From Verrucomicrobiaceae bacterium (GTDB lineage Bacteria; Pseudomonadota; Gammaproteobacteria; Pseudomonadales; CAMLJR01), in NCBI GenBank assembly GCA_028293825.1, contig JAQGNY010000012.1, forward strand, positions 62,001 to 126,000: a stretch of DNA of 64,000 bases, written 5' to 3'. Under the pieces are notes generated by a model. That model did not search any database, was not told the origin of the DNA, and saw only the letters and a program-made list of their open reading frames with translations. Position numbers and translations under genes: made by a program. Positions within the stretch are counted from its first letter, which is position 1, and every line of letters starts with the position of its first letter. Of the stretch, positions 1 to 64,000 are shown in pieces.

Positions 1-79
1 AGGCAAACATTTTTCGGCGGATGAGGCGCAACCGGTTTATCTGCGCAATGACGTCGCTTGGAAAAAATCGATTAACTAA
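1..79 (+). CDS. tsaB: TsaB C-terminus (partial, cut by window edge)
   Basis: The window opens inside a reading frame that ends in TAA at 77-79. Its last residues include PVYLRNDVAWKK, which is the typical C-terminal signature of TsaB, the YeaZ-like scaffold partner of TsaD in synthesis of the tRNA t6A37 modification. Only 25 codons are visible, so the call rests on this tail and on its position directly before uppP. The stop shares a base with an ATG at 79, so translational coupling with the next gene is possible. Confidence 0.72.
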   Translation, partial: GKHFSADEAQPVYLRNDVAWKKSIN

Positions 80-93
80 TGATGGAAGTCAGC

Positions 94-891
94 ATGAGTG
101 ATTTGTGGCATGTCGTACTGCTTGGAATTATTGAAGGTATCACCGAGTTTTTGCCGATTTCGAGTACGGGCCATTTGCTCATCGCGGAAAAATTGGGGCT
201 AGGTCAGCGCTCCGATGTTTTTAATATCGTGATCCAGGCCGGCGCCATTCTGGCTGTGACGATAATTTATTGGTCGCGCATTTGGCAATTGGCGATAAAT
301 ATCAAGAAGCCCGAAAACCTCGACTATGCGCTGAAGCTGGGGGTGTCGTTTCTGATTACCGCCGTACTCGGCCTGATCGTCACCAAGCTCGGCTTTAAAT
401 TGCCGGAAGCGATCACGCCAGTGGCATGGGCGCTGATTATCGGTGGCATCTGGATGGTGGTGGCCGAGTACTTCGCCGAGCGCAAACCCGACAGCGCCAA
501 AATTACCTGGAAGGTCGCCATCGCGGTCGGTCTCGCGCAGATTGTCGCGGCGATTTTCCCCGGCACATCGCGTTCGGCCGCGACCATTTTTATCGCCATG
601 CTGGTCGGCACCGGCAATCGCGCCGCCGCCACTGAGTTCGCGTTTCTGGTCGGCATTCCCACCATGTACGCCGCCAGCGCCAAGGTGGTGTTCGATCTCT
701 CGCGCCATGGTGGCTTCGGCGATGAAAACTGGTCGGCCTTGGGTATCGCGTTTGTAGTGTCGACGGTTACCGCCTTTGTCGCGGTTAAATGGCTGCTGCG
801 TTATATCCAGACGCATCGGTTCACAGTTTTCGCCGTCTATCGCGTTATCGTCGGCGCGGCGCTGCTGCTTTTGTTGCCAGCCGGGACATGA
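94..891 (+). CDS. uppP: Undecaprenyl-diphosphatase UppP/BacA
   Basis: Integral inner-membrane phosphatase that converts undecaprenyl diphosphate to the monophosphate, recycling the lipid carrier for peptidoglycan and other envelope polymers; overproduction of this family gives bacitracin resistance. Both family signatures are present: EGITEFLPISSTGH near residues 14-27 and PGTSRS at residues 156-161. The rest is a series of hydrophobic segments, and the 265-residue length is normal. An in-frame ATG at 79 also exists, but the ATG at 94 follows GGAAG at 5-nt spacing and gives an N-terminus (MSDLW) like that of E. coli BacA, so I prefer it. Confidence 0.95.
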   Translation: MSDLWHVVLLGIIEGITEFLPISSTGHLLIAEKLGLGQRSDVFNIVIQAGAILAVTIIYWSRIWQLAINIKKPENLDYALKLGVSFLITAVLGLIVTKLGFKLPEAITPVAWALIIGGIWMVVAEYFAERKPDSAKITWKVAIAVGLAQIVAAIFPGTSRSAATIFIAMLVGTGNRAAATEFAFLVGIPTMYAASAKVVFDLSRHGGFGDENWSALGIAFVVSTVTAFVAVKWLLRYIQTHRFTVFAVYRVIVGAALLLLLPAGT

Positions 892-947
892 CGGCGGATT
901 GATCAACGGTCTATACTTGCCGGCACCCCGTTGCTTGGACGTTTCTC

Positions 948-1265
948 GTGCGAATCGGCGCCTCCACACTTCCGGCTTTACCGGCCCCGGTCAGTTACCG
1001 GCGCGACGATATTGGCGAAAGTCCGGCCCGCCAGCCCAGCCAAGCCGTGGTTGCGACGTCGGAGCCGGCTGCCGAGCGCGAAATCACCCGTATTCGCACC
1101 CGCGCCAGCACCAATTCGCAACAGACCACCACCGACCGCCAGCAGTTTTCCAGCGATTCTCTGCCGCAGCGCACCCGCAACGCATTGCTCAGTTACACCA
1201 GCAATGGCCCGTCGATTGAAGAACGTTTGGGCGTCGAGCTGGCCGGTATCGATGCGTACGCCTAA
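948..1265 (+). CDS. Small conserved hypothetical protein
   Basis: A 105-residue soluble protein starting at GTG 948. The first 60 residues are low in complexity and rich in Ala, Arg, Thr and Ser, so probably disordered. The C-terminus (LLSYTSNGPSIEERLGVELA) looks structured and resembles short conserved hypothetical proteins that I associate with gammaproteobacteria. There is no signal peptide and no membrane segment. It sits alone between uppP and apeB on the same strand. Other frames are open here too (931-1290 and 776-1219), but this frame has the more protein-like C-terminus. No function can be assigned. Confidence 0.55.
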   Translation: MRIGASTLPALPAPVSYRRDDIGESPARQPSQAVVATSEPAAEREITRIRTRASTNSQQTTTDRQQFSSDSLPQRTRNALLSYTSNGPSIEERLGVELAGIDAYA

Positions 1266-1305
1266 CCATAAATCTCGCCACGTTTCGTAATCCTGGAGTC
1301 TTACC

Positions 1306-2622
1306 GTGAGTGATGAGCACGCACTGCTCGCCGAGCTATTGGATTTTTTACCGCGCTCGCCGACACCGTTTCATGCCGCCAGTAATCTGGTCGATCTATT
1401 AAAAGCCGCGGGTTTCGTCGTTTTGACCGAGGCCGACGAGTGGCAGCTGCAGCGCGGCGGTCGCTATGTGGTAACGCGCAACGACTCGTCGCTGATTGCG
1501 TTTGCGCTTGGCCACGATGATCCGGTTACCGATGGTATTCACCTCGCCGGCGCGCACACCGACAGCCCCTGTTTAAAAGTAAAACCTAATCCCGATTTAC
1601 TGCGCAGCGGCTATTTTCAGCTCGGCGTCGAGGTCTACGGCGGCGCGCTGTTAAATCCCTGGTTCGATCGCGATTTATCGTTGGCCGGCCGCGTAACGTT
1701 TGTCGATGCGAAGGGTGAGCTGGCAAATACGCTGATCGATTTTAAGAAGCCAATCGCGACGATTCCAAGCCTTGCCATTCATTTGGATCGCGACGTTAAC
1801 AGCAGCCGTTCGATCAACGCGCAAACGCAATTGCCGCCGGTGCTAATGTGCCAGGCCGGCAACACCGTGCCGACGTTTCGCGCGCTGCTGCTCGAAGAAG
1901 TGCACGCGCAAGCGGGCAACGAAAATGCGCGCGAAGTGCTCGATTACGAAATCAGTTGTTACGACACACAGCCGCCGGCACTGGTCGGTCTCGCGCAGGA
2001 ATTTATCAGCAGCGCGCGCCTCGATAATTTGTTGTCGTGTTTTATCGGTGTAAAAGCACTGATTGCCGGCTCTCCTAGAGAGGGCGGTAAACGCAGCAGC
2101 ATGATGATTTGCACCGATCACGAAGAGGTCGGCAGCGCATCGACATCCGGCGCGCAGGGCACCTTTCTACAAGCGGTGTTGCGGCGCATCGCCGGAGCGC
2201 ACGCTTCATTTTCGGAAGAGCGGTACGTGCGCATGGTCGATCGCTCGCTGTTAATTTCCTGCGATAACGCGCACGGCGTGCATCCTAATTTTTCCGATCG
2301 CCACGATGGCAATCACGGGCCGCTGCTCAATCAAGGTCCGGTAATTAAAATCAACGCCAACCAACGCTATGCCACCAACAGCGAAACCGCAGCGCAATTT
2401 CGTCAGCTCTGTCGGCAAGTCGATGCGCCCGTGCAGAGTTTTGTGGTGCGCAGCGATATGGCGTGCGGCAGCACTATCGGCCCGATTGTCGCGACCGAAA
2501 TCGGCGTCAAAGCCGTCGATGTCGGCATTCCGCAGTGGGCGATGCATTCGATTCGCGAAACCGCCGGCACGCGCGATTGCTGGTATTTATTTCGCGCGCT
2601 GCAACAATTTTTTACTCATTAA
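1306..2622 (+). CDS. apeB: M18 family aminopeptidase
   Basis: Cytoplasmic dinuclear-zinc aminopeptidase of the M18 (aspartyl aminopeptidase) family, which removes N-terminal residues from peptides. The metal-binding and catalytic motifs are in order: GAHTDSP near residue 84, DHEEVGS near 271-277 with the catalytic Glu pair, and the C-terminal MHSIRE near 413. The length of 438 residues is normal for the family. It starts at GTG 1306, preceded by GGAG at 8 nt, and the protein begins MSDEHALLAELLDFL, as expected for the family. It is followed 50 bp downstream by trpS on the same strand. Confidence 0.93.
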   Translation: MSDEHALLAELLDFLPRSPTPFHAASNLVDLLKAAGFVVLTEADEWQLQRGGRYVVTRNDSSLIAFALGHDDPVTDGIHLAGAHTDSPCLKVKPNPDLLRSGYFQLGVEVYGGALLNPWFDRDLSLAGRVTFVDAKGELANTLIDFKKPIATIPSLAIHLDRDVNSSRSINAQTQLPPVLMCQAGNTVPTFRALLLEEVHAQAGNENAREVLDYEISCYDTQPPALVGLAQEFISSARLDNLLSCFIGVKALIAGSPREGGKRSSMMICTDHEEVGSASTSGAQGTFLQAVLRRIAGAHASFSEERYVRMVDRSLLISCDNAHGVHPNFSDRHDGNHGPLLNQGPVIKINANQRYATNSETAAQFRQLCRQVDAPVQSFVVRSDMACGSTIGPIVATEIGVKAVDVGIPQWAMHSIRETAGTRDCWYLFRALQQFFTH

Positions 2623-2672
2623 TTTTTTAAGCATTAACTTTTTACTTATTAATAGTCTACGAATCGGAAGTT

Positions 2673-3719
2673 ATGAACACAGAAATCGCTAACAACGACG
2701 CAACCGCCACGCAAAAAAAACGGCGCGTATTGACCGGTATAACCACGACGGGAACACCGCACCTCGGCAATTATGTCGGCGCGATTCGTCCGGCGATTGA
2801 TGCGAGCCGTGACGCTAATGTCGATTCGTTTTATTTTCTCGCCGATTACCACGCGCTAATTAAATGCCAAGACCCGGAGTTGGTGCGGCGCTCCGGTAAG
2901 GAAATTGCGGCGACGTGGATGGCACTCGGACTCGATACCGATGCGGCCACTTTTTATCGGCAATCCGATGTGCCGGAAATTACCGAGCTGACGTGGATTC
3001 TTACCTGCGTCACCGCTAAAGGTTTGATGAATCGTGCGCATGCCTATAAAGATGCGGCGAAAAAAAATAGCGATGCCGGTGAAGATCCCGATCTCGCGAT
3101 TACGATGGGCTTATTTTCCTATCCGATTTTGATGGCCGCGGATATTTTGACGTTCAATGCGCATAAGGTGCCGGTCGGTCGCGATCAAACGCAGCATTTG
3201 GAAATGGCGCGCGATATTGCGCAGCGCTTCAATCATATTTACGGCGAAGCCTTCGTATTGCCGGAAGCGGTCATCAATGACAATGTCGCGGTGCTAGGCG
3301 GTCTTGACGGTCGCAAGATGAGTAAAAGTTACGGCAACACCATTCCGTTATTTTCGACCGAAAAAGAATTACAGAAACTAATCAATAAAGTAAAAACCAA
3401 TTTGCTCGAGCCGGGCCAACCAAAAGATCCTGCCGATTCCACGGTATTTCAAATCTGGCAGGCTTTTGCGACGCCGGAACAAACGCAATATATGCGTGAG
3501 CAATTTGCCGCCGGCATTGCGTGGGGGCAGGCGAAAAAAGAATTGTTCAGTCTGATTAATAATGAAGTAAGCAGTGCGCGCAGCCGCTATAACGAACTGT
3601 TAGATAATCCCGACCATATCGAAGCAACCTTAAAAAAAGGTGCATTGAAAGCGCGTAACGAAGCGGCGAGCTTGCTCGCCAAAGTTCGTCGCGCAGTGGG
3701 CATTGCGCCAATAACTTGA
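2673..3719 (+). CDS. trpS: Tryptophanyl-tRNA synthetase
   Basis: Class I aminoacyl-tRNA synthetase charging tRNA-Trp. The HIGH-type signature appears as [11 protein letters not shown] (about residues 29-39) and the KMSKS loop as [10 protein letters not shown] (about 214-223). The length of 348 residues suits a bacterial TrpRS with a short N-terminal extension. The N-terminus is polar and lysine/arginine-rich before the Rossmann core begins. A GC-rich hairpin follows 20 bp after the stop and separates it from the convergent MBL gene. Confidence 0.96.
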
Positions 3720-3732
3720 ATAAACCGAAGCG

Positions 3733-3755
3733 AAAAAAAGCCGCCCGGGGGCGGC
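3733..3755. terminator. Terminator between convergent genes
   Basis: A run of seven A (3733-3739) precedes a hairpin with stem GCCGCC (3740-3745), loop CGGG and stem GGCGGC (3750-3755). Read on the minus strand this is a hairpin followed by seven T, the classic intrinsic form, so it best serves transcripts arriving from the MBL gene at 4088-5350. On the plus strand, behind trpS, the tail is weaker (GTCAATAATTTT). Confidence 0.7.
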
Positions 3756-4087
3756 GTCAATAATTTTGCTTTGGGAGAGAACCTAAGATGCAATGTGACT
3801 CGCTCATCGCCTCGACGTTCGAGTCACTCTTTGACTATAGCTAGCCGCCCCATATTCACCATCAGCGTTTAGCGTGATGTGATTAACCGCACAAAACAGC
3901 CCCTTTTGTTAAATCAATTTAATGGTGCCTGAGTCATTCGGCGACGGCGTATAAATCAAATACTTGGTCGATTTGTTACGTATTTATTTTATCGATTGCC
4001 AGATTTTCATGGGCTTATGCGGCACTTCTGTTTTGACGTATGAGTATTTGCAATAAATACTCATGCTATTTTCGATCTGAAAAATAA
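3756..4087. other. Intergenic region with two inverted repeats, no gene seen
   Basis: No convincing reading frame. Two perfect inverted repeats are visible. GTGACTCG at 3795-3802 pairs with CGAGTCAC at 3820-3827. ATGAGTATTT at 4040-4049 pairs with AAATACTCAT at 4055-4064 around a 5-nt loop, 23 bp after the end of the minus-strand MBL gene. The second could help end that transcript, but no T tract follows it. Confidence 0.5.
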
Positions 4088-5350
4088 TTACGCTTTTCCT
4101 AAAATGTTTTTCGCAGTTTTGATTTCATTTTCGATCCAGCCCAGCTCGTCGTAATGTCGGCCTTCGTTGCGCTCGGCTAATTGCTCAAGCGCTGCGATTT
4201 CAGTTTCGCGTCCGGTGCGATGCGAGGGGTCTACCGATAATGCGATGTCGGTGAAATGAAGGGCTTCCACCGCTCGACCCGCCGCGACATGTTGACGTGC
4301 GCGCTCGATCAATACGTCGGGGCCGCCAGCCAATTCTGCAAGCTCACTCCAGATCGCTTTCGGTGGCGTGCCGTAAAGTTCGGTAGTCGATTCCTGCCGG
4401 AACCAGCCTGTGTACTCTTCCCACACGGCGCGCACATACCACGATACCGGACCGCGACCGGCGGCGATTTTGAAATTGCTCGGCAATTTAATCTCGCGCA
4501 TTAACGTAAATAAATCCGTTTTTGCGTTCATGCCTTTCAGTGTTTCGTCGTGAATGTATTGCACTGCATTGCGCAATTGAGTGAGATCGCGTTCGATGCG
4601 CGCGGCACCGACGATCGGTTCGTCGTGACCGGTTATTAGCAGCTCGGGTTTCAATTCGATGACGCGAGTGATGTCACGTAAAAATTGCGCGGTGCTGCGC
4701 TGGCGATCGCCGCGCGGTGTGGAGAAATGCGGCAGCGCGCCATATAGAGCGCCAAATAAATTGCCGGTGAATACGGCTTTATCGGCGGGCAACCAAACGA
4801 TAAGCGAATCGATCGTTTCACCGGATGGCGTTGAATACAATTCAAAGCGCCGACCGCCTAATTCGAACGCATGCGATTCGCTAAATAGTGTCGCGGTTTC
4901 CAGTTCTTTTACGCCTTGATGCCACGAGCGCACGTGTTCTGGATTTGGCAATAAACCTGCGAGCAAGCGCGCGCCACGCGCCGCAAAAAAAGGCGCTAAT
5001 AAATTACGCTCCGCACGGATTTCAAAAAATCGCTGCTGCGCGATAACTTCAGTTTGCGCTTCGGCAAAAGCAGCCCAACCGCCCATGTGATCGGGATGGC
5101 TCTGCGTGAAAATTATTTTGCGCACATCGAGTTTGCGCCCGAGCAATTGTTCATACCGTTCGCGCGTGCGCTCGCCCTGATACGGCATGCCCGCGTTAAT
5201 AATGACGTCGCCGTCGTCGGTCGTGACCAGATAGCTGTTCGAGGTGCTGCGCGAGAAAAACAAATGATCGTTAATTCGCTCCGCCGGATTTTCCGGAACC
5301 CATTCGATCGCTTTTATGAAGTGGTGATTCGCGCTTTCGTAACGTGCCAT
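4088..5350 (-). CDS. MBL-fold hydrolase, alkylsulfatase-like
   Basis: A 420-residue metallo-beta-lactamase-fold protein resembling the SDS-hydrolase/alkylsulfatase branch: an N-terminal MBL core, then a dimerisation-type region, and a C-terminal helical part (AAGRAVEALHFTDIALSVDP) typical of those enzymes. The metal motif reads TQSHPDHMGG near residues 80-89, so the first His of the usual HxHxDH is Gln. Later candidate ligands (SGETIDS; TGHDEP) are present. There is no signal peptide. A methyltransferase lies 125 bp upstream on the same strand. The substrate cannot be read from sequence; a sulfatase, thioesterase-like or other hydrolase role is possible. Confidence 0.82.
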   Translation of the reverse strand: MARYESANHHFIKAIEWVPENPAERINDHLFFSRSTSNSYLVTTDDGDVIINAGMPYQGERTRERYEQLLGRKLDVRKIIFTQSHPDHMGGWAAFAEAQTEVIAQQRFFEIRAERNLLAPFFAARGARLLAGLLPNPEHVRSWHQGVKELETATLFSESHAFELGGRRFELYSTPSGETIDSLIVWLPADKAVFTGNLFGALYGALPHFSTPRGDRQRSTAQFLRDITRVIELKPELLITGHDEPIVGAARIERDLTQLRNAVQYIHDETLKGMNAKTDLFTLMREIKLPSNFKIAAGRGPVSWYVRAVWEEYTGWFRQESTTELYGTPPKAIWSELAELAGGPDVLIERARQHVAAGRAVEALHFTDIALSVDPSHRTGRETEIAALEQLAERNEGRHYDELGWIENEIKTAKNILGKA

Positions 5351-5474
5351 TACGATTCTCCTCGATTGCCGTCTATTAATTATTAAATGACCGCGCCGAG
5401 AAGCGCGGTTCGCCTATTTATCGGAATGTTTGATAGGGCGTTATAGAAGCATTTTATAGGACGGCTGTCTAATA

Positions 5475-6332
5475 TTAATTAGTTGGTTTGATAAAACGTA
5501 AAGTGAAGCGATCGCTCTCGCCAATCGCTAAATATTTCGCCTTATCTTGCTCGCCGAGCGTCAGAGTCGGCGGCAACGTCCACACGCCTTTCGGGTAATC
5601 CTTGGTGTCGGCCGGGTTGGCGTTGATTTCACTGCGTGCGACCAATTTAAATCCGGCGTCGGTGGCGAGTTTGACGACATATTCTTCAGGCAGATAACCG
5701 CTATTAATGTCGAGCGCGCTGCCGGATTTGGCGCGATGATCCTCGATGCCGAGCGTGCCGCCTGGCTTCAGCACATTAAAAAATGCGCGGAAATAAGCCG
5801 CTTCAGTGCCGCTATTAACCCAGTTGTGCACATTGCGAAAAGTGACGACGACATCGGCACTGGCCGGTTTACCGAAGCTTGGAGCGGCTGGATCGAATTC
5901 AATAATATTTGCGCGTGAATACCGTTCGGGATCGTCTTTAAATTTAGCTTTTAATTTATCGCGGCCCTGCGTCTGCATAGCTTGTTGTTGTGGTGGCGCT
6001 TTATTCGGTGCAACGATGGCCGCGTAATAAGTGCCGTGCTCGTGCAATAACGGCGCGAGTATTTCAGTGAACCAACCGGCGCCCGGTGTAATTTCGATAA
6101 GCGTGATATCGCCGTGCACATTAAAGAATTCCAGCGTTTGTGCAGGATGACGATATTGATCGCGCGCGCGATTTTGCTCCGAGCGCCATGTGCCATTCAG
6201 AATGGCCTGTAGATTTGAATCCGATGCAGTGGTGGCATTTGCAGCACTGACGGGGGCGCTCTGCAGCCAAGTGCCAAACACAATAGCGCTGGCTGCGATC
6301 AGATGGCGATAATTCGGTAAGGCGATACGCAT
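5475..6332 (-). CDS. Exported SAM-dependent methyltransferase-like protein
   Basis: A 285-residue protein whose first ~30 residues look like a signal peptide (hydrophobic core, then SAPVSAANA). The mature part carries a class I methyltransferase fold: motif I reads LIEITPGAGWFTEILAP, followed by conserved blocks such as VVTFRNVHNW and LKPGGTLGIEDHRAK. This matches the family annotated as predicted methyltransferase COG4798, which is often exported; why a SAM enzyme should be periplasmic is unclear. It lies upstream of the MBL gene on the same strand and divergently from the exported protein at 6543. The substrate is unknown. Confidence 0.83.
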   Translation of the reverse strand: MRIALPNYRHLIAASAIVFGTWLQSAPVSAANATTASDSNLQAILNGTWRSEQNRARDQYRHPAQTLEFFNVHGDITLIEITPGAGWFTEILAPLLHEHGTYYAAIVAPNKAPPQQQAMQTQGRDKLKAKFKDDPERYSRANIIEFDPAAPSFGKPASADVVVTFRNVHNWVNSGTEAAYFRAFFNVLKPGGTLGIEDHRAKSGSALDINSGYLPEEYVVKLATDAGFKLVARSEINANPADTKDYPKGVWTLPPTLTLGEQDKAKYLAIGESDRFTLRFIKPTN

Positions 6333-6542
6333 GTTGGAATCCTCTAATTAATCCGTTGAAAATGCCGCAGAAAGCACGCAGGCACCGTGTAAATGCTCGA
6401 CATCACAAATAGCCAGACCGCAGGTGTGTTGCTTGACAGGCAGTCCTATCGTTAATTCAATAAAATAAATTGCATTGACGTCGCGCCCAGTTTTACACAG
6501 TCTTGCGCGATGAAGTAAACGATGAATAAAGAGAGACATTAA

Positions 6543-7109
6543 ATGCGGATTAAATTTCTATTAATGATCGCCGTTTGTAGCACGCTGAAATGTGGTTTTG
6601 CAGCAGCCGCCGAACCATTAGCCGAAATTTATAATCCCGATCCTGCGCAAACTGATCCATGGGCTGACATTTCTCTGCATATTAATTCGATAAATTGCGA
6701 TGCCGGCCATCACCAATGCGCGGTGCGGGCACAGGGGCTTTATCGCGGCAAACCAGTTGGCTTGGAAGTTGTTATTGGCGCGCAGAAAAATAATCGTCGC
6801 GGCGTGTCGTATCGTTCGACCGGCGTTGAAAGTGATGCGTTACTCGCAGCGCTGAGTGAACTTTATAAATCCCGCGCCCAGACAAAAGCATTTCATGCAG
6901 ATGCATTCGCCGATGCCGAATTATTGCAAGGTGATTTAGCGCGCATCAAAGACGAGCCAATAAAAATTCGCGTGGTTTTTAATGCCGACGGACCGGAGGC
7001 GAAATATGCAGAGCTGTACACGAATATTATTCCCGATCGACGCGTGCTCGAAATTAATGAAAAAGATGAAGCATTTCGTAAACAGATTCTCGAAGCACTG
7101 GCGCAGTAA
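6543..7109 (+). CDS. Exported protein of unknown function
   Basis: A 188-residue protein with an N-terminal signal peptide (MRIKFLLMIAVCSTLKCGFAAAA, cut near the Ala run). The mature part has a pair of Cys in a CDAGHHQC arrangement around residue 55, which could form a disulfide or bind metal, and ends in a mixed alpha/beta region. I do not recognise the family. It is divergent from the methyltransferase (210 bp between starts) and 54 bp upstream of the nitronate monooxygenase gene, so it may be cotranscribed with that gene. Confidence 0.65.
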   Translation: MRIKFLLMIAVCSTLKCGFAAAAEPLAEIYNPDPAQTDPWADISLHINSINCDAGHHQCAVRAQGLYRGKPVGLEVVIGAQKNNRRGVSYRSTGVESDALLAALSELYKSRAQTKAFHADAFADAELLQGDLARIKDEPIKIRVVFNADGPEAKYAELYTNIIPDRRVLEINEKDEAFRKQILEALAQ

Positions 7110-7163
7110 TTTTTTTAATCAAAAAAAATTGCGTCACTGGAAAATTATTGTAGAGGGCAGGGC

Positions 7164-8243
7164 ATGAACGATTGGTCGAACAATTCTATTTGTAAATTAC
7201 TCGCTATCGAATTGCCAATTATTCAGGCGCCGATGGCCGGCTCCGCATTTTCCGATTTGGCGATAGCGGTTGCGACCGCAGGCGGCTTGGGTTCGCTGGC
7301 GTGTGCAATGTTATCGGCCGATCAAATCAAACAGCACGTCGCACTAATTCGCGCAAAAACGTCGGCGCCGATTAATCTCAATTTTTTCTGCCACCAGTCG
7401 CCACCGATTAATACCGAGCGCGAAAAAGTATGGCAACGAGCGCTGCACAATTATTATCTGGAATTCAATATCGATCAGGATGCGCCGTATGCGCCTTCCA
7501 GTCGCGCACCGTTCGACAGTGCCGTGTGCACTGTTGTTGAAGAAATAAAACCGAGCGTAGTGAGTTTTCATTTCGGCCTGCCCGCCACTGAATTAATCGA
7601 GCGCGTCAAAGCAACCGGCGCAAAAACTTTATCGTCCGCCACCACCGTCGATGAAGCGCGTTGGTTAGAGCAGCGCGGCTGCGATGCAATTATCGCGATG
7701 GGCGTCGAAGCGGGCGGTCATCGCGGAATGTTTTTATCGGACGATATCGCCACGCAGGTCGGCACCTTTGCATTGGTGCCGCAAATTGCCGACGCCGTGC
7801 GCGTGCCCGTCATTGCGGCGGGCGGTATTGCCGATGCACGCGGCATCGCCGCCGCGTTTGCGCTGGGCGCATCGGCAGTGCAAATCGGCACTGCTTATTT
7901 GTTCACGCCGGAAGCCGCCACCGCGCCGTTACATCGCGTGGCGCTGCGCACTGCAAAAGAAAATCAAACAGCGCTGACGAATGTTTTCACCGGGCGCCCC
8001 GCACGCGGCATCGTCAATCGCGCGATGCGCGAGTTGGGGCCGCTATCGAATGTCGCGCCCGAATTTCCGCTGGCCGGTGGCGCACTCGCTGCGCTGCGTG
8101 CAAAGGCGGAGCTGCTCGGTTCCAGCGACTTCTCGCCGTTATGGGCCGGGCAGGCGGTGGGGTTGGGGCGTGAAATCTCCGCGTTTGAATTAACGCAGCA
8201 GTTGGCTGGCGAGGCGTTGAATTATTTAAAACGAGCAGACTGA
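7164..8243 (+). CDS. Nitronate monooxygenase family protein
   Basis: FMN-dependent (beta/alpha)8-barrel enzyme of the nitronate monooxygenase (2-nitropropane dioxygenase) family, which oxidises alkyl nitronates and protects against nitronate poisons. Visible signatures are PIIQAPMAGSAFSDLA at the N-terminus, GVEAGGHRGMF near residue 180 with the conserved catalytic-site His, VPVIAAGGIADARG, and the phosphate-binding ALGASAVQIGTAYL. The length of 359 residues is typical. It starts at ATG 7164, with GAGGGCAGGGC upstream. Some relatives are enoyl reductases, so the precise activity is an inference. Confidence 0.88.
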   Translation: MNDWSNNSICKLLAIELPIIQAPMAGSAFSDLAIAVATAGGLGSLACAMLSADQIKQHVALIRAKTSAPINLNFFCHQSPPINTEREKVWQRALHNYYLEFNIDQDAPYAPSSRAPFDSAVCTVVEEIKPSVVSFHFGLPATELIERVKATGAKTLSSATTVDEARWLEQRGCDAIIAMGVEAGGHRGMFLSDDIATQVGTFALVPQIADAVRVPVIAAGGIADARGIAAAFALGASAVQIGTAYLFTPEAATAPLHRVALRTAKENQTALTNVFTGRPARGIVNRAMRELGPLSNVAPEFPLAGGALAALRAKAELLGSSDFSPLWAGQAVGLGREISAFELTQQLAGEALNYLKRAD

Positions 8244-8416
8244 GTGCAGTGCAGTTTTTAAAAGACCAGCTCGGTGTTTTTTAAAAAAGGGCTCGACCGT
8301 TTTAAAAATTAGCTCTGCGGTGGAAATGACAATGCAAAGACATGCAGCAGCGAAAGCTTTCAATACGAAATGAGGTGCAGGCAGCGCGAAACGATTTGGA
8401 AGGTACGGAGAAGTTA

Positions 8417-8503
8417 TGGTGCCCGGGGACGGACTCGAACCGTCATGATGTCACCATCGGTGGATTTTGAATCCACTGCGTCTACCGATTTCGCCACCCG
8501 GGC
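8417..8503 (-). tRNA. tRNA-Leu (anticodon CAA)
   Basis: Read on the minus strand, the 87-nt sequence starts GCCCGGGTGGCGAAATCGG and ends with an encoded CCA at 8417-8419. The acceptor stem pairs GCCCGGG with CCCGGGC. The anticodon stem-loop is GTGGA-TTCAAAA-TCCAC, giving CAA. A long class II variable arm (about GATGGTGACATC) and the T loop GGTTCGAGTCC are present. All of this fits bacterial tRNA-Leu(CAA). Confidence 0.97.
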
Positions 8504-8635
8504 GGGTAGGGAATTAAACGAGGCGCGATTATATCAATCGCGCTTGGAAGGTCAACAAATTGGTGTGCGCTGAGCCGATATCAATGCCGATGCGCCGCTT
8601 TCTCGGCGATTTATTGTTCGTACTGAACAAGAACA

Positions 8636-9108
8636 CGCTTTCTCTGAACTCCGCGCCCCTGGTTTAGAACAGAAAAGAGCTGGTTGCGAGCAGTAATTAG
8701 CTCGCGCCAACCACCCTCGATCTATCCCGGAGCAAGCTCTAGCTATCTCGCCACAGGAAAAAGCTCGCTCCAAGTGACCTCGAGCTATGGTCGACAGAGC
8801 TTGAACTATCGCCGAGCGAGCTCGATCTATCCGCACACAAGCTCGAGCTATCACCGAGATAGCTTTATCTATAGTCGACTGAGCTCGAGCTATCTCCACG
8901 ATAGCTTTATCTATCGCCGAATGAGCTCGATCTATCCGCGCATTAGCTCGAGCTATCTCCGGGATATATCTACTGCCGAGCAAGCTCAAGCTATCCGCAC
9001 ACGAGCTTTAGCTGTCTCCGAATGAGCTAGAGCTCAGTCCGCACCAGCTCAAGCTCGCTACGAGCACGCTTTAGTGCTATCGGAAACAGCTTCAGATAAT
9101 GGCGAGCG
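8636..9108. repeat. Degenerate 21-bp tandem repeat array
   Basis: About 20 head-to-tail copies of a 21-bp unit, roughly AGCTCGAGCTATCNCCGNNNN. Exact-length units run at 8777, 8798, 8819, 8840, 8861, 8882, 8903, 8924 and 8945. One shortened 17-bp unit (8966-8982) follows, then units at 8983, 9004, 9025, 9046, 9067 and 9088. The left part is more decayed and holds a 36-bp (15+21) higher-order repeat at 8699-8734 and 8762-8797. Pairs of units are also duplicated (8819-8860 resembles 8924-8965). Many units carry the palindrome AGCTCGAGCT. The period equals seven codons and two DNA turns. Open frames exist on both strands, but none has a good start. Confidence 0.9.
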
Positions 9109-9276
9109 GACTTCTGTTCGCAACGCATAAACCGAACTGCTCTCTGCGATTGAACCAGCGCAGGGCGAATGCACAAAAAACGTTTTTGAAATCGAGACGG
9201 TCTATTCGAAACAACAAACGGCTCGCCATGAACGAGGCAGAAAATGCAGCGCGCAAAAAAAGGATTTTTCGGAAAT

Positions 9277-9305
9277 AAAAAAAGCCGGCAGCGAGCCGGC
9301 TTTTT
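9277..9305. terminator. Bidirectional intrinsic terminator
   Basis: Seven A, stem GCCGGC (9284-9289), loop AGCGA, stem GCCGGC (9295-9300), then five T. It lies 112 bp beyond the 3' end of the minus-strand gene at 9417-9902, which it most likely terminates. On the plus strand it would stop any transcript crossing the repeat array. Confidence 0.85.
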
Positions 9306-9416
9306 GTTGGGTGTTGGCGAGTCTTTATTAAGGACTAACTAATGCTGTTCGATATCAATAACGAGGTGCTTGCGAACAACGGCGCTGCTTGCATCGTCAC
9401 TGCGTGCACGCGCGCT

Positions 9417-9902
9417 TTATGCTAACTCCGGCTTCGTCGATTTAGCGCGCGGGCCGTTCGGAAAGCGCGTCGACAAATCCTCGTAAATTGTTTTCGCGTT
9501 CAACTGTCCCGATTGCGCCGCCGCTCGCACGCTGCGATAAAACACCAGCGCCGCCTGATACGACTCGCTGGCGGTGAGCAGCAAACTGTCTTCGATATTT
9601 GCAGTTAACGGCAGCAGCGTGCGCAGCAAATTGCTCAGCGCATCCACGCCCTGTAAATCCGCGTCGAACATTTGCAGATTGAGAAAGCCCGGCACCAACT
9701 CCGGATTGCTCGCCGCGTACTCGCGCGCCTTGCGCACGAACGCGAGCGACTTATCGCCCATCTTCGGCAACTCGCGCCGCGCGTCGGCGGAAAGACTAAT
9801 CAGATGCGGAGGCAACAGCGTGGCAAGCGTCTGCACCGCCGCCTGCACGTTTTGCAGATCCGCAGCGGAGATGTTCAGTTCGAAAAGATTTTCTTGAGCC
9901 AT
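9417..9902 (-). CDS. Conserved helical hypothetical protein
   Basis: A 161-residue predominantly helical, soluble protein. Recognisable conserved stretches are MGDKSLAFVRKAREYA, NPELVPGFLN and AKTIYEDLSTRFP, which I associate with a widespread uncharacterised family (the assignment is from memory). The frame is open further upstream to 10034. The ATG at 9902 is preceded by AAGGA at 8 nt, and the family-like sequence begins there, so the upstream part is unlikely to be translated. It ends 112 bp before a strong hairpin terminator. No catalytic motif is visible and no function is proposed. Confidence 0.75.
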   Translation of the reverse strand: MAQENLFELNISAADLQNVQAAVQTLATLLPPHLISLSADARRELPKMGDKSLAFVRKAREYAASNPELVPGFLNLQMFDADLQGVDALSNLLRTLLPLTANIEDSLLLTASESYQAALVFYRSVRAAAQSGQLNAKTIYEDLSTRFPNGPRAKSTKPELA

Positions 9903-10218
9903 GATCATGTTCCTTATGAGTGTTGCGATGAATGTGATATTTGAAATGCGAACGCGGGAAATGCAGACATCGACAAGCGATAACATCGTCGGCACTTCCT
10001 GTGCTCGGACGCGGATTTTAAGGAGGCGACACAAAGAGCGGCGTGATCAGGTTGGCAATTGCGCCATCGTGCGGAGCGGTCCGGTACACCACAACAAGTT
10101 TGGCCGCCACGGTGCGGTATTCAAACATCGCAAATCGCGCTAATTGGGAAAAATCACCAAAGCCTTGCTAAGCTTTTGTCCGAGGCAATAGGTCCTCAAA
10201 ATTTTCCGCCACAACAAC

Positions 10219-10310
10219 GGATTAAAATTCGTAAAAAAGGATTGAGTCGATGCTTGAAGATAAGACAACTTTAATAATTGTTGTGGGGCCGATTGCCATT
10301 AACAGACGGA
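10219..10310 (+). repeat. Leader repeat, copy A (upstream of DUF2971 gene)
   Basis: A 92-bp block that aligns along its whole length with copy B at 11099-11190, at roughly three-quarters identity: a GGATTAAANTTCG start, then GGATTGANTCGATGC, GACAACT, TAATAATT, a small hairpin (GGC CGATT GCC, 10287-10297) and ATTAACAG. The hairpin ends 22 bp before the ATG at 10320. The rest of the gap between 9903 and 10219 shows nothing recognisable. Confidence 0.75.
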
Positions 10311-10319
10311 TAGGGCTCC

Positions 10320-10967
10320 ATGTTCATGAAGTTGTATAAATTCAAATATATAAGGAGCGAAAGCTTGCTTCACTCCTTAGACATGATTGTGAATGAACGC
10401 ATATATCTATCAACTTGCGAAGATTTAAATGACCCATCCGAGGGAGCATTCAGAGCTAGATATGGCGAGTTTGGCACCGCCGACAATGAAGTCCTTACTT
10501 ATGCGTACGCCTTACGAAAACTCATTAATTCGACCCTATTCACGTCATTTGCATCGGCATTTGAAAACGAGCTGCTTTGGGCTCACTACGCTGGCGGATT
10601 TACGGGCGTATGCTTTGAGTATGAGCTAGACGAAAAGCAGCTCGATATCAGGCCCATTCAGTACATCGGCGCCCCGGAAATATCTAAAAAGCAAGCAGAT
10701 CTTTTACTTGCTGGGCACGTTGCGCCACAAGACTTAAATATCTTACTAACTAAAAGTCATGCCTGGGTGTATGAAAACGAGTATAGGCTGTTCTCCACCT
10801 CCGGCAGTGCGAACCCCTATTTATATGCAAAGCCGTCCAGAATCATATTCGGATTTCGGAACCAAAAATATGATGATGTATTTCACGCCATAGCTAAGAA
10901 GTTCGATATCACCATCTCCTACTTAAATCCTTTAAAAGAAAACTATGAGTATTTCGATGTTTCTTAA
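10320..10967 (+). CDS. DUF2971 domain protein
   Basis: A 215-residue soluble protein with the DUF2971 pattern: an N-terminal LYKFKY motif, then YLSTCEDLNDPSEGAF, the central LLWAHYAGGFTGVCFEYEL (WahYa.. GvcleY block), and the C-terminal WVYENEYRLF. The biochemical role of this family is not known to me; members occur in accessory regions. AGGG lies 5 nt before ATG 10320; a second ATG at 10326 is equally possible. Base composition is AT-richer than the flanking core genes, and the gene sits in the leader-repeat island, which suggests acquisition by transfer. Confidence 0.85.
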   Translation: MFMKLYKFKYIRSESLLHSLDMIVNERIYLSTCEDLNDPSEGAFRARYGEFGTADNEVLTYAYALRKLINSTLFTSFASAFENELLWAHYAGGFTGVCFEYELDEKQLDIRPIQYIGAPEISKKQADLLLAGHVAPQDLNILLTKSHAWVYENEYRLFSTSGSANPYLYAKPSRIIFGFRNQKYDDVFHAIAKKFDITISYLNPLKENYEYFDVS

Positions 10968-10982
10968 AAGAACAGCTCGTAG

Positions 10983-11010
10983 GGCGCAATAAGCGAAAAC
11001 GCATTGCGCC
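10983..11010. repeat. REP-like palindrome (GGCGCAAT family)
   Basis: Perfect 8-bp stem GGCGCAAT (10983-10990) and ATTGCGCC (11003-11010) around a 12-nt loop, preceded by CGTAG. The element lies 13 bp after the DUF2971 stop. The same core recurs at 11698, 12705 and 28339. Confidence 0.85.
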
Positions 11011-11098
11011 TCAAATTGAAAGCTACGCAATATCCCGTTCGGGGCACAAGTGCCTGTTGGTTATGCGCGCTACGAGCCAAATTTCCCACTATGTGAAG

Positions 11099-11190
11099 GG
11101 ATTAAAGTTCGCAAAAGGATTGAATCGATGCCTGCAGTTATGACAACTCTAATAATTATTATGAGACCGTTGATCTCATTAACAGGCTGT
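11099..11190 (+). repeat. Leader repeat, copy B (upstream of SPOUT gene)
   Basis: Homologous to copy A over 92 bp. Its hairpin is the clearest of the set: ATGAGA (11161-11166), loop CCGTTGA, TCTCAT (11174-11179), running into ATTAACAG. The hairpin ends 22 bp before the ATG at 11202, the same distance as in copy A. Sequence differences between copies fall in the stem while the pairing is kept, so the hairpin may be under selection. Confidence 0.75.
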
Positions 11191-11201
11191 AACACATCAT
11201 T

Positions 11202-11690
11202 ATGAAGTTCTGTACGGTCATTCATTCGCTAAAAAGCCCCGAAAATGTGGGCATGATTGTTAGAAGCCATCTCGCACACAATGGTGAGGAAATTATATTT
11301 ACAGGCAATGATTTGCCGTGGGTCTTTAAAAAGGGCAGTCAGGCCTTTTCAAGGAAATTGGAAAAGCAGGCAGTAATCGTTCATATCAAGGACCCTGTCG
11401 AAGCCATTAAATATGCCAGAAATAAAGAGTTCTCACCTTTAGCCATCGAAATCTCTGAAAACTCGGAGTTCATAAATAAGTTTTCATTTCCAAACCGAGC
11501 GGCGCTAATTGTCGGCAATGAAAGTGAAGGGTTGTCTAAAAGCTTTTTGGCTTTGTGTGATGCGGTCGTTACGATTCCGCAATATGGCGGCGTCGGCAGT
11601 TTAAATGTGGCGGTTTCGGCATCAATTGCAATGTATGAATTTATGCGAACATCGAGTCCTGCAATGATAATTGGTGACGAATATGCTTAG
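11202..11690 (+). CDS. TrmH/SpoU-family RNA methyltransferase
   Basis: A compact 162-residue SPOUT methyltransferase without an extra RNA-binding domain. The three family motifs are present: motif 1 SPENVGMIVRS near residues 12-22, motif 2 ALIVGNESEGLS near 103-114, and motif 3 TIPQYGGVGSLNVAVSASIA near 125-144, which together form the trefoil-knot SAM site. Substrate is probably 2'-O-ribose of a tRNA or rRNA, but the target cannot be told. It is AT-rich like its neighbours and flanked by leader copy B and a REP-like palindrome. This seems to be an accessory paralogue rather than a core trmL or trmH. Confidence 0.88.
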   Translation: MKFCTVIHSLKSPENVGMIVRSHLAHNGEEIIFTGNDLPWVFKKGSQAFSRKLEKQAVIVHIKDPVEAIKYARNKEFSPLAIEISENSEFINKFSFPNRAALIVGNESEGLSKSFLALCDAVVTIPQYGGVGSLNVAVSASIAMYEFMRTSSPAMIIGDEYA

Positions 11691-11697
11691 CCCGTAG

Positions 11698-11724
11698 GGC
11701 GCAATAAGTAAAACGCATTGCGCC
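11698..11724. repeat. REP-like palindrome (GGCGCAAT family)
   Basis: Perfect 8-bp stem GGCGCAAT (11698-11705) and ATTGCGCC (11717-11724), loop AAGTAAAACGC, preceded by CGTAG. It lies 8 bp after the stop of the SPOUT gene and is followed by TTTT, so it could also act as a terminator. Confidence 0.85.
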
Positions 11725-11754
11725 TTTTCTTATCGCAAGTGTGGCGCTACGGGC

Positions 11755-11793
11755 TAATAATTATGTGAGGCCGATGGTCTCTTTAAAAGGCGG
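11755..11793 (+). repeat. Leader repeat, copy C (short)
   Basis: Retains the 3' half of the leader: TAATAATTATGTG, a 6-bp hairpin GAGGCC (11767-11772), loop GAT, GGTCTC (11776-11781, one G-T pair), then TTTAAAAGGCGG. The hairpin ends 24 bp before the ATG at 11806. Confidence 0.65.
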
Positions 11794-11805
11794 TTAAGTG
11801 AATCA

Positions 11806-12260
11806 ATGAAATTTCTGCGCGCATTTCTTGCTGCTTTCCTTGGCCAACAGGCCGTCGCTTGCCCTAGCCTTTTAGGAACGTGGCAGTCTTCAAAAGAGCA
11901 GAGCATGGAGTACAACAAGGGCTTTGGTCGGGCCACCGAGCCCCAGATAGAGCTATTTGAACAAATCATCGGCGTGTTGAAGCTAACTTATACCGATACC
12001 CTAATTCACTATCACGCTGCAAAATCAATAATGGTCACTGTCAATGGCAAGCAAAGCGATTTTTTTTCGAGGACTTAAAATATAAATATGAAACGCTATC
12101 GTGCACGGAGCATTCAATAAAGATTAAGCAATACGATCCTGGTAGAAGCCCATTCACGAGTGTGCTTAATTTCATTGATAGCAATACTTATTGGGTTTCA
12201 CCGGATACTTTTCCGAAAACAAGAGAATACTTTGTTCGTGCATCAAGTGATCGTACTTAA
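11806..12260 (+). pseudogene. Small exported protein, frame broken at a T8 run
   Basis: The zero frame starts at ATG 11806 with a signal-peptide-like N-terminus (FLRAFLAAFLGQQAVA, then CPSLLGTWQ) and stops at 12078. A -1 shift at the T run 12060-12067 continues the protein (FFFEDLKYKYETLS onwards) to a TAA at 12258-12260, giving about 151 residues. The 'LLGTW' start of the mature part recalls small lipocalin-like secreted proteins, but no family is assigned. T TTT TTT is a legitimate slippery heptamer, so programmed -1 frameshifting, polymerase slippage, a pseudogene or a one-base sequence error all remain possible. Confidence 0.65.
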
Positions 12261-12366
12261 AAAGACGCTTAAGTTCGTTACGGCCACGCGGCCTTTACTG
12301 GACCACAAAACGTTGGCGCGTTTCGCATCTGTTTGGCTATCGTTAAAAGCTACTGGAGTCTTGATC

Positions 12367-12605
12367 ATGAAAGGTGTCGTTGCTTACATTGAAGGCTGTG
12401 ACAATGATGAAACGAAACTAGTATTCCACGATGTTGATTCAGCAGACTCCATCAGCCCATAAGAGTGGCAGTTTATAGTGCCTTTACGTCCAATAAATAT
12501 GATGCGCGTTCATTTGAAGATCTAAACCTGACGCAGCAGCAGTACGCAGAAATTGGCGAGAACCTCATAATCAGATTGTTGGCACTCAACGACAAACTTA
12601 AATAA
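12367..12605 (+). pseudogene. Small hypothetical gene, probably frameshifted
   Basis: ATG 12367 has a good GGAG 8 nt upstream and encodes MKGVVAYIEGCDNDETKLVF before a stop at 12460-12462. Immediately overlapping, the -1 frame reads PIRVAVYSAFTSNKYDARSF and continues to a TAA at 12603-12605. A single missing C at the CCC of 12456-12458 would join them into a protein of about 79 residues. The C-terminal part is charged and helical (QQQYAEIGENLIIRLLALND). I do not recognise a family. It lies in the accessory island directly after another frameshifted gene. Confidence 0.45.
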
Positions 12606-12704
12606 TTCTAAGACACCGGTTTGGGTGGCGGCCAAATACAGTAAGAGACATTTTTTCCCGATTGATAGAGTTTTCGGTCAGTGTCCTTCGGAAACTGTTC
12701 AGCA

Positions 12705-12741
12705 CCTAGGGCGTAATAAGTGAACCTCATTGCGCCCTAGG
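12705..12741. repeat. Long REP-like palindrome
   Basis: Stem CCTAGGGCGTAAT (12705-12717) pairs over 13 positions, with one T-G wobble, with ATTGCGCCCTAGG (12729-12741) around an 11-nt loop. It is an extended member of the GGCGCAAT family. The 235-bp gap from 12606 to 12839 holds this element and leader copy D and no gene. Confidence 0.85.
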
Positions 12742-12771
12742 CGCTACGAGCTGATCTTGGTATTTTGCTAT

Positions 12772-12829
12772 GCAGTTGTGACAATGAGCTAACGGGTAAT
12801 AATTTCGCAGCAGTGGTCTGCTATTAAGG
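12772..12829 (+). repeat. Leader repeat, copy D (upstream of ankyrin gene)
   Basis: Aligns with copy B from GCAGTT-TGACAA onward and includes TAATAATT, then a 5-bp hairpin AGCAG (12809-12813), loop TGGT, CTGCT (12818-12822), followed directly by ATTAAGG. The hairpin ends 17 bp before the ATG at 12840. Confidence 0.65.
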
Positions 12830-12839
12830 ATGAGTACAG

Positions 12840-14555
12840 ATGAAAAGGATTTTCTTTAACGTAGTGCTAACGTCATGTGCAATTGCGCACTCTGCTTTAG
12901 TGTGGAGCGCCGACGTGGATCAATCCACCGCGTATTCTTTTGACGTTTGCGAAACCGCCAAGCCAAAAGCCGTGATCGCGGCAACGCGTAAGCTTTTTGC
13001 GAATGCTCGCGAGAAGTGTGCGTATGAAGCTAAGCGTCCCTATATAGAATCGCTTTTTGTTGGTCCTGCTGCTGATAGTTTTCGTGACGGGGTTTCACTT
13101 TCATTTAAATGCCTGCCAGGCGATGACGTGCAACTGAGTCAAATAGGAAGAGATGCCTCCCAGCCGGACGCAGGAGCAGGGCTTTGGAGCTACGCCGCGC
13201 GGACGTTGATTTCACCTATTCCCGGATGGGATTTGTCGTACAAGCACGCATTCGATCAGTCGAAAGTGTCTGAACGCGACACTATGCGTAAGTTTTTCCG
13301 TGACTCTGCAGTAGGGGCAGAATATGCGCGTCATTATGTAGTGGATGCGTCACTATTTAAAAATGTTCCTGCAAAAGTAGACGCGGCGGTGTTGATCGAC
13401 TTTCAAGCCTTTTATTATTTTGGTCATCGCATCGTGCAGTTTTCGTATGCCGACAATACGCGCAGTGAGAGCAGATCCTGGAATACGCGCAATAGTCGCA
13501 TTGAAGCAGTGCCCTTAGAGGCAGAGCTGTTGCGGCGTCAAGCTCAGGTGTTGATGGACTATAAGTTATCGCCCCCGCCCGAAGTGCGCCCCTACCCACT
13601 CAACGGCGCTAATAGCCAGTTCGTTTTTTCGGGCTATGTCGGCGTGGTCAGTGTTTATCTTGATGGCAAAATACGACAGTTCCCCATTGTTGCTGATGAC
13701 ATCATAGAAACCGCGTCAAGTAAGGGTGCGCCGGGACGCTTGATACGCACATTGCAGTTACAGCACATCACAGCTGAGGAGCGTGAAAAAGCGACACGAA
13801 GTGAAGAGGCGCGTGAGCGTGGCCTATCTCTGCTCAAGGCAGCGCGTAAGGCCGATATTGGCGAGGTCCAGAGATTGATTCGAGCTGGCGCAGACCTTAA
13901 TCAGGAGATAGATGGCTCCACGCCATTAATTGAGGCGACCACGACCGACAGCAGTAAAGTTGTGCAGCTTATGTTGCAAGCGGGCGCCAATGCTAATTTC
14001 ATCACCGTTAGCGGTGAGTCGGCTTTAAACCGTGCGGCTGGTCGCGGCTCGCTCAGTAATATTCAAATGCTTATACAGGGTGGTGCAAAAGCTAGCGTTG
14101 GCAGTATGTCAACCGCGATACGTTGGGGGCATTTTGATATTTTGAAGATTTTGTTCGAGCAAGGTGGTGCCAGCGAATTTATATCGAGCAGTGATTTAAC
14201 CTCGCTACTCTTTCAATCACTAGAGGCGAATTCCAATCTCGATATTGTTTCGTATGTCATTGCCAAAGGGGGCGATGTTAATGCTATTCAGGATGGCAAA
14301 ACGCCGTTGATGAAGGTCGCCACGGGAATGGGGATGATGGAGAAGCTAATGGCGCAGCACGAGGGCGAAAAAATACTTGGCGCACTCATTGATGCAGGCG
14401 CCAATATTAATTTCGCTTCTGCGGATTGCTGGACTGCGCTGTTGTGGGCGCGCCACATGAACAAAAAACAAATTGAAAATTTGTTGCTAAAAATGGGGGC
14501 CTCGGCTGATGTCGAGCAGTATTGTCATAGTGAGCGCTCTGGAGACAGAGCGTAG
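12840..14555 (+). CDS. Exported ankyrin-repeat protein
   Basis: A 571-residue protein with a signal peptide (MKRIFFNVVLTSCAIAHSAL, cut before ADVDQST). Residues ~25-310 form a unique, mostly beta domain that I do not recognise, with paired Cys near the N-terminus (CETAKPK and EKCAYEAK). Residues ~330-560 hold ankyrin repeats: LLKAARKADIGEVQRLIRAG, GSTPLIEAT, VVQLMLQAGANANF, then a later set with GKTPLMKVA and ALIDAGANINF. It probably acts by protein binding in the periplasm. It is preceded by leader copy D and lies in the accessory island, next to another exported gene. Confidence 0.85.
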   Translation: MKRIFFNVVLTSCAIAHSALVWSADVDQSTAYSFDVCETAKPKAVIAATRKLFANAREKCAYEAKRPYIESLFVGPAADSFRDGVSLSFKCLPGDDVQLSQIGRDASQPDAGAGLWSYAARTLISPIPGWDLSYKHAFDQSKVSERDTMRKFFRDSAVGAEYARHYVVDASLFKNVPAKVDAAVLIDFQAFYYFGHRIVQFSYADNTRSESRSWNTRNSRIEAVPLEAELLRRQAQVLMDYKLSPPPEVRPYPLNGANSQFVFSGYVGVVSVYLDGKIRQFPIVADDIIETASSKGAPGRLIRTLQLQHITAEEREKATRSEEARERGLSLLKAARKADIGEVQRLIRAGADLNQEIDGSTPLIEATTTDSSKVVQLMLQAGANANFITVSGESALNRAAGRGSLSNIQMLIQGGAKASVGSMSTAIRWGHFDILKILFEQGGASEFISSSDLTSLLFQSLEANSNLDIVSYVIAKGGDVNAIQDGKTPLMKVATGMGMMEKLMAQHEGEKILGALIDAGANINFASADCWTALLWARHMNKKQIENLLLKMGASADVEQYCHSERSGDRA

Positions 14556-14557
14556 GG

Positions 14558-14584
14558 CGCAACAAGTGCCCGTTGGTTATTGCG
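14558..14584. repeat. Imperfect REP-like palindrome
   Basis: After CGTAGGG, CGCAA (14558-14562) pairs with TTGCG (14580-14584), with further A-T pairs inside. The inner sequence AGTGCC-GTTGGTTAT also occurs at 11049-11064, so two sub-families of this palindrome exist in the island. Confidence 0.6.
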
Positions 14585-14600
14585 TTTATGTGCTTTCATG

Positions 14601-14622
14601 GCTGCCCCGCGTGCAGCATTAA
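14601..14622 (+). repeat. Leader hairpin, copy E
   Basis: Hairpin GCTGC (14601-14605), loop CCCGCGT, GCAGC (14613-14617), directly followed by ATTAA. The upstream part of the leader is not conserved here, but the hairpin-ATTAA-start arrangement, with 25 bp to the ATG at 14643, matches copies A-D. Confidence 0.55.
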
Positions 14623-14642
14623 ATTTCAAGGAAGACAAATAA

Positions 14643-15032
14643 ATGAAGAAACTTTTAATTCTCGCAATTTTGGCCGGGGCTGGATTTTGGTATTACAAAA
14701 ATATCTATTCATTGCCTATCTATGGTGAGTGGGCTCCCAATGAAAAGGAGTTCATGCACAAGGCCTACGAAAAATCTGCCATGACGTCCGAGCAGGAAAA
14801 GCGCGTTAAGTCCTATGTATCCACCACCAGAGTCATAATTAATCGCAGTGGTGAAACAGAATTTAAATTCCCCGATCAGAGCGGCAAATTTCCACACAAA
14901 ATTACTCACACGGTAGGCAATTGTTATCTGCTGGACCTTCCGATTGGCAGTTTCGAATCTTGCGTAGATGGCAGGTCGATGAAAATGCGAAGTACTAAAA
15001 CCGGATACATAGAGACGTATGACAAAATTTAA
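14643..15032 (+). CDS. Small membrane-anchored or exported protein
   Basis: A 129-residue protein whose N-terminus is a hydrophobic segment (LLILAILAGAGFWYY) without a clear cleavage site, so it may be an anchor facing the periplasm. The rest begins IYGEWAPNEKEF and ends in a beta-rich region with two Cys (GNCYLLDL and FESCVDG). The 'GEW' entry and small beta-domain size recall the neighbouring frameshifted exported gene, but no family is recognised. It is preceded by AAGGA at about 11 nt and by leader hairpin E. It follows the ankyrin gene by 87 bp on the same strand. Confidence 0.65.
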   Translation: MKKLLILAILAGAGFWYYKNIYSLPIYGEWAPNEKEFMHKAYEKSAMTSEQEKRVKSYVSTTRVIINRSGETEFKFPDQSGKFPHKITHTVGNCYLLDLPIGSFESCVDGRSMKMRSTKTGYIETYDKI

Positions 15033-15104
15033 GAATTACGAGTAGCAGTCATTGCGCGGTACCGTGCTGCACAAGAATATGATCGCTTCGCTGGTGTATG
15101 AAAG

Positions 15105-15452
15105 ATGACTACGCACCGTATTTTCACCACAGAATTCTCCAAGGTTTATCCGCTATATGTTCAAAAGGCGGAGCGTAAAAATCGCAGTAAGGATGAGGTT
15201 GATCGGATCATTTGCTGGTTGACTGGTTACAGCCCCGCAGAGCTGCAGAAGCAAATTGATGCGCAGAACGATTTCGAAGCTTTCTTTGCGCAAGCCCCTG
15301 CCATCCATCCCAATAGTTCGCTGATTAAAGGCGTCGTCTGTGGTGTCCGCGTGGAGGAGGTCGAGGACCCCCTGATGCGCAAAATACGCTATCTGGACAA
15401 GCTGATCGCTGAGCTGGCAAAGGGAAAGGCGATGGAGAAAATTCTGCGGTGA
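15105..15452 (+). CDS. DUF2200 domain protein
   Basis: A 115-residue soluble protein whose whole length matches DUF2200: [20 protein letters not shown] at the start, IICWLTGY in the middle, then [20 protein letters not shown] and a Lys-rich C-terminus ([12 protein letters not shown]). The family is widespread, single-domain and uncharacterised. It lies at the right edge of the accessory stretch, before the queA promoter region, and lacks an obvious leader hairpin, unlike the five genes before it. Confidence 0.88.
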
Positions 15453-15560
15453 CGATCCTGTCTGGTTCATTGTCGAAATAGTGTGCGATCTGGTCAGGCA
15501 AAGCGCTTTGCTTTAACCTTGCCGCCCCGTCGCTGCCCGGCCGGCTGATATCGCAACCTT

Positions 15561-16631
15561 ATGAACCTGTCCGACTTTCACTTCGATCTACCCGATGCGT
15601 TGATCGCGCGTTTTCCCGCTGCGCAGCGTACGGCTAGCCGTCTGTTGGTGCTGGATGGAAATACCGGCGGCATCGAGCACCGTCAATTTACCGATTTGCT
15701 CGATTATCTGCGCGCTGGCGATTTGTTGGTGTTCAACAATACACGGGTGATTCCGGCGCGTTTATTCGGGCGCAAGGAAACGGGCGGGCGCGTTGAAATC
15801 TTGGTTGAGCGTTTGCTCGATGAGCAGCGCGTGCAAGCGCATATTCGCGCGAGCAAAGCGCCGAAGCCGGGAAGTACGATTTATTTAACGCGCGACGAAA
15901 GCGATGAGGCGGCTGCTGCGCGCGTCACTGTCATCGACAAGCAAAACGATTTGTACGAGCTTCGTTTTGACGATGAGCAAAGCGCGTTGGCGGTGATGAA
16001 TGCAATCGGGCATATGCCGTTGCCGCCGTATATCGATCGCGCCGATACCGAAGCCGACCGCGAGCGTTATCAAACGGTGTATGCGCAGCGCGAAGGCGCG
16101 GTGGCGGCACCGACGGCGGGCTTGCATTTCAGCGAAGATTTCTTGCAGCAGTGCAAAGCGCGCGATGTCGAATTTGGATTTGTCACACTGCATGTCGGGG
16201 CCGGCACGTTTCAACCGGTGCGTGTGCAGAATATTTTCGAGCATCGCATGCACGCGGAAAGTGTCGAGGTCGATGCGCCGCTGTGCGAACAAGTGCGTGC
16301 TACGCGTGCTCGCGGCGGTCGCGTTATCGCGATTGGAACCACCAGTGTGCGCGCATTGGAAAGTGCGTCGGCGAGCAGTGAAATACAACCGTTTCAGGGC
16401 GACACGCGGATTTTTATTTATCCCGGTTATAGTTTTCGCAGCGTCGATCTTTTGTTTACCAATTTTCATTTGCCGGAATCGACGTTGATTATGCTGGTCA
16501 GCGCATTTGCCGGTCGCGAGCATGTATTAAATGCGTATCGCGCGGCGGTCGAGCAGCAGTATCGATTTTTTAGTTATGGCGATGCGATGCTGGTGTCGCC
16601 GCAATTAAATCAGTCAGAGCATTCCGCTTAA
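15561..16631 (+). CDS. queA: S-adenosylmethionine:tRNA ribosyltransferase-isomerase
   Basis: Transfers and isomerises the ribose of SAM onto preQ1 in tRNA (anticodons GUN) to form epoxyqueuosine, the penultimate step of queuosine synthesis. The N-terminus ([18 protein letters not shown]) and the internal blocks [43 protein letters not shown] and TTSVRALES are all diagnostic. The length of 356 residues is normal. It is followed 41 bp later by tgt, the enzyme for the preceding step, so the two form the usual queA-tgt operon. Confidence 0.97.
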
Positions 16632-16657
16632 ATAATCGCAGCAGCATTTGTTTTTAG

Positions 16658-17794
<1,137 letters not shown>

Positions 17795-17805
17795 CGGAGC
17801 GGTGC

Positions 17806-18117
17806 ATGTTTAAACTCTGCTTTTATGTGCCGGCTTCGCATGTTGAAGCGGTTAAAAATGCAGTATTTGCAACTGGCGCGGGACGCATCGGTGCCTACGA
17901 TAACTGTTGTTGGCAAACACTAGGGCAGGGACAGTTTCGCCCACTCGCGGGGAGTCAGCCTTTTATTGGTGCGCAAGATCAGTTGGAAATTGTCGACGAA
18001 TATAAAGTCGAACTGGTTTGTAACGACGATATTATTGTGGCGGCGGTGGCTGCATTAAAGCTTGCGCATCCGTATGAAGAGCCGGCTTACGATGTCAGCC
18101 GGCTCGAAATAATCTAA
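17806..18117 (+). CDS. Nif3-like (YqfO C-terminal type) protein
   Basis: A 103-residue protein of the short single-domain YqfO/CutA-like group related to the insert of NIF3-family proteins. Signatures are the N-terminal FYVPASHVEAVKNAVFATGAG, GAYDNCCWQTLGQGQF, and the C-terminal LAHPYEEPAYDV. It is trimeric in related structures; its function is not established. The start lies 11 bp after the tgt stop, with GGAGCGGTGC upstream, so it is probably part of the queA-tgt operon. Confidence 0.85.
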   Translation: MFKLCFYVPASHVEAVKNAVFATGAGRIGAYDNCCWQTLGQGQFRPLAGSQPFIGAQDQLEIVDEYKVELVCNDDIIVAAVAALKLAHPYEEPAYDVSRLEII

Positions 18118-18141
18118 GCGTTAAGCGAGGAGTTTTTTTAA

Positions 18142-18468
18142 TCAGTGGCGCGCAGGGAATGGAATTATTTCAGCGTCGCGCTGAGTTTGTAGATCGTCAT
18201 CCGGGCCATCGCTCAAGGTGCGCTGCAATTGCTCCAATGTGTCGTGCATCATTGATGACACAGCGATACATGCAGCTACAGGATTGGGTGCAAGACGGAT
18301 GCGCGCATTGATTTGAAATTGCAGTCCGCGCAAACGTTGCCTTGATTCTTCCGGCGAACGCGCGATCAACATTTCCGTGAGCGTACAGCGTAAACGTTCC
18401 AGACGCTCGGGATCGTTTTCGGCCAAATAGCGCAGGGTATCGAATCCCGGCAATTCTAAGCGGATCAT
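18142..18468 (-). CDS. DUF3135 domain protein
   Basis: A 108-residue soluble helical protein matching the small gammaproteobacterial DUF3135 family: LPGFDTLRYLAENDPERLER at the N-terminus, then RLRGLQFQINARIRLAPNPV and an acidic, disordered C-terminus ending EIIPFPARH. No catalytic residues are apparent. It is convergent with the Nif3-like gene (24 bp between stops) and divergent from the Nudix gene. Confidence 0.82.
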   Translation of the reverse strand: MIRLELPGFDTLRYLAENDPERLERLRCTLTEMLIARSPEESRQRLRGLQFQINARIRLAPNPVAACIAVSSMMHDTLEQLQRTLSDGPDDDLQTQRDAEIIPFPARH

Positions 18469-18546
18469 TTTGCCCTCCCGTCCCTTTCAGGGGGACACTG
18501 CGGTGGCAGGGAAAGTCGGTTGTGAAACGGCTTACTCGCTGGCAGC

Positions 18547-19212
18547 ATGCCGCTATATTCGCGACATCTCAATACCGTTCGTCGGCTACCGGGAGCAGTT
18601 TTGGAAACGACGCTTTTAGATCATCTCCACAATTGTTTAGAGCAAAAGCCATGCCCATCGCCTGCGCCTATCGGGCAAGCGGCGGTGTTAATGGCGATTA
18701 CTGATGAAATGGAGCCGGAGCTAATTTTAATTCGGCGCACGTTACAGTTGCCTACGCATCCCGGTGAAATTGCATTGCCTGGCGGCAAAGTTGAAAAGGG
18801 CGATATCGATTTACGTGCCACTGCGTTGCGTGAAGCGTGGGAAGAGATTGGTTTGCCCGGTGAAGTATTTCGGTATGCCGGACACTTGCCGTCGCGATTC
18901 AGTGCGAATGGTTTGGTCGTGTCCGCCATCGTCGGTGTGGTGCCAGCGCAATTAACCTTGCGTGCGCAAATTAGCGAAGTCGATGAAATTCTTGCGGTGC
19001 CGCTGCACTTTTTCGCCGAGCCTGAAAATCTGCGCGGCGATCGTTTAATTCATAACAATGTCGAACACGTGGCCGCACGGTTTCAATATCGGCATCACAC
19101 GATATGGGGAATGACGGCGGGATTTATCGTCGAATTGGTCAATCGTTTTTATCGCATTGAGTTGCGCGCCGCTGCGCGTTCGCCGCGAATTCTTGCAGGA
19201 GTGGATAAATGA
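18547..19212 (+). CDS. Nudix hydrolase, CoA pyrophosphatase type
   Basis: A 221-residue protein of the NudL/YeaB group, predicted to cleave CoA and acyl-CoA to phosphopantetheine derivatives and 3',5'-ADP. The Nudix box GX5EX7REXXEEXG is intact at [20 protein letters not shown] followed by EEIGL (about residues 80-104). Just before it is [18 protein letters not shown], the CoA-type motif, with Glu in place of the usual Gln after HPG. The stop overlaps the next start by four bases (ATGA at 19209), so it is translationally coupled to the carbonic anhydrase-like gene. Confidence 0.9.
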
Positions 19213-19742
19213 TTTTTGATCTCGAAGATCGCCGCGTTGTGTTTGAATCGGAAAATTATTTCGTCGCGCATAACGCGACATTGGTCGGCTCTATTGTGAT
19301 CGGCGATAACGCGAGCATTTGGTTTAATGCGGTATTACGTGCGGATCACGATGTCATTACGATCGGCGCAGAATCCAATGTGCAAGACGGCGCGGTGTTA
19401 CACGTCGATGCAGGCTCGCCGTTAACGCTCGGGCGCGGTGTGACGGTGGGGCACATGGCGATGGTGCACGGTTGCAGCGTCGGTGATTTCACCTTAGTTG
19501 GTATTAACTCGGTCATTCTCGATGGCGCGCAAATCGGAAAATATTGTTTGATCGGCGCTAATACGCTAATTCCCGAAGGCAAGGTTATTCCCGATGGCTC
19601 ATTAGTGGTCGGCTCGCCCGGGCGTGTAATTCGCCAACTCACTGATGAGCAGCGCGGTCGGCTCGAATGGGGCGCGGCACATTATGTCGAGAACGGGCAG
19701 CGGTTTCGCCGCGCATTGCGTGAGCGCACTGAATTTCGATGA
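19209..19742 (+). CDS. Gamma-carbonic anhydrase family protein
   Basis: A 177-residue left-handed beta-helix protein of the YrdA/PaaY type, with hexapeptide repeats (for example [19 protein letters not shown] and [19 protein letters not shown]). Putative metal ligands are His in VLHVDAG and in GHMAMVHGC, matching the three-His zinc site of gamma-carbonic anhydrases. Whether it hydrates CO2 or has another role is not settled for this sub-family. It overlaps both neighbours by four bases (ATGA at 19209; ATGATG at 19739), forming a tight three-gene operon. Confidence 0.92.
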
Positions 19743-19924
19743 TGAATAGCGACAGCGAAATCAAATCGCCGTGCATTAATATTTGCGAGCTGGACGATCG
19801 CGAAATTTGTTTAGGTTGTTGGCGTCATATCGATGAAATTGTGGCGTGGTCAGCGCTTGATGATTCAGCGCGGCGCGCTGTAATTATGCTAGCCAAGCAG
19901 CGTGGCGATAAAAGTAAGGCGTAG
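19739..19924 (+). CDS. DUF1289 protein
   Basis: A 61-residue protein with the Cys-rich DUF1289 signature: [20 protein letters not shown] near residues 10-29 has four Cys in a C-x3-C-x7-C-x2-C arrangement, likely a small metal- or Fe-S-binding site, followed by the helix [20 protein letters not shown]. The role is unknown. It starts inside the last codons of the gamma-carbonic anhydrase gene and ends the operon, convergent with the corC-like gene 31 bp away. Confidence 0.88.
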
Positions 19925-19955
19925 TAATTAGTTCGTTGCAAGCGGCGTATATCGA

Positions 19956-21236
19956 TCACACCGGAATGTAATCTTTGTCGTGAAATGCGCGTAAGTTTTT
20001 GACGATGTTGCCGTGCATATTCATTGTTTCAAAACAGTATTCGCCGATACGGATACCGACATCGGCATCCGGAAAGCCTTCAAGATTTTCCAGCACTAAT
20101 CCGCTCAACGTTTTCGGGCCATCGGTGGCGAGCTTCCAGTCGAGCGTGCGATTGATTTCGCGAACGCTGGCGCTGCCATCGATTAGGAATGAGCCATCGT
20201 TCTGTTCGATAATTTCTTCCGATTCATCGGTGAGGTTGGATGTGAACTCACCAACGATTTCTTCGAGAATATCTTCGAGCGCGATTAACCCCTGCACCAC
20301 GCCGTACTCATCAACGACAATTGCCATACGCCGTTTTTGTTTCTGAAAATTAAATAATTGCGTATGCAGCGGTGTGCCTTCGGGAACGAAATACGGCTCG
20401 TCGATTTCTTTCATCAACGCGCGGCGATTTAGTTCGCCGTTGTTTCCTAGCAGACGTATCACCGTACGTAAATGCAAAATGCCGATGATGTTGTTGATGT
20501 CTTTTTTAAATATTGGAATGCGTGTGTATTCGCATTCGCTCAATTGTTTGAGCAGCGTCGCGTCGTCGTCATCGATATCGAGACCGACCACTTCGCTGCG
20601 CGGCACCATAATGTCGTCGATCGACATTTGCTCCAGATCGAGAATATTCAGCAGCATGCCTTGGTGGCGCTGCGGAATAATTTCGCCGGCTTCGTTAACG
20701 ATGGTGCGCAGTTCTTCCTGGCTCAACGGTTCTTCGCGATGGGTGTCCGGATCGATACCAAATAATTTTAATAATTTATTGACGATGGTGTTGAGCAGCC
20801 ACACCAACGGATAAATCGAGCGCAGCAGCGGTTTGAGTGCGCGGCTGAATGGAAAGGCGATACGTTCGGGATAAAGTGCTGCGACGGTTTTTGGCGCGAT
20901 TTCCGCGAAGATCAACAAAAATACCGCAATTGAAAAGCTGGCGATCGTCACCGCGATGCCGTTATCGCCGAGGATGCGAATACTGATAAAAGTGGCGAGT
21001 GCGGAGGCGAGTACGTTGGCGAGGGTGTTGCCGATTAACACTACGCTGATGAGTCGTTCGGGGCGTTCGAGCAATTTGCTGGAGCGTTTAGCGCCTTTGT
21101 GACCGCTGCTCGCAAGATGTTTCAAGCGGTAGCGATTCAGCGCCATCATGCCGGTTTCAGAGCTGGAAAAAAACGCAGAGAGAAAAACTAGCGCAATAAG
21201 CAGCAGAAACAGAAGTCCTAAAGGGGCCTCGTTCAA
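19956..21236 (-). CDS. CNNM/CorC-family membrane protein (HlyC/CorC)
   Basis: A 426-residue inner-membrane protein. An N-terminal CNNM (DUF21) domain with about four hydrophobic segments (residues 1-190) includes FFSSSETGMMALNRYRL. A CBS-domain pair follows (about 200-330; DIMVPRSEVVGLDIDDDD and RRMAIVVDEYGVVQGLIALE). The C-terminal CorC_HlyC domain (about 345-420) includes DGSFLIDGSASVREINRTLD. Relatives act in magnesium/cobalt homeostasis, probably as Mg2+ exporters. It is followed by no obvious terminator; the cytochrome assembly-like gene lies upstream on the same strand. Confidence 0.93.
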   Translation of the reverse strand: MNEAPLGLLFLLLIALVFLSAFFSSSETGMMALNRYRLKHLASSGHKGAKRSSKLLERPERLISVVLIGNTLANVLASALATFISIRILGDNGIAVTIASFSIAVFLLIFAEIAPKTVAALYPERIAFPFSRALKPLLRSIYPLVWLLNTIVNKLLKLFGIDPDTHREEPLSQEELRTIVNEAGEIIPQRHQGMLLNILDLEQMSIDDIMVPRSEVVGLDIDDDDATLLKQLSECEYTRIPIFKKDINNIIGILHLRTVIRLLGNNGELNRRALMKEIDEPYFVPEGTPLHTQLFNFQKQKRRMAIVVDEYGVVQGLIALEDILEEIVGEFTSNLTDESEEIIEQNDGSFLIDGSASVREINRTLDWKLATDGPKTLSGLVLENLEGFPDADVGIRIGEYCFETMNMHGNIVKNLRAFHDKDYIPV

Positions 21237-21373
21237 AAAAGTAAATCCTGTGTGAACGGCGAGCGGCTATCTTCGCGAAAAAGTCGCTAGCAGGCAACCA
21301 ACGTTAGTTGTCCGTTGTTAAGCCGTGGCTAAACGCGATTGTCTGTTGTGTTTTTAGTTGTCAGCTGCAGGTG

Positions 21374-22183
21374 CTAGGTGCGGTGCAGGATCAGTTCGAG
21401 CACTAGCTTGGTGCCGAAGTAAGCCAGAAACAGCGCAACAAACCCAATCAGGGTCCAGCGCACCGCTGTATGTCCGCGCCAGCCGAGTTTTTTATGGCCC
21501 CACAATAGGCTCGCGAAAATACACCAGGCGATTATTGTGAACACTGTTTTATGCACAAGGTGCTGTGCAAACAGGTTTTCGATGTATACGGCGCCGGTGG
21601 CAATCGAGAGAGTTAGCAGGATCAAGCCGATCCAAATCAGCTCGAACAAAATTTGTTCCATAGTTTGCAGCGGTGGTAGCGCGTTCAAAATGCCGCGCGT
21701 ATGCCGGTGTTTGAGTTCGCGTTCTTGTATCGCTAAGACGATTGCCTGCAAGGCAGAGAGCGACAACACACTGTAGGCAAGAATCGAAAAAATAATATGA
21801 CCGAAAACACCGGGGCTAATATCTGGTTCGGGCGTGATAGGGCCGTGCAACGCAAAAGAAATAACGATCGAAATACTGGCCAGCGGAAACAGCAGCGCGA
21901 GGGCGCTTTCCAGCGGGCGCCGCCAGTTGCCCAATAAGCCGATTAAACAAATAAACCAAAAAATCAGCGACAGCACCCGATAAATGCCGAGATCGATGCC
22001 GTGTGCGGTATAGATTGTTCCAAATGCACTGACGCCATGAGCGATTACGGCGATGATGCCGAGCGCGACGAAGCGCCCTCGCGGCGGATGCGGGTGGCGA
22101 CGATTGAGTAAATAGGTGCCTTGATAGGCAGCCGCAGCCAGATAAAACACGACTGCGATGAGACTGGCGACAGCGTGAATCAT
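21374..22183 (-). CDS. CcsA/YpjD-like cytochrome c assembly membrane protein
   Basis: A 269-residue polytopic inner-membrane protein with about eight hydrophobic segments. The central part reads GVFGHIIFSILAYSVLSLSA, the CcmC/CcsA-like core, with His in plausible haem-handling positions, and the C-terminal half includes LVHKTVFTIIAWCIFASLLW. It is the YpjD-type protein usually found beside ffh, as here. It is divergent from ffh with 138 bp between starts. A direct role in haem delivery is inferred from the family and is not proven. Confidence 0.88.
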   Translation of the reverse strand: MIHAVASLIAVVFYLAAAAYQGTYLLNRRHPHPPRGRFVALGIIAVIAHGVSAFGTIYTAHGIDLGIYRVLSLIFWFICLIGLLGNWRRPLESALALLFPLASISIVISFALHGPITPEPDISPGVFGHIIFSILAYSVLSLSALQAIVLAIQERELKHRHTRGILNALPPLQTMEQILFELIWIGLILLTLSIATGAVYIENLFAQHLVHKTVFTIIAWCIFASLLWGHKKLGWRGHTAVRWTLIGFVALFLAYFGTKLVLELILHRT

Positions 22184-22214
22184 CTCGCTATGGGATTTCC
22201 AAGATTATTGTGAG

Positions 22215-22243
22215 TTGGGCGTAAAAATTGAATCCGGTATACT
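22215..22243 (+). promoter_or_regulatory. Candidate sigma-70 promoter of ffh
   Basis: TTGGGC at 22215-22220 and TATACT at 22238-22243 are separated by 17 bp; the -10 matches consensus in five of six positions. Transcription would start about 70 bp before the ffh ATG. Based on pattern only. Confidence 0.4.
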
Positions 22244-22321
22244 TCAACAGCTTATTTATTTGAATGCAAGCGCGCACTGCCCGCGCAACTCCCTTCAGAC
22301 AATTCATCCAGGCTCTTCATT

Positions 22322-23692
22322 ATGTTTGAGAATCTTACCGAACGCCTTTCCAATACGCTGCGCCATATCACCGGGCAAGCGCGTCTTAGCGAAGAGAATG
22401 TGCAAGAGGCGATGCGCGAAGTTCGCATGGCATTGCTTGAGGCTGACGTTGCCTTACCGGTAGTAAAAGATTTTGTGGAGGCGGTGAAGCTGCGCGCCGT
22501 CGGGCAGGAAGTCAGCAAAAGTCTGAGTCCGGGGCAGATGTTCGTCAAAATTGTTAAAGACGAATTAGAGCGGGTGATGGGCGAGCGCAACGAGAAATTG
22601 AATCTCGTGACGGCGCCGCCAGCGGTTATTTTGCTCGCGGGTTTACAGGGCGCAGGTAAAACCACATCGGCGGCGAAACTCGCGCGTTATTTAAAAGAGA
22701 AAGAAAAGAAATCCGTACTTCTGGTTAGTGCCGACGTCTATCGGCCCGCTGCGATCAAGCAGCTTGAAGTGTTGGCGCACGAAGTCGGCGTGAGCTTTTT
22801 CCCGAGCTCGGCGGATCAGCGGCCGGTGGATATCGCCAAGGCGGCAATCGATGCGGCGCGGATTAAATTTCACGATGTAGTGATCATCGATACCGCGGGT
22901 CGTCTGCATATCGATGTCGCCATGATGGATGAAATCAAAGCGCTGCACGCTGCGGTCAACCCGATCGAAACCTTGTTTGTGGTCGACGCGATGACCGGCC
23001 AGGATGCGGCCAATACTGCCAAATCGTTTAGCGATGCACTGCCGTTAACCGGCGTGATTCTGACCAAGGCCGATGCCGATACGCGTGGCGGCGCCGCATT
23101 GTCAGTGCGTCATATCACCGGCAAGCCGATTAAATTTATCGGTGTCGGCGAAAAAACCGTAGCGCTCGACCCCTTCCATCCCGATCGTATTGCGTCGCGG
23201 ATTCTCGGCATGGGCGACATTCTGTCGCTGATCGAAGAGGCCGAAACCAAACTTGATAAGGACAAAGCCGAAAAGCTAGCCAAAAAAATCAAGAAGGGCA
23301 AAGGCTTCGATCTCGAAGATCTGCGCGACCAATTGCAGCAGATGAAAAATATGGGCGGCATCAGCAGCATGCTCGACAAATTGCCGGGCATGGGCAATCT
23401 CACTCAAATGGCGCAGGCGCAAGTCGACACCAAGCAATTCTCGCGTATGGAGGCCATCATCGGGTCGATGACGCCGGCGGAGCGACGCGATCCCGAGTTG
23501 TTGAATGGATCGCGTAAACGACGTATCACGGTTGGCTCCGGCACCGACATTCAGGATTTGAATCGTTTGCTCAAGCAGCATAAGCAGATGCAAAAGATGA
23601 TGAAGAAGATGACGCAGAAAGGCGGGCTCGCCAATATGATGCGTGGCCTGGGTGGCGCGGCGGGCGCTGGACGGGGATTTCCAGGGCGCTGA
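22322..23692 (+). CDS. ffh: Signal recognition particle protein Ffh
   Basis: SRP54 homologue that binds signal sequences on nascent membrane proteins and, with 4.5S RNA and FtsY, delivers ribosomes to the translocon. An N-terminal helical bundle precedes the GTPase domain with LAGLQGAGKTTSAAKLARYL (P loop, about residues 104-123), DTAGRLHID, TKADADTRGGAALS and GVGEK. The C-terminal M domain (about 300-456) is Met-rich (QMQKMMKKMTQKGG), giving the flexible hydrophobic groove. The length of 456 residues is normal. The rpsP-rimM-trmD-rplS operon follows. Confidence 0.98.
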   Translation: MFENLTERLSNTLRHITGQARLSEENVQEAMREVRMALLEADVALPVVKDFVEAVKLRAVGQEVSKSLSPGQMFVKIVKDELERVMGERNEKLNLVTAPPAVILLAGLQGAGKTTSAAKLARYLKEKEKKSVLLVSADVYRPAAIKQLEVLAHEVGVSFFPSSADQRPVDIAKAAIDAARIKFHDVVIIDTAGRLHIDVAMMDEIKALHAAVNPIETLFVVDAMTGQDAANTAKSFSDALPLTGVILTKADADTRGGAALSVRHITGKPIKFIGVGEKTVALDPFHPDRIASRILGMGDILSLIEEAETKLDKDKAEKLAKKIKKGKGFDLEDLRDQLQQMKNMGGISSMLDKLPGMGNLTQMAQAQVDTKQFSRMEAIIGSMTPAERRDPELLNGSRKRRITVGSGTDIQDLNRLLKQHKQMQKMMKKMTQKGGLANMMRGLGGAAGAGRGFPGR

Positions 23693-23712
23693 TTTTTTCG
23701 CCACAAATAAAG

Positions 23713-23741
23713 TTTCCAAACCGAGGGCTTTCCCTTACAAT
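23713..23741 (+). promoter_or_regulatory. Candidate sigma-70 promoter of the rpsP operon
   Basis: TTTCCA at 23713-23718 and TACAAT at 23736-23741 with a 17-bp spacer; the -10 matches in five of six positions. It leaves a leader of about 140 nt before rpsP. Pattern-based. Confidence 0.45.
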
Positions 23742-23889
23742 ACGCCGCCTTTCTGGCCTGGTATCTGGCTGGCGGCGCCATCGTCTTAAATACGTCGCCC
23801 CGCCACACAAGCTAGTTACAGGGTTTACGGTGCATGAATTCGCAATGACGGGTATTTCCGGCATTGCCAAAAACTGGGATTAATGAGTA

Positions 23890-24138
23890 ATGGTAACGAT
23901 TCGTTTAGCTCGCGGCGGCGCCAAAAAACGCCCCTTTTATCATTTAACTGTCACTGACAGCCGTAGCCCCCGCAGTGGCCGTTATCTCGAGCGCGTTGGC
24001 TTTTTCAACCCAATCGCACGCGGTGGCGAAGAGCGTCTGCGTGTTGATTTCGACCGTCTGAATCACTGGGTTGGCACTGGCGCGCAGCTTTCCGATCGCG
24101 TCGCGTCGCTGATCAAAGAGGCGCAGAAGTCCGCTTAA
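23890..24138 (+). CDS. rpsP: 30S ribosomal protein S16
   Basis: An 82-residue small-subunit protein with the standard S16 sequence: [20 protein letters not shown] at the start, then [19 protein letters not shown]. The C-terminal part ([19 protein letters not shown]) is also typical. It heads the conserved rpsP-rimM-trmD-rplS operon. Its TAA (24136-24138) shares one base with the rimM ATG, so the two are translationally coupled. Confidence 0.98.
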
Positions 24139-24695
24139 TGTCAGTTTTATCGGCTGACTCCGTGCCTGATGACCTGGTGGTCATAGGCCGCCTCACCGGG
24201 GTGTATGGAGTAAAGGGTTGGCTGAAGTTGTTTTCGTACACCGACCCTATGGAAAATTTCTTCGGCTACCAGCGCTGCCAGATTTTTCGGCAAGGCGCTT
24301 GGCAGCAGCTGGCAATAGCCGATGGGCGCCAGCACGGTAAAGGTTTGGTGGTTAAGTTACGGGACGTTGATGATCGCGATCAGGCAGCTGCTTTTGTCGG
24401 TTGCGACATCGTGGTACCGGCTGAGGATCTTCCGCAGTTGGCCGCAGATGATTTTTACTGGCGCGAGCTGGAAGGTCTGCAAGTTGTTGTCGATGATCCC
24501 GAGCGTGGTCGCTTGATTCTCGGCAAAGTGAACCACCTGCTGGAAACCGGCGCTAATGATGTATTAGTGGTTAAAGGCGATGATCAAAGCATCGATCAAC
24601 GTGAACGGCTGATTCCCTACCTGCCGGATCAAGTAGTGCTGAAGGTCGATCTTCCGGCGCAAACGATAGTGGTAGCGTGGGATCCGGATTTTTAG
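24138..24695 (+). CDS. rimM: 16S rRNA processing/30S maturation factor RimM
   Basis: A 185-residue protein that binds S19 in the 30S head and assists 16S rRNA maturation. The N-terminal RimM domain shows [20 protein letters not shown]. The C-terminal PRC-barrel shows [19 protein letters not shown], then [17 protein letters not shown] and the late motif [18 protein letters not shown]. The order of genes and length are standard. trmD follows after 22 bp. Confidence 0.97.
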
Positions 24696-24717
24696 CTCGA
24701 CTGCTGGAACAGTAGGC

Positions 24718-25455
24718 ATGCAGATTGATGTCGTAACACTGTTTCCGGAAATGTTTGATGCGGTAATCGACTGCGGAATTACCAGTCGCGCTGTAGATCA
24801 AGGGTTGTTGCAGCTCAATTGCTGGAATCCTCGGGATTACACGACTGACCGTCATCGCACTGTGGACGATCGCCCTTACGGCGGTGGTCCCGGGATGGTG
24901 ATGAAGCTAGAGCCATTGCGCGATGCGATTCACGCCGCGCGAGCTTCGCTGCCGCAGGCGCGGGTGCTTTATATGTCGCCGCAGGGTCGCAGGCTAGACC
25001 AACGCGGGGTTGAAGAGCTGGCGGCGCGGGAACAGATAATTCTGGTTGCAGGGCGCTATGAAGGAATCGATGAGCGGGTGATCGAGTCCGAAATCGATGA
25101 AGAGTGGTCGATTGGCGATTATGTGTTGAGTGGTGGCGAATTGGCCGCCATGGTGCTGGTAGATGCGGTTACACGGTTGTTGCCGGGTGCTTTAGGCGAC
25201 GCGCAATCAGCAGTACAAGATTCTTTTGCGGATGGCCTGTTGGATTGTCCGCATTTTACTCGCCCGGAGGACTACGCTGGGCAGCGGGTACCGGAAGTGT
25301 TGCTGAGTGGCAATCATGAATTGATTCGCCGCTGGCGCTTGAAACAGGCGCTGGGGCGAACCTGGCTGCGACGCCCTGAGATGTTGCGGGATCGCGAGCT
25401 GGATAAAGAACAACAGCGTTTGCTCGATGAATTTATTCGCGAGCTTGGAAATTAA
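24718..25455 (+). CDS. trmD: tRNA (guanine37-N1)-methyltransferase TrmD
   Basis: A 245-residue SPOUT-class homodimeric enzyme making m1G37 in tRNAs, which prevents +1 frameshifting. Diagnostic blocks are [20 protein letters not shown] at the N-terminus, [14 protein letters not shown], and the trefoil-knot SAM site [12 protein letters not shown] followed by [20 protein letters not shown]. The C-terminal helical domain includes [16 protein letters not shown], as expected. rplS follows after 45 bp. Confidence 0.98.
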
Positions 25456-25500
25456 ATTAGCTGCGAAGCTATTGATTGAATATTTGAGAGGAATTTGGTC

Positions 25501-25851
25501 ATGACCAACAAAATCATCGCGCAATTGGAAGCTGAGCAGCTGAAGCAGGAAATCCCTCCGTTTAACCCTGGCGATACCATAGTCGTTCAGGTGAAAGTGA
25601 AAGAGGGTGATCGCGAGCGTATCCAGGCGTTCGAAGGCGTGGTCATCGGCAAGCGCAATCGCGGTTTAAACTCCGCTTTCACCGTGCGTAAAATTTCGCA
25701 CGGTGTAGGCGTCGAGCGTACATTCCAAGCGCATAGCCCGTTGATCGACAGCATCTCTGTCGTGCGCCGCGGCGATGTGCGCCAAGCCAAACTGTATTAC
25801 CTGCGTGAGTTGAGCGGTAAAGCAGCGCGTATCAAAGAGAAATTGAACTAA
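25501..25851 (+). CDS. rplS: 50S ribosomal protein L19
   Basis: A 116-residue large-subunit protein at the subunit interface. The sequence is standard: [58 protein letters not shown] and [18 protein letters not shown] take ATG 25501 as the start because AGAGGA lies 8 nt upstream; an in-frame TTG at 25495 would only add two residues. It ends the operon, and a UUCG-capped terminator follows 45 bp downstream. Confidence 0.98.
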
Positions 25852-25891
25852 GCGCTGCGCTTCGCGGCGACGCGATAGCGCTGGGCAGATC

Positions 25892-25919
25892 AAAAAGGCG
25901 ACTTCGGTCGCCTTTTTTT
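25892..25919 (+). terminator. Intrinsic terminator with TTCG tetraloop after rplS
   Basis: Stem GGCGAC (25897-25902), tetraloop TTCG, stem GTCGCC (25907-25912), then seven T. The five A before the stem make it partly bidirectional. Confidence 0.93.
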
Positions 25920-25968
25920 GTTGGGTTTGATTACCTGCGTTTTCGATATCTCTGAGAACGGTTTGTCT

Positions 25969-26016
25969 ATTGCCCATTACCCAATGCTGCTAAATCAGCA
26001 TTGGGTAATGGGCAAT
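25969..26016. repeat. Perfect 21-bp inverted repeat upstream of dsbC
   Basis: The arm at 25969-25989 (ATTGCCCATTACCCAATGCT plus G) is perfectly complementary to 25996-26016 around a 6-nt loop, CTAAAT. No T tract follows, so it is not a simple terminator. It lies 110 bp before the dsbC start and 50 bp after the rplS terminator. The origin is unknown; a small mobile remnant or a cruciform/mRNA structure are both possible. Confidence 0.92.
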
Positions 26017-26126
26017 TTACGGCTTACCTAACCAAACAATGCTCATTGTGCGCGCGGCGTATGGAACTGCCTGCTAGGCTTGAGTTCGAATTCGGTACTA
26101 ATCAATTTTGCGTGGTGTGGTCTGCA

Positions 26127-26876
26127 ATGAACTGCTTAAAAAAAGGGGTGGCGCTTCTATTGGGTTGCGCGTTTGCGTACGGCGCAGCATTTGCGGCCGA
26201 GCAACCCGCTGAGAAGCCTGAAGTGCTTATCAAGCGCGCACTCGAAGCGAGTCGCTCCGATCTCAAAGTGCAAACTGTGACGGCGAGCGAAATTCCCGGT
26301 CTATATTCCGCGCAATTCGAAAATGGTCCGATGGTATATGTCACGCCGGACGCGAAATATTTCGTGCTTGGCGATCTCTATCAGGTGCAGGGCAAGAGTT
26401 ACGTCAATCTTGCTGAAGAACGGCGCAACGTAGATCGCGCTAAGCAATTGGCTGGCGTACCGCTGAAAGACATGATCGTGTTTAAGCCGAAGGTCGCGAC
26501 TAAAGGCGTGATCAACGTTTTTACCGATGTCGAGTGCGGCTGGTGCCAGCACTTCCACAAAGACGTTCCACAACTGAATGCGATGGGTATCGAAGTGCGC
26601 TATTTGGCATTTCCGCGCGCCGGCCTCGGCTCTGAGGATTACAAAAAAATGGTAACGACCTGGTGCGCTAAAGATCGTCCGGCGATGCTGACGCGCTATA
26701 AAACAGGTCAGCAGATACCGTTGAATTTATGTGATAACAATCCGGTTGCGGCGCAGTTCCAGTTGGGTGAACGCCTGGGTGTGCAGGGTACGCCCACGTT
26801 GATGACGGCCAAAGGCGAAGTCATTCCCGGTTACGTACCGCCCGAAGAATTGGCGAAAACACTCGGCATTCAGTGA
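26127..26876 (+). CDS. dsbC: Thiol:disulfide interchange protein DsbC
   Basis: Periplasmic disulfide isomerase; a V-shaped homodimer kept reduced by DsbD. A signal peptide (MNCLKKGVALLLGCAFAYGA, cut after FA) is followed by the DsbC dimerisation domain (about 25-90) and a thioredoxin fold with active site ECGWC at C137-C140 and the cis-Pro loop GTPTLM. The usual DsbC active site is CGYC, so CGWC is a mild variant. A second Cys pair (TWCAKDRP and NLCDNNP) matches the structural disulfide. The frame is open upstream to 26001, but the signal peptide fixes the ATG at 26127. Confidence 0.94.
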   Translation: MNCLKKGVALLLGCAFAYGAAFAAEQPAEKPEVLIKRALEASRSDLKVQTVTASEIPGLYSAQFENGPMVYVTPDAKYFVLGDLYQVQGKSYVNLAEERRNVDRAKQLAGVPLKDMIVFKPKVATKGVINVFTDVECGWCQHFHKDVPQLNAMGIEVRYLAFPRAGLGSEDYKKMVTTWCAKDRPAMLTRYKTGQQIPLNLCDNNPVAAQFQLGERLGVQGTPTLMTAKGEVIPGYVPPEELAKTLGIQ

Positions 26877-26893
26877 TACGAATGGTTGGCAAC

Positions 26894-26916
26894 GAGCGGC
26901 TCAGGCCGCTCTTTTT
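26894..26916 (+). terminator. Intrinsic terminator after dsbC
   Basis: Stem GAGCGGC (26894-26900), loop TCAG, stem GCCGCTC (26905-26911), then five T. It separates dsbC from hom. Confidence 0.88.
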
Positions 26917-27014
26917 GTTTCCGCGCCACGCCGATTAGCGGCATTGCAGCCTGATTTTGGTTTTAATGTCAGCGCCGCTGCAATAAAATCCGCGCTTCGT
27001 TTTCGACTGATGGA

Positions 27015-28331
27015 ATGACTGACTTGAATCCGGTACGAGTGGGCATTTGTGGCCTGGGCACAGTGGGTAGCGGCACGTTCAATGTGCTGAAACGCAACGC
27101 TGAAGTGATTGCCGCGCGCGCGGGTTGTCAGATTGTGGTCGAGCAGATCGGCGCGCGTCGCGATAACGCAAATTGCCCGACAGGCGATGTCGACATCACT
27201 CGCGACGTTTTCGCGGTTGCCGAAAATCCGAATATTCAAATCCTGGTCGAATTGATCGGCGGCACCACCACGGCGCGCGAGTTGGTGTTGCGCGCGATTA
27301 ACAATGGCAAGCACGTCGTCACCGCCAACAAAGCGTTGATCGCGCAATATGGCAACGAGATTTTCGCCGCTGCCGAAAAGCGCGGCGTCAGTGTTGCGTT
27401 CGAAGCCGCTGTCGCCGGCGGAATTCCCGTTATTAAGGCGATTCGCGAAGGCCTCGCTGCTAACCGCATCGAATGGCTGGCCGGCATCATCAACGGCACC
27501 AGCAATTTTATTCTCACTGAGATGCGCGAGAAAAAGCGCCCGTTCGCCGATGTGTTGAAAGAAGCCCAAGCACTCGGTTACGCCGAAGCCGATCCGACTT
27601 TCGATGTTGAAGGCATCGATGCATCGCATAAGTTAATGATCCTGGCGTCGATTGCATTCGGCATTCCGCTGCAATTCGATAAGGTCTATACCGAAGGCAT
27701 TACGCGCATCGCGCCGATTGATGTCGAATACGCCGAGCAACTGGGCTATCGCATTAAAAGTCTCGGCATCGCGAGCCGCGTGGAAAAAGGTATCGAGCTG
27801 CGCGTGCATCCAACGCTGATTCCGGAGAAGCGGTTGATCGCGAACGTCAATGGCGTGATGAACGCTGTGCTGGTCAAAGGCGATGCGATGGGGCCGACGT
27901 TGTATTACGGACCCGGGGCCGGCAGTGAGCCGACCGCGTCATCGGTGATTGCCGATATTGTCGATGTTGCGCGCACGTTAAATGCCGATCCGAAACACCG
28001 CGTGCCGTATCTCGCGTTTCAGCAAAATTCGTTGAGCGATGTGCCGGTGTTGTCGATCGACGACGTGGTGTCGTCGTATTACCTGCGAATTTCCGCGCAC
28101 GATAAACCTGGCGTACTGTCGCGCGTCGCGCAAATATTGTCGGATCTCGGCATCAGTATCGAAGCGCTAATTCAAAAAGAGCCGGCACCGAATCAAGATC
28201 ATGTGCCGGTGATTATTCTCACCAATCGTACGCAGGAGCGTTTGATTGATTCCGCGATTGCACAGATCGAAGCGCTCGATAGCATAGACGGCGCTGTCGT
28301 TCGCATCCGCGTTGAGTCGCTCGCAGGTTAA
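27015..28331 (+). CDS. hom: Homoserine dehydrogenase
   Basis: Cytoplasmic NAD(P)H-dependent reduction of aspartate semialdehyde to homoserine, on the path to threonine and methionine. The nucleotide-binding site GICGLGTVGSGTFNVL is at residues ~9-24. The catalytic block includes AGIINGTSNFILTEM and GYAEADPTFDVEGIDASHKL. A C-terminal ACT domain (about 350-430; HDKPGVLSRVAQILSDLGIS) suggests threonine feedback control. It is the monofunctional type, 438 residues, not fused to aspartate kinase. thrC follows after a double palindrome. Confidence 0.97.
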   Translation: MTDLNPVRVGICGLGTVGSGTFNVLKRNAEVIAARAGCQIVVEQIGARRDNANCPTGDVDITRDVFAVAENPNIQILVELIGGTTTARELVLRAINNGKHVVTANKALIAQYGNEIFAAAEKRGVSVAFEAAVAGGIPVIKAIREGLAANRIEWLAGIINGTSNFILTEMREKKRPFADVLKEAQALGYAEADPTFDVEGIDASHKLMILASIAFGIPLQFDKVYTEGITRIAPIDVEYAEQLGYRIKSLGIASRVEKGIELRVHPTLIPEKRLIANVNGVMNAVLVKGDAMGPTLYYGPGAGSEPTASSVIADIVDVARTLNADPKHRVPYLAFQQNSLSDVPVLSIDDVVSSYYLRISAHDKPGVLSRVAQILSDLGISIEALIQKEPAPNQDHVPVIILTNRTQERLIDSAIAQIEALDSIDGAVVRIRVESLAG

Positions 28332-28338
28332 GTCGTAG

Positions 28339-28391
28339 GGCGCAATAACATTGCGCCATGTTTAATTCACGCGGCGCAATGCTATTGCGCC
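28339..28391. repeat. Pair of REP-like palindromes between hom and thrC
   Basis: Two short hairpins, GGCGCAAT-AAC-ATTGCGCC (28339-28357) and GGCGCAAT-GCT-ATTGCGCC (28373-28391). The outer flanks (GTAGG left, CCTCC right) are arranged head to head as in a BIME-like pair. The same core lies in the accessory island at 10983, 11698 and 12705. It could modulate hom-thrC cotranscription or mRNA stability. Confidence 0.88.
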
Positions 28392-28410
28392 CTCCATGAA
28401 GTATTAAACG

Positions 28411-29808
28411 ATGAAATACATCAGCACTCGCGGGCAGGCCCCGGCACTGAATTTTGAAGAGGTTTTGTTGACAGGCCTCGCCCCGGATGGCGGCTTGTAT
28501 GTGCCGCAAACATTGCCGACATATTCGCGTGAAGAAATCGCCAGTTGGGCGAATCTGAGTTACACCGAGTTAGCATTTAAAATTATTCAGCCGTTTGTTG
28601 CCGAAAGTATTCCCGCTGCGGATTTGAAAAAAATTATCGACGATACCTACGTCGATTTTCGCCATCCTGCCATCGCACCATTGGTCCAGCTCGGTCATAA
28701 CGAGTGGGTGATGGAGTTGCATCAGGGCCCAACGCTGGCGTTTAAAGACTTCGCGCTGCAAATGCTCGGGCGTTTGCTCGATTACGTGCTCGAACGCAAT
28801 CAACGCAAAGTCGTCATCATGGGAGCGACTTCGGGCGATACCGGCTCAGCCGCGATTCAAGGCTGCAAGCGCTGCAAGAACATCGATATTTTTATTCTGC
28901 ATCCGCACGGTCGTGTCTCCGAAGTACAGCGCCGCCAAATGACGACGGTGCTCGGCGAAAAAATTCACAACATCGCCATTGAAGGTAATTTCGACGATTG
29001 TCAGGCGATGGTGAAAGCGAGCTTCGGTGCGCAACAATTTTTACCGCAGGACCGACAATTGGTCGCTGTGAATTCGATCAACTGGGCGCGCATCATGGCG
29101 CAGATCGTTTATTACTTCTACGCGTCACTGGCGTTGGGCGGTCCGCACCGCGCGGTTTCGTTCTCGGTGCCGACCGGTAATTTCGGCGATATTTACGCAG
29201 GTTATCTCGCCAAGCAAATGGGATTGCCGATTGAGCAATTGGTTATCGCCACCAATGCCAACGATATTTTGCATCGTTTGGTCAGCAGCAATCTCTACAG
29301 CAAACATCCATTGCAACACACGCTGTCGCCGAGCATGGATATCGTAATTTCCAGCAATTTCGAACGCTTGTTATTTGATTGTTACGATCGCGACGGCACC
29401 GCTATCAATACGTTGATGAGCGATTTCAACAAAGGTGATGTGAAATTAAAAGAAACCGCTTTTGAAAAAGCGCGCGCGTTGTTCGACAGTTATGCGGTTG
29501 ATGACGCGGCCACGGTAGCGACGATTAGCGATGTGTGGGAGAGCGCCGAATATTTGCTCGATCCGCATTCCGCGATTGGTGTTAAAGCTGCGCGCGAATG
29601 CCGTCGCAATACCACGACGCCGATGATCACACTCGCGACCGCGCACCCGGCGAAATTCCCGGATGCGGTAAAGCAAGCGGGTTATCCGAAAGAAGTACCA
29701 CTGCCGCATCACATGGCGGATTTGTTTCAGCGCGAAGAGCGTTACACCGTATTGCCGCACGATATCGCTAAGGTGCAACAATTTATGGTGGCGAATATTA
29801 AAGCCTGA
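28411..29808 (+). CDS. thrC: Threonine synthase
   Basis: PLP-dependent conversion of O-phosphohomoserine to threonine. Signatures are the N-terminal MKYISTRGQAPALNFEEVLL, GPTLAFKDFALQMLGRLL with the PLP-binding Lys near residue 113, MGATSGDTGSAAIQG, and SVPTGNFGDIYAGYLAKQMG. The length of 465 residues is typical of the longer proteobacterial class. Gene order dsbC-hom-thrC is the one seen in Pseudomonas relatives. It is probably cotranscribed with hom. Confidence 0.97.
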   Translation: MKYISTRGQAPALNFEEVLLTGLAPDGGLYVPQTLPTYSREEIASWANLSYTELAFKIIQPFVAESIPAADLKKIIDDTYVDFRHPAIAPLVQLGHNEWVMELHQGPTLAFKDFALQMLGRLLDYVLERNQRKVVIMGATSGDTGSAAIQGCKRCKNIDIFILHPHGRVSEVQRRQMTTVLGEKIHNIAIEGNFDDCQAMVKASFGAQQFLPQDRQLVAVNSINWARIMAQIVYYFYASLALGGPHRAVSFSVPTGNFGDIYAGYLAKQMGLPIEQLVIATNANDILHRLVSSNLYSKHPLQHTLSPSMDIVISSNFERLLFDCYDRDGTAINTLMSDFNKGDVKLKETAFEKARALFDSYAVDDAATVATISDVWESAEYLLDPHSAIGVKAARECRRNTTTPMITLATAHPAKFPDAVKQAGYPKEVPLPHHMADLFQREERYTVLPHDIAKVQQFMVANIKA

Positions 29809-29837
29809 TTTTCCCTCAATTGGCACGACGCTGATTG

Positions 29838-29970
29838 ATGGAGGCCCCCTTTAACGAAGTGGGCAGCAGGAGGTAGGGCAACGCAGGAGCAGTTGCCGAG
29901 CGAGCATAGCGAGCGGGGGATTTGCTAGCTCGCCGAAATCTCCCTACCCCCCCTTTGATTAAAGGGGGGT
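29838..29970. repeat. G/C-tract palindromic intergenic element
   Basis: The thrC-recJ gap contains GGCCCCCTTTAACGAAG near its left end. At its right end is CCCCCCTTT (29948-29956) pairing with AAAGGGGGG (29961-29969) around GATT. In between is GAGCGAGCATAGCGAGCGGG, an AGCGAG-type short repeat. It looks like a dispersed intergenic element and contains no gene. The hairpin could also act in termination. Confidence 0.55.
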
Positions 29971-30000
29971 TCTGTACGATAAATTTGGGCACGATATTCA

Positions 30001-31758
30001 ATGCAAAAACACATTCGTCGCCGTGAACAAATTAATTCCCAAGCTATATTTTCTTCAGCAATTCATCCAGCACTTGCCAATATTTATTTATCGCGCGGAA
30101 TCAGCAGCGATGAGCAGCTCGCGAATGAATTACCTCGCCTAAGCACGCCCGATAATTTCAAAGGTTTGCGCGAAGCGGCAAAATTAATCGCAACAAGTAT
30201 CGAGCAAGAAGAACACATTCTTATCGTTGGCGATTTCGATGCCGATGGCGCGACCAGTTGCGCGCTGTCTGTATTGGCTTTGCGTGCGATGGGCGCATTG
30301 CATATCGATTTTCTCGTACCGAATCGCTTCGAATACGGCTACGGACTTACGCCGGAAATTGTTGCGGTGGCCGCGCAGCGTAAACCCGAATTAATTATCA
30401 CTGTCGACAACGGAATTTCGAGTATCGAAGGCGTCGATGCCGCCAATCGCGCGGGCATTCGCGTATTAATTACCGATCATCATTTGCCGGGCGCTGTGTT
30501 ACCTGCTGCGGCGGCGATCGTTAATCCAAATCAACCTGCCTGCGAATTCCCAAGTAAATGTCTTGCCGGTGTCGGCGTTATTTTTTATGTGCTGAGCGCA
30601 TTGCGCAGTGAGTTGCGCGCGCGCGATTGGTTTAAAAAACAAAATCGCAGCGAACCGAATCTTGGCGATTTTCTCGATTTGGTGGCGCTCGGCACTGTCG
30701 CCGATGTGGTGCCGCTCGATCACAACAATCGCATTTTGGTGGCGCAGGGTTTGCGACGAATTCGCGCTGGTCGGGCGCGTCCTGGCATTAAAGCGTTGCT
30801 CGAAGTGGCTAAGCGCAATCCGGCCAGCATCGTCGCCAGCGATTTAGGTTTTGCCATCGGTCCGCGGTTAAATGCGGCTGGCCGGCTCGACGATATGACG
30901 CTGGGCATTCAATGTTTACTAACCGACGATCCTTATCGCGCGCGTGAAATTGCGCAACAGCTCGATGAATTAAATCAAGACCGCAAAGCGATCGAAGCGG
31001 GCATGCAGCGCGAAGCATTAACGGTGCTCGAGCGTCTGCAATTGGGCGACGCCAACGCATTGCCGTGGGGCGTCTGCATGTATCAGGCCGATTGGCATCA
31101 GGGTGTAATCGGTATTCTCGCGGCGCGCATTAAGGATCGTTATCACCGTCCGGCGATTGCATTTGCCGACGCCGATCCGCTCGCCGAATCGAATGGCAGC
31201 GCCACGATTAAAGGCTCCGCGCGCTCGATACCCGGTTTGCATATTCGCGATGCGCTCGATGCGGTCGCCGCGAAACATCCGGGCCTGCTCAGTAAATTCG
31301 GCGGCCACGCGATGGCGGCTGGATTGAGTTTGGCGCGCGAAAATTTCGCGGCGTTTTCCGCTGCATTCGATGTCGAGGTGCGCGCGCAATTGTGTGCGGA
31401 CGATTTGACGGCGGTGCTACTCAGCGACGGTGAATTAATTCCCGCGCATATGACACTCGATCTGGCGCAGGCATTGCGCGATGGCGGGCCGTGGGGGCAG
31501 CATTTTCCGGAGCCATTATTCGACGGTGAATTTGTCGTCGTGCAACAGCGCCTGGTCGGCGAGAAACACCTGAAATTGGTTGTCGCACACGCCAGTGCGC
31601 CCAAACAACAGTTCGATGCGATTGCATTTAACATCGACAATCGTCGCTGGCCCGATCCGGCAACGACTAAAGTGCGGCTCGCGTATCGACTTGATATCAA
31701 CGAATGGCGCGGTCAGCAGACGGTGCAATTGTTGGTGGAATATTTAGAACCCGCTTGA
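30001..31758 (+). CDS. recJ: Single-strand exonuclease RecJ
   Basis: 5'-3' single-strand DNA exonuclease of the DHH family, acting in recombination and mismatch repair. DHH motifs: VGDFDADGATSCALSVLAL near residues 75-93, TVDNGISSIEGV, TDHHLPGAV near 158-166, and GTVADVVPLD; then the DHHA1 domain with FGGHAMAAGLSL near 435. The length of 585 residues is normal. The start is ATG 30001, with the family-like phrase ANIYLSRGI soon after. prfB follows after 94 bp, the recJ-prfB-lysS order known in gammaproteobacteria. Confidence 0.96.
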   Translation: MQKHIRRREQINSQAIFSSAIHPALANIYLSRGISSDEQLANELPRLSTPDNFKGLREAAKLIATSIEQEEHILIVGDFDADGATSCALSVLALRAMGALHIDFLVPNRFEYGYGLTPEIVAVAAQRKPELIITVDNGISSIEGVDAANRAGIRVLITDHHLPGAVLPAAAAIVNPNQPACEFPSKCLAGVGVIFYVLSALRSELRARDWFKKQNRSEPNLGDFLDLVALGTVADVVPLDHNNRILVAQGLRRIRAGRARPGIKALLEVAKRNPASIVASDLGFAIGPRLNAAGRLDDMTLGIQCLLTDDPYRAREIAQQLDELNQDRKAIEAGMQREALTVLERLQLGDANALPWGVCMYQADWHQGVIGILAARIKDRYHRPAIAFADADPLAESNGSATIKGSARSIPGLHIRDALDAVAAKHPGLLSKFGGHAMAAGLSLARENFAAFSAAFDVEVRAQLCADDLTAVLLSDGELIPAHMTLDLAQALRDGGPWGQHFPEPLFDGEFVVVQQRLVGEKHLKLVVAHASAPKQQFDAIAFNIDNRRWPDPATTKVRLAYRLDINEWRGQQTVQLLVEYLEPA

Positions 31759-31852
31759 TTCGGCCACTCGCTTCGCCGGCGCGGGTTCCGTGCGCACGGT
31801 GCATAGGGTAAAATCGCCGGCCTTGTCGAAGTCAACTCCCGCGGTTTTTATA

Positions 31853-32951
31853 ATGCTTGAAATCAATCCTCTCAAAAATGCCATCAAAGACTACGCCGAG
31901 CGCACCGACGTGCTCAGGGGGTATCTTTGACTACGCCAACAAAAAGGATCGGCTGAACGAAGTTGAGCTGGAGCTGGGCGAGCCGAGCATTTGGGATAAT
32001 CCGCAGCGTGCGCAAGATTTAGGTAAAGAGCGCGCTGCGCTTGAGACGGTCGTGAATACCATCGAGTTGATGGATAGCGGTTTGGCCGATGCGAGCGAGC
32101 TGCTCGAAATGGCAGCCATCGAAGACGACGAAGATACCGTTAACGCTGTTGCTGCCGATCTCGACAAACTCGGCGAGCAGCTCGATCAACTCGAATTTCG
32201 CCGGATGTTTTCCGGTGAAATGGACGCGAATAGCGCTTACCTCGATATTCAATCCGGTTCCGGCGGCACCGAAGCGCAGGATTGGGCCAGCATGTTGTTG
32301 CGTATGTATTTGCGCTGGTGCGAAGACAAAGGCTTCAAAGCTGAATTGGTCGAGGTTTCCGACGGCGAAGTTGCCGGCATCAAAGGCGCGACCATTTATG
32401 TGCAGGGTGAATACGCGTTCGGTTGGTTGCGCACCGAAATCGGTGTGCATCGATTAGTGCGCAAATCGCCATTCGATTCCGGCAATCGCCGCCACACATC
32501 GTTCTCCGCGGTATTTGTCTCGCCAGAGATCGACGATGACATCGACATCGATATCAATCCCTCCGAGGTGCGCACCGATACTTACCGCGCCAGTGGTGCC
32601 GGCGGTCAGCACATCAACAAAACCGATTCGGCGGTTCGCCTTACGCACATTCCAACCAATACGGTGGTGCAGTGCCAAGCCGAGCGCAGTCAGCATAAAA
32701 ACCGTGATCGCGCATGGAAAATGTTGCGTGCGAAGTTGTACGAACTGGAAATGCAGAAACGCAACTCAGCGGCGCAGGCGATGGAAGACACCAAATCCGA
32801 TATCGGCTGGGGCAGTCAGATTCGCTCGTACGTACTCGACGATTCGCGCGTAAAAGATTTGCGCACCAATGTGCAGACCAGCAATTGCCAAGCCGTGCTC
32901 GATGGCTCTCTCGATCAATTTATCGTTGCTTCCCTGAAGCAGGGTCTTTAA
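31853..32951 (+). CDS. prfB: Peptide chain release factor 2 (programmed +1 frameshift)
   Basis: Recognises UGA and UAA and triggers peptide release. Translation starts at ATG 31853 ([20 protein letters not shown]), reads 25 codons to an in-frame TGA at 31928-31930, and must shift +1 after CTT to continue at GAC 31929 ([17 protein letters not shown]), giving 365 residues, the same size as E. coli RF2. The SPF anticodon-like tripeptide ([11 protein letters not shown]) and the GGQ catalytic motif ([18 protein letters not shown]) are intact. lysS follows after 43 bp. Confidence 0.97.
31916..31931 (+). promoter_or_regulatory. prfB autoregulatory +1 frameshift site
   Basis: Internal Shine-Dalgarno AGGGGG (31916-31921), then TAT and the shift site CTT-TGA-C (31925-31931). 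Scarce RF2 lets the ribosome pause at UGA and slip to the +1 frame; this is the classical feedback loop for RF2. Confidence 0.96.
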
Positions 32952-32994
32952 ACACGTCCTTTAAATTAAACAAAGAACACAAGGTCTATAACCC

Positions 32995-34485
32995 ATGACT
33001 GACGAACAGAATCCCATCGCGCAGGACGAAAACAAACTCATCGCTGAACGCCGCGCGAAGCTGAATACAATTCGTCAGCAGCGCAATGCATTCCCGAATG
33101 CGTTTCGCCGCGATAGTTATGCAGAAGGTTTGCAGAAAGAACTCGGCGATAAATCGAAAGAAGAGCTCGAAGCGCTAAATCGCAAAGCAAAAATCGCCGG
33201 TCGGATCATGGCGATGCGCGGTCCGTTCCTCGTGTTGCAAGATATGAGCGGGCGCATTCAGGCGTATGTCGACAAAAAACAATTACCTGAAGAAAAATTG
33301 AATGAAATTAAAACCTGGGATATCGGCGATATTATTGGCGCCGAAGGGCCAGTGCATAAATCCGGTAAAGGCGATCTTTACGTTTATCTCGACGATGCGG
33401 AACTGCTGACCAAATCGCTGCGGCCGCTGCCGGATAAATATCACGGTCTGCAAGATCAGGAAATTCGTTATCGTCAGCGCTACGTCGATTTAATTATGAA
33501 TGAGGACGTGCGTCGCACGTTTCGCATTCGTTCGCAATTAATCGACGGCATTCGCGATTATTTAACTGACCGCGAATTTCTCGAAGTCGAAACGCCGATG
33601 ATGCAGGCGATTCCCGGCGGCGCCAGTGCCAAACCGTTCGAGACATATCACAACGCGCTCGATCTCTCGATGTTTCTGCGTATTTCGCCGGAGCTGTATT
33701 TGAAGCGGTTGGTGGTTGGTGGCTTCGAGCGCGTGTTCGAAATCAATCGCAATTTCCGCAACGAAGGTTTGTCGACACGACACAATCCCGAATTCACGAT
33801 GATCGAGTTTTATCAGGCCTATGCCGATTACAACGATCTGATGGATTTGACTGAGGATATGCTGCGTTATTTGGCTACGCGTATCCTCGGCAAAACGCTG
33901 CTCGATTATCAGGGCAAGCAATTCGATTTCGGTGCGGCGTTTAGCCGCATTTCCGTGTTCGATTCGATCCTGCATTACAACGCCGATATTAAAGCGGAGG
34001 AGTTGCAAACGATTGCCGGTGCGAAAGCGATTGCGCAGCGCTTGAACATTCACATTAAAGAGTCGTGGGGCTTGGGCAAAATCCAAATCGAGATTTTCGA
34101 TGCGACGGTTGAGCATCGCCTCGAACAGCCCACATTTATTACGCAGTATCCAACCGAAGTGTCGCCGCTGGCGCGTCGCAATGATACGGATTCATTCGTC
34201 ACTGATCGTTTCGAGTTTTTCGTCGGCGGCCGTGAAATTGCGAACGGTTTTTCGGAATTGAATGACGCCGAAGATCAGGCCGAGCGTTTTCATGCGCAGG
34301 TGAAAGAAAAAGAAGCGGGCGATGATGAGGCGATGTTTTACGACGCCGATTACGTGACAGCGCTGGAGTACGGTATGCCGCCAACAGCGGGTGAGGGCAT
34401 TGGCATTGATCGTTTGGTGATGTTATTTACCGACTCGCCGTCGATCCGTGATGTGTTGCTGTTCCCGCATATGCGACCGCAGTAA
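32995..34485 (+). CDS. lysS: Lysyl-tRNA synthetase (class II)
   Basis: Class IIb synthetase charging tRNA-Lys. The N-terminal OB-fold anticodon domain (about residues 60-150) includes [20 protein letters not shown]. The catalytic core has motif 2 [20 protein letters not shown] near 258-277 and motif 3 [15 protein letters not shown] near 466-480. The length of 496 residues is normal. It is the last gene of the recJ-prfB-lysS run, and a strong terminator follows 20 bp later. Confidence 0.98.
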
Positions 34486-34498
34486 ATAATTTGACAAT

Positions 34499-34528
34499 AA
34501 AAAACGCCGGCATTTGCCGGCGTTTTTT
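34499..34528. terminator. Bidirectional terminator between lysS and the TraT-like gene
   Basis: Six A (34499-34504), stem CGCCGGC (34505-34511), loop ATTT, stem GCCGGCG (34516-34522), six T. It serves both convergent genes. Confidence 0.92.
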
Positions 34529-34541
34529 ATTGCAGTGCCGG

Positions 34542-35306
34542 TTAGAAAAAACCGGACATCGCATAGGCCATTTTCTTAAACATCTGATCTTGTGCATCTT
34601 CAAGTTTTAGATTGGCCTTGTTGCCTGTAGTTACGATGCGCGTTCGATATTCCTTGCGATCAGAAACTTCAGACAACGTTTGTTGACTCGATCCGGCATC
34701 GGAATTTTTCACGTTTACTTTGGAGTCTTTGCGAACGATTACTCCTTCTTTGGCCTTTTCGGTAATTTGCACGTCGCAGACCAGCATGTACGTTACATTT
34801 TTAACGAGAGCTCCAGAAATTAGTTCGGCTCCCCCGCCAAGAATTCCACCTCCCACAATGCCGTTCACGGGATGGCTGGTATTTGCGATGCCTCCCACTG
34901 CTGCTCCGGCAATTATTGCACCACCCATATAGCCTTTATTTAATGCTTCTTCTGCGGCTGTTGGATTGGTTTTTTCCAAATTTAAAACATATGCAACCAT
35001 TTGAAATTGCGCTTTCTCCGGATCATCAATTATTTGATAGCCATCTTCATTAGAAACAAATTGCTCGCGAACAAAATCTTTGAACTTGCGTCGATCGAAC
35101 TCCATCACACCACTTTTAATATCCAGATAAATCGTACGCTTCGGTCTTGATACGGGGTCCACAAAAACTGGTGTTGATGTTCGAGCCTGCACCTCAAGAT
35201 CTTTATGGGAGAGGGCAGTTTCTGTAGCTGCGCAACCGGCGAGCGTTGCGATAATTGCAGCAACAAAGAAAAGTTTTTTGTATTTAAAAAAGATTGGATT
35301 ATTCAT
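34542..35306 (-). CDS. TraT-like outer-membrane lipoprotein
   Basis: A 254-residue lipoprotein: hydrophobic N-terminus with lipobox LAGC (Cys at about residue 25). The body matches the TraT complement-resistance/surface-exclusion family: SRPKRTIYLDIKSG, a Gly/Ala-rich middle (GGAIIAGAAVGGIA, GIVGGGILGGGAELI) forming a membrane-inserting segment, and DVQITEKAKEGVIVRKDS; it ends MAYAMSGFF. TraT is best known from conjugative plasmids, but chromosomal homologues are common, and no conjugation genes are present here. Ser at +2 is not visible (CAAT), which favours the outer membrane. Confidence 0.87.
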   Translation of the reverse strand: MNNPIFFKYKKLFFVAAIIATLAGCAATETALSHKDLEVQARTSTPVFVDPVSRPKRTIYLDIKSGVMEFDRRKFKDFVREQFVSNEDGYQIIDDPEKAQFQMVAYVLNLEKTNPTAAEEALNKGYMGGAIIAGAAVGGIANTSHPVNGIVGGGILGGGAELISGALVKNVTYMLVCDVQITEKAKEGVIVRKDSKVNVKNSDAGSSQQTLSEVSDRKEYRTRIVTTGNKANLKLEDAQDQMFKKMAYAMSGFF

Positions 35307-35358
35307 AGATTGCTCCTAGCAAAATATCCTTAATAAAATGTAAATTCCGTAGCCCTAC

Positions 35359-35688
35359 CTACCAATAGCGGCCGTAATAGCGGTGGTAGTACATGCAGTC
35401 GCGATAGCCGTTGTAGTTATAGGTGTAGGTCTGATAATAGGAATCGCAGGTGTAGCCAGACTGCCAGCCGTTGGGGGCAACTTTTTTGGGTTGAAGATTT
35501 TTTTTCATCGCGTCGGCGATGTAGGTGTCGATTTTTGCCACATCTTCAACTGCAAAGGGTTTATCCATTGTTTCTTGATTGAGCTTTTTTTGCATTTCAG
35601 CTCTATCGGAAGCGGTATCGGCAAAAGAAGTGGCAGCAGAGATAAGCAGAAGGGGGAAAAGCGCGGTACGAAGAATGGATGTATTCAT
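35359..35688 (-). CDS. Small exported tyrosine-rich protein
   Basis: A 109-residue protein with a signal peptide (MNTSILRTALFPLLLISAAT, cut near SFA-DTA). A helical middle segment follows, then a C-terminus very rich in Tyr (YYQTYTYNYNGYRDCMYYHR, ending YYGRYW) with two Cys. Such tails occur in small surface or spore-coat-like proteins, but I recognise no family. It lies 53 bp upstream of the TraT-like gene on the same strand, so the two are probably cotranscribed, and divergent from the membrane protein beginning near 35938. Confidence 0.65.
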   Translation of the reverse strand: MNTSILRTALFPLLLISAATSFADTASDRAEMQKKLNQETMDKPFAVEDVAKIDTYIADAMKKNLQPKKVAPNGWQSGYTCDSYYQTYTYNYNGYRDCMYYHRYYGRYW

Positions 35689-35937
35689 TCGCGAACTTCC
35701 TTGTCGAGTTGGGTGTCAGGAACTGCCCGTTTCCGTCGGCAGCAAGTGCGCGAATAGTAAGGAGCGCTTGTTCAACCTGTCAACTACGGACAAGTGATAT
35801 TTAAGAGTACGTCAAAGATGGAAAGTGTGAGTGAACTCTTCGTCGAGCAGTTTTCATTGTGTAAAAGTAAGCGGCGATTTATCGTCATAGCCATAAACCA
35901 GACGCACACTTATTTAAGGTTTTTGGGGCCAGACCAT

Positions 35938-36615
35938 ATGCAGGATGTTCTTCATTTAATTATAAATAGCCCGCTTGGGCTTATTGGTTTTGGTTTTATC
36001 GTATTTGCATTGCTGTGTTGGCCGCGAGGTCGGGCATGGCTGGTCGGTCTTATCGTTATTATTTTTCTTATTATCTGGGCGCTCTCCGCTTTGCAGAGCG
36101 GTATTCGCCATGCGGAGCAAGCCGGCGAACAAAAAATCCAAAACGGTAAAGATTGGCTCGACGATCACATTCCCGACTGGTGGAAAAAGTTAATGCCAGA
36201 CGGTGGGTTTGGCGGCAAGGTTATCGACGCGGCTGCTGAGTCTTCCGAGGAAACGACCAAGCAATATTACGATTGCCTCGAAGATCAGGTTTGTCGTTTG
36301 CATCTGCAAAATTTTGCCAGCGATTGTTATAAACAGCCGAACATCGGCGGCTGGAATTCCTGCGTTCTGAATGCGCTCAATCACAATGCCTCGACCGAAT
36401 ATGACAATTCTGCGGTGATCGGTTTCTGCCGGCAAAAAGAAGCGGTAGTTGGTCAACTGGCAGAGCCGGGCGAACATCTTCTCTGTTCTTTTATTCCGAA
36501 GCTGCCGAAGTTTCTTGTCAAATACGCGCCAAAATTAAATGAAAGCTTAAAGTGCCCGATTGATATGACGCCCACGCAATACGTGCATTGTTTGCCGGGC
36601 GCTCGGCCTAAGTGA
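35938..36615 (+). CDS. Small membrane protein with Cys-rich extracytoplasmic domain
   Basis: From ATG 35938 the protein has 225 residues: two closely spaced transmembrane helices (SPLGLIGFGFIVFALLCW and AWLVGLIVIIFLIIWALSAL, residues ~9-52), an amphipathic stretch (WLDDHIPDWWKKLMPDGGF), and a C-terminal domain with eight Cys (YYDCLEDQVCRLHLQNF, ASDCYKQ, NSCVLNAL, GFCRQK, LLCSFIP, LKCPIDM and VHCLPG). The frame is open back to 35794, with GTG 35794 or ATG 35818 as alternatives; the start is uncertain. The Cys-rich part is probably periplasmic and disulfide-bonded. No family is recognised. It precedes the lipoprotein/AAA+ genes on the same strand. Confidence 0.65.
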   Translation: MQDVLHLIINSPLGLIGFGFIVFALLCWPRGRAWLVGLIVIIFLIIWALSALQSGIRHAEQAGEQKIQNGKDWLDDHIPDWWKKLMPDGGFGGKVIDAAAESSEETTKQYYDCLEDQVCRLHLQNFASDCYKQPNIGGWNSCVLNALNHNASTEYDNSAVIGFCRQKEAVVGQLAEPGEHLLCSFIPKLPKFLVKYAPKLNESLKCPIDMTPTQYVHCLPGARPK

Positions 36616-36815
36616 TTTATGGCAGTTTGGCCAGTAAGAAAAGATTAAGGTCGAGGAAATATTAATGGCGGGAAGGATGAATATTCTGTAGTAGGCCACA
36701 TGCTGGAAATCTAATCAGCTTGTGGCATGATGGTTCGCCGCTTTTTAAAAAAATATCTGCGCCATGCAGCGCATGCATTTATCAAAATAACGCCCGACTT
36801 CAGAAGGATTTGCCC

Positions 36816-37622
36816 ATGCCCCGGCTGCCGAAATCTACTTGTTCATTGGTCTTGTTTTTCGTCGTTGCGGGTTGCGCACAAAATGGCGGCGGCTCGAAAA
36901 CTAATACCGGCACGGCGGTGGGCGCTGTCGCCGGAGCTGCTGTTGGTGCTTCCGTTGCGAAAAATAAAGCGGCAGGTGCGGTGCTCGGTGCATTGCTGGG
37001 TGGGCTCATCGGCAATCGTATTGGCAATTTGCTCGATGAGCGCGATCAGGCGCGCTTACAGGAGTCGACGCAAAAGTCGATTGTCACCGGCACCAATCAG
37101 ACCTGGACTAATCCCGAAACCGGCGTACAGGCAAAAACCGTGGTGAAGGAAACACCGCCGCCGCCACCACAAGAGCGCCAAATTCCGGTGCTGAAAAATA
37201 AAGTTAAACAATTGCCGCCGCTGGAATTGATTGGTGAGGATTATGCCGCGTTGACGGATATAAACGTGCGTGGCGGTCCCGCCGCCGACTATGAAATCGT
37301 CGATCAATTAAAGCGTGGCGCAGATGTTCACGTGGTCGGCAAAGTGAAAGGTCAAAACTGGTATTTGATTTCTCAAAATGGCGCCGGTAGCGGTTTCGTT
37401 GCATCCAACTTGGTGAAGTCGTTGGGCACTGCGACGGTGGTGGCGAAAGCCGACCCCGCTAAAGCTGCAGTTCCTGATGCGAATATTGTGCAAACGCCGG
37501 TTGCATCGACCACAACGTGTCGTGTTGTCACACAACAAGTGAAAACAAAAAATGGACAGACTGCAAACCAGGATGTGAAAGCTTGTCGCGGTCCGAATGG
37601 CTGGGAAATTGTTGCTGCGTAA
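36816..37622 (+). CDS. Lipoprotein with glycine-zipper and SH3 domains
   Basis: A 268-residue lipoprotein: the N-terminal hydrophobic segment ends in the lipobox VVAGC. A glycine-zipper segment (GTAVGAVAGAAVGASVAK and LGALLGGLIGNRIG, about residues 30-72) of the 17-kDa surface-antigen/2TM type comes next. A Pro-rich linker precedes a bacterial SH3 domain (about 140-210; INVRGGPAADYEIVDQLKRG and GSGFVASNLVKS). The C-terminus has a Cys pair (TTCRVVTQQ and VKACRGPNG). ATG 36816 has AAGGA 8 nt upstream; the longer open frame from 36720 has no such support. SH3 modules of this kind often bind peptidoglycan. The AAA+ gene follows after 63 bp. Confidence 0.85.
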   Translation: MPRLPKSTCSLVLFFVVAGCAQNGGGSKTNTGTAVGAVAGAAVGASVAKNKAAGAVLGALLGGLIGNRIGNLLDERDQARLQESTQKSIVTGTNQTWTNPETGVQAKTVVKETPPPPPQERQIPVLKNKVKQLPPLELIGEDYAALTDINVRGGPAADYEIVDQLKRGADVHVVGKVKGQNWYLISQNGAGSGFVASNLVKSLGTATVVAKADPAKAAVPDANIVQTPVASTTTCRVVTQQVKTKNGQTANQDVKACRGPNGWEIVAA

Positions 37623-37685
37623 CTCTTCTTTCAAATAACGCGTCGCACACGACGCGATTTTTAAAAATTGTGTCTGGGATTCTTT

Positions 37686-40600
37686 ATGTCGTCGCGCGCT
37701 CGTCTTTTTATTGTCTCTCGCATTGTTTGTTTTTTGATTGCGGGGATATCACTCTGTATCGCGACACCGCTCGCGCATGCCGATCGCACATTGCTTACTC
37801 ACGAAGGCATCGAAGCAAAAGTGCCTGATGGCAGTGCCTGGTGCAGCAAAAATGCTGGCGTGGTGTTGTGGGCCAATAAAGCCGACGATTTTTTAGATAC
37901 GGAATTGATACAAAAATTATTGGGCGGCCTGCGCGCGGCGCTGTCGTTTGAATGTCCAGAGGCGGAAAAAGTAACCTTAGTTGGCGCGCTGAATTCCAGC
38001 GGCACGCCGATTTATAAAGCTACTGCAAGCGCTGCGAACAATTGGCAGCTTGTCGTCGAAAAGTCCCCGGCACCGGTCGCCGCCGCGCCACAATCCAGCG
38101 TTGCTGCCGCCACTCAGGTTCAAACGCGCGCAGTCGTTGAGGCTGCGCCGCCAAAACGTAAAGCGGTAGAGCCCATCGTCAATACGGCTGCTTCCGCGCC
38201 AATACCAACAGCCGATCAGGAGTCGGGAAATAACGTCTATTGGCTCGCGGCAATCATTCCCATCGCATTGCTGATCTGGTTCTTATGGCGCCGCAAACGT
38301 AAGCCCGCAAAAATTCAGCGAGAAATTCCCGCCGCGCCACCGAAGTTTCGTCCGCCTGAAGTCGCGCCGCCTAAACCGCTTGAGCGCAGTGCTGAAATTC
38401 CAAAGGAGGACGTGCCCAAAGAAAAGGATCCGATATCATCGGTGCAAACGCCGCCTACGCCTGTTTTTACCGGTAGTTTTAAAGAAAAATTGCTCGCCGA
38501 ACAAAAATACAAGTATCAGCTTGCGATTAATAATGCGCTGGACGCACTGACCCAAAGTCAGATCGCATTGCAGCAGCGCGCGGCAATTCCGGAAAATTTG
38601 CGCAAAGAATTACGCCAACTCGCCGCTGCGTTGCAAAAAGATGTGCGGGATTTATTGCGCAAGCGCGATTTGAAAATGGGCAAGGCGATTTTAGAGGCGG
38701 TGATTTTAAAACCGCTATTCAAAGGTATTTGGCGGTTGCCGGTTATTCCACGTATCGCAGTAATCATCGGAGCGCTGGTATTGATTCAACGCGCCTTTAT
38801 TTCGATCGATGCGCGCCACTACGCACCGACTATTTTGGTGTATGTGTTTTTGTTGGCGTTGCCGGCATTTTTTCTCGCACGTCGACAACAGCTAAAAGGT
38901 GGAAGCGTTGCGCTGGATAAGGGCGCAGCGGGATTTAAATTGCCGTCGTTCTACTACGCCTATTCTGATCAGGTCGGGCAGATTAAAAACGCCGTAGCGG
39001 TTTACAAAGGCGTCGGTGTGCATGGCTCTGCGGAAAAATCGTTGGTCGAGGAAAGCGTGCTGACGCCGACGGGCAGCGACGTCAAAGCCGGTGCTGATAC
39101 CGTCCTGTTTTCGCTCGGCGATATGGCCTCTTATCGCGTGGCGAACAACGGCCAGCTCGCGCTGATTTACGCGCAGGCCGGCAATGAATACATGAATAAT
39201 TACAGCGCACTTTTGACCGAGACCGCCGTCGCGCACAGCGAGGAATTTCCGCCGTTGGCAAGTGCACTGCGCGAATACGGCGAACTGCGTTGGCGCGAGC
39301 GGCGTCAGCGCGAGGAAATTCCGCGCCTCGAGCACTTGGTGAAAAGTGTCGAGCGCTTGGAAGAAATTTGGAATCCAGTATTTGTAGATGGCAAGGTTTT
39401 CGATTTTCTTTTACGTCGTATCGATTTATTTAATTTGCGCGATCGCGCCACGCCGGCCGGCATTTTGTTACACGGTTATCGCGGCAACGGTAAAGAATTT
39501 CTCGCGCGAAAAATTGCGGAATCGGTTTTCGCCAAATTCGTTAAAATCAGTGCCGCTGATATGACTTCAGCAAAAGAAGTGCGTGAGCTGTGGGCGGCGC
39601 AACACGACGAAGAGTCGGTGGTGTTGTATGTCGACTACTCTGAGCAAATCTTCGCGCGTGCCGGCGATGGCGAAGGCGCGAATCGCGAAACAATGCTGGC
39701 ATGGTTGGAAGCGTGGTCCGAGCACGATATCGCGCACGGTAATATTTGGGTGGTGATGTCGGCGCAGAGTGATCAGGCGCTGCATCAAAATATTCTCGGA
39801 CATTTCGGCAGTTCCAAAATCGAAGTGGGTGCACCCGATGCAAAAGGGCGCGCAACGATTTTGCGCAATGCCTGCAACGAAAATCAGTTGCAGGCGATGG
39901 CGCCGCAATGGGTGGTCGAAAGCACCGGCGGCGCGTCGATTCGCGAGCTGCGCGATATCGTCAAGGAAACCAAATTGCATTCGGTGCCGAATCTCGCCAC
40001 CGATGCGCATTGGCGTCAGGCAATCGCGAATGTTCGCGGCACCGAAGCCGGTTTGAAGGACGAGCGCAAAACCTGGGATCGTTTGGTATTGCCCGGCGAA
40101 ATAAAAGAGCAATTGCAGCGTGTCTCACGCATTTTGCGCGAGGCCGATCGCTATAAAGAAAAAGGCGTCAGCGTGCCGAATGTTTTATTGTTCGGCCCGC
40201 CAGGCACTGGCAAAACAGATATTGCGCGCACCTTCGCCAATGAAGGCGGCGTGAAATTCATGATGGCAACGACGGCGGATTTGAAGGCCGAATATATCGG
40301 CCAGTCGGCGCACCGAGTGCGCGATGTGTTTGCCAAAGCGCGCGCCAGCGCACCCTGTGTTTTATTTATCGATGAAATAGAAACAGTGGCCGCAAAACGC
40401 GGCTCATCGAGCGGTGATAGTTTCACGCAGGAAATTGTTACCGAGTTATTGCAGCAAATGGACGGCGCGCGCAAAACCGATGACCGTCAGGTGTTCGTGC
40501 TCGCCGCCACTAATCGACCCGAAGATATCGACTCCGCCATTCTCAGCCGCTTCACCAGCAAAATTGAAATTCCGTTGCCCGATGAAGACGCGCGCCGCGA

Positions 40601-42332
40601 AATGTTGAAGCGCTTAATTGCCGAGCGTGCAGTCGATCCGGCAATGGATGTCGAGGAAATTTCGGCATTGTTGGCGAAGCGATTAAATCGAAAAAGTGGA
40701 CGCGATCTGGTCAGCTTGATTAGCCGCGCAATGGAGCGCGCGGTGATGGTGGCCGATTCGCCGGATGACGTAAAACTCACGCGCGATTTATTGCTGGCCG
40801 AAGTAGCGCCGCAGGGCGGTCGCCAAGTATCGGAAACGGAAATTCAGGCTGCGTGGTCGCGGATTATTTTAGCGCCTGCGATTAAAGAATCGATCATCAG
40901 CAAGATTCGTATGTTTAGTAATGGCGATAAAGCGGCGCCGCGCGGCCTGTTGTTATTCGGCCCGCCTGGTACCGGAAAAACCGAAATCGCGCGACGCATT
41001 GCCGATTCGGCAGGCTGTTATTTCATGGCGTTGTCCGGCCCTGATTTGAAAGCGGGTTATGTCGGTCAAAGCGGGCAGAACGTACGCAAAATTTGGGAGC
41101 AGGCGCGAGCGCGCGGTCGTTGCGTTATTTTTATCGATGAGTGCGAAGGTGTGTTTTCACGGCGCGGCTCGATCAATGCCGATTCGGCATCGGACGAATT
41201 GGTGCAGGCATTTCTCGCAGAATGGGACGGCGTGGCATCGGACGGTCAGGTGTGGGTCGTCGGTGCCACCAATCGCCGCGATTTATTGGACGATGCGATT
41301 GTGTCGCGCTTCGGCGCCGCCGTTGAAATCGGTATGCCGGAAGCGCCCGAACGAGTAAAAATCCTGCAGCTGGAAATGGAAAAACTCGAACGCAAAACTG
41401 AAATTCCCGAATTTATCGGCAAACAGACAGCAGGATTTTCCGGCCGCAATTTATCGATGCTGGCGCGCGAAGTCTGCACGCTGGCGGTAGAGTTTGGCGG
41501 GGTGATTACCGATGATTTATGGCGCGCCGTACTGAAACGAAATGCGCAAACCAATACTGAATCGGTGGACGAGCACGCAAAATGGGATGCATTGATTCTC
41601 GCCGAAGATACGCTCGATAAATTAAAAACGATTTGCGAATCGTTGCGTCATGTTGAAGTGTTGAAGCAACAGGGTTTTGAGGTGCCGCGCGGCGCTTTGT
41701 TATACGGCCCGCCCGGAACCGGCAAAACACAGATTGCGCGCACGATGGCAAACGAAAGCGGCTTATCGTTTATTTCTGCTACCACGGCGGATATTAAAGC
41801 CGGTTACATCGGCCAGTCCGGTCAGAAAACCAAGGAATTGTTCGAGCGCGCGCGCGGCAAAGCGCCGTGCATTTTATTTATTGATGAAATGGAATCGATT
41901 GCGCCGGCACGCGGCAGTGCGGGTGCCGATCAATTTACCAATGAGGTTGTCACGCAATTGCTGCAAGAGCTCGACGGTGTGAAAAAAAGCGAGCGCCATG
42001 TTTTTTTATTGGCGGCGACAAATATTCCGAATGCCATCGATTCGGCGATTCGCTCGCGCTTCGAAGACGAAATCGAAATTCCGAATCCCGATAAGTCGCA
42101 ACGCCAGCGTTTATTCGAATTGTTTTTGCGCAAACAAAAAAACCTTGATTTCGATATCGCGCAAATGGCGGAAAAGCTGGCGCATGCGGCTGGTGATGTG
42201 GGGGGGCGCGATATTCGCAATATCGTGCAACGTGCATCGCAGCGTGCAATTCGTCGCGCAATAAATGCAGGCACGCCGGATCGTGTGCAATTGGTTGATT
42301 TGGATTTGCTCGCGGAAATCGGTGCGGCGTGA
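37686..42332 (+). CDS. Membrane-anchored protein with four AAA+ modules
   Basis: A 1548-residue protein. Residues 1-33 are a signal peptide or anchor (ending ATPLAHA). About 34-130 is an extracytoplasmic domain with two Cys, followed by an Ala/Pro linker. A transmembrane helix lies near 185-203 (WLAAIIPIALLIWFLW), a coiled/helical region near 255-340, and two more hydrophobic helices near 352-398. Then come four AAA+ modules. Module 1 (Walker A GYRGNGKE, about 592; Walker B lacks Glu) is degenerate. Modules 2, 3 and 4 have intact GPPGTGKT at residues 837, 1092 and 1341, Walker B FIDE at about 896, 1149 and 1398, and Arg-finger motifs (SAILSRF, DAIVSRF, SAIRSRF). They are CDC48/FtsH-like, but no protease domain is present. 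The ATG at 37686 has GGGA upstream. The role is probably ATP-driven remodelling at the inner membrane. Confidence 0.9.
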   Translation: MSSRARLFIVSRIVCFLIAGISLCIATPLAHADRTLLTHEGIEAKVPDGSAWCSKNAGVVLWANKADDFLDTELIQKLLGGLRAALSFECPEAEKVTLVGALNSSGTPIYKATASAANNWQLVVEKSPAPVAAAPQSSVAAATQVQTRAVVEAAPPKRKAVEPIVNTAASAPIPTADQESGNNVYWLAAIIPIALLIWFLWRRKRKPAKIQREIPAAPPKFRPPEVAPPKPLERSAEIPKEDVPKEKDPISSVQTPPTPVFTGSFKEKLLAEQKYKYQLAINNALDALTQSQIALQQRAAIPENLRKELRQLAAALQKDVRDLLRKRDLKMGKAILEAVILKPLFKGIWRLPVIPRIAVIIGALVLIQRAFISIDARHYAPTILVYVFLLALPAFFLARRQQLKGGSVALDKGAAGFKLPSFYYAYSDQVGQIKNAVAVYKGVGVHGSAEKSLVEESVLTPTGSDVKAGADTVLFSLGDMASYRVANNGQLALIYAQAGNEYMNNYSALLTETAVAHSEEFPPLASALREYGELRWRERRQREEIPRLEHLVKSVERLEEIWNPVFVDGKVFDFLLRRIDLFNLRDRATPAGILLHGYRGNGKEFLARKIAESVFAKFVKISAADMTSAKEVRELWAAQHDEESVVLYVDYSEQIFARAGDGEGANRETMLAWLEAWSEHDIAHGNIWVVMSAQSDQALHQNILGHFGSSKIEVGAPDAKGRATILRNACNENQLQAMAPQWVVESTGGASIRELRDIVKETKLHSVPNLATDAHWRQAIANVRGTEAGLKDERKTWDRLVLPGEIKEQLQRVSRILREADRYKEKGVSVPNVLLFGPPGTGKTDIARTFANEGGVKFMMATTADLKAEYIGQSAHRVRDVFAKARASAPCVLFIDEIETVAAKRGSSSGDSFTQEIVTELLQQMDGARKTDDRQVFVLAATNRPEDIDSAILSRFTSKIEIPLPDEDARREMLKRLIAERAVDPAMDVEEISALLAKRLNRKSGRDLVSLISRAMERAVMVADSPDDVKLTRDLLLAEVAPQGGRQVSETEIQAAWSRIILAPAIKESIISKIRMFSNGDKAAPRGLLLFGPPGTGKTEIARRIADSAGCYFMALSGPDLKAGYVGQSGQNVRKIWEQARARGRCVIFIDECEGVFSRRGSINADSASDELVQAFLAEWDGVASDGQVWVVGATNRRDLLDDAIVSRFGAAVEIGMPEAPERVKILQLEMEKLERKTEIPEFIGKQTAGFSGRNLSMLAREVCTLAVEFGGVITDDLWRAVLKRNAQTNTESVDEHAKWDALILAEDTLDKLKTICESLRHVEVLKQQGFEVPRGALLYGPPGTGKTQIARTMANESGLSFISATTADIKAGYIGQSGQKTKELFERARGKAPCILFIDEMESIAPARGSAGADQFTNEVVTQLLQELDGVKKSERHVFLLAATNIPNAIDSAIRSRFEDEIEIPNPDKSQRQRLFELFLRKQKNLDFDIAQMAEKLAHAAGDVGGRDIRNIVQRASQRAIRRAINAGTPDRVQLVDLDLLAEIGAA

Positions 42333-42366
42333 GCCGACTTCATAAATCGTTTTTAGGCGATTGAAC

Positions 42367-42873
42367 ATGGCAGATTCACAATCCAAGCACCAAGCAAAAA
42401 AACGCGCGCAATCGAGCGATCAGTCGTCCAATGAATCCATCGATAAATCGTCCGCACGGGATTTAACCGGACAGGAAAGCTCGCGTGAAAGCGGTGATAG
42501 CGATAAAAAGCCCGGTGTGCAACTCGCCGAAGAAAAAGCCACGGCGGGGCAATTGGGTGAATGCAATCTGCGCATCGAGTGGATCGATGTTTGGGTGGGA
42601 AACTCCAAACCGTGTCAGTTCAACGTGGTAACGGCAGACGGCAATAATCTTGAGATCGAATTGACGCAACTGTCTTATCGAAAAACTTACGCAGGTGCTG
42701 GCGCTGTTAAAACGGACGTTTTACCAATTGTGCCTATCGGTACGCGCGGCAAATTAATTGCGCGCGATATCACGACCGGTGAAGTCTTGGAGCAAACCTG
42801 GATTTGGCACAGCATGGGCCAGTCTTTCTTCGGCTGGCTGATTGCCACCGCGCGCAAATTATTCGTCGGTTAA
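42367..42873 (+). CDS. Small protein cotranscribed with the four-AAA+ gene
   Basis: A 168-residue protein starting at ATG 42367, 34 bp after the AAA+ stop. The first ~60 residues are hydrophilic and low in complexity (Ser, Lys, Gln, Glu), probably disordered. Residues ~62-150 form a beta-rich domain (NLRIEWIDVWVGNSKPCQFN, LPIVPIGTRGKLIARDI), and the C-terminus is hydrophobic/amphipathic (QSFFGWLIATARKLFVG), possibly a membrane contact. No family is recognised. By position it may be an adaptor or substrate of the AAA+ protein; this is an inference from operon structure only. Confidence 0.7.
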   Translation: MADSQSKHQAKKRAQSSDQSSNESIDKSSARDLTGQESSRESGDSDKKPGVQLAEEKATAGQLGECNLRIEWIDVWVGNSKPCQFNVVTADGNNLEIELTQLSYRKTYAGAGAVKTDVLPIVPIGTRGKLIARDITTGEVLEQTWIWHSMGQSFFGWLIATARKLFVG

Positions 42874-42932
42874 TTTGCGGTGCTGCTTTTTTATAAACCA
42901 AAAATAATAATGAGTAACAAACCCAAGTATTG

Positions 42933-45134
42933 TTAGCGCGGACGACGTTTAACACTTCGCTGCGCGGTGCGAGTTTTCGTTTCGCCGCGCGGCGGCAAGC
43001 CGGTGTGCTGCGTTAAAAAACGTTTACCGTTTGGTTGTGCCGGCGATTCTGCTTTGCCCGGTTTGCTTGACTGCCAATTTGCCGGCTGACGCGGCGGAAT
43101 CAACTGCTTTTTGCCGTAGCCGATTAGATCGGCGCGCCCCATCTTTTGTAATGTTTCGCGCAGCAGTTGCCAGTTTTCCGGATCGTGATAGCGCAGAAAG
43201 GCTTTGTGCAAGCGGCGCTGCCGCAAACCTTTCGCGGTGAATACTTTTTCGCTGCTGCGATTGACGGGATGCAACGGATCTTTTTCCGAATAATACATGG
43301 CGGTGGCATTGGCCATCGGCGACGGATAAAACGTCTGCACTTGATCGGCGCGGAAACCGTTATTTTTCAGCCACAGCGCGAGATTCAACATATCGTCGTC
43401 GGTGGTGCCGGGATGCGCGGCGATAAAATACGGAATCAAAAATTGTTCTTTACCGGCTTGTTTCGAGAATTTTTCGAACATCGCTTTGAAGCGGTCGTAG
43501 GTGCCGATGCCAGGCTTCATCATTTTCGACAGCGGGCCGCCTTCGGTGTGCTCCGGCGCGATTTTCAAATAACCGCCGACGTGATGCGTCACCAATTCTT
43601 TTACATACGCCGGTGTTTCCACCGCGAGGTCGTAACGCAGGCCCGATGCAATCAATACTTTTTTGATGCCGGGCAATTCGCGCACCGAACGGTATAAATC
43701 GATCAGCGGTGTTTGATCGGTGTCGAGACTTTTGCAAATGCCGGGATAAACACACGATAAACGCCGGCAATTTTGTTCGATTTTTTTACTTTTGCAATTC
43801 AGCCGCCACATATTTGCGGTGGGGCCGCCGAGATCGGAAATCGAGCCGGTAAATCCCGGCGTTTTGTCGCGAATCAATTCGACTTCGCGCACGATCGAAT
43901 CTTGCGAGCGGCTTTGAATAATGCGGCCTTCGTGCTCGGTGATCGAGCAGAACGTACAGCCACCAAAACAGCCACGCATGATATTTACTGAGAACCGAAT
44001 CATGTCGTAAGCGGGAATTTTCGCGTCGCCATACACGGGATGCGGCACGCGTTGATACGGCAATTCGAAGACGTTATCGAGTTCGTCGGTTTCGAGCGGA
44101 ATTGGCGGCGGGTTCAGCCAGACTTCGCGATCGCCATGCTGTTGCACGAGTGCGCGCGCGTTGCCGGGATTGGTTTCGAGATGCAGCACGCGCGCGGTGT
44201 GCGCGTAATAAATCGGATCGGTTTTAACTTGGTCGTAACTGGGTAAACGAATAACGGTTTTGTTCGGGTCGAGTTTTGCCTTGCGTGCCGCGAGCGGATC
44301 GAGAATGCGCACGACTTGCACATCGCTGTCGGCGGCGGGCTGCTCTTCTTTTTTGCTCGCGCAAACGCTGGGCTCTTCAACCATCACGTACGGATTTTTG
44401 TGATGATCGACGGGGCCGGGCTTATCGAATTCGGTGGAGTCGATAACGGTCCAGCCGCCGGGAATTTCATTCAGCGCGAACGCGGTGCCGCGCACATCGC
44501 GAATTTGTTCGATCGGTTCGCCATTGGCGAGGCGGTGCGTGACTTCGACGATGGCGCGCTCGGCATTGCCGTATAACAGAATGTCGGCTTTGCTATCGAG
44601 CAGAATCGAGCGGCGGACTTTGTCGCTCCAGTAATCGTAATGCGCGATGCGGCGCAGGCTGGCTTCGATCGAGCCAATCACCACCGGCACATCGCTATAG
44701 GCTTCGCGGCAGCGTTGCGAGTAAACAATAACGGCGCGATCGGGGCGTTTGCCGCCGACATCGCCCGGTGTGTACGCATCGTCGTGACGCAGCCGGCGAT
44801 CGGCGGTGTAGCGGTTGATCATCGAATCCATATTGCCGGCGGCGACACCAAAATAGAGATTCGGTTTGCCCAGCGCCATGAACGCGTCTTTCGAATGCCA
44901 CTCCGGCTGCGCGATGATGCCGACGCGAAAGCCCTGTGCTTCGAGAGTCCGACCGATGACGGCCATGCCAAAGCTTGGATGATCGACGTAAGCATCGCCG
45001 GTAACGATGATGACATCGCATGAATCCCAGCCGAGCTGGTCCATTTCCTCTCGCGACATCGGCAGGAACGGCGCCGGACCGAAACATTCGGCCCAATATT
45101 TTCTATAGGAAAAAAGCGGCTGTGCCTGCGGCAT
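42933..45134 (-). CDS. ygiQ: YgiQ family radical SAM protein
   Basis: A 733-residue radical SAM protein. The N-terminal domain ([20 protein letters not shown], about residues 23-42) is the DUF3362-family-associated YgiQ start. The Fe-S/SAM motif is [15 protein letters not shown] near 385-399. Downstream blocks include [29 protein letters not shown] and [16 protein letters not shown], all standard for YgiQ. The C-terminal 60 residues are basic and disordered. The function of the family is uncertain. It is convergent with the AAA+ cluster and divergent from purU. Confidence 0.95.
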
Positions 45135-45364
45135 GAGAGATTACGGCTGTAAGAATTGGGCGGGCATTATACGGTAGTTAGTGCAGCTTGGGACTCAGGG
45201 AAAACCACGAGCCGCAGGCTCTAATTGCCACGGTATATGGGCCATAAAGCAATCCGCCCGCAATACTTGCAAAACTGCGGACGGCGCGGCGGTTGTACCG
45301 CTAATCGCCTTATGCAATAGTGGCCGCCTCTTTATCCACCCCTCGTTTAGCCGTTGATTTTCCT

Positions 45365-46225
45365 ATGGAACATACATATCGCCTGGTGATTTCCTGCCCC
45401 GATCGCGTCGGCATTGTGGCGCGTGTCAGCGCCTTCGTGGCCGAGTACGGCGGCTGGTTGACCGAAGCCAATTACCATTCCGATCGTGACAGCGGTTGGT
45501 TTTTCATGCGCAACGAAATTCGCGCGGATTCGCTGAAAATCGGTTTGCGCGAATTCAGCACCGCGTTTTCGCGCATTGCCGACGAGTACGCGATGAACTG
45601 GACGATTCGCGATTCGACCGTGCGTCAGCGCGTCGTCATTCTCGCCAGCCACGCGTCGCATTGCCTCGCGGATTTATTGCATCGCTGGCATTCGGATGAA
45701 TTGTTTTGCGATATTCCGTGTGTGATTTCCAATCATGAAAATCTGCGCAGTATGGTCGAGTGGCACAACATTCCATTTCATCATGTGCCGGTGCCGAAAG
45801 ACCCTGAAAAAAAGCAGCAGGCGTTTGCCGAAGTCGAGCGTTTAATCGCGCAACACACCGCCGATACCGTGGTGCTCGCGCGTTACATGCAGATCGTGCC
45901 ACCTAATCTGTGCGCGCAATTTCCCGGTCGCATCATCAATATTCATCACAGTTTTTTGCCGTCATTTATCGGCGCCAATCCGTATCAGAAAGCCTACGAC
46001 CGCGGCGTCAAATTAATCGGTGCGACCAGTCATTACGTCACCACTGAACTCGACGAAGGCCCGATCATCGAGCAGGACGTGATGCGCGTCGGCCATCGCC
46101 ATAGCGTTGAGGATTTGGTGCGCTTGGGCAAGGACGTCGAGGTGGCGGTATTGGCGCGCGCGCTGCGCAATCATTTGGAGGATCGCGTCATCGTGCACGG
46201 CAATAAAACCGTGGTATTCAGCTAA
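45365..46225 (+). CDS. purU: Formyltetrahydrofolate deformylase
   Basis: Hydrolyses 10-formyl-THF to THF and formate, balancing one-carbon pools. An N-terminal ACT domain (about residues 1-80; YRLVISCPDRVGIVARVSAF) is followed by the formyltransferase-like domain with the catalytic trio: LARYMQIVPPNLC, the His in GRIINIHHSFLPSF, and the Asp in GATSHYVTTELDEGPIIEQD. The length of 286 residues is standard. The frame is open to 45320, but ATG 45365 starts the normal N-terminus (MEHTYRL). phoB follows 108 bp downstream with its own promoter. Confidence 0.95.
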   Translation: MEHTYRLVISCPDRVGIVARVSAFVAEYGGWLTEANYHSDRDSGWFFMRNEIRADSLKIGLREFSTAFSRIADEYAMNWTIRDSTVRQRVVILASHASHCLADLLHRWHSDELFCDIPCVISNHENLRSMVEWHNIPFHHVPVPKDPEKKQQAFAEVERLIAQHTADTVVLARYMQIVPPNLCAQFPGRIINIHHSFLPSFIGANPYQKAYDRGVKLIGATSHYVTTELDEGPIIEQDVMRVGHRHSVEDLVRLGKDVEVAVLARALRNHLEDRVIVHGNKTVVFS

Positions 46226-46246
46226 TCGCTTCGAGCTTTTACACAA

Positions 46247-46280
46247 CTGTCATATTTATTTCATATTGCGTGTCTTTAAT
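46247..46280 (+). promoter_or_regulatory. Pho box and -10 element of phoB
   Basis: Half-sites CTGTCAT (46247-46253) and ATTTCAT (46258-46264) are separated by four bases. TTTAAT (46275-46280) follows 10 bp after the box as the -10. This is the layout of an activated PhoB promoter without a -35 and predicts positive autoregulation. Confidence 0.72.
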
Positions 46281-46333
46281 AGCCGTCAATTTGTAATAGT
46301 CGTTCACGCTCCAGCGGAGAAAGCAGACGGAAT

Positions 46334-47044
46334 ATGGAAAACAAATGTGTATTGATTGTCGATGATGAATCAGCCATTCGCGAAATGATCCGCGTGGCGC
46401 TGGAAATGTCCGATATCGACTGTATGGAGGCGGGCAGCGCGCAAGAAGCGCACGCGCATATCGTCGATCACAAACCCGATTTGGTATTGCTCGATTGGAT
46501 GTTGCCGGGCGCCAGCGGTATCGAATTATTGCGGCGTTTGAAGCGCGATGAGCTGACCAAGGATGTTCCGGTCATCATGCTCACGGCGAAGGGCGAAGAG
46601 GACAATAAAATTCAGGGCCTCGATGTCGGCGCCGACGATTACATCACCAAGCCATTCGCGCCGCGCGAATTGATCGCGCGCATCAAAGCGGTTTTGCGCC
46701 GTGCCGGGCAATTGGAAGATGAAAGCGCGATTGACGTCGAAGGCTTAACGCTCGATCCCGCCAGTCACCGCGTATTTATTCAGCAGAAGCCGGTCGATAT
46801 GGGCCCGACTGAATTTAAATTGCTTAAGTTTTTTATGACGCATCGCGAGCGCGCCTATTCGCGCGGACAACTGCTCGATCACGTTTGGGGCGGCAATGTG
46901 TATGTCGAGGAGCGCACGGTCGATGTGCACATTCGTCGGCTGCGCAAAGCGCTGCAAACCGATCACATCGATTACGGCACGTTGATTCAGACCGTGCGGG
47001 GCACCGGTTACCGTTTCTCCACCACCGGCGCCAATGTGGCTTGA
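46334..47044 (+). CDS. phoB: Phosphate regulon response regulator PhoB
   Basis: OmpR-class response regulator activated by PhoR under phosphate starvation. The receiver domain (about residues 1-120) has the acidic pair IVDDES, the phosphoacceptor Asp in [13 protein letters not shown], the Thr in [10 protein letters not shown], and Lys in [13 protein letters not shown]. The C-terminal winged helix (about 135-230) has LTPTEFKLL-type sequence ([12 protein letters not shown]) and the recognition region [17 protein letters not shown]. The length of 236 residues is normal. phoR follows after 145 bp. A Pho box lies upstream. Confidence 0.96.
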
Positions 47045-47189
47045 GCTATTCCGCTGTTACCAATGCCCGATTAATATGCGCGGGCGCGTTTGACCTACAA
47101 TGCAAAGCGAATCAACACGTCGCACGCCGCAATAATTGTCCGATCCGTTGGCTCCGAGAAATTGAGCGGAGCGCTACTTATGAGAACGC

Positions 47190-48518
47190 ATGCTGACCAA
47201 TAATTGGAAGTCAGAGCTGTATCGCTTGCTGTTGTGGCTCGGCGCAGCATTGGTTGTCGGCTGGTTGCTGAATTTAATTCCGTGGGCGCTGGCATTTGCC
47301 GCGACGGCATTCGCCGCGCGCGCGATTTATCGATTACATCAATTGCAGCAGTGGCTGACCCATCGCTCCGCGATCGAACCGCCGGAGGCCAGTGGCCTGT
47401 GGGGCGAGGTGATGGACCATCTTTATCGCATGCAGCAAAAAGATCGCCGCGAGCGCGTGCGCCTGCGCGCATTGATCAGTTATCTGCGTGAATCGTTTAC
47501 CTCGCTGCCCTACGGCGCAGTGATGATCGATGCCGAAAATAATATCGAGTGGAGCAATCACGCGGCGCAGACGTTGCTGGGTTTGCGCTTTCCCGAAGAT
47601 ACCAGCCAGCAGATTTTGAACCTGGTGCGCGCGCCGGAATTTATCGCCTATTTCGAGTCCGAGGAATACAGCAAACCGCTGGAGATGTCCTCGCCGTATC
47701 GCAGCGGCATGTATTTGCAAATTCACATCACGTTTTTTGGCAAGCGCAGCCGCTTATTGTTTTTCCGCGATATTACGCAGACTTTCAAGCTCGAGCAGAT
47801 GCGCAAAGATTTCGTCGCGAATGTTTCGCACGAATTGCGCACGCCACTGACGGTGATCAACGGTTATCTCGAAACCTTTGCCGACTCCTTTTCTTCGGGA
47901 AAGGTCGGCGATACCAATCCGCGCTGGGCGCGCGCGCTCGATCAGATGTTGATTCAGTCGCGGCGCATGCAAACGTTGATCAACGATTTGCTGCTGTTAT
48001 CGCGGCTGGAGACACTGCCGCAAGCCAATCAGCACGATGCGCTGGCGGTTCGGCCGCTGCTCGAAATTATTCGCGAAGAAGCGCTGGCGTCGTGTGGCGG
48101 CTCGCGTGAAATCACCATCGAGAGCGACGACTCGCTGGCACTGATCGGCCAACGCGAAGAGTTGCACAGCGCCTTTGCCAACATCATTTTCAACGCGACG
48201 CGCTACACTGAAGCCGGCGGCAAAATAGCGCTGCGCTGGTACGCGGATGGCGAGCACGCTTATTTGCAAGTGCAGGACAATGGCATCGGTATCGATTCGG
48301 AACATATCCCGCGCTTGACCGAGCGCTTTTATCGCGTCGACAAAAGCCGCTCCATGGATACCGGTGGCACGGGCTTGGGTCTCGCCATCGTTAAGCACGT
48401 GTTGATCCGACATCAGGCGCGACTCAGCATTACCTCCAAAGCCGGCGAGGGCAGCTGCTTCAGTTGTGTTTTTCCGCTGGCCCGGACCGCCCGCGAGCCA
48501 TTGGTCGCGCAGCGTTAA
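47190..48518 (+). CDS. phoR: Phosphate regulon sensor kinase PhoR
   Basis: A 442-residue inner-membrane histidine kinase. Two close N-terminal transmembrane segments (residues ~10-45) are followed by a short linker and a PAS domain (about 95-200; LPYGAVMIDAENNIEWSNHA). HisKA follows with the phosphoacceptor in FVANVSHELRTPLTVINGYL, and then HATPase_c with N box NIIFNATRYTEAGGK, DNGIGIDSEHI and TGGTGLGLAIVKHVL. It has no large periplasmic sensor, as usual for PhoR, which senses through the PstSCAB-PhoU complex encoded next door. Confidence 0.95.
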   Translation: MLTNNWKSELYRLLLWLGAALVVGWLLNLIPWALAFAATAFAARAIYRLHQLQQWLTHRSAIEPPEASGLWGEVMDHLYRMQQKDRRERVRLRALISYLRESFTSLPYGAVMIDAENNIEWSNHAAQTLLGLRFPEDTSQQILNLVRAPEFIAYFESEEYSKPLEMSSPYRSGMYLQIHITFFGKRSRLLFFRDITQTFKLEQMRKDFVANVSHELRTPLTVINGYLETFADSFSSGKVGDTNPRWARALDQMLIQSRRMQTLINDLLLLSRLETLPQANQHDALAVRPLLEIIREEALASCGGSREITIESDDSLALIGQREELHSAFANIIFNATRYTEAGGKIALRWYADGEHAYLQVQDNGIGIDSEHIPRLTERFYRVDKSRSMDTGGTGLGLAIVKHVLIRHQARLSITSKAGEGSCFSCVFPLARTAREPLVAQR

Positions 48519-48541
48519 CTCTCTTTCCAGTTGTCGTTCAA

Positions 48542-48575
48542 CGGTCATCTAACTGTCACAATCGCGGCTTACAGT
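48542..48575 (+). promoter_or_regulatory. Pho box and -10 element of pstS
   Basis: CGGTCAT (48542-48548), four bases, CTGTCAC (48553-48559): each half matches six of seven positions of CTGTCAT. TACAGT (48570-48575) follows 10 bp later as the -10. It leaves a leader of about 60 nt before pstS. Confidence 0.85.
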
Positions 48576-48643
48576 GCGCACAGTCAGAACCCACTACGAA
48601 AACAACAACAGTTAAATAATCCAAGCCCTATCAGGAGATTCGG

Positions 48644-49615
48644 ATGAATATGAATACCCTTCTGCGCGGTGCCACACTGGTGGCGGCGATCAGTGCCGCA
48701 GCGCTCGCACACGCAAAAAACGAAGTCGACCCGACTATTCCCGCATACACCAAATCCACGGGTGTCGCCGGCAATTTGTCCAGCGTCGGTTCCGACACAT
48801 TGGCTAATTTAATGACGATGTGGGCCGAGGAATACAAGCGCCAATATCCGAACGTCAATATTCAGATTCAGGCAGCGGGCTCTTCCACCGCGCCACCCGC
48901 ACTCACCGAAGGCACAGCCAATATCGGTCCGATGAGCCGCAAAATGAAGGACGAAGAAACCGGCGCGTTCGAGAAAAAATTTGGCTACAAGCCCACCGCT
49001 ATTCCTGTCGCCATCGACGCGTTGGCGGTGTTTGTGCACAAGGACAACCCGATCAAAGGGCTGACCATGCAGCAAGTCGATGCGATTTTTTCGAGCAATC
49101 GCACCTGCGGCGCGAATAGCGGTATCGATAACTGGGGCCAAGCCGGACTGACCGGCGCCTGGGCGACGCGCGAGCTGCAATTGTTCGGCCGCAACTCGGT
49201 ATCCGGCACTTACGGCTATTTCAAAGAACACGCGCTGTGCAAAGGCGATTTCAAAAATACCGTCAACGAGCAGCCCGGCTCCGCGTCAGTGGTGCAATCG
49301 GTATCGACCACGATCAATGCCATCGGTTATTCCGGCATGGGTTACGTGACCGCTAGCGTGCGCGCAGTGCCTTTGGCTAAGTCGGGCGCTGAGTTTGTCG
49401 AGCCAACGCCGGAAAATGCGATCGCTGGCAGCTATCCGCTGTCGCGCTATCTCTATGTCTACATCAACAAAGCACCGAACAAACCGCTGCAACCGCTGGA
49501 AAAAGAATTCCTGAAGATGGTGTTGAGCAAAACCGGCCAAGAAGTTGTTATTAAGGACGGATTTATTCCGCTGCCGAAAAAAGCGGTCGATACCGCGTTG
49601 AAACTGCTGGACTAA
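48644..49615 (+). CDS. pstS: Phosphate ABC transporter substrate-binding protein
   Basis: Periplasmic high-affinity phosphate-binding protein of 323 residues, with a signal peptide ([19 protein letters not shown]). Phosphate-contact regions typical of PstS are [35 protein letters not shown] and [19 protein letters not shown] (Arg, Ser and Thr side chains at the cleft). The mature length matches the Pseudomonas-type PstS. AGGAGA lies upstream of ATG 48644. A strong terminator after the gene would give a high level of pstS mRNA over the rest of the operon. Confidence 0.95.
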
Positions 49616-49647
49616 TTATCGTCGATTCCTGATCTCGGGAATTCAAA

Positions 49648-49679
49648 GCCGCGATTGCTTGGTAATCGCGGCTTTTTTT
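49648..49679 (+). terminator. Intrinsic terminator between pstS and pstC
   Basis: Stem GCCGCGATT (49648-49656), loop GCTTGGT, stem AATCGCGGC (49664-49672), then seven T. It isolates pstS from pstC, which has its own Pho box. Confidence 0.95.
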
Positions 49680-49721
49680 CGTCTGGCTGGTGAGTTGGGA
49701 AGATCAGCGGGCTACATGAAA

Positions 49722-49755
49722 CCGTAACATAACTGTCATAATGCGCCCCTAAAAT
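49722..49755 (+). promoter_or_regulatory. Pho box and -10 element of pstC
   Basis: A weak half-site CCGTAAC (49722-49728), spacer ATAA and a perfect CTGTCAT (49733-49739), then TAAAAT (49750-49755) 10 bp later. The expected transcription start falls at or next to the ATG at 49762. Confidence 0.7.
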
Positions 49756-49761
49756 GCGACC

Positions 49762-52044
49762 ATGAAAGAAATCACCATGTCTTCACCGTCAGCTGCCAGC
49801 CCGGCCGAAATCACACGTTTGCTCAGCAATGGCCGTCGCCATTGGATTCGCAAAGTTAAAGATCGCCTCGCCGCAATCACTATTACCGCAGGCGGGATGA
49901 GCGTTCTATTCGCGATTCTGCTGATTTTCTTTTATCTGTTTTACGAGATTCTGCCGCTGTTTCGCTCGGCATCCGCCGAGCAAGTTGCCAGCTATCCGAT
50001 AACCAAACTCGGCGATGTCGGCGCGCCGCTGCTGCTTGCAGTCGAAGAGCAGAATGAAATTGCCATGCGTCTCGACGACAGCGGCAAAATGGTGTTCTTC
50101 CACACAGGCTCCGGCGAGCCGATTCAAACCGTCGCCGCGCCCATTCCCGCCGACGTCAAAATCAGCAGCTTTGCGCTGGAATCCGAACAAAGCCAAATTA
50201 TTGCGCTCGGTTTGAGCAACGGTTCGGCGCTGCTGTTGCGCCACGATTACACCGCGCATTACGGTGATAACGGTGCCCGCGAAATCGTACCGAGCGTGGT
50301 CTATCCGTACGGCGAGCAAGCGTTGTCGCTGGATACCCCCGAAGCATTGTTGGCAATTGCGGCACGCAGCAGCGATGCTGGTTTGCTGGTCATTGGCGCG
50401 ACTGAAGGTGGCAAACTGGTCGCGCGCAAATGGGAAAAACACGAAGACTTTCTCAGCGGCGATACCACCACGGAAGAAGTGACATTGCACGTGCCCGATG
50501 TCGATATTCGGCCGGCGCATTTGCTGATTTCGCCCGATCAAAAATGGCTGTACGCACTGGCGGCGGACGGCAATTACCGTGTCATCGACTTGCTCGCGAG
50601 CAATGTGGTCGATAGCGGTCGTTTTTTTGCGAGCGGCGAATTGACCGATGCGCGCTTTTTGCTCGGTGGTATTTCGATCATGGTCGCCAGCGATCACGGC
50701 GAACTCAGTCAGTGGTTCATGGTGCGCAAACCTGATTCCGCGCCGCAACTCACGCGCATTCGCAGTTTTAGCGACAGCGGCACCGCCGTAACGCAACTCG
50801 CGGTCGAGCATCGGCGCAAGGGGTTCGTTACGGTCGATGCAAAGCATCAGCTGCAAATTTATTACGCCACCTCGCAGCGCCGCATGTTGAGCGTACCGAC
50901 CGGCGAAGCGCCGGTGCGCTCGCTGGCGTTCAGTCCACGCGCGAATGGATTGATTTACGAAGATGGTAGCGGCGAGCTGCATTTCTGGTCCGTCGCCAAC
51001 GATCACCCGGAAGTGTCGTGGTCGGCGCTGTGGGACAAGGTCTGGTACGAGAACTATCCACAACCTGATTATGTCTGGCAGTCGTCGTCGTCTAATTCGG
51101 ATTTCGAAGCGAAATACAGTTTGATGCCGCTGGCGTTCGGCACTTTGAAAGCCGCGCTGTACGCGATGGCTGTCGCTGCGCCGTTGTCGATTTGTGGCGC
51201 GTTATTTACCGCGTATTTCATGTCGCCGGTGTTGCGCCGCAAAATTAAACCGCTGATCGAATTGATGGCCGCGCTGCCCACGGTCATTCTCGGTTTTCTC
51301 GCCGGCCTATGGTTGGCGCCGGTGGTTGAACACAATTTACCGGGCATATTTTTCGTGCTCATATTTATGCCGATTTCGGTACTGTTATTTGCGCTGCTAT
51401 GGAATCAAATTCCCTTTGCATGGCGTAAATGGATTCCCGAAGGCTGGCAGCCATTGGTGTTGGTGCCGTTAGTTCTGCTGGTTACATACGCGTGTTTTGC
51501 GTTGAGCGCGCCGGTCGAGCATGCGCTTTTTGGCGGGGATTTACGCAGTTGGATGCGCCGCGAATGGGATTTGGATTATTCCCAGCGCAACGCCTTAATT
51601 GTCGGTATTGCGATGGGTTTTGCGGTGATCCCGAATATTTTCTCGATCGCGGAGGATGCGATTTTCTCGGTTCCCAAGCATTTGAGTTATGGCTCGCTGG
51701 CGTTGGGTGCGACGCCGTGGCAAACGTTAGTCGGCGTAGTATTGCCGACCGCATCACCCGGTATTTTCTCCGCGCTGATGATCGGTCTTGGCCGCGCGGT
51801 TGGCGAAACCATGATCGTATTAATGGCGGCGGGAAATACGCCGATCATGGACGCGAATATTTTCGAAGGCATGCGCACGCTATCGGCAAACATTGCGGTG
51901 GAAATCGGCGAGACCGCCGTTAACAGCACGCACTACCGCGTATTGTTTTTGGCGGCATTCGTACTGTTCTTGTTTACGTTCGTATTGAATACCGTGGCGG
52001 AAGCCATTCGGCAGCGTTTGCGCCGTCGCTACAGCGTTATTTGA
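49762..52044 (+). CDS. pstC: Phosphate ABC transporter permease PstC (long form)
   Basis: A 760-residue inner-membrane permease. An N-terminal transmembrane helix (about 40-65) is followed by a large extracytoplasmic region (about 70-440), beta-rich with repeated strand patterns (LLISPDQKWLYALAADGNYR, RSLAFSPRANGLIYEDGSGE) that look like a beta-propeller. The BPD_transp_1 permease core with five to six helices follows, with the EAA loop YGSLALGATPWQTLVGVVLP. The long form is known in several marine and soil gammaproteobacteria. ATG 49762 and ATG 49777 are both possible starts; see the promoter position. Confidence 0.93.
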   Translation: MKEITMSSPSAASPAEITRLLSNGRRHWIRKVKDRLAAITITAGGMSVLFAILLIFFYLFYEILPLFRSASAEQVASYPITKLGDVGAPLLLAVEEQNEIAMRLDDSGKMVFFHTGSGEPIQTVAAPIPADVKISSFALESEQSQIIALGLSNGSALLLRHDYTAHYGDNGAREIVPSVVYPYGEQALSLDTPEALLAIAARSSDAGLLVIGATEGGKLVARKWEKHEDFLSGDTTTEEVTLHVPDVDIRPAHLLISPDQKWLYALAADGNYRVIDLLASNVVDSGRFFASGELTDARFLLGGISIMVASDHGELSQWFMVRKPDSAPQLTRIRSFSDSGTAVTQLAVEHRRKGFVTVDAKHQLQIYYATSQRRMLSVPTGEAPVRSLAFSPRANGLIYEDGSGELHFWSVANDHPEVSWSALWDKVWYENYPQPDYVWQSSSSNSDFEAKYSLMPLAFGTLKAALYAMAVAAPLSICGALFTAYFMSPVLRRKIKPLIELMAALPTVILGFLAGLWLAPVVEHNLPGIFFVLIFMPISVLLFALLWNQIPFAWRKWIPEGWQPLVLVPLVLLVTYACFALSAPVEHALFGGDLRSWMRREWDLDYSQRNALIVGIAMGFAVIPNIFSIAEDAIFSVPKHLSYGSLALGATPWQTLVGVVLPTASPGIFSALMIGLGRAVGETMIVLMAAGNTPIMDANIFEGMRTLSANIAVEIGETAVNSTHYRVLFLAAFVLFLFTFVLNTVAEAIRQRLRRRYSVI

Positions 52045-52129
52045 TGCATCGATGATTAAATAAAAACTCAGCAGTTAACTTAATCATTCGGCCCTGAATT
52101 TTCAAAACAGTTATCGAGGTTGGCTTTCA

Positions 52130-53839
52130 ATGGCGTTGGCACAACAAAGCCGTTTATCACTGCGCGAGTGGGTCAAGAGCGGCGAACCCTTTATTTGGTT
52201 CAATGCAGCGGCTGTCACTATCAGTACCATCGCCGTGGTCGGGCTATTGCTGTTATTGGCAACGCGCGGTCTCGGGCATTTTTGGCCGGGCACCGTCTAT
52301 CAATTTAAATACTCGCAGCAGGGTGTCGAGCCGCAACATCTGCTGGCCGAACTGGTTGAATCGGAATCGGTGGCAATTGAGCAGTTGCAGGCTTCCGGTA
52401 TGCAGATCGATATCAAAACGCCTTTCGTACGTCGCGATTTATTAAAGCTTGGCAACCGCGATTTGCTCGGCCACGATTTCAGCTGGGTATTGCATCCGTG
52501 GCTTAGCGACACGCAGCAACCGGTCGATGCAATGGTGCTGGAGCGGCGCGAGTGGGGAAATTTTTACGGCTATCTGCGCCAGATAAAACAAAACGGCGCC
52601 GTCATTGCTGACAGCAAAACGGACGATGGCACGGTATGGCAGACGCTGCAAAAGCAGTTGGAAAGCGCATCAAAACTGCACGATGCGATTGCTACCATCG
52701 AGAAAAAAGAAATTGGCACTATCAATTACAAGCTCGATCAATTGCGGCTCGATGCACGCAAATTAGAACTGAATAAAGCGTCGCTCACAGATACGCAAAT
52801 CGCCGTCAAGCAAGAGCGTTTTGAATCTGAGCGTATGGGACTGCAAGAAAAATACAAAGGCTTGCAGAGCAACCTGGAGAATTTATATCAGCAAGCTGGT
52901 CGCGACAGTTTGGTCGCGGAAACCGCCGATGGTCGCTCGGTGGAAATACCGCTGGCGAAAATAGTACATGCGTATCGTCCGAACGCGATGAACGTGTTTC
53001 AGAAAATTCATTTTTACTTTGCCAAGTTGTGGGAATTTTTAACTGCCGAGCCGCGCGAAGCCAATACCGAAGGCGGTATTTTTCCGGCAATTTTCGGCAC
53101 TGTAGCGATGGTGATGATTATGTCGATCATCGTCACGCCATTCGGTGTGATCGCTGCGGTGTATCTGCGCGAATACGCGAAGCAAGGCTTGGTGACGCGC
53201 ATCGTGCGTATCGCAGTGAATAATTTGGCCGGTGTGCCGTCGATCGTTTACGGCATGTTTGGTCTCGGTTTTTTTGTGTATTTTCTCGGCGCCAATATCG
53301 ATCACGCTTTTTTTGCGGCGGCGTTGCCGGCGCCGACGTTCGGCACACCCGGTCTTTTATGGGCGTCGCTGACATTGGCGTTGCTGACATTGCCGGTGGT
53401 GATTGTGGCTACCGAAGAGGGGCTGTCGCGCATTCCGCGCTCGTTGCGCGAAGGTAGTCTCGCGCTCGGTGCGACTAAAGCAGAGACTTTGTGGCGCGTG
53501 GTGTTGCCGATGGCGAGCCCGGCGATGATGACGGGATTAATTCTCGCGGTGGCACGAGCGGCCGGTGAAGTTGCGCCATTGATGTTGGTCGGCGTGGTTA
53601 AGCTGGCGCCAGCGTTGCCGGTCGATGGCAATTTCCCGTTCGTCCATCTGGATCGAAAATTCATGCATTTGGGTTTTCATATTTACGATGTCGGGTTCCA
53701 AAGCCCCAACGTCGAAGCCGCGCGACCGCTGGTTTATGCGACCGCGCTGCTGCTGGTCATTATCATCGCGCTGCTGAATTTCAGCGCGGTGGCATTGCGT
53801 AATCATCTGCGCGAAAAATACCGCGCGCTCGAAATGTAA
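52130..53839 (+). CDS. pstA: Phosphate ABC transporter permease PstA (long form)
   Basis: A 569-residue permease partner of PstC. The N-terminal helix (about 25-50) is followed by an extracytoplasmic insertion (about 55-310), with a coiled-coil stretch (ATIEKKEIGTINYKLDQLRL and KASLTDTQIAVKQERFESER). The permease core at about 320-565 has the EAA loop EGSLALGATKAETLWRVVLP. The length again marks the long gammaproteobacterial form, about twice the E. coli protein. pstB follows after 18 bp, so pstC-pstA-pstB-phoU form one transcription unit. Confidence 0.94.
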   Translation: MALAQQSRLSLREWVKSGEPFIWFNAAAVTISTIAVVGLLLLLATRGLGHFWPGTVYQFKYSQQGVEPQHLLAELVESESVAIEQLQASGMQIDIKTPFVRRDLLKLGNRDLLGHDFSWVLHPWLSDTQQPVDAMVLERREWGNFYGYLRQIKQNGAVIADSKTDDGTVWQTLQKQLESASKLHDAIATIEKKEIGTINYKLDQLRLDARKLELNKASLTDTQIAVKQERFESERMGLQEKYKGLQSNLENLYQQAGRDSLVAETADGRSVEIPLAKIVHAYRPNAMNVFQKIHFYFAKLWEFLTAEPREANTEGGIFPAIFGTVAMVMIMSIIVTPFGVIAAVYLREYAKQGLVTRIVRIAVNNLAGVPSIVYGMFGLGFFVYFLGANIDHAFFAAALPAPTFGTPGLLWASLTLALLTLPVVIVATEEGLSRIPRSLREGSLALGATKAETLWRVVLPMASPAMMTGLILAVARAAGEVAPLMLVGVVKLAPALPVDGNFPFVHLDRKFMHLGFHIYDVGFQSPNVEAARPLVYATALLLVIIIALLNFSAVALRNHLREKYRALEM

Positions 53840-53857
53840 GTTTCGCAGGATCTATTT

Positions 53858-54697
53858 ATGTCAGACGCTCCTCCCGTAAAATCGCACGCGATCAATATTG
53901 CGCAACTTGGCCGTGCGCAAACACATCGCTCGCTCGACGCTGAGCAAATGTGCCTGTCCGTGCAAAATTTGGATTTGTTCTACGGCCAAAAGCAAGCGCT
54001 ATACAACGTCTGCATGGAAATTCCGCGGCAGCGCGTCACCGCGTTTATCGGCCCCAGCGGTTGCGGTAAATCGACGTTGCTGCGCTGCTTCAATCGCATG
54101 AACGATCTGGTCGACGACTGCCGTATCGACGGCAGCATTCTGCTCGATAACGCCAATATCTATGATCGCGCGGTCGATGTAGCTTCGTTGCGGCGTCGCG
54201 TCGGCATGGTGTTTCAAAAACCGAATCCGTTTCCGAAAACGATTTACGAAAATGTCGCGTACGGTTTGCGCATTCAAGGCGTGAATAAAAAACGTATTCT
54301 CGACGAAGTGGTCGAGCGCTCGTTGCGCTCCGCCGCGCTGTGGGATGAAGTGAAAGACCGTTTGCACGACAACGCGCTCGGCATGTCCGGTGGTCAGCAA
54401 CAGCGCTTGGTCATCGCGCGCACCATCGCGGTGGAACCCGAAGTCGTATTGCTCGATGAGCCGGCTTCGGCGCTGGATCCGATTTCCACGCTGAAAATCG
54501 AAGAACTGATTTACGAACTCAAATCGAAATACACGCTGATAATCGTGACCCACAACATGCAGCAGGCGGCGCGGGTTTCTGACTATACTGCTTTCATGTA
54601 CATGGGCAAATTGATCGAATTCGACAGTACCGATCGCTTGTTCACGAACCCGGTGCAACGCCAGACCGAGGATTACATCACCGGACGCTACGGTTAA
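53858..54697 (+). CDS. pstB: Phosphate ABC transporter ATPase
   Basis: A 279-residue ABC ATPase energising the PstCA channel. Walker A is GPSGCGKST (about residues 66-74), the Q loop [20 protein letters not shown], the signature [16 protein letters not shown], Walker [14 protein letters not shown], and the switch His in [13 protein letters not shown]. The 35-residue N-terminal extension before the ABC core is ordinary for this group. The C-terminus ([13 protein letters not shown]) is the typical PstB ending. Confidence 0.98.
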
Positions 54698-54751
54698 AAA
54701 GGGCGTTTATTCCACCCGATAACGCCGCATTTCTATTGAGGTAAAACGACC

Positions 54752-55474
54752 ATGGTCGACAAGGATCTCCACTCGCATCATATTTCCGCGCAGTTCAATG
54801 CCGAGTTGGACGATGTTAAAACGCGCATGTTGGAAATGGGTGGCTTGGTCGAGCGCCAGGTTGCCGATTCGGTAAATGCCGTTATGAATTCCGACGGCGG
54901 CTTGGCCGAAAGCGTGTTGAAAGGCGACATGCGCATCAACAACATGGAAGTCGCCATCGATGAAGAGTGCGCATTGATTCTCGCCCGGCGCCATCCCGCC
55001 GCTAGCGATTTGCGGCTGGTGCTTGCGATCACGCGCGCGCTGCACGATTTAGAGCGCATGGGCGATGAAGCTACCAAAATTGCCGAGCACGCGATTCGTT
55101 TAATCGATCACGGCGAAATGCCGCGCTGCGTGGTGGAGATTCGCCATCTCGGCAATCACGTCTGCATGATGGTGCGCGATTCGCTCGATTGTTTCGCACG
55201 TCTCGATGTCGAGCAAGCATTGCGTGTTGCGCAGGAAGATAAAGCGGTTGATCTCGAATACGCCACCGCGATGCGCACATTGGTTACGTACATGATGGAG
55301 GACGCGCGCAGTATTTCCGCCGTGCTGAATATTATGTGGAGCCTGCGTTCGCTCGAACGCGTCGGCGACCACGCGCGCAATATTGCCGAGCATGTTGTGT
55401 ATTTGGTCAAAGGCCAAGACGTGCGTCATGTCGGTTTGACTGAGCTCGAAGCGCGCATTCACGACGGCAGATAA
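54752..55474 (+). CDS. phoU: Phosphate signalling accessory protein PhoU
   Basis: A 240-residue helical protein that links PstSCAB activity to PhoR and represses the Pho regulon when phosphate is plentiful. It consists of two PhoU three-helix repeats; conserved acidic metal-binding patches appear in ALHDLERMGDEATKIAEHA and LRSLERVGDHARNIAEHVVY. The start ATG 54752 has GAGGTAAA upstream. It is the last gene of the pst operon and is followed by a terminator. Confidence 0.97.
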   Translation: MVDKDLHSHHISAQFNAELDDVKTRMLEMGGLVERQVADSVNAVMNSDGGLAESVLKGDMRINNMEVAIDEECALILARRHPAASDLRLVLAITRALHDLERMGDEATKIAEHAIRLIDHGEMPRCVVEIRHLGNHVCMMVRDSLDCFARLDVEQALRVAQEDKAVDLEYATAMRTLVTYMMEDARSISAVLNIMWSLRSLERVGDHARNIAEHVVYLVKGQDVRHVGLTELEARIHDGR

Positions 55475-55517
55475 TTCGCGAATAGTGTGTCAAAAAAGCC
55501 CGGATAAAACCGGCAAT

Positions 55518-55552
55518 AAAAAAGCGCCACAGTTTGCTGCGGCGCTTTTTTT
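55518..55552. terminator. Bidirectional terminator after phoU
   Basis: A tract, stem GCGCC-A-CAG (55524-55532), loop TTTG, stem CTG-C-GGCGC (55537-55545, one A-C mismatch), seven T. It lies between convergent phoU and the dioxygenase gene. Confidence 0.9.
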
Positions 55553-55590
55553 ATTGTTAAATTTCGATGATTTTTTTGAACGTAAATTAA

Positions 55591-56400
55591 TTACGCTGCT
55601 GCACCAAAGCGAAAACTCGAAATAATTACGCCGCCAAACACACCCGCCTCGCGATAAATACAACTACCCGGTTCGTCGATGGCGGCACCGACCGCAACCA
55701 TCAGCGGCAACAAATGTTCTTCGCGAGGATGCGCCGCCAGTCCAGCTGGTGCGTGGCGCCAATCGAGAAGTTTTTCCAGGCGCGCAGCGGGTTCGCTGTT
55801 CACCAAAGTTTGCTGCAACCAGTTATCGAAAATTTCCGTTTCAGGCATCGCCTGCGGACCCATCCGGTGCATATTGTGATAACTCGAGCCGCTGCCCAGA
55901 ATCAACACGCCATCGTCGCGCAGCGGCGCCAATGCGCGGCCAACGGCAATATGTTGCGCGGGATCGAGTCCCGCTTTTAGCGATAATTGCACGACGGGAA
56001 TTTCCGCGTTTGGATAAATCGCCGCGAGTGGCGCAAACACACCGTGATCGAAACCGCGTTGATCGTCGAGTTGTGCAATTAAACCGTTATCGGTAATTAA
56101 TTGCGCGATGTCATGCGCGAGTTGCGGTGCGCCGGGTGCGGAATATTTGACGTGATAAGTGTGTTCGGGGAAGCCGTAATAATCGTACAGCATGGGCGGT
56201 TGTGCGCCGGACATTAGCGTGAATTCCGGTTCTTCCCAATGGCCGGAAATAATTAAAACCGCTTTCGGTTTTACGCCGATTTGTCGCGGAATATCCTGCA
56301 GCGATAAGTCGAGTTTATGCATCGCGCCCTGGCGAAATTCCGGCATATAGGGCCATGGTCCACCGCCGTGTGAAATATAGTAAGTGGGCAGTGTGGCCAT
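55591..56400 (-). CDS. DODA-type extradiol dioxygenase family protein
   Basis: A 269-residue class III extradiol ring-cleavage dioxygenase-like protein, related to YgiD (4,5-DOPA dioxygenase). Iron/zinc ligand candidates are the His residues in YYISHGGGPW, in VLIISGHWEEPE, in GFDHGVFAPLAAIYP and in GSGSSYHNMHRM, in the order typical of the LigB fold. The physiological substrate is not evident. It is convergent with phoU and lies 66 bp downstream of the epoxide hydrolase gene on the same strand, so the two may be cotranscribed. Confidence 0.92.
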   Translation of the reverse strand: MATLPTYYISHGGGPWPYMPEFRQGAMHKLDLSLQDIPRQIGVKPKAVLIISGHWEEPEFTLMSGAQPPMLYDYYGFPEHTYHVKYSAPGAPQLAHDIAQLITDNGLIAQLDDQRGFDHGVFAPLAAIYPNAEIPVVQLSLKAGLDPAQHIAVGRALAPLRDDGVLILGSGSSYHNMHRMGPQAMPETEIFDNWLQQTLVNSEPAARLEKLLDWRHAPAGLAAHPREEHLLPLMVAVGAAIDEPGSCIYREAGVFGGVIISSFRFGAAA

Positions 56401-56466
56401 GGCGCTTCACCTCAGTTTGTTTGAACTCGGTACAAAACGTTGCGCTGAATGTTGAAAATTAATTAA

Positions 56467-57618
56467 TTAACGCACGTGTTTGAAACAGACGCGAACTTCG
56501 TCGACAAATAATTCCGGTTGTTCGAACGCCGCAAAATGGCCACCGCGTGCCACTTCGTTGTAGTGAATCAAATTCAAATAGCGCTTTTCCGCCCAGCGCC
56601 GCGACGAGCGAAAAATTTCGCGCGGAAAATTACTGATGCCCATCGGCGTGGTGATCGGCAGCCGTTTCTGATTACTGAAACTTTCCCAATACAATTGCGC
56701 CGATGAGCCGCTCGAATTAGTCAGCCAATACGTAGTTATGTTGTCGAGCATTTCATCTTTGGTCAGCGCTTTTTCCGGGTGCCGCTCGGCGCCCTCACCG
56801 CAATCGGTCCACGCCCAGAATTTTTCGAGAATCCACGTCAATTGTCCGACCGGCGAATCAGCCAGTGCATACGCGAGTGTTTGCGGGCGCGTGCTCTGTT
56901 GTTTCGAATATCCCGAGTCGAGCGTTTGATACCAATCGAGACCCGCCAGCGCGGATTTCTCGAACGTAGTTAAATCGTTCATCGTGTCCGGGTCTGGCAT
57001 CGCCAACGGCATATTCACGTGCGCGGCAAAACAATGATCGGTGTGACTCAACGCCAAATGATGGACCACCGCCGAACCCCAATCGCCGCCTTGCGCGACA
57101 TAGCGATCGTAGCCGAGCCGCGGCATCAATTCATTCCAAGCCTGTGCGATTTTTTCGAGCCCCCAACCGGGCTGCGTCGGCTTATCGGAAAATCCATAAC
57201 CCGGCAGCGACGGACACACCACATGAAATGCATCTTCGGCATTGCCGCCAAATGCTGTTGGATTCGTCAGCGGCTCGATCACTTTATGAAACTCGGTCAA
57301 CGAGCCGGGCCAGCCGTGCGTCATCACCATCGGCAATGCGTTGGCATGCGGCGAACGCACATGCAGAAATTGAATGCCGAGACCGTCGATAACCGTTTTC
57401 TGCGGCGAAAAACTGTTGAGCTTTTTCTCCCAGCGACGCCAGTCGTAACGATGGCGCCAGTATTCGCAGAGCTCCTGCACATAAGCGAGCGGAACGCCCT
57501 GCGACCAATCCTGCGCAGTTTCGCGCGAGGGCCAGCGCACATTGTCGAGTCGACGTTTTAAATCGTCGAGTTGTTCCTCGGCGATGGCAATGGGCGCGGC
57601 GTGAATGGCGGTTGTCAT
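56467..57618 (-). CDS. Epoxide hydrolase family protein (alpha/beta fold with EHN domain)
   Basis: A 383-residue protein. The N-terminal EHN domain (about residues 8-112; IAEEQLDDLKRRLDNVRWPS, WREKLN-like region and GLGIQFLHVRS) is of the microsomal epoxide hydrolase type, and an alpha/beta-hydrolase core follows. The oxyanion HGWPGS motif, the nucleophile Asp in AQGGDWGSAVVHHLAL and the catalytic His in RGGHFAAFEQPE are all present. A proteobacterial epoxide hydrolase or a related hydrolase is likely; the substrate is unknown. It is soluble, with no signal peptide. Confidence 0.92.
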   Translation of the reverse strand: MTTAIHAAPIAIAEEQLDDLKRRLDNVRWPSRETAQDWSQGVPLAYVQELCEYWRHRYDWRRWEKKLNSFSPQKTVIDGLGIQFLHVRSPHANALPMVMTHGWPGSLTEFHKVIEPLTNPTAFGGNAEDAFHVVCPSLPGYGFSDKPTQPGWGLEKIAQAWNELMPRLGYDRYVAQGGDWGSAVVHHLALSHTDHCFAAHVNMPLAMPDPDTMNDLTTFEKSALAGLDWYQTLDSGYSKQQSTRPQTLAYALADSPVGQLTWILEKFWAWTDCGEGAERHPEKALTKDEMLDNITTYWLTNSSGSSAQLYWESFSNQKRLPITTPMGISNFPREIFRSSRRWAEKRYLNLIHYNEVARGGHFAAFEQPELFVDEVRVCFKHVR

Positions 57619-57715
57619 TATCAGTTGTCCTGCACTGGCGAGTACGTGCCGTCATTGTGCATGACAATGACGGCACCGACAGCCGCAAGATGTTTACTAA
57701 CCGGCAAATAGACGG

Positions 57716-60454
57716 CTATTTTTTTGCATCGATTGCAGTGCCATCGCGATCGAGTTCAATCACCGGGCCCCAATTGAGCGCGCGCAATTGCGGCAGAATT
57801 TTTTGTTTATCGCCGATAATTAAAAATACCGCATCGGTTTTTAATACTTTGCTTTGCTGTTGCACGGCAGCGAGCGTGAGAGCGCTCAAGTTTTTGCTGT
57901 CGTCGCGCAGATAATTGTCGCCGCGTTGCAACCGCAGATTTTTTGCCGTCGCCTGCAACAACGCACTATTGGTTTCGTAAGCGCCGGGTAATTGTCGTAC
58001 TTGTTGCTCGCGCACTTTTTCTAATTCGTCATTAGTGATTAGTTTGCTGTTGGAAAACTCCTGCCATTCGCGGCGCAATTCAATGAGCGACGGTCCGGTT
58101 TTATCGATCTGCACACCGCCGGTGGCGATCCACAATTGCGGGCCGCGACTTTCGATAACGCTACTGCGCGTGCCGTAACTCCAATGTTTGTCTTCGCGCA
58201 AATTCATATTGATGCGCGAGGTGAACAAACCGCCGAGTGCCGCGTTCGCCAAATTCAACGCGTGCATATCGAGTTGCTGGGCCGGTGGCAACACTGTTGC
58301 GGCGCTGATCGTCGCCTGCGCACCGCCGGGTAAATCGATAAAAAATAATGCGGCATTGTTGGCTATTGGATTTGCGGTAGGAATTGGCGCCGCAATTTTT
58401 GCGTCGGCATTTTTCCACGCGCCAAAATGTTTTTGCGCCAGTGTTTTAAAGCTGTTGATGTCGAGATCGCCCGCCGCAATTAATGTCGCTTGCGCGGGGG
58501 TGAAACGATCGCGATAAAACTGTTGCAGGTTTTCGCGAGTCATCGCATTGATGACATCGGCGCGGCCGCTATTGCTCAATGGCACCGCATCGGGGTGATC
58601 GTCGCCGAATAACAAACGCGGCAATACACGTTGCGTCAGCGCGCGACCATCGCTTTGTTCGCGTTTTATTTGCGCCAGGGTTTGCTGTTTTAAATTCTCC
58701 AATGCATCGGCAGTGGCGCCAGGCTTCTCAATTAATTGCGCGAATAATTGTGTGCTGGCATCGAGATTTTCCGTCAGTGCGGATAACGTCAAACCACTGC
58801 TGTCGATGGTGACGTAATTATCGATAGTGGCGCCGAGCGCGCGGGTTTTTTCCGCAATCGTCGCGCTGTCCATGCCGCTGTTACTTTCCTGCAGCATTTG
58901 CAGTGCGAAGCTGGTGGTGCCGGCATCGCGCAAGCCATCGACGTAGCGACCGAAGCCAAATTGCAATTGCAGCTCCACCAATGGCAAGCCGGTGCGACGT
59001 AATAAAACCAATTGCAAACCATTGTCGAGCGTTGCGCGCTCGATGTTCGGAATATTCGGCGCTTGCGCGGCGCCTGCTTCCGGCACGTGCGTGCGGTCGA
59101 CTTTTTCGTTATTGGTTTGATATTGCGCGTACGGCGTTACCGTTAATACATACACGCCGTTGTCGAGCCAGGTTTGCGCGACGGCGCGCAATTGATCGTT
59201 GGTGGTAGCGGCCACATCGTTTAACACTTGCCGATAATAAGCGGGATTTTTCGCGAGTACCGTGCCGCTCGCGAGGACGTCGCTCTTACCGCTAAAGCCG
59301 CCGATTTTTTCGGCCGCGCGCAAAAATTGCGCGCGATAATTAGTTTTTGCGCGCGCCAGTATTTCCTTGCTGGAACCATTTTTTTGAAACAGCGCCAACT
59401 CCGCGCGCAAACGTTTTTCCAGTACGGCGGGATCGACGCCGGGTGCAACATCGGCCGCAATTAAAAATTGGCCGCCGATTTCACGCGCCATTTGATAAGC
59501 GCTGATATTGGTGGCGAGTTTTTCCGTTTGCACCAATTGCCGCGCCAATAAACCGCTGGCGTCGCCGGTTAAAATATCGGCGAGCAAATCGAGTTGATTG
59601 GATTCGCGATCGGCATACGCCGGCGTATTCCAGACTAAATAAATGCGAGTATTCGGCACGCGATCCTGCATTACATCGCGACGCTCTTCGCTGCGTTTTG
59701 CGATCCAATGTTCGGTGCGCTGTACCGGCGGATTGGCGGCGATGGCGCCAAAGTAGTGTTCGACTTTTTGTTTAATTTGTTGCGGCTCGACATCGCCGGC
59801 AATAACCAGCACCGCATTATTCGGCCCGTAATAATTTTTAAACCAGTTGTGTACCTGTTCCAGCGACGCGGCATCGAGATCTTCCATCGAGCCGATAACC
59901 TCCCACGAATAGGGGTGTCCTGCTGGGTAAGTGTTGTGAGAAATCTGTTCGAACACACGACCGAACGGTCGATCTTCGCCCTGACGTTTTTCGTTTTTCA
60001 CGACACCGCGTTGTTCGTCGAGTTTGGCCTGATCGAGCGCCGGCAGTAAATTCGCCATGCGATCGGATTCCATCCACAGCGCCATATCGAGCGCGGGCTT
60101 GGGGAATGTCGCGAAATAGTTGGTGCGGTCGTTATTGGTGGTGCCGTTCATGTCGGTGGCGCCGGCTTTTTCGAACGGGCGAAAATATTCGTCGTTGAAA
60201 TGCTCGCTGCCGTTAAACATCAAATGCTCGAATAAATGCGCAAAACCGGTCTGACCGGTTTTTTCGTTTTTCGAGCCGACGTGATACCACATATTCATCG
60301 CAATCAGCGGCGCTTTGTGATCTTCGTGCACGATCAGCGTTAAGCCATTGGGCAATACAAATTGCTGATACGGAATATCGAGATCGTCGGCCCTTGCGGT
60401 CAGTGCAGTAACGATTAACCAGCCGCACAACAGCGTGCGATAAAAATTATTCAT
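57716..60454 (-). CDS. M16 family (insulinase-like) zinc peptidase, exported
   Basis: A 912-residue two-part M16 peptidase. The signal peptide is MNNFYRTLLCGWLIVTALTA. The N-terminal active half has the inverted zinc motif HxxEH in FAHLFEHLMFNGSEHF (about residues 68-83) and the distal Glu region, followed by the M16_C domain. The second half (about 470-900) is the inactive-type repeat (LQLVLLRRTGLPLVELQLQF). Such periplasmic pitrilysin-like proteins degrade oligopeptides. It is the probable downstream neighbour of the MHYT-GGDEF-EAL gene, separated by the 21-bp repeat tract at 60555-60682. Confidence 0.95.
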   Translation of the reverse strand: MNNFYRTLLCGWLIVTALTARADDLDIPYQQFVLPNGLTLIVHEDHKAPLIAMNMWYHVGSKNEKTGQTGFAHLFEHLMFNGSEHFNDEYFRPFEKAGATDMNGTTNNDRTNYFATFPKPALDMALWMESDRMANLLPALDQAKLDEQRGVVKNEKRQGEDRPFGRVFEQISHNTYPAGHPYSWEVIGSMEDLDAASLEQVHNWFKNYYGPNNAVLVIAGDVEPQQIKQKVEHYFGAIAANPPVQRTEHWIAKRSEERRDVMQDRVPNTRIYLVWNTPAYADRESNQLDLLADILTGDASGLLARQLVQTEKLATNISAYQMAREIGGQFLIAADVAPGVDPAVLEKRLRAELALFQKNGSSKEILARAKTNYRAQFLRAAEKIGGFSGKSDVLASGTVLAKNPAYYRQVLNDVAATTNDQLRAVAQTWLDNGVYVLTVTPYAQYQTNNEKVDRTHVPEAGAAQAPNIPNIERATLDNGLQLVLLRRTGLPLVELQLQFGFGRYVDGLRDAGTTSFALQMLQESNSGMDSATIAEKTRALGATIDNYVTIDSSGLTLSALTENLDASTQLFAQLIEKPGATADALENLKQQTLAQIKREQSDGRALTQRVLPRLLFGDDHPDAVPLSNSGRADVINAMTRENLQQFYRDRFTPAQATLIAAGDLDINSFKTLAQKHFGAWKNADAKIAAPIPTANPIANNAALFFIDLPGGAQATISAATVLPPAQQLDMHALNLANAALGGLFTSRINMNLREDKHWSYGTRSSVIESRGPQLWIATGGVQIDKTGPSLIELRREWQEFSNSKLITNDELEKVREQQVRQLPGAYETNSALLQATAKNLRLQRGDNYLRDDSKNLSALTLAAVQQQSKVLKTDAVFLIIGDKQKILPQLRALNWGPVIELDRDGTAIDAKK

Positions 60455-60554
60455 CTATTTGCGCCCGTGTATTTTTGAATTCGGGCGATTGTTGCGGTTC
60501 CGCGCTTATTCGGCAAGTCGAAGCGCGGATTGTTTTTTTGCAGCAGTTATTTTT

Positions 60555-60682
60555 GTTGATGCATTGCTGCTGAACAGCCGAACCATTGTTGCTTTGCGGT
60601 CCAGCAATAGTTGTTTTCTGTTCAGCGATAGTTGTCTACGGTCCAACAACTGTTGCTAGACGGTCGAGCGCTGCTGCTGTGG
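60555..60682. repeat. Second degenerate 21-bp tandem repeat tract
   Basis: Five to six diverged 21-bp units, with clear unit starts at 60577, 60598, 60619, 60640 and 60661 and a partial unit from about 60555. On the plus strand the core is GGTCCAGCAATAGTTGTTTTC-like, so the minus strand reads AACTATCGCTGAAC. This matches AACTATCGCCGAGC in the array at 8636-9108 over 12 of 14 positions. The tract overlaps the last codons of the EAL gene (stop at 60656). Confidence 0.7.
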
Positions 60683-63059
60683 GAGCAACTTTTCAACTTC
60701 GTGTAATGGCTGCGGTTTGCCGAGCAAAAAGCCCTGCACATGATCGCAATTTTCGTTGCGCAAAATGGCCAGTTGCGTTTGTGTTTCGACCCCTTCCGCG
60801 GTGACGGAGATACGCAGGCTGTGACCGAGCGCGATCACTGCGCGCACAATCGCCATCGAACCGCGATTTTCTTCCATGCCCCACACGAACGAGCGATCGA
60901 TTTTTAATTTATCGAACGGAAAGCGCTGTAAATAACTCAGGCTCGAATAACCGGTGCCGAAATCGTCGAGCGAAATACGAATGCCAGCTGCTTTGAATGT
61001 TTGCAAGGTACTCAGCGTGCGATCGGTATCTTCGATCAATACGCCTTCGGTGATTTCAAGTTCGAGGCGATACGGCGGCAGTCCGGTTTGTGTGAGCACT
61101 TTCATTACGTCGGCGCTCAAATCCTCCTGGCGAAATTGCGCGGGCGATAAATTCACAGCGACGCGCAAATGTGGCGGCCATTTCGCGGCATCGCGACAGG
61201 CCGTACTCAATACCCAATTACCGAGCGGAATAATCAAGCCACAGTCTTCGGCGACAGGAATAAAATCGACCGGTGAAATAAATCCGCGCTCGGGATGTTG
61301 CCAGCGCAATAGCGCTTCAAAGCCGACAATTTGCGCAGTTTTGCAATCGTGCAGCGGCTGGTAATACACATCCAACTGTTCGTTGGCGGCGAGGGCATGG
61401 CGCAAATCGCTTTCCATGCGGCTGCGTTCCTGCAAGTGAAAATCCATCGCCGGCTCGAAGAAGCGATAACAATTGCGACCGCCTTCTTTGGCGCGATGCA
61501 ACGCGGCATCGGCGGCGCGCAGCAACGTCTCGCAATCGTTGCCGTCGCTCGGATACAGCGCGATGCCGATGCTGGCATTAATCAGAATTTGCTGGCCTTC
61601 AAAAATATACGGCTGCTCGATGGCCGTGGTCAGGCGATCCGCCAATTGCGCGACGTTGTCGGGCTGTAACGCATCGCTTTGTAGAATGGCGAACTCATCG
61701 CCGCCGATACGGGCAATGGTGTCGTGCCCGCGCACGCTTTCGCTCAGACGCTTGGCAATGCTTTGCAACAGCGCATCGCCGGCGCGATGGCCGAGCAAAT
61801 CGTTCACGCTCTTGAAGCGATCTAGATTGATCCGCAGCACCGCAATCAACTTGGTTTGCTTGCGCTCGGATGCGGCCACGGCTTGCGTTAAGCGATCGTT
61901 AAACAGCGCGCGATTGGCCAAGCCGGTCAGTAAATCGTGATGGGCGAGGTGATGAATATCCCGCTCGGCTTTGCGTCGTTCGCGCAGATCGCGCATGGCG
62001 ACGACGCGCGCGGTGGTTTCGTTGTAATCGATATTTTGCGCGAATATTTCCACCGGAATGCGTTCGTCGTTGGCGCCGACCACATCGAGCTCCAGTGGCG
62101 CCGAGCTCAGATTACTCAGGCGCGCGCCCCTGCGATCCTTCGTCGATGTAATCGAACATCGAACTGCCGACTATTTTCTCCAGTGGTTGGCCGAGCATGC
62201 GGCACAGTGTTTCATTGGCGTCGATCACGCGACCGTCGATGTGAATGAATACGCCTTCGAAGGTGGCGCTCGCCAATTGGCGAAAGCGCAACTCGCTCGC
62301 GCGCAACCGCACCGATTCCTGCGCGCCGCGCCGGGCCAGATGTTCATCGATCAATGAGCCGCAGAGGCTCAGCGCCAGAATCAATACGCTGATCGCGGCG
62401 ATGGCGACCGCAAGCAATCCCGATTGAGCACTGCCGGCAGCGACCAGCAAACTATTGTCCGGCACCATCTCGGCCGCGGTCATGCCGGTAAAGTGCAAGC
62501 CGCAAATGCCCAGCGTGAGCAACACGGCGGCGAGCGCGCGCGTCGTTAAGGTTTGTTTCGAAAAACTGACATGCAGCGCGAATATGGAGAGCACGACGCC
62601 GATCAGCAGCGCTTCAAGAACGCGGCCGGCGCTGTATTGCAAATGCCCGGCGATGGTCATAGCCGCCATGCCGATGAAATGCATCGCGCCGATACTGAGG
62701 CCAACCACGACGCCGGCAAGGATGCGCAGACGCGGATAATTTGCCGCGACTACAAGGCCGACACCGGCTCCCAAAATCGCCACCACGATCGAGATCGCGG
62801 TGCGCTGCATGTCATAGCCGACCACCGCATGCGCGCGGTACGCGAGCATGGCGACAAAATGCGTGGTCCAGACGCCGCTGCCCAACGCCACGGCCGCGCC
62901 AGCCAACCAAGCAGTGCGCGCGGTCGGCGAGACATCGAGCGCGCGGGCGAGCAAATTGAATGTGGTGTAGGTGGCGAATAAACAAATAACGCCAGCCAGC
63001 GCCACTAATTTGAGATCGTGCTGATCGGTAATACAGGTAATTATCGCGAGTTGGCTCAT
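60656..63059 (-). pseudogene. MHYT-PAS-GGDEF-EAL protein, frame broken near 62127
   Basis: Two minus-strand frames together make a c-di-GMP enzyme of the MucR/YkoW type. The first part, from ATG 63059 to a stop near 62112, has an MHYT membrane sensor (seven hydrophobic helices; motifs THFVAM, MHFIGM and LHFTGM) and the start of a PAS domain. The second frame carries the rest of PAS, GGDEF (RIGGDEFAIL intact) and EAL (FEALLRWQHP and DDFGTGYSSL intact). The frames join if one G of the G4 run (62127-62130, C on plus) is removed. Both catalytic domains look functional, so a sequence error or recent mutation is as likely as decay. Confidence 0.88.
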
Positions 63060-63513
63060 GCTTAGAACACTGAGTAGCAATTGGCTAAGACTAGCTGCTG
63101 AATAAAACTTGAATGTAACTTTTTTCTCGAAAATCGGCCCGATTTTTGATTTCGCGACATATCTAAAGTGTTATAGAAAAGCAGCTGCAAACGCATCGAA
63201 TTTAAGGGCTATCAACACACTGCTGTGCAATTTACGGATTGACTTTGGGCAAGCCGAAAGGTGCTGCCAATCCAGCCGCATTAGCTGGCCGAACCGATCG
63301 ATAAAATGACGTAGTGGTAAAAAATTCGACGCGCTTTAGCCTGGCTTTAACTGGGTTTTAATCAGTCTGGGCGCCGCACACAGTCTCAATGAAACGTAAC
63401 TGGCGCGGCTGATCGCCGGGAACCGATAATGGCGCGCCCGACAACGGTGGAATCTGTTGGCAGTGCCTGCGCGTAATCAATCGATGCGACATCGATACAA
63501 CAAGGATTGAATC
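63060..63513. other. Intergenic region with a 7-bp palindrome near the downstream start
   Basis: Between the divergent MHYT gene and the adaptor gene no convincing coding frame is seen. ATCGATG (63480-63486) pairs with CATCGAT (63490-63496) around CGA, ending 17 bp before the TTG start at 63514. It could be an operator or an mRNA hairpin. The stretch TTTAGCCTGGCTTTAACTGG followed by GTTTTAATC near 63336-63363 is locally repetitive. Confidence 0.45.
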
Positions 63514-64000
63514 TTGAAAAAAATTGTAGTGATAGCGGTGCTGGTCATCGTGGTGATCGCCGCTGTGGTTTGGCGTATGCGCCCCGATCCGGTCGCGGTA
63601 TGGTCGACCAAAGTCGAATACGGCCCGGTCGAAAAAACCGTTTCGAATACCCGCGCCGGCACCATCAAAGCTTGTCGGCGTTCCAAGTTGTCGATGCCGC
63701 TCGGCGGTGTTGTTGACAAATTGCTGGTGCAAAAAGGCGATAAAGTCGAGCCCGGCCAATTATTGTTGGAGTTGTGGGACCGCGATCATTTTGCAGAAAT
63801 GCAGGCCGCGGAAGCAGCGTTAAACGCGGCGCAACATTCGCAGCAACAAGTATGCGTGATGGCCGAGCGCAGCGGCCGCGAAGCACAGCGCTTGCAAACG
63901 CTGTCGGAGCGCAAATTAATTTCCATCGATCAAGCCGATAACGCGATGAGCAATGCGGCTGCGCAAAAAGGCGCGTGCTCGGCGGCGCAGGCGCAAGTCA
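63514..64000 (+). CDS. Efflux periplasmic adaptor subunit (partial, runs off window)
   Basis: An open frame from TTG 63514 to the window end (162 codons seen). AAGGA (63502-63506) lies 7 nt upstream, which supports the rare TTG start. An N-terminal transmembrane helix (KKIVVIAVLVIVVIAAVVW) is followed by a barrel-sandwich (lipoyl-like) half-motif (MPLGGVVDKLLVQKGDKVEP and GQLLLELWDRD) and the start of an alpha-helical hairpin (EMQAAEAALNAAQHSQQQ). This is the layout of HlyD/RND or MacA-type membrane fusion proteins. Two Cys in the visible part (IKACRRSK and QQVCVMAE) are unusual. The transporter partner lies outside the window. Confidence 0.85.
   Translation, partial: MKKIVVIAVLVIVVIAAVVWRMRPDPVAVWSTKVEYGPVEKTVSNTRAGTIKACRRSKLSMPLGGVVDKLLVQKGDKVEPGQLLLELWDRDHFAEMQAAEAALNAAQHSQQQVCVMAERSGREAQRLQTLSERKLISIDQADNAMSNAAAQKGACSAAQAQV

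Follow-up and report, generated by a model that had tools for sequence, protein, structure and literature searches.

The window, a stretch of 64,000 nucleotides, contains a row of four genes on the forward strand in the interval between lysS and ygiQ. The positions and strand given for these genes in the initial annotation agree with the open reading frames and their translations.

35938-36615, + strand: P0002, 225 aa, orphan protein with two helices and a Cys-rich C-terminal domain (hydropathy, sequence)
36816-37622, + strand: P0003, 268 aa, Gly-zipper/SH3_3 lipoprotein (Pfam PF13488, PF05433 and PF08239; lipobox VAGC)
37686..42332 including the stop codon (coding to 42329), + strand: P0001, 1548 aa, membrane-anchored four-module AAA+ protein (ORF, translation, PF00004)
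42367-42873, + strand: P0004, 168 aa, orphan protein with no signal peptide (no family, no homologue in 56 relatives)

P0003 and P0001 are separated by 63 bp and P0001 and P0004 by 34 bp. The description of the genes as closely spaced was correct for these three, but not for P0002, which lies 200 bp upstream of P0003. A terminator-like hairpin (37639-37656, consensus match only) was located between P0003 and P0001. The identification of a glycine-zipper/SH3 lipoprotein before the AAA gene was confirmed by the lipobox, Gly-zipper and SH3_3 matches of P0003, and that of a Cys-rich membrane protein further upstream by the two membrane helices of P0002 and its nine Cys residues, eight of them past the helices.

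The distance between lysS and ygiQ is 8.4 kb in the window versus 3.7 kb in the single further genome of this genus, where unrelated genes lie between the two; the interval 34542-42873 is therefore variable. Codon usage of P0001 (0.272 bits/codon) falls within the range of most housekeeping genes of the window (0.2-0.38), which speaks against its having come in very recently from a genome with another composition and suggests a long-resident gene. No flanking direct repeats above short chance pairs were found as borders of a mobile element. The variable interval also holds a gene for a TraT-family lipoprotein (34542-35306; PF05818, E 1e-59), divergent from P0002, with a low GC content of 43% and atypical codons. 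A ygiQ homologue (G038:C3:317760-319916, L095) contains one in-frame TGA, which could be a sequencing error or indicate a broken gene.

Two repeat structures were observed elsewhere in the window. Positions 8700-9060, adjoining tRNA-Leu(caa) (8417-8503, - strand), form a non-coding array in which degenerate units recur every 21 nt (AGCTCGAGCTATC...), so that each unit spans two helical turns. A 25-nt repeat (AGCxCGTAGGGCGCAATAAG...) recurs at 10974, 11689, 12701 and 14547, after each of several genes in a cassette-like row; the preceding genes include a SpoU-like methylase, an ankyrin protein and a DUF2971 gene; of all genes in the window, the last has the least typical codon usage.

Hydropathy peaks in P0001 were found at residues 7-25, 183-201, 357-375 and 380-398, the first belonging to the signal peptide. 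Together with four stretches matching PF00004 (E 2e-121, 400.7 bits against a cut-off of 21.2), they bear out the earlier description of a membrane-anchored protein with an exported domain, three transmembrane helices and four AAA+ modules. P0001 is a member of the classical AAA family, with three complete modules containing Walker A and B motifs and the SRH arginine finger. Its parts are as follows.

37686..37781, + strand: signal peptide, residues 1-32 (hydrophobic core 7-25, cleavage-like site AHA|D)
37782..38075, + strand: predicted exported domain, residues 33-130, two Cys (AF2 model, fold searches)
38232..38288, + strand: TM1, residues 183-201, followed by RRKRK, probably on the cytoplasmic side (hydropathy, sequence)
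38754..38879, + strand: TM2-TM3 hairpin, residues 357-398 (hydropathy)
39366..40055, + strand: AAA module 1 (A-type), predicted pseudo-ATPase (module alignment, motif positions)
40071..40805, + strand: AAA module 2 (B-type), intact, pore loop EYIG (module alignment, motif positions)
40851..41555, + strand: AAA module 3 (A-type), intact, pore loop GYVG (module alignment, motif positions)
41586..42329, + strand: AAA module 4 (B-type), intact, pore loop GYIG (module alignment, motif positions)

Because of the cleavage-like site and the RRKRK stretch after TM1, the N-terminus is probably exported and the AAA part cytosolic. The most parsimonious topology that we infer has residues 33-182 outside, then TM1, a set of predicted helices in the cytosol, the TM2-TM3 hairpin, and finally a cytosolic domain with the AAA part. 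In a single-sequence AF2 model, the exported domain was predicted as beta-beta-beta-alpha-beta-beta-beta (pLDDT 72, pTM 0.58), while the model of residues 31-560 reached a pLDDT of only 47.7. Fold searches with the exported domain gave no confident match (Foldseek best E 0.02, VIA best Z 6.1); the candidates, all with Z of about 6 or less, included family II pyrophosphatase, histidine racemase and the T2SS pilotin AspS, among others. Weak sequence matches to this domain among relatives proved on inspection to be due to chance.

The P-loops of P0001 read GYRGNGKE at residue 597 and GPPGTGKT at 837, 1092 and 1341, and the Walker B motifs VLYVDY at 646 and ...DE at 892, 1147 and 1396. Modules 2 to 4 are complete, with GPPGTGKT, hhhIDE, an ATN sensor 1, an SRF arginine finger and an aromatic pore loop 1 (Tyr at residues 870, 1125 and 1374). 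As had been noted earlier, module 1 has lost the Walker A Ser/Thr and the Walker B Glu while the other three are intact. The losses in module 1 go further: SAQSDQ stands in the place of GATNRR and GHF in that of SRF, and the pore loop is deleted. With five features gone (the Thr of Walker A, the Glu of Walker B, the Asn of sensor 1, the arginine finger and the pore loop), module 1 is to be classed as a pseudo-ATPase.

When 72,556 plasmids were searched by tblastn, two matches stood far above background, CP122394 and CP122395, plasmids p1 and p2 of an unrelated bacterium, Geminicoccaceae bacterium SCSIO 64248. Their proteins WGF90971.1 and WGF91092.1 (746 and 744 aa) match the last two modules of P0001 with 47% and 44% identity (E 4e-128 and 1e-117), the next best match having 35% or less. 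Both consist of a two-helix membrane hairpin and one A-B pair of modules, so that the plan of a membrane hairpin, some 130 aa and A-B is common to them and P0001. The membrane part is shared by layout only, because no similarity to the plasmid proteins was detected in the stretch from TM3 to module 1.

The four modules of P0001 were aligned with the modules of the two plasmid relatives. All eight modules (four from P0001, two from each plasmid protein) cluster together against other AAA with a support of 100/97, or 100/99 without long branches, which makes P0001 a member of the tandem AAA family of the Geminicoccaceae plasmids. Modules 1 and 3 group with the first module of each plasmid relative (G1, H1) in an A-type subclade with 99/99, and modules 2 and 4 with the second modules (G2, H2) in a B-type subclade with 90/67 (91/83 without long branches). 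P0001 therefore has the layout (A-B)-(A-B), and by its sequence the protein is a product of tandem duplication of a two-module A-B unit. As to the duplication versus the split from the plasmid lineage, module 4 grouped with the plasmid B modules (W4+G2+H2, 89/82), and a grouping of W2+W4 was allowed as well (p 0.14). AU tests rejected trees in which A or B was held with D1 or D2 of Cdc48 (p 0.0112, 0.0058, 0.0031 and 0.0055). The A and B types are thus not inherited from Cdc48 D1/D2, and the tandem AAA arrangement arose separately here, within an outgroup sample from which Vps4, katanin, Msp1 and other clades of eukaryotes were absent and with groups named after the first tree had been seen.

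P0001 is rare in the genomes sampled. Besides its own genome, no relative was found in the order (n=390), phylum (n=398) or sister-class (n=385) samples, the last without an internal positive control, nor in the class sample (n=369), which was searched with the N-terminal half and in which an A-type module would have shown; these samples overlap and cover only part of the known genomes. A scan of genome contigs for the whole of P0001 gave a single generic match. In plasmids and phages, only generic FtsH/CDC48 matches were obtained beyond the two Geminicoccaceae plasmids, and all matches on viral contigs were generic or due to chance.

In both plasmids, the gene order HTH-AAA-112aa-VirB11 is kept, with a RepC-like HTH protein and a two-helix 112-aa protein without a Pfam family. 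The tandem AAA gene and the gene for the 112-aa protein directly precede virB11 (L049 9227-11802, L050 9284-11853), and the surrounding cluster encodes VirB3, a VirB4-size ATPase, VirB6/TrbL, VirB8-10, a VirD4-type coupling protein and a TraA relaxase. These plasmid relatives hint that a conjugative type IV secretion system (T4SS) has an AAA component, encoded beside virB11, that has not been described before. P0002 was compared with the 112-aa protein, and the match (z 2.5) was unconvincing.

From the plasmid context, P0001 might be a component of a T4SS-like machine: the plasmid AAA protein may unfold or deliver secreted proteins, and P0001 would be a derived form at work in a different secretion apparatus. 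We consider this unlikely: the link is seen in one organism only, no T4SS structural gene lies beside P0001 (the TraT-family lipoprotein is not one), and neither VirB10 (PF03743) nor VirB4 (PF03135) was matched in its own genome (96% complete), although the PF03135 search is a weak test, as the plasmids' own VirB4 is also missed by it. Since these models find nothing in the genome, the T4SS link of the relatives does not carry over to P0001.

The initial annotation had proposed a four-gene machine spanning cytoplasm, inner membrane and cell wall. In such a machine, P0001 would be the motor, P0003 the anchor in the outer membrane or cell wall, P0002 a disulfide-bonded element in the periplasm and P0004 an adaptor in the cytosol, a guess from adjacency that draws on the common strand, the 63 and 34 bp spacing of P0003-P0001-P0004, the exported domain and the lipoprotein. 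The results make this improbable. Only one genome is known to carry the cluster, so that there is no conserved co-occurrence, unrelated genes fill the lysS-ygiQ interval of the congener, and the terminator-like hairpin lies between P0003 and P0001. For P0002 and P0004, no homologue was found in 56 related genomes or 72,556 plasmids and no family matched; co-occurrence of the cluster therefore cannot be shown. AAA homologues lacking these neighbours, the pattern named beforehand as speaking against the cluster, were seen in the plasmids with T4SS genes in their place, in a very small sample. The span to the cell wall had been drawn only from adjacency to the SH3/Gly-zipper lipoprotein P0003. 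P0003 is a possible partner of P0001 by that adjacency, and P0004, 34 bp downstream, is possibly a co-transcribed one.

An anti-phage or conflict system, in which P0001 would be the IetA-like AAA ATPase of a strain-specific lysS-ygiQ island, is very improbable. In its favour, three modules are hit by the IetA models of PADLOC (E 3e-114) and the congener's interval holds unrelated genes. On the other side, the NCBIfam NF042959 score of 369, summed over modules, lies below the cut-off of 510, generic CDC48, PAN and FtsH models score equally or higher, none of the scanned neighbours matches a protease such as IetS, and the codon usage is native.

With moderate confidence we propose that P0001 belongs to the classical AAA clade as a remodeler that is anchored in the inner membrane, threads proteins by ATP hydrolysis, probably works as a stacked-ring homohexamer and has no protease of its own. 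The aromatic pore loops in three modules and the intact arginine fingers indicate polypeptide threading (for the roles of the pore loop and the trans arginine finger in AAA proteins, see PMC7226402). Chains of P0001 would assemble into a homohexamer with stacked rings, one ring per module. If modules 1 and 3 alternated in one ring, module 3 would be left without a trans arginine finger, as module 1 has none; the full site kept in module 3 suggests a separate ring for every module type and four tiers in all. The module 1 ring would be inert and, facing the membrane, may serve as a scaffold or as a gate for the substrate, while modules 2 to 4 would form three active rings whose aromatic pore loops pull on the polypeptide. 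The exported domain and membrane helices would place the protein in the envelope, where it may couple to a partner in the periplasm or the membrane. Since P0001 is anchored at the membrane and has no protease domain, its likely job would be to take apart or extract an envelope-associated protein complex; the threading could also act on cytosolic substrates, with no role in the envelope. As a tentative extension of this proposal, P0001 may represent a four-tier bacterial AAA+ translocase, with three active rings and a dead gate ring, an inner-membrane anchor and an exported sensor domain, from a lineage with double rings independent of Cdc48 and linked to a T4SS in its only other known host.

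To our knowledge, classical AAA motors have one or two modules per chain, and a literature search turned up no earlier four-module chain of this class. P0001 scored above the curated cut-off of no system-level family, in agreement with the earlier statement that no named system has this composition. Among PDB profile matches, p97/Cdc48-type double-ring ATPases lead. P0001 and Cdc48/p97 (VAT, NSF-type) are both classical AAA proteins with modules in tandem, an arginine finger and an aromatic pore loop, but P0001 has four modules, a membrane anchor and an exported domain, its A and B types do not derive from D1 and D2, and its score with the CDC48 family (TIGR01243) was 462 versus a cut-off of 802.65. 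FtsH is likewise a membrane-anchored bacterial classical AAA protein with a periplasmic part, but has one module and an M41 protease, whereas module 4 of P0001 reaches the C-terminus; no M41 domain was found among the best 25 of 47 matching Pfam families, and the FtsH score (TIGR01241) was 453 versus a cut-off of 600. The IetA ATPase of the IetAS defence system is similar in that its profiles match the AAA modules, but P0001 scores below its cut-off and differs by having four modules, a membrane anchor and no IetS-like partner next door. The Geminicoccaceae plasmid proteins correspond one to one in their A and B types and also have a membrane hairpin before the AAA part, but contain one A-B pair with the first A module intact and no signal peptide or exported domain, and unlike P0001 sit in a conjugative T4SS operon beside virB11. 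Dynein, midasin and RNF213 are eukaryotic proteins with several AAA modules per chain, some inactive, of which six form a ring within one chain. P0001 resembles them in its many modules and the inactive one, and differs in having four, arranged as (A-B)x2. Set against these systems, P0001 would be Cdc48/p97-like in chemistry and FtsH- or Msp1-like in membrane tethering, and its chain of four modules, in which the A-B duplication can be traced and the first module alone has been inactivated, offers a natural experiment on the reason for double rings and on the task of an inactive ring.
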